Origin: a virus
DNA: 24,994 nt
IMG/VR virus record: IMGVR_UViG_3300034101_000268
Coordinates: 1-24,994 of that record
Strand: one strand, 5' to 3'
The translations under genes were made by a program, and so were the position numbers. Below, in pieces: positions 1 to 24,994 of this stretch. The notes under the pieces are model-generated. The model had not been told where the DNA came from and did not search any database. It saw nothing but the letters and a program-made list of their open reading frames with translations. Position 1 is the first letter of the stretch. Every line of letters begins with the position of its first letter.

Positions 1-26
1 GAATCTCATGGAAAACACCTACTCAA

Positions 27-42
27 GTGGTAACGTTACCAC
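27..42. promoter_or_regulatory. Perfect 16-bp palindrome, candidate operator
   Basis: GTGGTAACGTTACCAC is a perfect palindrome ending 24 bases before the -35 box of the early promoter. The identical 16 bases recur at 12028-12043. An uninterrupted two-fold symmetric site beside a promoter fits binding of a dimeric regulator. The ribbon-helix-helix protein at 4978-5283 is the only candidate regulator in the window, and that link is inference. Confidence 0.6.
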
Positions 43-62
43 CTAGCAGTTAGGTTGCTAGG
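42..62. promoter_or_regulatory. Inverted repeat upstream of the early promoter
   Basis: CCTAGCA (42-48) and TGCTAGG (56-62) are perfect inverted 7-mers separated by 7 bases. The repeat lies between the 16-bp palindrome and the -35 box at 67. It could be a second operator. No T-run follows, so it is not a good intrinsic terminator. Confidence 0.45.
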
Positions 63-66
63 GGTG

Positions 67-95
67 TTGACAGATGCATTTCTGCCTGATACATT
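67..95 (+). promoter_or_regulatory. Sigma70-type promoter for the early operon
   Basis: A consensus -35 box TTGACA (67-72) is followed after 17 bases by TACATT (90-95), a 4/6 match to TATAAT. Transcription would start near 102 and leave a leader of about 50 bases before the ATG at 152. The two symmetric elements immediately upstream support a regulated promoter. No other promoter this good was seen by eye. Confidence 0.65.
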
Positions 96-151
96 GTACC
101 CCAAGTCATCAGTCAGACGGTGGCTTAATCAACCAACATAGGAGAGTAAAC

Positions 152-811
152 ATGTCTGTCAAGGAAGAAACCTGCATCATCACCCCGCCCAAGTTCGGGG
201 TCACCGACTTCTTCATCGAGGGCACTGCGCCGCTGGTGGTGGAGCGGTTCAGCAAGAAGGCCGAACTGATGGCCAAGATGGCCGAGGGCCAGTCAGCGAA
301 GAACAAGAAAGTCCGCGATGCACGGGACTACGACAAGGAAGCAGAAGAGGCCCGCTACCGCAGTGGCGAAGGTTGGGAAGGCATGAACGCCGCAGCATTC
401 CGTGCCGCGATGATCAGTGCCTGCCGCTTGGTCGGATTCAAGATGACCCTTGCAAAGTTGTCAGCGTTCGTTGAGGCCGATGGCTTTGACAAGAACGATG
501 GAGTTCCTCTGGTTCGTGTCTACGGCCAGAGCCATGTGTACACCGCTCATACCCGCAATGCCACGGGCGTGGTCGATGTGCGTTCCCGTCCCATGTATCG
601 CAACTGGGCTGCGCGTCTGCGCGTCCGGTACGACATGGATCAGTTCAAGATGGCCGATGTCTTGAACCTTGTCTCCCGGTGCGGGATGCAAGTGGGTATC
701 GGTGCAGGTCGTCCCGACAGCAAGGCTTCTGCCGGATGCGGGTTCGGTCTGTTCCAAGTGGTGCCGTCTGACCGCGAGCAAGAAGTGGTCAAGAAGTACG
801 GCATCCAGTAA
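152..811 (+). CDS. Conserved phage protein of unknown function, first early gene
   Basis: The 219-aa product begins at the ATG at 152, preceded by AGGAGA at 140-145. An in-frame ATG at 74 lies inside the promoter and is not used here. The sequence opens with MSVKEETC, has a hydrophobic beta-type segment (GTAPLVVERFS) and a charged lysine-rich stretch. It ends with a conserved-looking segment containing GMQVGIGAGRPDSK and GFGLF. I recall similar proteins encoded near phage recombination genes but know no assigned function. No enzyme motif, signal peptide or membrane segment is visible. It is the first gene after the promoter, and the stop codon is followed immediately by the GG-repeat array. 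A DNA-recombination or DNA-binding role is possible from context only. Confidence 0.85.
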   Translation: MSVKEETCIITPPKFGVTDFFIEGTAPLVVERFSKKAELMAKMAEGQSAKNKKVRDARDYDKEAEEARYRSGEGWEGMNAAAFRAAMISACRLVGFKMTLAKLSAFVEADGFDKNDGVPLVRVYGQSHVYTAHTRNATGVVDVRSRPMYRNWAARLRVRYDMDQFKMADVLNLVSRCGMQVGIGAGRPDSKASAGCGFGLFQVVPSDREQEVVKKYGIQ

Positions 812-1990
812 GGCAGGCTAGGCCGGGCCTCGCTCGGCGAGGTCTGGCAAGGCGAGGCAGGCCTGGGACGGCCAGGATCGGCCAAGCGAGGCTCGGCGAG
901 GTCCGGCCAGGACCGGCAAGGCAGGCGGCGCAGGGCACGTTAAGGAACGGCTGGGTATGGCGAGGCAGGCACGGCGGGGACCGGCACGGCACGACCTGGT
1001 GAGGCGGGGTCTGGCGCGGCAAGGCAGGCAAGTCGGGGCGGGGCTTGGATCGGACCGGACAGGCAGGCATGGCACGGCACGGCAAGGTCGGGCGGGGTGT
1101 GGTCAGGCAAGGCAGGCGAGGCATGGGTTGTCATGGTTCGGATAGGAGGGGCGACGTAGGGCAAGGCAGGCCAGGATCGGCCGGGCAAGGCGTAGTCTGG
1201 TCTGGAAAGGCCCGGCTGGGCGGGGTACGGCAAGGCAGGCAACGACTGGAACGTTGAGTTCTGGTGAGGCCCGGTACGTTCAGGCTAGGCAGGCTTGGTG
1301 TGTCATGGAATGGTACGGAGAGGTCGGGCGTGGTGTGGCAAGGCAGGCATTTATCTCCCTATCGTGGCGGGGCAGGCATGGAACGTCTCGGCAAAGCGGG
1401 GCCAGGATAGGCAGGGCAAGGCAGGCATGGCTCTGCGGGGTAAGTCGGGGCTAGGTCAGGTTTGGCAGGTGTGGCGCGGCTAGGCTAGTTGCGGCTCAGA
1501 GCGGTGAGGCATGGCGAGGATGGGCAGGCTAGGGCTGGCCCGGCTTGGCGTGGACACGCGGGGCTAGGTAAGGCCGGTGAGGCATGGCTAGGTGCGACGT
1601 GGCACGGCGCGGCAGGCAAGGCAACGTGTGGCGAGGATGGTCGAGGTCAGGCAACGCAGGCATGGAAGGGCGCGGCAATGTGCGGCGAGGCAGGGCTTGG
1701 TACGGCAGGTAAGGACAAGCGTGGTGCGTCTTGGATTGGCCTGATGTGGAGAGGCAGGTGAGGCGAGGCTGGGCAAGGCATGGTGCGGTGTGGACCGGAC
1801 TGGCAGGCGAGGTGTCGCAAGGCGTGGCGCAGCGAGGAACGGCAAGGCTAGGCAGGTAAGGCAGGGCTTGGCCGAGTATGGAACGGCGAGGCAGGCGAGA
1901 AGAGGCATGTCCCGGAGCGGTCTGTTCTGGATCGGCGAGGCAGGTAAGGCGCGGCTAAGAGTCGTTGGGTGAGGATTGGCAAGGCAGGCA
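812..1990 (+). repeat. Two-level GG-pentamer array, 24 blocks of 5n+4 bases, non-coding
   Basis: The whole interval between two early genes is a degenerate pentamer repeat of the form GGNNN on the + strand. Cut by hand into cells from 816 to 1986, it gives 239 cells, and 199 of them begin with GG. Where GG is lost, the spacing still holds. The register slips at 4-base cells: GGCA in 22 of 24 cases, GGCC at 1572-1575 and CGCA at 1655-1658. These divide the array into 24 blocks of 44, 64, 44, 59, 39, 49, 54, 69, 54, 54, 29, 49, 44, 59, 49, 39, 44, 49, 49, 49, 49, 39, 49 and 44 bases. All are 5n+4 and 49 is the commonest. The block end usually reads GGCAAGGCAGG or close to it. Open frames exist on both strands but reflect base composition. 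The array starts at the stop codon of the gene before it and ends about 15 bases before the next ribosome site. Confidence 0.9.
1349..1358 (+). promoter_or_regulatory. Possible anti-Shine-Dalgarno island inside the array
   Basis: ATTTATCTCC (1349-1358) lies in the only 20-base stretch of the array without GG (cells 1346-1365). As RNA it could pair with GGAGATAGAT at 2002-2011 over 10 positions, nine Watson-Crick and one G-U. That would cover the ribosome binding site and spacer of the next gene. The pairing is visible in the sequence; a regulatory role is inference, and chance complementarity is possible. Confidence 0.3.
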
Positions 1991-1999
1991 TTTAAACCA

Positions 2000-2006
2000 A
2001 AGGAGA
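2000..2006 (+). promoter_or_regulatory. Strong ribosome binding site deciding the start at 2012
   Basis: AAGGAGA stands about 6 bases before the ATG at 2012. This selects that start over the in-frame ATG at 1976, which lies within the repeat array and would add 12 residues of repeat-derived sequence. Confidence 0.75.
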
Positions 2007-2011
2007 TAGAT

Positions 2012-2467
2012 ATGGAATTGGAACGGAAATATCTGACACAGATCGCCAAAAAGAACGGCGGTATGTTGATGGTCGATCAAGTGATCGAACTGGCGCGGGA
2101 TGAAGACAGCATCCTGCACAAGCACTTCACTTGGGATGACACCAAAGCGGCAGAGGCGTACCGCAAGCAAGAGGCCCGGGCGCTGATCCAACGATGCAAG
2201 ATCAGACTGGTCGAGAATGAGCCAGTAGAGATCCGTGCTTTCGTCAGCCTGCCCACTGATCGTGAGAACGGCGGCGGCTACCGCCTGACCACGTATGTCA
2301 TGGGCGATGACGGCATGAAGGACGAACTCCTGCGGGACATCAAGTTGACCATCCAACGGTGGAACAAGAAGTTGCACCTACTGGATCAAGACTTGGCTGA
2401 ACTTCTCTTGGCCGTTGAGGAGAAGTTGGCAAAGAGGGGCGGCGATGAGGACAGGGCTGCGGCATGA
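2012..2467 (+). CDS. Small conserved phage protein, unknown function
   Basis: The 151-aa product starts at the ATG after AAGGAGA. It is charged and probably mostly helical. Its N-terminal third carries the segment ILHKHFTWDDTKAAEAYR, a pattern I recall from other phage early proteins without known function. The C-terminal third is rich in Leu, Glu and Lys and could form a helical or coiled-coil segment. No catalytic motif, cysteine cluster or membrane segment is seen. Its stop overlaps the next start as ATGA (2464-2467), so it is probably translationally coupled to the exonuclease-like gene. It is the first gene downstream of the GG array, so the array transcript would form its 5' leader. Confidence 0.85.
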   Translation: MELERKYLTQIAKKNGGMLMVDQVIELARDEDSILHKHFTWDDTKAAEAYRKQEARALIQRCKIRLVENEPVEIRAFVSLPTDRENGGGYRLTTYVMGDDGMKDELLRDIKLTIQRWNKKLHLLDQDLAELLLAVEEKLAKRGGDEDRAAA

Positions 2468-3375
2468 AACTGACCAACAAGTTCAACCTTCCTCAGACGT
2501 TCATCAACGTCATCCATCGTCCGACCTACAGCAAGGGCGAGTCCCACATCTCAGCCACTGAGTTGTTGACCTCACCCCGGATCGTGCAGCTCAAGCACAA
2601 GCACTGGGAGGAGTTGGAGACTGATGCGTCTGAGATGGTGTGGCAACTGTTTGGCTCCGCCGTCCACGGCATCTTGGAGCACGGCAAGGACGATCACCAC
2701 ATCGTTGAGCAGCGCCTGTTCACCGAGTACGAAGGATGGACTCTGTCAGGTCAGATGGATCTTCAGGAAGTCTTTGAGGACGGCATCATCATCTCCGACT
2801 ACAAGGTCACTGGCGCGTGGTCGGTGATGAATGAGAAGCAGGATTGGCATAACCAACTGAACGTCTATGCGTGGCTGATTGCTAGGGCCAAGGGCGTACC
2901 CGTCAAGGGCGCACAGATCATCGCCATCATCCGCGACTGGTCGGCCCGTGAAGCACAGACCAAGGAAGGTTATCCTCCGTCCCCCATCGCAACCATCGAG
3001 ATCCCTCTGTGGTCGTATGAGGAGCAGGAAGCCTACATCAAGAGCCGTCTGGCCCTGCACAACGAAGCGTACTTCGCTACCCATGCCGGTGGAGATATGC
3101 CCGAGTGCACAGCAGACGACATGTGGGAGAAGAAGACCAGTTACGCCGTCAAGAAAGACGGCAACGTGCGAGCCAAGAGTGTCCATGAGACACGCGAGGC
3201 AGCAGACGAAGCCCTCGCCCAGGCGCAATCAAAAGCCAAGAAGGGTGAGAGTTTCGTCTTGGAAGTGAGAGAAGGTGAACGAACGCGGTGCAAGTCGTAC
3301 TGCCAAGTGAGCCAGTTTTGTAACCAGTATCAGACCTATCTGAAGGAAAAAGAAAATGCAAGTCAACCTGAGTAA
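2464..3375 (+). CDS. PD-(D/E)XK exonuclease of RecB/Cas4-like type
   Basis: The 303-aa product has the RecB-nuclease motifs in order. GSAVHGILE (64-72, His68) is motif I. GQMD (96-99) supplies an acidic metal ligand. SDYKV gives the D112-x-K114 catalytic pair. Q131 in QLNVYAW is the Q motif. Cysteines at 215, 276, 280 and 286 (the last three as CKSYC and FC) could bind an iron-sulfur cluster, as in Cas4 and AddB-type nucleases. Whether all four do is inference. Such phage nucleases resect duplex ends to give single strands for an annealase, and a Sak3-type annealase lies two genes downstream. The start overlaps the previous stop as ATGA. Confidence 0.85.
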   Translation: MKLTNKFNLPQTFINVIHRPTYSKGESHISATELLTSPRIVQLKHKHWEELETDASEMVWQLFGSAVHGILEHGKDDHHIVEQRLFTEYEGWTLSGQMDLQEVFEDGIIISDYKVTGAWSVMNEKQDWHNQLNVYAWLIARAKGVPVKGAQIIAIIRDWSAREAQTKEGYPPSPIATIEIPLWSYEEQEAYIKSRLALHNEAYFATHAGGDMPECTADDMWEKKTSYAVKKDGNVRAKSVHETREAADEALAQAQSKAKKGESFVLEVREGERTRCKSYCQVSQFCNQYQTYLKEKENASQPE

Positions 3376-3661
3376 CGAAGACATCAAGACCATCGTCAGC
3401 GCCCTTGTCAGCCGTCCGTGGTTGGAGGTCAATGACCTGATGACCAAACTCACCGGACCGCAAGTCGCACACATTGATCTGTTGACCAGTACTACTGATT
3501 CGCAGATCGCCCACAGTGGGAAGGTGGAAGTGCTGACGCTGCCGGTTCTGGATCTGCCGCAGACCGATGCGCCCTACGGCCTGAAGAAGGACGGCACCCC
3601 TGCCAAGCGCCGTGGTCGTCGCCCCGCTGTTAAGAAGACTGCACGAAAGGCCCGTCAATGA
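3356..3661 (+). CDS. Small protein with basic C-terminal tail, unknown function
   Basis: The 101-aa product begins 20 bases inside the end of the nuclease gene, after an AAGGA-type ribosome site. The N-terminal 50 residues look helical and amphipathic. The C-terminal 30 are strongly basic, with KRRGRRPAVKK resembling an AT-hook or generic nucleic-acid-binding tail. No known domain is recognised. Its place between exonuclease and annealase genes, and its ATGA overlap with the next gene, suggest a nucleic-acid-associated accessory role. That is context only. Confidence 0.8.
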   Translation: MQVNLSNEDIKTIVSALVSRPWLEVNDLMTKLTGPQVAHIDLLTSTTDSQIAHSGKVEVLTLPVLDLPQTDAPYGLKKDGTPAKRRGRRPAVKKTARKARQ

Positions 3662-4311
3662 GCAACCTGCAATCCGTCAACATGAATGAACTCCTTGAGA
3701 AGAAGGGCAACCTGTCCTACCTCTCTTGGGCACACGCATGGGGCGAGGCTCTGAAGATTGACCCCGCCGCTACGTTTCATGTATCAACCTTTGATCGCGG
3801 AGATGGCGTCACTCAGGTCTACATGGATGTCAATGGGACCGCGCTCGTATGGGTGACGGTCACCATGAACGGCAAGCCCATGACCTGCCAGTTGCCCGTG
3901 ATGGACAACAAGAACAAGGCCATTACCAATCCCGATGCCTTCGCTGTGAACACCGCCATCATGCGGTGCATGGTCAAGGCAATCGCGTTGCACGGCCTCG
4001 GTCTGTACGTCTACAAGGGCGAGGATCTGCCGGATGAGGATGCCAAGGAAGACAAGCCTGCGCCCAAGCCCAAGGTCGAGCCCAAGCCCCAACAGCGGGA
4101 CTGGACTGTCAAGGTCAATGAAGGGCCGGAGTGGGTAAGCGATGTCTGCGTAACCACAGCAAAACTGTTGGATCAGACAACGTCCAAGGCAGATGTCATG
4201 CAGATCTTCCAAGTCAACCGCGCTCAGTTCGACAAACTCAAGACCGCGAGTAAGTCTGACTACGATGACCTGATGTCCGTGTTTAAGCAAATGAAGGAGA
4301 AGTTCGCATGA
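3658..4311 (+). CDS. Sak3/DUF1071-type single-strand annealing protein
   Basis: The 217-aa product carries two hallmarks I associate with the DUF1071 (Sak3) phage recombinase family. One is an N-terminal NLSYLSWAHAWGEALK segment at about residues 18-33. The other is AVNTAIMRCMVKAIALHGLG followed by LYVYKGED around 98-126. A Pro/Lys linker at about 131-146 joins a small helical C-terminal segment. Sak3 proteins anneal complementary single strands during phage recombination. The neighbours fit: an exonuclease two genes upstream and an SSB-like protein directly downstream. It is coupled to both neighbours by 4-base overlaps. Confidence 0.85.
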   Translation: MSNLQSVNMNELLEKKGNLSYLSWAHAWGEALKIDPAATFHVSTFDRGDGVTQVYMDVNGTALVWVTVTMNGKPMTCQLPVMDNKNKAITNPDAFAVNTAIMRCMVKAIALHGLGLYVYKGEDLPDEDAKEDKPAPKPKVEPKPQQRDWTVKVNEGPEWVSDVCVTTAKLLDQTTSKADVMQIFQVNRAQFDKLKTASKSDYDDLMSVFKQMKEKFA

Positions 4312-4577
4312 GTTACCCCAACAGTGGACGCTTGTCGCCCAACCAGTACAAGAAGGACAAGCAACCCGACTACAAGGGATCCATCACCCTTGAGCGGGCG
4401 CTCATCAAGCAACTCCTTGAAGAGCAGGACGATGAGATCACCATCAAACTCAGCGGCTGGAACCGCTCGGGCCAGTACGGCGACTTCATCTCTCTGGCCT
4501 ACGACTCGTACAAGAAGAAGGAAGAAGCGCCTGCAAAGCCCGCCACTCCTATCAGTGACGAAGACGTGCCCTTCTGA
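4308..4577 (+). CDS. Small SSB-like single-stranded DNA-binding protein
   Basis: The 89-aa product ends in DEDVPF, matching the acidic tip that lets bacterial SSB proteins recruit partners (consensus near DDDIPF). The body has PDYKGSI and LSGWNRSGQYGDFISLAYD, a pattern seen in small OB-fold-like phage proteins. It is shorter than classical SSB (about 170 aa), so only a minimal core plus tail is present. AAGGAG precedes the ATG by about 8 bases. Position directly after the annealase gene supports a role in coating single strands during recombination or replication. The SSB assignment rests on the tail and the core pattern, not on an alignment. Confidence 0.7.
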   Translation: MSYPNSGRLSPNQYKKDKQPDYKGSITLERALIKQLLEEQDDEITIKLSGWNRSGQYGDFISLAYDSYKKKEEAPAKPATPISDEDVPF

Positions 4578-4996
4578 TGGAAACGCTCAACTTTGAGTCC
4601 GTCAAGATTGCCATGAAGCAGGACAAGGAGGGTTATGTCCTGACCCTCCGCGTCCACCCTGATGAAGTCCCTGCCGCCCTGTTCAGGGACTTTGTCGGAG
4701 CCAGGTATCAGACCGTCATGGTGCGTCTTGATGAGAGCGATAAGCCGATGAACAGGGAGAACGATCTTGGCCGGGATCTGGTTCGTCTGGCAGGCATCCT
4801 CTGCCGCGACCCAGCTTTCGCCAAGTGGTTGGAGCATCTAGGAGAGATCCTAGAACCAGAAGAAGGAGAGGTAATCGAGTGGCTGCGCAACCACCTAGGC
4901 GTGGCATCACGATCAGAACTGCCAGACAACCCAGAAGCGATGCGCAAACTACGATTACTCAACCAGGAATATCAACAATGGAAACAAAGCGCCTGA
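4577..4996 (+). CDS. Conserved phage early protein, unknown function
   Basis: The 139-aa product starts with a 1-base TGATG overlap of the preceding stop. Its N-terminal half is predicted beta-rich, with GYVLTLRVHPDEVP and GARYQTVMVRLDE. The C-terminal half is helical and acidic (EPEEGEVIEWLRNHLGV). I recall the first pattern in phage proteins beside recombination genes but know no function. There are no catalytic motifs and no cysteine cluster. Its end overlaps the next gene by 19 bases. Confidence 0.8.
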   Translation: METLNFESVKIAMKQDKEGYVLTLRVHPDEVPAALFRDFVGARYQTVMVRLDESDKPMNRENDLGRDLVRLAGILCRDPAFAKWLEHLGEILEPEEGEVIEWLRNHLGVASRSELPDNPEAMRKLRLLNQEYQQWKQSA

Positions 4997-5283
4997 TCCC
5001 CTACTCGGTTCATCTCCGAGAGGACATCTACATCAAACTCAAGGCCGCAGCCAAGGACCGCAAGGCAACCGCTCTGGTTCGTGATGCCATCACCATGATC
5101 ATCGAGGGCGACGACTCATTCACAGGCGGCTATCGCAAAGCCCTGCGTGACGTGGCAGACATGCTCCGTCACGACGAATGGTGCAAGGTCATCGGCGTGC
5201 ATGGCGAAACCTTCTCAGACCGTCTGGCCGCACACGTAGAGAAGATGGCCGTCCCCAAGGGGAAGTCACATGGCAAGAAGTAA
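4978..5283 (+). CDS. Ribbon-helix-helix (Arc/CopG-like) DNA-binding protein
   Basis: The 101-aa product begins at the ATG at 4978, with AGGA about 10 bases upstream. A longer open frame upstream from 4825 runs through the preceding gene in a shadow frame and encodes an Arg/Pro-rich stretch that does not look real. Residues 6-40 read as a beta strand (YSVHLRED) followed by two helices (YIKLKAAAKDRK and TALVRDAITMIIEG), the ribbon-helix-helix layout. The remainder is helical. Such dimers bind short palindromic operators, so it is a candidate for the 16-bp palindrome near the promoter. That pairing is inference. Confidence 0.7.
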   Translation: METKRLIPYSVHLREDIYIKLKAAAKDRKATALVRDAITMIIEGDDSFTGGYRKALRDVADMLRHDEWCKVIGVHGETFSDRLAAHVEKMAVPKGKSHGKK

Positions 5284-5494
5284 AGGTCTTGAATCTCTAG
5301 TCAAGAAAGAAGCACCGCCCCTGCAAGACATGAACTTGGCAGACTGGTTTGCCACGTTTGCCTTGCAGTCTCTAATCAATGAGACGGGGTTGGTATTGGA
5401 TGAGTTCGCCGTTACGTCCTACGACATAGCGGAGAAAATGTTGGAAGAAAGGAGCAAACGATGGATGAACTCCACGACTGGTCAGCCTACCTGA
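5270..5494 (+). CDS. Small early protein, unknown function
   Basis: The 74-aa product begins 14 bases inside the preceding gene. AAGGGG about 7 bases before the ATG supports the start. The sequence is mixed and charged, with a helical middle (LADWFATFALQSLINETG). No domain is recognised. Overlaps at both ends place it in the same translational chain as its neighbours. Confidence 0.7.
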   Translation: MARSKGLESLVKKEAPPLQDMNLADWFATFALQSLINETGLVLDEFAVTSYDIAEKMLEERSKRWMNSTTGQPT

Positions 5495-5634
5495 TCCAAG
5501 CAGAGAAAGAGCTTCGCATCATCAACGACAAACTGTTGCACCGCCAATATGTGGGCCTTGATCCGCACATTCAGAAGATTAAAGATTGCTTGGAGAAGAC
5601 TCTCATGTGGGCACAAGAGAACCGTGAACAATAA
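5461..5634 (+). CDS. 57-aa early protein, unknown function
   Basis: A short frame runs from the ATG at 5461 to the TAA at 5632-5634 and encodes 57 residues beginning MDELHDWSAYLIQAEK. AAAGGAG at 5448-5454 stands 6 bases upstream, one of the best ribosome sites in the operon. Without this gene, 5495-5623 would be an unexplained gap in an otherwise overlapping gene chain. The product is helical and charged, with a single Cys. No family with a known function is recognised. Confidence 0.7.
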   Translation: MDELHDWSAYLIQAEKELRIINDKLLHRQYVGLDPHIQKIKDCLEKTLMWAQENREQ

Positions 5635-5893
5635 GATCCCCGCCAAGGCCAGGGCGCACTACGCCAGAGTCAAGGCCCTGCCTTGTTCTGTGTGTGATGC
5701 TCCCGGCCCGAGCGATGCCCATCACATCAAGCAGAACCAACACTACACCATCGTGGCCCTGTGCAAGGACTGCCACCAAGGGTCGTTGATGGGATGGCAC
5801 GGGCAGAAGCGGATGTGGGCCATCAAGAAGATGGACGAGATGGACGCACTGGCTGTCACTATCGAGAGGCTACAAGATGAGCGATCCTTTTAA
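5624..5893 (+). CDS. HNH-type zinc-binding protein (Ref/NinG/DUF968-like)
   Basis: I take the GTG at 5624 as the start (89 aa). An in-frame ATG at 5549 would overlap the 57-aa gene more deeply and add basic residues unlike the rest. The core has CSVC (21-24), AHHI (32-35), CKDCH (47-51) and GWHG (57-60). This is a Cys4 zinc site around a His-His pair, the arrangement of small HNH/His-Me-finger nucleases such as the P1 Ref/YbcN and NinG groups. Those act in phage recombination or DNA processing, consistent with the neighbours. Nuclease activity is inferred from the motif. Confidence 0.7.
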   Translation: MNNKIPAKARAHYARVKALPCSVCDAPGPSDAHHIKQNQHYTIVALCKDCHQGSLMGWHGQKRMWAIKKMDEMDALAVTIERLQDERSF

Positions 5894-6716
5894 GATCGAA
5901 GGACCGACCTGTATCTCATTTTCAGGCGGACGTACCAGTGCCTACATGCTGTGGCGTGTGCTTCAGTCTAACAACGGATTGCCTGAAGAAGCAATCGTCT
6001 GTTTTGCTAATACGGGCAAGGAAGATGAGGCAACATTAAGATTTGTTGATCGGTGCAGCAAGGAATGGAATGTGCCGATCACTTGGGTCGAATACGCCGA
6101 AGCGCCGGAAACCAAAGACCGCTTCCGGGTGGTTAACTTTGAGACTGCCAGTCGCGATGGCGAACCATTTGAAGCCATCATCCGCAGGCGCAACTACCTT
6201 CCCAATCCCGTCAGCCGCTTCTGTACGGTTGAGATGAAGGTACGCGCCATCCATCGCTACCTCAAGAGTATCGGCTGGACGGAGTGGGATTCCATGCTTG
6301 GCATCCGAGCAGATGAGCCGCGCCGTCTAGCAAAGATCGGCAATCAAGACTACGGCAAGCATGAGGAGAAGGTCGCTCCTCTGGGCCGGGTCGGCATTAC
6401 CAAAGAGATGGTCGGCGCATTCTGGGAGTCTCAGCCGTTTGACCTAGAACTCCCCAATATCGGCGGCGTTACCTACCACGGCAACTGCGATCTGTGCTAC
6501 CTCAAGGGCGCATCCCAGATCCTCAGCCTGATTGCTGAGAAGCCGGAACGCGCCATATGGTGGATGAAGATGGAGTCTCTTGCCCTGTCTTCTGCGCCAT
6601 CCGGTGCGAAGTTCAGAACAGATCGTCCGTCCTACGCCCAGATGGCATCCTTCTCCAAGAACCAGATGGACATGTTCGCCGATGACGAAGGCATCCCCTG
6701 CTTCTGTGGCGACTAG
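5877..6716 (+). CDS. PAPS-reductase-like PP-loop enzyme
   Basis: The 279-aa product has an N-terminal PP-loop, SFSGGRTS (14-21), the ATP-pyrophosphatase signature of the adenine nucleotide alpha-hydrolase/PAPS-reductase superfamily. Further family-like segments are CFANTGKED (42-50), FCTVEMK (115-121) and LGIRADEPRR (141-150). Cysteines at 116, 204, 207 (CDLC), 275 and 277 (CFC) could hold an iron-sulfur cluster, as in the DndC and TtcA branches. Phages often carry such genes, with roles proposed in sulfur transfer or nucleic-acid modification; the substrate here cannot be read from sequence. It is the last + strand gene, and its stop overlaps the stop of the convergent giant gene. Confidence 0.75.
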   Translation: MSDPFKIEGPTCISFSGGRTSAYMLWRVLQSNNGLPEEAIVCFANTGKEDEATLRFVDRCSKEWNVPITWVEYAEAPETKDRFRVVNFETASRDGEPFEAIIRRRNYLPNPVSRFCTVEMKVRAIHRYLKSIGWTEWDSMLGIRADEPRRLAKIGNQDYGKHEEKVAPLGRVGITKEMVGAFWESQPFDLELPNIGGVTYHGNCDLCYLKGASQILSLIAEKPERAIWWMKMESLALSSAPSGAKFRTDRPSYAQMASFSKNQMDMFADDEGIPCFCGD

Positions 6717-9700
6717 AGTTGCGCCTTCTCTCTCAGACCCTTGACGTTGATTGACTTGTAGATCTGATCTTCAATCTGCCGGAGTTGACGGATCGCATCC
6801 GCCTTCTCCGCGCCAGTCATCATCGTCGTCGGGGCTTCGGTGATCTGACGGATACGCGCCCGTAGTTCAGCCAACTTCTGGTTGACGTTCTCCACCTGCT
6901 TGTTCACGACTAAGCGGGCCATCCGCTTCTCATCCTCAAGGTAATCCTTGATGCCTTGTGGATTGTTCTTCTTGATGTCGTTGAACGTGGCAGCAGCGGT
7001 GTTCACCTTGTCCCGCAACTCATAGAAGTCCGTGCGCAGGGCAGACTCATTCGTCCTGCTGAGGAATCCGCTCGTGCCAGGGAACGCCTCGATAGCCTCA
7101 CGCCAAGTCTTCTCCGGCGCCGCAACGCCTGTCAGACCAGACTTGTTGATGGCAGTATTGGTGAACCACAGGAACAGCCCGCCAGTCGTTCCGAAGAACC
7201 CACGGAACAGGTGATCGGCCATGATGGGAGACACCGCGCCTGTCTGGCCAAGCAGTTTGGAGATCTCAGAAGTGCTCTCATTGAACTGCCTCGACCACTC
7301 CTTCTGCTTCTCGTACTGGCCAAGAATAGGTCTGGCTTGGTAGAAGTCGTAGTTGATCAGTGCTTCCACAGCAGGCTTGGCCAACTGCGGCACCAGCGTC
7401 GGGCTGAACAGCGCCTCACCCAGTGCGTTGATCATTGACTTGCGGAACTTGGCACCATCCTCGTAACCCTTGTCGGTCATCAGCAGATAGGTGTGCTCAG
7501 CAACAATCTTGGGGAACAGGAAGAAGTCCGTGCGCAGGGGGATGCGCAGTCCACCAGTGCCCGGGATCGTCAGCGTGCGATCACGGATTGCCGCCGGGGT
7601 CTTCTTGTAGTCCTCATCGTCTGCGGCCATCATGGCGTACAGCATGGACAGCGTCATCACCGCAGCAGACGTGTACATCAGCGTCTTCCATGCGGCCTTG
7701 CGGTCCTGCGGAGAGATGCCCGTACCCGACAGGGTGTTGTACGCCACACGCTGAGCAGCGAGGTACGCATAGAAGAACGGGATCGTCTGACCCGCCAACT
7801 GGAACATCTTGTTGGTTCCACGGCGACGGAAGTTGATGATCTCGAAAGCCTTCTCCAGAGCCTCTGCTTTGGACAGGCCCTGCTGAACCGATGCCTCATA
7901 CACCGCCTGCCGGATGGAGTTGTCCGCAGACATGGCAATGTGCTGGAGGTACTCCTTTATCTTGCCCTTGACACCAGGCGGAGCCTTGATACCGGCAAAC
8001 ACTTCCGCATCATCACGGATGACGGAGGAGTTGAAGTCACGAACGCCAACAGCACCAAACCTCTTCAGAACCTGATGCGTCTCACTAGACTTGGACAGGG
8101 TCTTGATGAACTCCTTGACCGCCAAGATGGGGATACGCAGTGCGTACTGAGGCTGTAGGCCAGAGGAGAACATGGCGGCAAACGCGTCCTGCGGAACCTG
8201 AGCCACAGAGAACAGCGGGAACAGCACCACCGAATCACGCAGGGTGTTGGCCACCTTGGAGAACCAGTTCAAAGGCTCAATGGCAATCGACTGGATACCC
8301 GTGAACGCATCAGCGAACAGCGGGTCAGCCATGTTGTAGAGTTCTTGCTTGCCGTCACGCCAGATGCGCACGACGTTCATCCCGCGCTCTGCCTTCTCTA
8401 CACGCTCGGCCATCTTGGTGCCGTCGCCCATCTCGATCTTCAGGGCAGCATCAATCATCCGCACGGCCTTGTCGTTGCGGACAGAACGGTTGACCGCGTA
8501 TTGCGTCCACCGAACCATGTTGTCAAGGATGTCGTTGACCGGCTTGTTCGTGCCCTTGAGTTGATGCTCCTTGGCTTGGACCTGAAGACCACGGACGAAC
8601 TCGCGTGGGCCTTGGCCTTCTTCCAGTTGAACCTCCCGGTAGAACGGGACGTAGTCGATCACATCCAACATCTGGTCTGCGTACTCATCAGTCCACAGGC
8701 CGCTGTTGACCAGCACACGGCGGGCGTTGCGACGGATGCCGTTCCAAGTATCAGCAACCCCGTTCAACTCAGGCATCATCTCGCCAAGCGACAGACCCAG
8801 TTCGATCTCAGGATCAGCCAAGTGGATGAACGCCTCACGGTCCTTCAGGCGCTCGATCTCACGGTTGATCTTAGCCTTCTCATCCTTGGTCTTGGCGACA
8901 TCACGCTCGGCCTTAAGTTCCTCAATCCGTGCCTTGTCATTCTCGTTGCGCTCTTGCAGGGAACGCAGGCGCTTGGACATGAAGTACGTATGCGTGATAC
9001 GGCGAGCCTCGTCCTCGGAGATGTTGTACTTCTTGGCGATCTCGTTGATCTGCTTGCCGAGTTCCACGAAGTTGTCCGGCTCCTTGTAGGAAACCCACTT
9101 CTTGTATTCCTCGTCGTAGCGCAGTCCGCCCTCGATGATGAACTGGCTTGCGAGCGCGTCAGCATGGACGGCCTGAGACTGAGAAGCATCGATCAGCATA
9201 CCGATGACTTCTTCGTTCTCCTTGATATCAGCCGCCACAGCACGGCGCAACTGGTTGTCAAACGCAGAACTGGATGAGAACGTGGCCGTCTCAAACTTAT
9301 CCAAGAAACCAGTGGTCGCCTTCTTGGCAGATTCAACGGTCAACTTCGGATTGTCCAGAGCGGTCTTGACATCCTGCTTGGCCTTCTGGAATGCGCTAGG
9401 CGCAGGCGGCTGAACACCCAAGCCCATCTTGTCGATGATGTCAACGGCCCGGGCACCAACGTTTCCTTTGCCAGCAACAGGCTCTGCTACCTGTTCGTAC
9501 AGAAACTGTTCTATTGGTGCGTACTGCACATCTTTGGCAAGCAGGAAGTTGCCGATCTGATACATCTCCGATGCCGATTCGACAGGTTCTTTTGTCTCGC
9601 GGTCATAGAAGTAGCCATGACGGGTCGGATCAAAACCGATTTGCCTCCAGTTTGGATTGCGCATCAGTTCCTTAACCCGAGCAAACGCTTCTTCAGGAGG

Positions 9701-12700
9701 CACATTTACCCACGTGCCTTCAACCGTTTGCAGGGGGAACTTGTCTTGCCCAGCCGCTACGGCCAGACCTCTGGCCTGTGACCTGGGCTCAAAAGTCACA
9801 TCCTTGATGTACCCCGTGCCGAGATAACTCAGCAACGAACCTCTGTTGGGCTTACCCGCCGCTCCTTCGTGGACTGACACAACCGGCGTGTTATGACGAA
9901 CCCGCGCCTTGATGTCCATGCGCAGACCGACCTTGGTCCCATCAGGAATGGGGCTGTCAACAAACTTCTTGAGGTTTGCATCAATCGCATTGTTGACTTT
10001 GTCAATAGATGCTGGTGGCTCAAGCACGCCCTCATCGATGGTGACTATTGGTTTATAGAAGTTGACGTAACGGTCATACTCCTCACGGCTAATCTCGCCT
10101 CTTTGCAGGGCTTGAGCAGCGGCAGTAACTTGAGAGTGACGGCCCTTCTTTTCAGGAATGTTGGCCGTATCCAACACAGGCGGTTGCTCAGGCTCTACCG
10201 GAACCGTTTCATACAAGAACTGCTCTTTGGGAGCGTACGTAACGTTCTTGGCAAGCAGGAAGTTGCCGATTTGGAACATCTCGTCAGCGGATGCAACTGG
10301 CTCTTTGTTCTTACGGTTGTAGAAATAACCGTGGCGAGCAGGGTCAAAACCAACTTGAACCCAAGCCGGATCATTCATCAGTTGCTTGACCCGCTCATAT
10401 ACCTTGGCAGGATCCATGTTGACCCACACGCCTTCAGCCGTCTGCAAAGGATTCTTGGCGGGGGTCATCCCCATGATCAAGCCTTTTTCTTGATCACGAG
10501 GGGCAAAGAACACATCCTTAATGTATCCAGTGGATGAGTAACTAATCCGCTCGGCTGCGGTTTTGTAAGGCTTGCCAGTTTTTGGATCGTTATTGGATCT
10601 ACCTTTGTGGATAGATACTATAGGCACGCCCTTCTTCAAAGCCGGAACATCCATGCGCAATCCAACACGAGCGCCATCGGCAATTGGCACTCCCAAGAAT
10701 TGCTTATCGTTTGCACGCAAAGCATCTCGCATGCGATCCATTGTTGAAGGCGGCTTTAGTTTGTCTGCTTCAACTTCTTGGATTGGCGTGTAGTAGTTAA
10801 CGTACTTATCAAATTCTTCGCGTGACAACTTGCCCTGCTGAAGAAGTTTGGCTGCTGCTTGAACTTGCGGATGACGGCCCTTTGCCGGGGTCACTCCTGT
10901 CTCATCCAAAACAGGCGGTTGCCCAGGGGCTGTTGGTTCTTTTGGCGCGGCAGGAGGCTCCTCTGCCTTTGGCGGCTTAGGAGGTGTCGGCTCTTCAGCC
11001 TTGGGAGGAGTGGGAGCCTTTGGCAACTCAACGCGAGGAGCAGGCGCTCCCCTCATAAGTTGAGCGCCCCTGAGTTTGATGCCCATTCCCTTTTCCATTT
11101 CGGAAACGGGGGTGGACAGCAGGTTTTCCGTTGAGCGCATCAACGAATCAAGGGCCGTCTCAAACTCAGGGTTGATGTTGAGCAGCTTGCGCATGATCTC
11201 AACAAACTTGGTGAACGCCGTCTTGTTCCCAACCTTTATGCCGGAGAGATAGTCTTGGAAGTTCTTGTCTGTCAGACCCCAAGCAATCAACTCGTCCACG
11301 CTTTGCATGGTGTTGGCACCACGCTTGATTCCTTCAAGAGCCGGGTGTTGCACGCCGTTCTTGATGTCTGTCTTTACCTGAGCCTTGACGCGGGCATATA
11401 GGTTTTCCAGTTCTTTTACTGGCTTGCTCTTGGGGTTAAACCTGACCTCAAGGATCGTGGCCGCATGCAGCAACTCATGCAGGATGGTCGAGTACTGCGT
11501 CCCAGTGAGGCCATCAGCAACACCGTTAGTCGGGATGCCGTTGAGCATCAGCGACATATCGAAACCTTGCTTCAAGTCTCGATAGTGCCTGTATGTCACT
11601 CGCCCACGGGTACCGCTCTCATTGCGGATACCGCCGTTGAGCACTTGAATCTTGCCAGGGAAGATCCCACGGTCAGCGAACTGATTGATCCGGTCAAACG
11701 CTTTGAGCGCGAACTGCCTAGCCGGAGTATTGGGTGCGTTTATCACAGCCCAACGCGCCAGTTGAGGGATGGTCATTCCCTGCACATCCTTGGCAATCTG
11801 CTCCTTTGGCGTGTCAATCTGGAACTCACGCTTCTCCGGCGGAGTCGGCAGACCAGTCGGCTCTTCAACGGGGATAGCGGGCGGCTCCGGCGACTTCGGC
11901 TCATCCACGATTGGGGATGGAGTCGAGGTGTCCCGAGGAGGCTCACCACTGGGCTGATCAATCGTCGGATCAGTAGGTGTAGCGCCAGGCGCCACAGGCG
12001 GTGCAGCAGGCGGTGCGGGAGGTGTGGGTGGTAACGTTACCACTTTGGGCAGCGCAAGGATGGCCTGCCGGTTCTTCCCGTATTCCTGTTGGAGCGGGTT
12101 GAAGATGTTGACCTTGAAGTCCTTGTACGCGTTGACCGCTTCCTGACGTTGTTCAGGCGTCAGGTCACGGCCACGGGTGAGATTCTTCAGCAGGTCAAGC
12201 TGCTTCTTGGCTTCCTGAAACCGGGTGTTCAAGTCACGAAGACCGGCTTCATCCAAAGGCCCAGCCGCAGGCTCAGGCGCCTTTGCAGTCGGGGCAGGCT
12301 CCACACCCGGCTCGACGGTAGGCTCAGTCTTCGGTGTCAGCGCATCAATCTGCGGACGGTACTTGGAGAACTCCAACCGCAGGGGGGCAAAGATGTTGTT
12401 CTTGAAGTTGATGAACGATTCAATCGCCGCCTGCTTGGCCTCTGGCGTCAGGTCAGGAGCCTTGGCCGCATCAGCCAATTTTTGCAACTCGTTCTCTGCC
12501 TCGTTGTACCGATCCCGCAGAGAAATCAGTTGGTCCTCCGGCAACTTCTCAATCGGAGCCTCTGCTTGGGGGGCTGCCTTTTGACGGCCAAACGGTGACA
12601 CCACACCACCGGTCAGCGCACCAAGCGCCGCATCCCGGGCAGCAGATCCCAACACACCTTCAAACTCAGGCGTCTCAATGCCTTCACGGGACAAGGCAAC

Positions 12701-13564
12701 GTTGGAAGCAAACTGTTCTTGGCCACCTTGCAGACCCTCGGGGATACCTTCCCTCAAGGCTTCCTTCACGCCGCGCATGATGAGGCCCTCAGCCTCTTTC
12801 TTCGCAGCGCCTGCGGCCAGATCAACGCCCATCTTCTTGGCAACATAGTTACCCAAGATCTTTTCCGCACCAGTACCACCGGCAAGCGCACCAAGACCGG
12901 CCCCGACAAAGATGTTGTCAGTGTTGTTTCCGATGTAGTCCTGAGCGGCTTCTGCCTGCCTCTTGGCATCCACGTCGGAAATGCCTTGGTTACGGAGTTC
13001 CCGGTAGACGTTGTCGTAGATGGAACCCTTGACCTCACCGGCGCCCTGCAAGGCACCAAACAGGAATCGCGTACCAATACCGACAGCCGTGGCAATACCC
13101 AACGGTGCACCGGCCACCAAGGCAACAGCGCCCGTCAGCAGAGCCGGAACAGTAGAGCCAATACCTTGGGCAATAGACTGAACTGGCGCTTCTTTGATAC
13201 CGCCAAGGAATGCGCCGATCTCTTCAGCGGCGGTGCCAGTCTTAGCAGCCTGCTGTTCAATCGCGGTACGACGGGCGACTTCAGCCTGACGCTCAGGCGT
13301 GCGCATTTCGAGCAGGGATTTCTGGATCCCGCCCAACGTCTCAACCCCGGGAGCCTCCGGCCCAAACGCTTGCAGTACGGATTTACCCGCACCAGCAACT
13401 GCCGCCGCGCCTGTCAGACCGACATCGGCCAATGAGAACGGGGCAGGAGGCTGAGCCTTCGGTTGATTCTGATGGGTATAGACCGCCCAGTTCCATGCGG
13501 TCTGTTCATCAGGGGCCTCTACTTCGTACTGAGCACCTTCTACCGCTACGGCGTACTTAGGCAT
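6713..13564 (-). CDS. Giant virion protein (large polyvalent protein) with zincin motif
   Basis: The 2283-aa product is far larger than its neighbours and modular. In order: an N-terminal domain; a hydrophobic Ala/Gly segment (138-176) that could contact membrane; two copies of a roughly 70-aa helical unit (about 340-408 and 435-505); a Pro-rich linker (about 506-582); and a zincin metallopeptidase motif HELLH (696-700). Two diverged copies of a roughly 225-aa module follow (about 896-1120 and 1141-1361), then long charged helices (about 1530-1580). A C-terminal region with PFFYAYLAAQ near 1928 and IPGTGGLRIPLRTD resembles the LPD38 domain of large polyvalent proteins. Such proteins are packaged in the virion and ejected with the DNA. 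The start is the ATG next to the upstream stop, with 6 bases between them. The function is inferred from domain order. Confidence 0.85.
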   Translation of the reverse strand: MPKYAVAVEGAQYEVEAPDEQTAWNWAVYTHQNQPKAQPPAPFSLADVGLTGAAAVAGAGKSVLQAFGPEAPGVETLGGIQKSLLEMRTPERQAEVARRTAIEQQAAKTGTAAEEIGAFLGGIKEAPVQSIAQGIGSTVPALLTGAVALVAGAPLGIATAVGIGTRFLFGALQGAGEVKGSIYDNVYRELRNQGISDVDAKRQAEAAQDYIGNNTDNIFVGAGLGALAGGTGAEKILGNYVAKKMGVDLAAGAAKKEAEGLIMRGVKEALREGIPEGLQGGQEQFASNVALSREGIETPEFEGVLGSAARDAALGALTGGVVSPFGRQKAAPQAEAPIEKLPEDQLISLRDRYNEAENELQKLADAAKAPDLTPEAKQAAIESFINFKNNIFAPLRLEFSKYRPQIDALTPKTEPTVEPGVEPAPTAKAPEPAAGPLDEAGLRDLNTRFQEAKKQLDLLKNLTRGRDLTPEQRQEAVNAYKDFKVNIFNPLQQEYGKNRQAILALPKVVTLPPTPPAPPAAPPVAPGATPTDPTIDQPSGEPPRDTSTPSPIVDEPKSPEPPAIPVEEPTGLPTPPEKREFQIDTPKEQIAKDVQGMTIPQLARWAVINAPNTPARQFALKAFDRINQFADRGIFPGKIQVLNGGIRNESGTRGRVTYRHYRDLKQGFDMSLMLNGIPTNGVADGLTGTQYSTILHELLHAATILEVRFNPKSKPVKELENLYARVKAQVKTDIKNGVQHPALEGIKRGANTMQSVDELIAWGLTDKNFQDYLSGIKVGNKTAFTKFVEIMRKLLNINPEFETALDSLMRSTENLLSTPVSEMEKGMGIKLRGAQLMRGAPAPRVELPKAPTPPKAEEPTPPKPPKAEEPPAAPKEPTAPGQPPVLDETGVTPAKGRHPQVQAAAKLLQQGKLSREEFDKYVNYYTPIQEVEADKLKPPSTMDRMRDALRANDKQFLGVPIADGARVGLRMDVPALKKGVPIVSIHKGRSNNDPKTGKPYKTAAERISYSSTGYIKDVFFAPRDQEKGLIMGMTPAKNPLQTAEGVWVNMDPAKVYERVKQLMNDPAWVQVGFDPARHGYFYNRKNKEPVASADEMFQIGNFLLAKNVTYAPKEQFLYETVPVEPEQPPVLDTANIPEKKGRHSQVTAAAQALQRGEISREEYDRYVNFYKPIVTIDEGVLEPPASIDKVNNAIDANLKKFVDSPIPDGTKVGLRMDIKARVRHNTPVVSVHEGAAGKPNRGSLLSYLGTGYIKDVTFEPRSQARGLAVAAGQDKFPLQTVEGTWVNVPPEEAFARVKELMRNPNWRQIGFDPTRHGYFYDRETKEPVESASEMYQIGNFLLAKDVQYAPIEQFLYEQVAEPVAGKGNVGARAVDIIDKMGLGVQPPAPSAFQKAKQDVKTALDNPKLTVESAKKATTGFLDKFETATFSSSSAFDNQLRRAVAADIKENEEVIGMLIDASQSQAVHADALASQFIIEGGLRYDEEYKKWVSYKEPDNFVELGKQINEIAKKYNISEDEARRITHTYFMSKRLRSLQERNENDKARIEELKAERDVAKTKDEKAKINREIERLKDREAFIHLADPEIELGLSLGEMMPELNGVADTWNGIRRNARRVLVNSGLWTDEYADQMLDVIDYVPFYREVQLEEGQGPREFVRGLQVQAKEHQLKGTNKPVNDILDNMVRWTQYAVNRSVRNDKAVRMIDAALKIEMGDGTKMAERVEKAERGMNVVRIWRDGKQELYNMADPLFADAFTGIQSIAIEPLNWFSKVANTLRDSVVLFPLFSVAQVPQDAFAAMFSSGLQPQYALRIPILAVKEFIKTLSKSSETHQVLKRFGAVGVRDFNSSVIRDDAEVFAGIKAPPGVKGKIKEYLQHIAMSADNSIRQAVYEASVQQGLSKAEALEKAFEIINFRRRGTNKMFQLAGQTIPFFYAYLAAQRVAYNTLSGTGISPQDRKAAWKTLMYTSAAVMTLSMLYAMMAADDEDYKKTPAAIRDRTLTIPGTGGLRIPLRTDFFLFPKIVAEHTYLLMTDKGYEDGAKFRKSMINALGEALFSPTLVPQLAKPAVEALINYDFYQARPILGQYEKQKEWSRQFNESTSEISKLLGQTGAVSPIMADHLFRGFFGTTGGLFLWFTNTAINKSGLTGVAAPEKTWREAIEAFPGTSGFLSRTNESALRTDFYELRDKVNTAAATFNDIKKNNPQGIKDYLEDEKRMARLVVNKQVENVNQKLAELRARIRQITEAPTTMMTGAEKADAIRQLRQIEDQIYKSINVKGLREKAQL
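9485..10878 (-). repeat. Duplicated protein module inside the giant gene
   Basis: Two tandem copies of a roughly 225-residue module lie at about 10205-10878 (first in the protein) and 9485-10143. Both begin GRH.QV.AAA and SREE(F/Y)D(K/R)YVN. Both continue with VGLRMD, STGYIKD or GTGYIKD, LQT.EG.WVN, GFDP.RHGYFY and QIGNFLLAK. By eye about half of the positions are identical. Codons in this stretch look richer in A/T than in the flanking parts of the gene. This suggests the module arrived separately and then duplicated, though no composition was computed. Confidence 0.8.
12028..12043. promoter_or_regulatory. Second exact copy of the 16-bp palindrome, within a coding region
   Basis: GTGGTAACGTTACCAC here is identical to the element at 27-42 upstream of the early promoter. 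It encodes residues 508-513 (VVTLPP) at the start of the Pro-rich linker of the giant protein. It uses GTA and TTA codons, which look uncommon in this G+C-rich gene. No promoter was found beside it. Its role is unknown: candidate protein-binding site, decoy, or recombination or looping partner of the first copy. Confidence 0.55.
12050..12545 (-). repeat. Second internal duplication: paired helical units
   Basis: Two roughly 70-residue units share the pattern DLTPEA/QR-QA, A-x5-FKxNIFxPL and a preceding heptad-like helix. They correspond to about 12340-12545 and 12050-12262. They flank a Pro/Ala-rich linker and probably form helical spacers. Similarity is clear at protein level and weaker at DNA level, so this duplication looks older than the 9485-10878 one. 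Confidence 0.7.
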
Positions 13565-13570
13565 AAGTCT

Positions 13571-15886
13571 TTACCCGATCTGTTTGACTGCTCCAGGTGG
13601 AGGAGTAGATGGTATCGCGCCTTGAGCAGGAGCGGCAGGGGCTGCACCACCCAAACCCTCTTGTTGCAACAACTGGTTGTAAATGCGTCGGATGATGGCG
13701 TTGCTCTGCTCTTCCACCTGCTCAGGCGTCAAACCATAAGACTGCGGATTGGCCTTCAGTGCATTGATCTGCGCCTGCGCCAACCGAGTTGCACGGTTGT
13801 ACAACTCACTCTTGGCCTTGGTTTCAGTGATGTAAGCAGACTCTGCCTTGAGTTTGCCAATCTGCGCCTGACGCAGTTCCTTCTCTTCCGTCAACTTGGC
13901 CTTCTCTTGCTTGGACGCAAGGGTCTTCAGACCCGCCATGCCCACAGCCTCCATGAAGTACGGAGAACGGTTGGCAAGCAGAGCAAATCCAAAGGTAAGC
14001 CAGTCATCGTTGGTCCAACCTTCAGCCTTGGACGGATCCTTGACTGCGGTCTTAGCGGCCTCGACAACCTTCTCCTGCTCCTTCTCGGTCAGGTCTTGCG
14101 GCACAACTGCGGAAGGAATGGTTTCGGGGACGATAGGACGCTTGTCAACCGCACCAAGCGCGGCACCAGTCTTACCGACAGTGCTGGCCATAGATGCAGT
14201 CTTCTCAGCCCGAGCGCCTTGTGCTGCTTGACGTTCTGCCTGAGCGCCAATCGTTGCCGCATCCTCAGCCAAAGTCGCAGCACGACCTGCCGCTCCTTCA
14301 GCCGCCGCAATATCTGCCGCCTGCTGACGTGCGAGTCGAGCCGCATTTGCCTCAGTCGCCGCCACTTCCGTGGGGTTGCGTCGAGCCGCTGCCGCCGCCG
14401 CTTTGTCGGCCTCAAGTGCCGCAATACCTGCCGCCTGTTGCTCAGGTGTAGCACCAGGCGCAGGCAGACGAGGCGTCTCAATCTTTGCCTTAGCCGCCGC
14501 GATCTGTTCAGGCGTCATTGCCGCCGTGCCGGGAGGCGCCAAACGGGCACGAGACACACCCTCACGTGCAGTAGCGGCCTCAATCGCTGCTTGCTCAGCC
14601 TGTCGAGAAGAACGCGATGCTGCCGCCGCACGGCTAGGCACGGTTGCCGCAGGGATGTATGCGGGCAGAACAGAGGCAATACCCTCAGCAGCAGCCTGCG
14701 TCATCTCCTGACCTGCTTCGGTACGAGGCGAGTACATGAAGCGCCCAACGTCCTCAGCAAACTGCTTCTCAGTTGGGGCCTCTCCACGGATGGCCGCACG
14801 CCCCAGAGACGTAGCAGTACCTAGCGCCGTAGCCGGGATCGCAGACAGGAAACTCAACGCTGTCTCGCCTGCGCCCGCAGCCCTCTGGCCCATCGTGCGG
14901 GGTGCGGCTTCAGGGATTGGTTGCCCTTCGTAGGTGTACCGCTTCCCACCAATACGGAGTTCACTGCCCGGGATGGCTCCTACCCTAGCCTTTGCCAACT
15001 CTTCGGATTGGATTGAAGGCTCAGCCGCAACCGTTTCAGAGGCCAGTTTGTTGAGGCGGTTTTCCCATCCCTTAGCGTACTGTTCGTACTGCTTCGGGTT
15101 GCTCTTGATGATCTCCTGATAGCGGTTACTGCGCAGTTGCAGGAGTTTGCTGGGGTCGCCGCCAGATTCGGTCAACATCTTCTGAGCCGTCCCCGGACCC
15201 ATGTTGACAGCGGTATCAAACGCAATCTTTGCCAACTTGGGATCGGTCTTGGCCAACTCGTCGCCGTTGATGGTCGTCCAGTAGCGGTCCCTGTAGATTT
15301 CCTTGGCCTGCTCCCGGGTCAACTTTTTCACATCAACGCCGGGGTTGGCGCTTTGCAGGATGCCCCAACGGGACGGACCACGACCGGCGTCATTGGCCAC
15401 GTAGTCACCACCCTCGACGCCAAGGACAAAATCAACCGATTCGTCAAACGAACTGCGAGGCTTACCGCCTGCCTGATATCGAGCTACCCCGCCATCGGCC
15501 ATGCGCACGACAGGTTCGCTACGCTGAGTGAAGTCAAACATGCCGCCGCTAGAGAACGCGTCTTCAGCAGTGTCTGAGACGCCGCCTTCTGCGTAACCAA
15601 CGATCCCGCCGTCAGCCATGTTCTCCATGTTGGGCGCTTGCAATGCGGCGATACCAGGCGCAGGTTGGGGTTGCTCCCCCATAGACATGACAGCCTGATC
15701 AGCAACCTTCATCTGAGGCTGAGCCATCTGCCCCTGAGCGGCCATGCGCATCTTCTTGCGGGTCATGTCCTCAGAAACTACCAACGGCAGGATGTACGGA
15801 TCGTTCTTGTACATCATGGCCACGCGCTGCAATGCCTGATCCGGCATCATGCGCAGTTGCTCAGTGAACTGATTGACGTTGATCAT
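13571..15886 (-). CDS. Virion protein with GH108-like muramidase domain
   Basis: I start at the ATG at 15886 (771 aa), two bases after the stop of the upstream gene. A TTG at 15892 overlapping that stop as TTGA would add two residues, and residue numbers here use that longer form. The N-terminal 145 residues hold two copies of a 12-residue AxGG(I/V)xxxxxGG motif (93-104, 132-143). Residues about 148-285 look like an N-acetylmuramidase of GH108 type. FVLGVEGG carries the likely catalytic Glu160 and SRWGI follows; FDTAVNMG and WENRL are conserved helices. An Ala-rich helical region (about 415-575) and a C-terminal helical segment follow. The likely role is local cell-wall opening during DNA ejection. 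A free endolysin is encoded separately at 23535-24038. Confidence 0.8.
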   Translation of the reverse strand: MINVNQFTEQLRMMPDQALQRVAMMYKNDPYILPLVVSEDMTRKKMRMAAQGQMAQPQMKVADQAVMSMGEQPQPAPGIAALQAPNMENMADGGIVGYAEGGVSDTAEDAFSSGGMFDFTQRSEPVVRMADGGVARYQAGGKPRSSFDESVDFVLGVEGGDYVANDAGRGPSRWGILQSANPGVDVKKLTREQAKEIYRDRYWTTINGDELAKTDPKLAKIAFDTAVNMGPGTAQKMLTESGGDPSKLLQLRSNRYQEIIKSNPKQYEQYAKGWENRLNKLASETVAAEPSIQSEELAKARVGAIPGSELRIGGKRYTYEGQPIPEAAPRTMGQRAAGAGETALSFLSAIPATALGTATSLGRAAIRGEAPTEKQFAEDVGRFMYSPRTEAGQEMTQAAAEGIASVLPAYIPAATVPSRAAAASRSSRQAEQAAIEAATAREGVSRARLAPPGTAAMTPEQIAAAKAKIETPRLPAPGATPEQQAAGIAALEADKAAAAAARRNPTEVAATEANAARLARQQAADIAAAEGAAGRAATLAEDAATIGAQAERQAAQGARAEKTASMASTVGKTGAALGAVDKRPIVPETIPSAVVPQDLTEKEQEKVVEAAKTAVKDPSKAEGWTNDDWLTFGFALLANRSPYFMEAVGMAGLKTLASKQEKAKLTEEKELRQAQIGKLKAESAYITETKAKSELYNRATRLAQAQINALKANPQSYGLTPEQVEEQSNAIIRRIYNQLLQQEGLGGAAPAAPAQGAIPSTPPPGAVKQIG

Positions 15887-15888
15887 GT

Positions 15889-17328
15889 TCAAGTACCCAT
15901 GTTGTAGATTGCCAGATCAGCCAAACCTGCGGGCTTTTCCCTGTACTCGGCATCTTCCACAGCACCGCCCTTGGCAAACAAGCCAAGACCCTTGCCGACA
16001 GATCCAAGACCGGCCACAGTCGAAAGCGTTGAAGGGGGCTGTCCGTACACCGACGTGCCGGTCTGCGTAAGCGGCACCCCACGGATGATGTCCGACATGA
16101 AGCCCATCTGCCGGAACGGATAGTTCTGAGCATTAAGGAAGTCTTGGTACTGAGCGCCCAAGATGTTCTGCATCTGCTGCTGTTGCTGACCGCCGTACTG
16201 GTTTTGCAGTTGGTTGATTGCCAAGTTCTGACCAAACTGCGTCTGGCCCAGATTGCCAAGTTGTTGCGATGACTGAAGCGCCGCCTGCAACCCCTGCAAC
16301 CCAAGACCTGCACCGTACTGACGAGACTGCTCTCCCAACTGCGCGGCGGCTTGGTTGTACTGAGCGCCCAGACCGGCCTGCTGCATCAGGTTGCCGTAGC
16401 CAAACTGACGCGACTGCTCAGCCATCTGCTGCGCCTGCATCCGGGCTTGCTGCTCGGCCAACCGCGCCTGAAGGTCTTGCTGTGCACCGAACTGCTGAGT
16501 GCCAAGAGCGGCCTGCAAGTTCTGGCCACCCATCGTGATGCCTGCCTGCTGATTGGCCAGTTGAGCTTGCAGACGAGCCGCTTGCTCGGCGTTGAACTGC
16601 TGTTGAGCCTGCTGGTAAGCCGCCTGCAACCCAGTGGCTTGGATGTCGCCCTTCTGCATGGCAAGATTGCGTGCAGCTTCGGCGTTCTCGATGGCCTGAC
16701 GTGCACCACCAAAGGCACCGGCACGGGCGTACTTTTGACCCCGAGCAGTACCGGCGATGTCCGCTTGGCGCTGAGCCTCGCGCTGCTGGATGTCCACCAC
16801 ATTCTGCATGTAGGGGGACATGTACTGAGCCGCAGTGCCTTGGCCAGTAAGAGAGTCCGTGTACACACGCTCCGCAGGCCCCATCTGGTAGGTCGTCAGG
16901 TCACGCGTCGATACCCCCGGAGCCGTGAACCTTGTGGGCTGATAGGAAGAAACAGGCTTGTAAAAGTTGGCAAACTGCGAAGGTTTGTACTGGTCGTACG
17001 CCAACGCACGCAAGCCTGCTGTACCCGCCATAGCCGAAGCGTCGGCCAACTGAGGCGCTGCCTGCATCGCTTGAGCACCGGCAAACGCCTGCTGCTGCAA
17101 TGGGGTGAACTGCGCAAACCGATCACCCTGATACTGCATGTAGGGCTTGAAACCGCTGATTTGCGGCATGCCCGACTCATCTGTGATTACCCTACCGCTA
17201 GCGTCACGCGCATAGTCAAACAGCGTGCTCTCGGCCCCGCCCAGCAGACGCTCTGCATACGGAGCAATCTGCGGCGCAAAGCCGGTTAGGTATTCAATCT
17301 GCTGTTGTTGAACGACTGGATCAGGCAT
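15889..17328 (-). CDS. Gln/Ala-rich internal virion protein, putative ejection protein
   Basis: The 479-aa product starts at an ATG preceded by AAGGAAG at good distance. The N-terminal third is mixed. Residues about 170-400 form a long Gln/Ala-rich helical array with Tyr/Gly spacers (for example QARLAEQQARMQAQQMAEQ). The segment SPYMQNVVDIQQREA and GAFGGARQA recall phage internal or DNA-transfer proteins, but I know no solved member. The C-terminus has FAKGGAVEDAEYR, a partial match to the AxGG motif of its neighbours. It sits between two other large internal proteins, consistent with an ejection complex. No enzyme motif is visible. Confidence 0.75.
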   Translation of the reverse strand: MPDPVVQQQQIEYLTGFAPQIAPYAERLLGGAESTLFDYARDASGRVITDESGMPQISGFKPYMQYQGDRFAQFTPLQQQAFAGAQAMQAAPQLADASAMAGTAGLRALAYDQYKPSQFANFYKPVSSYQPTRFTAPGVSTRDLTTYQMGPAERVYTDSLTGQGTAAQYMSPYMQNVVDIQQREAQRQADIAGTARGQKYARAGAFGGARQAIENAEAARNLAMQKGDIQATGLQAAYQQAQQQFNAEQAARLQAQLANQQAGITMGGQNLQAALGTQQFGAQQDLQARLAEQQARMQAQQMAEQSRQFGYGNLMQQAGLGAQYNQAAAQLGEQSRQYGAGLGLQGLQAALQSSQQLGNLGQTQFGQNLAINQLQNQYGGQQQQQMQNILGAQYQDFLNAQNYPFRQMGFMSDIIRGVPLTQTGTSVYGQPPSTLSTVAGLGSVGKGLGLFAKGGAVEDAEYREKPAGLADLAIYNMGT

Positions 17329-17337
17329 GATGCTTCC

Positions 17338-20283
17338 TTATGCGGGCAGGTGTTTGTCGGCGCGGGTGTTCTTAGCCACCCTGCCTTTGCCGGTTGTCTT
17401 AGCGCGTGCACGCTGCACACGATCCATCATTGCGTAGAGTTTGCGAGCGCCTGCCTCTGTTGAGCCGTTGCCCAGTTCAGAGACGATCCGAGCAGGGATC
17501 ACAAACTCACCATCGGCAAGGCGGGCGGGTTGACGATTGCCGATAACAGCCGGGATGCTGTCGCTCACGCCATCACCGGGACCGCGCAACAAACGGCCAC
17601 CGTCAGAGTAACCACCGAGGTTGAATTGCCCGCCTTTGGCTGCGCCGGCTAACGTGGTGATGCCGCCGCTGTTGAACGGCGTGATGTCGGCGTTGTCCAT
17701 GCCCCTGCTGTACGCGCCGTAATCATCAAACCAGAAACTGGAGTTGGGCTGACGGAAGATGCTGTACACATCATCATCACCCTCGCTTCTCTCAGGCTGA
17801 CGCTCAGGAAGGAGGTTTATTGTGCGGTCCTCAACGGGCACTTTGCTTGCGTCTTGCGTACCAAACAGGAAGTCGGTGATAGGAGTGCCGGAATCCGTGG
17901 TGCTCGTGGTACTAGAGCCTGTCGTGCCGGTCGTGCTTGTCGTTCCGGTCGTTCTTAAACCCCCAACCGCCGTTGAGCCGCTGCCAGAGGTAGACGTTCC
18001 GCCGCCGGTAACACCGCTGCTAGTTACCGAGCCACCACCCGTAGTACCTGCACGCAGGCGAGCGGCGATGGACTGCAGTGCCAACCAGTTCTCATCCAAC
18101 GGCGCATTGATTGCCTCACGCATTTCAGCGTCGGTATAACCTGCGGCCAACAGCGAGTTGTAATACGCAGCCTTCTCTTCGGGCGTCTTGTCAAAAATAG
18201 CCCGATTAAACGTGCTGCGCAAGCGCTCGACTGCGGTTTGGTTTGTAGTACCGGTTGTTCCGGTCGTCGTTCCGGTCGTTGTCCCGGTTGTGCCCGTCGT
18301 TCCAGTACCGGCGCTCTGCGCGGTTTGGCGTGTGGGATCGGTTGGAATCGTTTTGCGCCCGAAGAACCCAGGTGCAGAAGCAATACCTGAAGCCTCAAGG
18401 TAAGGCCGCATCAATGGTGCATTGCCGGGGAGTACTTGATTGACAGGATACGCGCCACGACCCATCAGGTAGTCGTAAGCCGACTTGGTGCCGCCGGTCA
18501 TGCCGGCAAAGCGGAACTCGTTGTAAGCCGCACGCGCTTGCATTTCGGGGATACCCCGGGCCTTGGCGAAGTCCAACACCTCGTTAAAGGTGGCGTTGGG
18601 GTTGCCTTGCAGATACCGCGTGAGCATGTCCACAACAGCGTTCTGTGTGTAGGTTCGCTGCCCAGGAGTGATGTCCGTAACGGTCGGCATGCGCGTTGCG
18701 CCACCACCCTGCTCATAGGCAGACCGAACTTGGTCCATAGTCTGCGCCGTGGGTTGGAAGGCGGGGCCTAGCGTGACTTGCGGTTCTGGGGCGGTGTAGG
18801 TGGGCGTCGTGGTGTCGCCGCCGTACGGCTGGTCTGAGCCGGTATAGCCAGGAACCGTGGGGCCAGACACAACTTCAACAGGCTTTACCGGTCGAGTCTT
18901 GTACTCAATCGAGTTCATAATCTCCCGGCGAATCTGCTCAGGTGAGAACTGCGATGCCTTGTAGAACTCAAACCCGCCCTGATCCGCCTCGCGTCCCAAC
19001 AGGTCGCGGTAAATACCACGAAGCTCGTCATCTGTTGCCCGCACGCCAGTGGCGTAGGGGATGGCTTGCGAACCCGCCGCAATATGAGACGCAAATGGGT
19101 TAGTGGCAGTAGTAGAAGCAGTGGCAGGAGCAATAGGAGTGGCGGGTGCAGGGCGCGTGATGTTGTTTGTAGCCATGAAGTCGGCTACGTTCTGCGCGTC
19201 AAACGACTTGCCGTATTGCATGTTGACCAAGTCGGCAATCTGCTGATTGCTCAGGTTGTTTGCAATACCGCTACGCACAGCGTTAATTGCTGCTGTTTGC
19301 GGGTCGTTGACAATCCTTTGCTGTTGAGCCAGTTGTGCTGCGCTCGGGGTTACTTGTTGGGTGGGGTCGGTGTTCCCACCATTGGCCAACGCCACAATGC
19401 CGCCGGAAGCCATACCACCGGGTTCTTGTTGTGCCGGAGCAGGAGCCGGAGCAGGTGCGGTAGTTCCTGCACGGTTGATTGCCGAGAACATCGGCAACTG
19501 CTCTAGCCCACCCGTGTACTGATTCCATGACATCGGGCGGATGCGCGGCGGATATTGGAACCCGCCACCAGATGGCATCGGCGTAGCCGTGGGCACAAAC
19601 GCGTCTGCACCAAGCATGGCGGCTGTACCGGCCCGCATAAGACCAGACGTGCCGCCAACACCCTGCATAAATGCAGAGCGCCCTGCCTCCGTGCCGAGCC
19701 CCTTAACCCCCGCCATAAATGACGGCACTAGACTAGGTGTTGCCCCTTTGGCCTTCGCTGCACTTTCAGCCAACCGCTGAAGACCCTCAGAGCCAAAACC
19801 TGCGGTTTGCTCGGCCAACATAGCTGCTTGAGAGCCGGTTCCTGTAGCAGCACCGGGAACCCCCATTGCGCCTGCAACACCTTCGGCCCCAGAAGCACTC
19901 ATCAGCCCACCAGCCAACGAGGCGCCGCCGTAGGCGCCCAGACCGGCCATGATGCCCTGCCTAAGACTGCCGGTGGCCAAACCTGTAAGACCGCCAACCG
20001 CGATAGCCGTACCTGCGGCACCACCCAAACCGAGCATCCCGCCAATAGCAGTACCGACACCGGGGGCGATAAAGTTAAGGGCAAACCCTGCAATCGCAGG
20101 CAGCAGTTTCTTCAGAAAACCGGCTTCTACCAGACCCGTCTCAGGGTTTACGGTAAGCGATCCACCGTGTGCCAAGGCAAGGGCTTGCAGACCCTGGACT
20201 TCTCCCGGGGTCATGTGGACGAGCATCTTGTCGTCGCCCCGGCCTTTTTCAGCGAGGTGGTTGGCTAGTGCAACAAGGCTCAT
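17338..20283 (-). CDS. Large virion protein with DUF4214-like domain and Thr/Gly linkers
   Basis: The 981-aa product starts at an ATG with AAGGGG just upstream. Residues 1-55 form a small N-terminal domain (MLVHMTPGEVQGLQ). Residues about 56-130 are Gly/Ala-rich and hydrophobic, potentially membrane-interacting. ASGGIVALANGG (about 292-303) is a full AxGG-type motif. Residues about 413-464 (LRGIYRDLLGREADQGGFEFY and SIEYK) match the DUF4214 pattern seen in secreted and surface proteins. Two Thr/Gly repeat linkers follow (about 656-682 and 745-795). The last 95 residues form a conserved tail with GPGDGVSDSIPA, LADGEFVIPARIV and LGNGSTEAGARKLY. This architecture suits a structural or ejection protein; the specific role is unknown. 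Confidence 0.8.
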   Translation of the reverse strand: MSLVALANHLAEKGRGDDKMLVHMTPGEVQGLQALALAHGGSLTVNPETGLVEAGFLKKLLPAIAGFALNFIAPGVGTAIGGMLGLGGAAGTAIAVGGLTGLATGSLRQGIMAGLGAYGGASLAGGLMSASGAEGVAGAMGVPGAATGTGSQAAMLAEQTAGFGSEGLQRLAESAAKAKGATPSLVPSFMAGVKGLGTEAGRSAFMQGVGGTSGLMRAGTAAMLGADAFVPTATPMPSGGGFQYPPRIRPMSWNQYTGGLEQLPMFSAINRAGTTAPAPAPAPAQQEPGGMASGGIVALANGGNTDPTQQVTPSAAQLAQQQRIVNDPQTAAINAVRSGIANNLSNQQIADLVNMQYGKSFDAQNVADFMATNNITRPAPATPIAPATASTTATNPFASHIAAGSQAIPYATGVRATDDELRGIYRDLLGREADQGGFEFYKASQFSPEQIRREIMNSIEYKTRPVKPVEVVSGPTVPGYTGSDQPYGGDTTTPTYTAPEPQVTLGPAFQPTAQTMDQVRSAYEQGGGATRMPTVTDITPGQRTYTQNAVVDMLTRYLQGNPNATFNEVLDFAKARGIPEMQARAAYNEFRFAGMTGGTKSAYDYLMGRGAYPVNQVLPGNAPLMRPYLEASGIASAPGFFGRKTIPTDPTRQTAQSAGTGTTGTTGTTTGTTTGTTGTTNQTAVERLRSTFNRAIFDKTPEEKAAYYNSLLAAGYTDAEMREAINAPLDENWLALQSIAARLRAGTTGGGSVTSSGVTGGGTSTSGSGSTAVGGLRTTGTTSTTGTTGSSTTSTTDSGTPITDFLFGTQDASKVPVEDRTINLLPERQPERSEGDDDVYSIFRQPNSSFWFDDYGAYSRGMDNADITPFNSGGITTLAGAAKGGQFNLGGYSDGGRLLRGPGDGVSDSIPAVIGNRQPARLADGEFVIPARIVSELGNGSTEAGARKLYAMMDRVQRARAKTTGKGRVAKNTRADKHLPA
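18235..18315 (-). repeat. Thr/Gly-encoding short tandem repeat
   Basis: The coding strand repeats ACC/ACG/ACA/ACT and GGA/GGC/GGG codons to give a TGTTGTT-type linker. On the + strand this shows as recurring GGTCGTTCC-like 9-mers. The unit is a multiple of three, so length changes would stay in frame. A second, looser Thr/Gly/Ser tract lies at about 17900-18050. Confidence 0.7.
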
Positions 20284-20313
20284 ATGCGCCCCTTGGAATT
20301 GATTGGGTTCATT

Positions 20314-21681
20314 TTATTGGGTCAAGTCGTAGAAGGAAAGCGACCCGACCACGTCGCCCGTGGTGGCGCCAGATACGGTTCTTACGGCAACGGTGTAGAT
20401 GTCACTGACCCCGGCAATCGTTGCGCCCAGTTGCAGGTCAAAGTTGTAGCCGGTAGCGGCGCTTGTGTTCCCAACACCACCTGAACCGGTCGAAGTCACG
20501 TAGTCCGTCTGCACGATAGAGCCACCCGTGGTGGCCGTGGCTGCTACATCAAACTCCACATTGGAATCAGTCGGCACTGCCGTCCACGATGCGGCGGTCA
20601 GGGTGGGATTCTTGATCAGCGCCACTTCGTAGTTCTGATTGGTCGTGGGCAGAACCTGCACCCGATTGGGCAGCACAACCGCACCTGTGCGGCCAGAAGC
20701 AAGCCGGATGGATACCACCGGCAAGAAAGTAGAGCCGATGGTTCCCAAAACTGTGGTGCGTCGCGCCACATGGTCAATAGAGGTCTGCTCAAACCCACCT
20801 TCGGAAATCACCGAGCAGCAGATGGCCTTCATCGAAGCCGCCACCGCAGAGGACACCGTTTTGATCTCGTACCGCACCGGCAGGATGGCCGTGGTCATGT
20901 AGACGTTGGTAATCTCATTGGCGTTGTTAAACGTGTGGCAGACGATGTACTGACCGTCGATGATGAAGCCGCACCGGACTGAGCCAACGCCAAGCCATTC
21001 AAAGTCCATCCACAGAATCTGCGCCTTGGACGGGTCGAGCGTATAGCCGGAGGCTCCTGTGCCATCCAACTTGTCGCCGTTCCAATCCGACTGATTGACC
21101 GTGCGGGTATCAGACGGCGTGCCTGTAACCGAAGAACGCAGGACAAAAGAGTAAACCCCGTCGATGCGTTGGAAGAACACGCCATTGCTGTCGTTGTAGT
21201 ACCCCACACGCTGCGTGAGGTTCAGGCTCATGCTGCTGTCCATCACGAAGGTGGCAAGCACCAACAGCCCTTTACCGGGCTGATACGGGAATGAGCGATA
21301 GGACTGCCGCAGCACAGAGCCGACACCGGCCCCAGTGACTTCCATCTTGATCGCCGCTTCGTTGGACAGGAATGTCGTCGTGCCCGTCCCGGTCGTGGAA
21401 ACGTCAAACTGATTGTCTGCGGCGTAGCGGTTCTGGCTGTCGAAAAGCGTGTAGGGTTGGCTGACCCGCAGTCGTCCAAAGGCGTCCGTGTTGGTGCCAC
21501 CGATGGAGATTGGTATGGGAGAAGTTGTAGCCACAATCCGCCTCAGTATTGCGTCAAGCCGGTTGAAGTACAGACGCAGGACGTTGTTGAACTGCTCGTG
21601 ATAACGCGACTCGTACGCAGTTGGCGCCAACGGCAGGTTTGGGGGTGCAGGGACGGTTGCATCTTCGATCAGCAAACTCAT
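20314..21681 (-). CDS. Virion structural protein, putative tail appendage
   Basis: The 455-aa product starts at the ATG at 21681. A TTG at 21687 overlaps the previous stop as TTGA and would add two residues. The sequence is beta-rich with many Thr, Ser and Gly and no membrane segments. AFGRLRVSQPYTLFDSQNRY near residues 68-87 is a pattern I recall from phage structural proteins of unknown detail. The C-terminal 100 residues are Thr/Gly-rich and look like repeated beta strands, as in receptor-facing appendages. It directly follows the likely tail protein and precedes the internal proteins. Appendage or head-tail decoration is a guess from composition and position. Confidence 0.75.
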   Translation of the reverse strand: MSLLIEDATVPAPPNLPLAPTAYESRYHEQFNNVLRLYFNRLDAILRRIVATTSPIPISIGGTNTDAFGRLRVSQPYTLFDSQNRYAADNQFDVSTTGTGTTTFLSNEAAIKMEVTGAGVGSVLRQSYRSFPYQPGKGLLVLATFVMDSSMSLNLTQRVGYYNDSNGVFFQRIDGVYSFVLRSSVTGTPSDTRTVNQSDWNGDKLDGTGASGYTLDPSKAQILWMDFEWLGVGSVRCGFIIDGQYIVCHTFNNANEITNVYMTTAILPVRYEIKTVSSAVAASMKAICCSVISEGGFEQTSIDHVARRTTVLGTIGSTFLPVVSIRLASGRTGAVVLPNRVQVLPTTNQNYEVALIKNPTLTAASWTAVPTDSNVEFDVAATATTGGSIVQTDYVTSTGSGGVGNTSAATGYNFDLQLGATIAGVSDIYTVAVRTVSGATTGDVVGSLSFYDLTQ

Positions 21682-21683
21682 GG

Positions 21684-23519
21684 TCAACGCCGCCCATCCG
21701 GTCTGATGTCAATACGCGGAGCGCCCAACTGCCACGTCGTACCCAATTGGTTAGAGTCGATCTTGAAGATCATCTGGCGCCCACGCACGCGGGTGTAAAT
21801 CTGCCCGGTGAACTCCTCGGTAATCACGTACGTCGAGCCCCTAACCACCGGCTGGCCCGCGCTGTCGATGCTGCCTGAGCCTGAGTTGTACAACCCATAG
21901 AGCGTCATGTTAACGGTCGGCGTGTTGGCCGTTGAGTTCTCAAACGTCAGGTCAGGCAGTATGCGCCAGACAAACCCGAAGTTGTGGCCATCGCCGATGT
22001 CGAACTCAGACGACGAGATGTACGCGTTGATGGCGGTGGGCGTTCCGGTAGCATTGTCGTCCAAACCCTGCTCGTGGTTGACGAGGTTCTGGCTGTAGGT
22101 AGCAGCCATCGGGTAATCTCGCAGACCGGAGTCAAGCCATGCCGTGCGAGCCAACGTGCCGTAGTACCAGATTTTCTCGACGTAGTTGTAGACGACGTAC
22201 TTGCCGATGGTAAGGGAATTGGCGGACGGGTAGAACCACCAGACTTCGTTAAAGCCCTCGTTGGTACCGGCAAAGACCTGCTGCGCTTGGGCTTGATTAA
22301 AGTCACTAAACACATACCGGCGCACATCGCAGTTGAGCGTCTGCACGCGACCGTCGTAGGCGTAAAACTTGTCCACGCCCATCCAGTACACCACGCCCGA
22401 AGCAATCACAGCGGCCTTGGGGCCGACGATGGAGATGTTGTCGCCAAGAAGCTGAGCGCCCCAGAAGATCGGCGCATCCAGATACTGGAGCGAGTAGATG
22501 GACGAGTCGGTGAAGACCACGATTTCCTGACGCGCCTGCACTGCCGCAACAATTTCTGAGCCGTGAGACAAGCGCAGACTGCCTGCCTGATTGGTGGCCG
22601 AAGGCGTCCAGTTGACGGCGTCTTCCTGGTCAGACCACCGGATCAGCATCGGGTCGATAACTGAGGAGCCGTAGTCATTGCAACCCATCGCAAACACAAA
22701 GCGGCTAATGTCTGAGATGAAAATGCCGTTCTGGATTGTCGGCACGTCAGACGCGCCGGACAGAGATGACAGCAGAACGCCACGAACGCTCACCCCAGTC
22801 GTCGCATCCCAGTAATAGATGCCGCCCTTGCGCGGACCAAAGATCAAGTCTTCACCAAAGTTGGCTTGGCTCCACAACCGCAGATCACTCTGCGTTGTGC
22901 TGGGTGTTCCAATGCTCCAAGGGCCAGTACCCCAAGTACCCGCACCCCAACCAGTAAGCGGCACCACTGTAGCTGGGCCAGTATTGATCTGATACGCCGC
23001 AGACACCGCAGAGCCGCCCGTGGACACCGCAGGAATGGCCGACGCCACCGTAATGGTGTACGTGTTGACCGTCAGGACAGTAAGCTGAAACTCGCCATTA
23101 AGAAGCGCCGCGTAGGTTCCGGTGACACCGCTGAAGGTCACAAAGTCACCCGTGATGCCGCCATGCGAGTTAGCGGTTACCGTTACAGTGGTTGTGCCGT
23201 TGCCCGTAAAAGGGTCGGTGCCCAGCGTGGTGGTTACGCGGATTGGCGTGATGTCGTTATACACGCCGCCGTTTTCAATATAGAACTTCAGGCTGGTGCC
23301 AACACCAATCAGGTTTTGGCTGGTTAGCGTCACCCAGTTCCACAGCGAGCGGCACACACCAAGAAAAGTGCTGGAAGAAATGCGCTGCCAACCGCCGATA
23401 ACTTCGGGGTTGCCCTGACGGAAACGAATTTTGTCGCACTCGTACCATCCACCTTCGGTGGTGTACCGCGTGTTCTCGCGGTTGACTCCGGGCTTGAACA
23501 GGATTTTCTGGAGTGGCAT
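21684..23519 (-). CDS. Tail/portal-proximal structural protein, possible stabilization protein
   Basis: The 611-aa product opens MPLQKILFKPGVNRENTRY followed by GGWYECDKIRFRQGNPEVIGGW. I associate this start with podovirus tail or DNA-stabilization proteins (P22 gp10-like in role); I cannot prove homology. The rest is beta-rich, with repeated Trp/Tyr-containing segments (IYYWDAT, VVYWMGVDKFYAYDG, WWFYPSAN) that suggest a beta-propeller-like body. A Thr/Val-rich insertion at about 105-180 resembles a small Ig-like or jelly-type domain. No strong ribosome site is seen. The stop abuts the next gene. Confidence 0.75.
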   Translation of the reverse strand: MPLQKILFKPGVNRENTRYTTEGGWYECDKIRFRQGNPEVIGGWQRISSSTFLGVCRSLWNWVTLTSQNLIGVGTSLKFYIENGGVYNDITPIRVTTTLGTDPFTGNGTTTVTVTANSHGGITGDFVTFSGVTGTYAALLNGEFQLTVLTVNTYTITVASAIPAVSTGGSAVSAAYQINTGPATVVPLTGWGAGTWGTGPWSIGTPSTTQSDLRLWSQANFGEDLIFGPRKGGIYYWDATTGVSVRGVLLSSLSGASDVPTIQNGIFISDISRFVFAMGCNDYGSSVIDPMLIRWSDQEDAVNWTPSATNQAGSLRLSHGSEIVAAVQARQEIVVFTDSSIYSLQYLDAPIFWGAQLLGDNISIVGPKAAVIASGVVYWMGVDKFYAYDGRVQTLNCDVRRYVFSDFNQAQAQQVFAGTNEGFNEVWWFYPSANSLTIGKYVVYNYVEKIWYYGTLARTAWLDSGLRDYPMAATYSQNLVNHEQGLDDNATGTPTAINAYISSSEFDIGDGHNFGFVWRILPDLTFENSTANTPTVNMTLYGLYNSGSGSIDSAGQPVVRGSTYVITEEFTGQIYTRVRGRQMIFKIDSNQLGTTWQLGAPRIDIRPDGRR

Positions 23520-23534
23520 AACCGTATTCTCGTG

Positions 23535-24038
23535 TCAAGACAAGAAAAGGGCAATCTCGGCTTCGCGGCGTTTGACCAGACCCGGCAGCACTTTGCCCCC
23601 GCCCATCGTCCACTGACGGAAGGCATCTGCCGCTCCGTTCCAGTCATCCCGGTTGGCCCGCATCCTGATCTGGCTGCGCTGAAGGTTGCCTAGCCCTGCA
23701 TTGAAGGCAAAACTGACCAGAGCGTCAAAAGAGCCTTGACGGCCAGATACGCCGGGAACAAGTCGAAAAACACCACGTTCAAAAGTCCCGACATCATCAC
23801 GGAATAGTTCGTCGATCTCCGTCTTAGTCCAGACACGGCTGTCCTCCGGCTTCAGGGGAAACTCGTTGCGAAGCATCCCGGTGTAGCCTTCCTTGCGGAT
23901 GACCGGGAGCCTGATCTGCTCTTGGTACAGAACATGGCCGTAGCCAATCGTCCAGATGTGAGCAGGGCAAAGGTAGGGTTTACTCCTAAACCCCTCATAC
24001 TTGTGCATGAGGTCTTCGCCCGCCTTGCTCAGTTTCAC
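23535..24038 (-). CDS. Endolysin, GH24 (T4-type) lysozyme
   Basis: The 167-aa product starts at a GTG (24036-24038) with GGAG about 9 bases upstream. That GTG overlaps the holin stop as GTGA. The catalytic triad follows the E-8-(D/C)-5-T spacing: Glu15 (KYEGF), Cys24 in the Asp position, and Thr30 (WTIGYGH). FDALVSFAFNAG and GLVKRREAE are further family signatures. There is no signal peptide, so release should depend on the holin encoded just upstream. It hydrolyses peptidoglycan at lysis. Length is normal for the family. Confidence 0.92.
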   Translation of the reverse strand: MKLSKAGEDLMHKYEGFRSKPYLCPAHIWTIGYGHVLYQEQIRLPVIRKEGYTGMLRNEFPLKPEDSRVWTKTEIDELFRDDVGTFERGVFRLVPGVSGRQGSFDALVSFAFNAGLGNLQRSQIRMRANRDDWNGAADAFRQWTMGGGKVLPGLVKRREAEIALFLS

Positions 24039-24538
24039 TTCTTACTCCACTGGCGAGAACCGAACCAGTAGCCGATGATGCCCCCGAGAATCGCCATCTC
24101 GTCGGCGGAGAAGATCAGGTCAGAGTACAGGATGATGTCGTCCATGCCCTGAATCAGATTTGGGTGGTTCCACAGATACCACGCCATGAAGGCGTTGATG
24201 GCCACCAACTCAAAGACGAAGATGTAGGTGACCGTAGGACGGACGGTGCCGGTGTAGTTCACCACCCACCGGGAAGCCTTGTCCATGATCTTCTGATCGT
24301 GCGCCAGAGCCGCCTCGGTCATCCGGGCGTCGGTCTCCATCGCAACCTGCTCGGTGCGAATCTCCTCCATCCGGGCCTGGGCGGCAAAGCCTGCCGCTGC
24401 CAGTTGGAGTTCCCGCTCGGTCTGCACCTGAGCCAACTTCAGTTCATGGGCTTGGTCTGCCTTGTTCTGGAAGTATTCAAGCAATTTGGGCAGGCCCGAG
24501 AGCAGCAAGCCCCCGAGGGTGGAAAGAAGCGACAGCAT
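24035..24538 (-). CDS. Holin of the 3-TM (GTA-holin-like) type
   Basis: The 167-aa product starts at an ATG with AGGAG 7 bases upstream, inside the end of the previous gene. Residues 1-20 are hydrophobic, 24-88 are a charged helix or coiled coil, and about 102-122 and 148-160 are membrane segments. The end is YWFGSRQWSKK. GTVRPTVTYIFV before the second segment is typical of the GTA-holin-like 3-TM family. Overlap with the endolysin gene supports the holin call. It would permeabilise the inner membrane at a set time to release the endolysin. Confidence 0.85.
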   Translation of the reverse strand: MLSLLSTLGGLLLSGLPKLLEYFQNKADQAHELKLAQVQTERELQLAAAGFAAQARMEEIRTEQVAMETDARMTEAALAHDQKIMDKASRWVVNYTGTVRPTVTYIFVFELVAINAFMAWYLWNHPNLIQGMDDIILYSDLIFSADEMAILGGIIGYWFGSRQWSKK

Positions 24539-24539
24539 C

Positions 24540-24994
24540 TCAGGCTCCTAGAGCAAAGAAAAACAGAAGCACCCCGACTGCCCCCACGCCGATGGAGGCG
24601 TAAAACAGGCTCAGGGTGACGGCCAGGATGGCCGCAGAGGACAGGACGATGGCCAGTTGCAGCGCCATGCCGGAGTAGGAGTAATAGGAAGACTTGGCCT
24701 TGGCAGCATCGCGCTTGGCTTCGGCAGCACGGGCCTTCTCCATGATCTCGTCCATGTCGGCGCGTTGCTTGGTGGCCTTCTGCTCGTTGTTGGTGACCTC
24801 GTAGATGGTCGCCCGGACGTTCTTGGCCTGATACCACGCCCACAGGTTGTTCGACTCTATGGTTCCATTGAGAACCGCAGAGGAGTTCCTTCCGGCAAAG
24901 TAATTTGTAACAGCAAGGAGTAGAGCAAGCAGGCTAATAGAAACCGCAGCAAGAGCCTTGACATGGGCCTCCCTCTCTGAACGGCTTGCGCCTT
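24540..24994 (-). CDS. DUF4337-like membrane protein, 5' end beyond the window
   Basis: The frame stays open from the stop at 24540-24542 to the window edge, giving at least 151 residues with no true start in view. The internal Met at 24753-24755 is not the likely start, because the homologous-looking region continues upstream. Visible parts are a first membrane segment (LAAVSISLLALLLAVTNYF), then a NLWAWYQAKNVRATIYE motif. A charged helix follows, then two more membrane segments (MALQLAIVLSSAAILAVTLS and VGAVGVLLFFFALGA). The W..YQAK motif with this layout matches what I recall of DUF4337. It sits one base from the holin start and may belong to the lysis cassette; its function is unknown. 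Confidence 0.75.
   Translation of the reverse strand, partial: GASRSEREAHVKALAAVSISLLALLLAVTNYFAGRNSSAVLNGTIESNNLWAWYQAKNVRATIYEVTNNEQKATKQRADMDEIMEKARAAEAKRDAAKAKSSYYSYSGMALQLAIVLSSAAILAVTLSLFYASIGVGAVGVLLFFFALGA

Follow-up and report, generated by a model that had tools for sequence, protein, structure and literature searches.

The window analysed here, a stretch of 24,994 nucleotides of viral DNA (IMG/VR record IMGVR_UViG_3300034101_000268), almost certainly carries a phage-encoded VIPR locus of the order vipr, vrRNA array, vap, in which a transcribed array would yield one guide per GGCA-bounded block, each guide being coated by Vipr and directed to double-stranded DNA with a one-nucleotide skip, and in which the guide at 1169 would be aimed at integrases. 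VIPR (Viral Interference Programmable Repeat), a CRISPR-like weapon, is known from a preprint (PMC13142463; bioRxiv 2026.04.26.720920). According to it, the RAMP protein Vipr acts with vrRNAs built of GGY/NN pentamers, the NN bases recognise dsDNA with a 1-nt skip and competing elements are repressed; RNP formation, DNA binding and repression are reported there for VIPR. Our own observations concern the anatomy of the locus, the protein family, the statistics of the code, the guide boundaries and the integrase match. The cassette consists of the following features.

67 to 95, plus strand: candidate sigma-70 promoter of the vipr/array/vap operon, TTGACA-17-TACATT, with 10 of 12 positions in a consensus scan and TG before the -10 element; its function is putative
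152 to 811, plus strand: vipr gene (P0001, 219 aa, phrog_4652, RAMP fold), assigned by family profile, AF2 and Foldseek
812 to 815, plus strand: additional GGCA, the array opener
812 to 1986, plus strand: vrRNA array, 24 guide blocks of GGYNN cells, each ended by a 4-base cell (mostly GGCA)
1169 to 1237, plus strand: integrase guide, NN series CA TC CG AA GT CT CT AA CC TG GG AC AA
2000 to 2006, plus strand: ribosome-binding site of the vap gene (AAGGAGA region), seen in the sequence right behind the array
2012 to 2467, plus strand: vap-type partner gene (P0002, 151 aa, phrog_15946), mostly helical, assigned by co-occurrence and AF2

A pentamer array with register resets

The array begins one base after the TAA (809-811) of the upstream gene and stops about 22 bases before the next ATG. 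On the plus strand of 812-1990 the autocorrelation of GG at lag 5 is 0.124, compared with 0.043 for dinucleotide-shuffled sequence (z = 16). Peaks occur at 5, 10, 15 and so on, then at lags of the form 5n+4 (39, 44, 49 and 54; z 13-16, range about 39-59) and later at 5n+3 (93, 98 and 103), a shift that a one-base register reset per roughly 50 bases predicts. The GG pentamer array with register resets that a preliminary description of this DNA had reported is thus real, with peaks near 49 as that description expected. Its hand count is reproduced exactly by a dynamic-programming parse, which finds 24 blocks between 4-base cells, 29 to 69 bases long and all of length 5n+4, 49 being the commonest (8 of 24), with 5 to 13 full cells per block. 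Since lengths of 5n+4 are partly forced by any parse that allows one 4-base cell per block, it is the autocorrelation that provides parse-free evidence for the register.

Tandem Repeats Finder detects no ordinary tandem repeat in the array, the copies being unlike one another, which agrees with the earlier view that this is not a fresh microsatellite and that spacing is kept while sequence varies. The suggestion of a structured non-coding RNA holds in its second half only: the array does appear to be a non-coding RNA, but the folding energies of its blocks are no better than those of shuffles. Covariance models from Rfam give no match in positions 1-3600 of the window up to E=1, and no structured 3' tail lies between the blocks, which abut with only GGCA in between. 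Among phages we found no near DNA relatives of the window. Two further ideas were discarded: the open reading frames inside the array are short and mechanical, and stop-bearing cells (for example GGCTA) are common, so that it is not coding; and a CsrA-type GGA sponge does not fit, A occupying the third cell position in only 8%.

The array design recurs in phages and bacteria

When reset-spanning patterns were scanned over IMG/VR and over one-per-species genomes, the same design appeared in about 190 loci. These lie in phages, in prophages and in contigs of bacteria, with the labels Pseudomonadota, Actinomycetota, Planctomycetota, Bacillota and Chloroflexota, among others. Because these loci include isolate genomes of named phages, the assembly artefact that the preliminary description had named as a possible refutation is excluded. 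In a first set of 104 loci, the 9,203 five-base cells have G in 92%, G in 88% and Y in 89% of cases at their first three positions, followed by two N positions; the 4-base cells are mostly GGCA, and block lengths are overwhelmingly 5n+4 with modes of 49 and 54. The larger locus set has mostly 7-13 five-base cells per block (modes 10 and 9), with an information content of about 1.4-1.6, 1.3-1.5 and 0.7-0.9 bits in the GGY columns and of about 0.05 and 0.01 bits in the NN columns of interior cells. GGY is the scaffold, and the NN that follow are the code.

These numbers also bear on the proposal that the array is what remains of a 49-base tandem repeat after decay, its GG spacing being a leftover. 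The modal block length of 49-54 and the conserved GGCAAGGCA junctions would be in keeping with such an origin. However, block lengths change in steps of 5, no tandem repeat is recognised by TRF, and GG is kept in more than 9,000 cells from bacteria and phages while NN carry close to 0 bits and an adjacent vipr gene is conserved. On these comparative sequence data we regard the decayed repeat, which had been offered in the preliminary description, as already refuted, and we give it next to no credence.

Vipr and its partner

P0001 belongs to the Vipr family. Its family profile finds PDB 36pp, the Vipr protein of SUSP1, as the sole significant solved structure (E=6.6e-14; E=0.0043 in a single-sequence phmmer search) and matches the SUSP1 vipr ORF at 28474-29061 (E=1.1e-18). 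The AF2 model (pLDDT 92.5) leads Foldseek to RAMP chains of Csm, Cmr and Cas7 proteins (E about 4e-5, probability 1.0). A Vipr homologue adjoins the array on the same strand in 149 of 198 loci, mostly ending 0-20 bases ahead of it or one small gene off, and the P0002 family is present on the same strand in 138 of the 198. Gene order is variable (vipr-vap-array, vipr-array-vap, or array first), but orientation is constant, which argues for a transcribed RNA over a DNA site; the earlier claim that the array lies in one operon with its neighbour genes we count as correct. P0002 is predicted with similar quality (AF2 pLDDT 93); its model has no fold match in the PDB, and no homology of P0002 to SUSP1 vap1 is detectable.

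The association also holds in the reverse direction, since six named phages chosen by the P0001 protein alone all have an array directly adjoining that gene (6/6). Their Vipr homologues, with the adjacent arrays, are as follows.

L299: Mycobacterium phage Saal, gp51
L300: Mycobacterium phage ByChance, gp40
L301: Gordonia phage ODay, gp19
L302: Gordonia phage UmaThurman, gp39
L303: Gordonia phage Pipp, gp42
L298: Cyanophage Cy-LDV1, g34

The VIPR loci of these six phages had been unannotated. Several variations of the surroundings may be recorded here. A Lachnospiraceae contig (L193) has an array with a vipr gene on either side. The main Vipr family is replaced in L047 (ORF about 490-1170 bases upstream of the array) and in four further loci by a divergent RAMP-like protein next to the array (LLMHNPRMVDP..., IGDNRVNGYGRF), which by eye looks nearer the SUSP1 type. 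Directly downstream of the cassette in the window, positions 2464-4311 encode a PD-(D/E)XK exonuclease (P0003) and a Sak single-strand annealing protein, and VIPR is close to recombination genes in many loci. Farther on, the minus strand carries a 2,283-aa ORF (6713-13564), and among its neighbours on that strand are genes for an endolysin-like protein and for a virion structural protein.

The targeting code and the boundaries of guides

The preliminary description had overlooked that the variable bases are a targeting code and the resets guide boundaries. The code was examined with 253 arrays from the fetched loci, whose NN series were searched in 2.3 Mb of surrounding DNA with the arrays masked, allowing 0-3 skipped bases in forward and reversed order, so that skip 1 forward stands against seven controls. 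Exact matching of 8-10 cells was too weak to decide the code; scoring with extension was decisive. Matches scoring at least 18 number six for skip 1 and zero for the seven controls (skips 0, 2 and 3, and reversed order). At a score of at least 17 there are eight, against 0, 0 and 0 for the forward controls and 1, 1, 0 and 2 for the reversed ones, and these matches are not all independent events, since three arrays with a common target site are close relatives. All matches with a score of at least 17 open on the cell that immediately follows a GGCA reset, and none runs past the next reset. It follows that blocks are guides and resets their boundaries, which gives the window about 24 guides.

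The targets are plausible ones, including vipr genes from other phages, genes for Sak4 recombinases and one for a DUF2800/exonuclease. In L197, a contig of Mycobacterium szulgai, one guide agrees over 11 consecutive cells, or 22 of 22 bases, with the vipr gene in a different, phage contig (L050:7467-8102), and to judge from these sequences this is VIPR against VIPR. Arrays L090, L078, L029 and L259 have a common target site in a Sak4-like gene (L046, around 996), and the L232 array is directed at a Sak4 gene of L264 and of L287; it may be that recombinases are targeted preferentially. The other 23 guides of the window gave no convincing target when most of them were compared with the 2.3 Mb of fetched loci and four also with IMG/VR, where guides 968, 1468 and 1757 have no match; three exact 8-cell matches of guide 1066 lie in unrelated genes and were taken as chance.

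It is conceivable that the array merely provides a DNA or RNA scaffold to a ring- or filament-forming protein, as TRAP does, with no targeting code at all. The 5-base spacing resembles that of TRAP sites in RNA, and a RAMP, from a family known for filaments on RNA, is encoded next door. However, the cassette is without a TRAP-like protein, and only with a 1-nt skip do the NN bases agree with actual phage genes, which makes a code-free scaffold very improbable. The related idea of the preliminary description, a filament protein of which each subunit touches one GG unit, agrees with a RAMP, Vipr, on vrRNA.

The closest array-bearing relative of the window, with a Vipr 94% identical, has one of 23 window guides in common, and relatives with Vipr 72-84% identical have none. 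Guides are replaced much faster than the Vipr protein changes, with near-complete turnover between close relatives.

A guide matching the integrase catalytic motif

Read with the 1-nt skip, the NN bases of 1169-1237 are antisense to the VPHGFRSTFRDW codons of tyrosine integrase box II (V-P-H-G-F-R-S-T-F-R-D-W); with ambiguities retained, the block decodes to V-P-H-G-F-(R/S)-(R/S)-T-F-R-(D/E)-W. Among 1,570 guide blocks, one decodes to the integrase motif, namely the window's own. In IMG/VR the guide matches exactly over 9 cells at two sites, each in a different integrase gene; both matches extend to 10 cells while the skipped (wobble) bases differ. A search of about 690 bacterial genomes for the 24-base gapped pattern, allowing up to 3 mismatches, gave 11 sites, of which 10 lie in integrases, identified with Pfam, and read (V/T)(P/T)HG(F/L)RSTFRDW. 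The best of them has 1 mismatch, at VPHGFRSTFRDW, owing to the choice of arginine codon. The reversed pattern gave 0 matches in the ~690 genomes, and the skip-2 control found nothing. Over viral contigs and bacterial genomes together, 12 of 13 near matches are integrases, the exception being in L309, not an integrase ORF. The integrases with this active-site motif belong to other phages and to genomic islands. No perfect 12-cell target was found in IMG/VR or the ~690 genomes, and since integrases are abundant, the match identifies the targeted gene family and not a particular rival.

This guide also helps to weigh a different reading of the VIPR locus, in which guides overlap and span the resets, each vrRNA being drawn from parts of two blocks and GGCA being an internal register shift. 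PMC13142463 does name staggered arrays with overlapping vrRNAs, and two adjacent RNAs could both make use of the bases that surround a reset (GGCAA GGCA GGC). However, the matches scoring at least 17 begin without exception at the first post-reset cell and stop no later than the next reset, and the integrase match starts at cell 1 and remains within its own block. We therefore consider overlapping guides unlikely, although worth keeping in mind, and retain the reading of one guide per block.

Proposed mechanism and meaning

By analogy with the systems of PMC13142463, we presume that the window locus is active. The array would be co-transcribed with vipr and vap and give rise to guides, one per block between GGCA resets, presumably through processing at GGCA. 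Vipr subunits, with their RAMP fold, would coat the RNA, one GGY per subunit, leaving the two N bases of each cell to pair with dsDNA; the target would move three bases per cell, with one base skipped at each step, and the skipped bases would tend to be codon wobble positions. Binding of Vipr and guide would then repress the target gene, as in PMC13142463. The 1169-1237 guide would be aimed at box II of tyrosine integrases, so that one role of the locus, at least, may be to hinder competing temperate phages or integrative elements that share its host.

An appealing scenario, to which we give slightly less than an even chance, is that vrRNA arrays punctuated by GGCA and lacking tails form a guide format of their own, its boundaries set by a 4-base cell in place of the structured tail, and that a wobble-blind guide to a universal motif (integrase VPHGFRSTFRDW) serves as a family-wide anti-integrase weapon, in effect reading amino-acid motifs and not one DNA sequence. 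Such family-wide targeting would be possible since wobble bases do not count in the code. Three points would be additions to the main text of PMC13142463: the boundary at GGCA, the guide against integrases and the near-complete guide turnover between close relatives. More generally, the analysis confirms independently, from metagenomic sequence alone and in a different array format, a very recent claim of VIPR and its gapped code. Guide boundaries can be read in the array, and the catalytic motif of integrases is a concrete, testable target. A number of "hypothetical proteins" prove to be part of VIPR loci, in cultured phages of Mycobacterium and Gordonia and in a cyanophage; the cultured phages are testable in laboratory strains now.

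Comparison with known systems

The RNA targets of TRAP have a 5-nt periodic motif, as does the window with its 5-base spacing. The window motif is GGY and not (G/U)AG, however, and no TRAP homologue is seen in the cassette. TIGR-Tas likewise comprises a phage-borne tandem guide array, but its abstract description sets it apart, the protein not being a RAMP and the array being different. Class 1 CRISPR-Cas systems, with their Csm3, Cmr4 and Cas7 backbones, have the RAMP fold in common with Vipr, as well as a guide-target pairing that is periodically interrupted by protein. In contrast, no CRISPR repeats, spacers or cas operon were found in the window, and its RNA has a 5-nt period and a discontinuous guide. 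CRISPR effector and adaptation families have no match among the ten window proteins scanned, save for a weak CRISPR-associated PHROG match of the PD-(D/E)XK exonuclease.

The closest likeness is to VIPR itself (PMC13142463), which comprises seven types and whose vrRNAs have 9-16 repeats. A Vipr RAMP, a same-strand GGY/NN pentamer RNA, a small partner gene, a phage host and the 1-nt skip code are common to both, as are targets in competing mobile elements, which in the window family are vipr, Sak4, exonuclease and integrase genes. The belief that no element of this design had been described was thus mistaken, VIPR vrRNAs having been in print since April/June 2026. The resemblance does not extend to every part, since SUSP1 vap1 and P0002 are unrelated in sequence. 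In the SUSP1 sequence, vrRNAs are isolated GGT-rich runs followed by tails. The type II system of SUSP1 has separate vrRNAs with structured 3' tails, whereas the window has about 24 guides arranged head to tail, punctuated by GGCA and tail-less.
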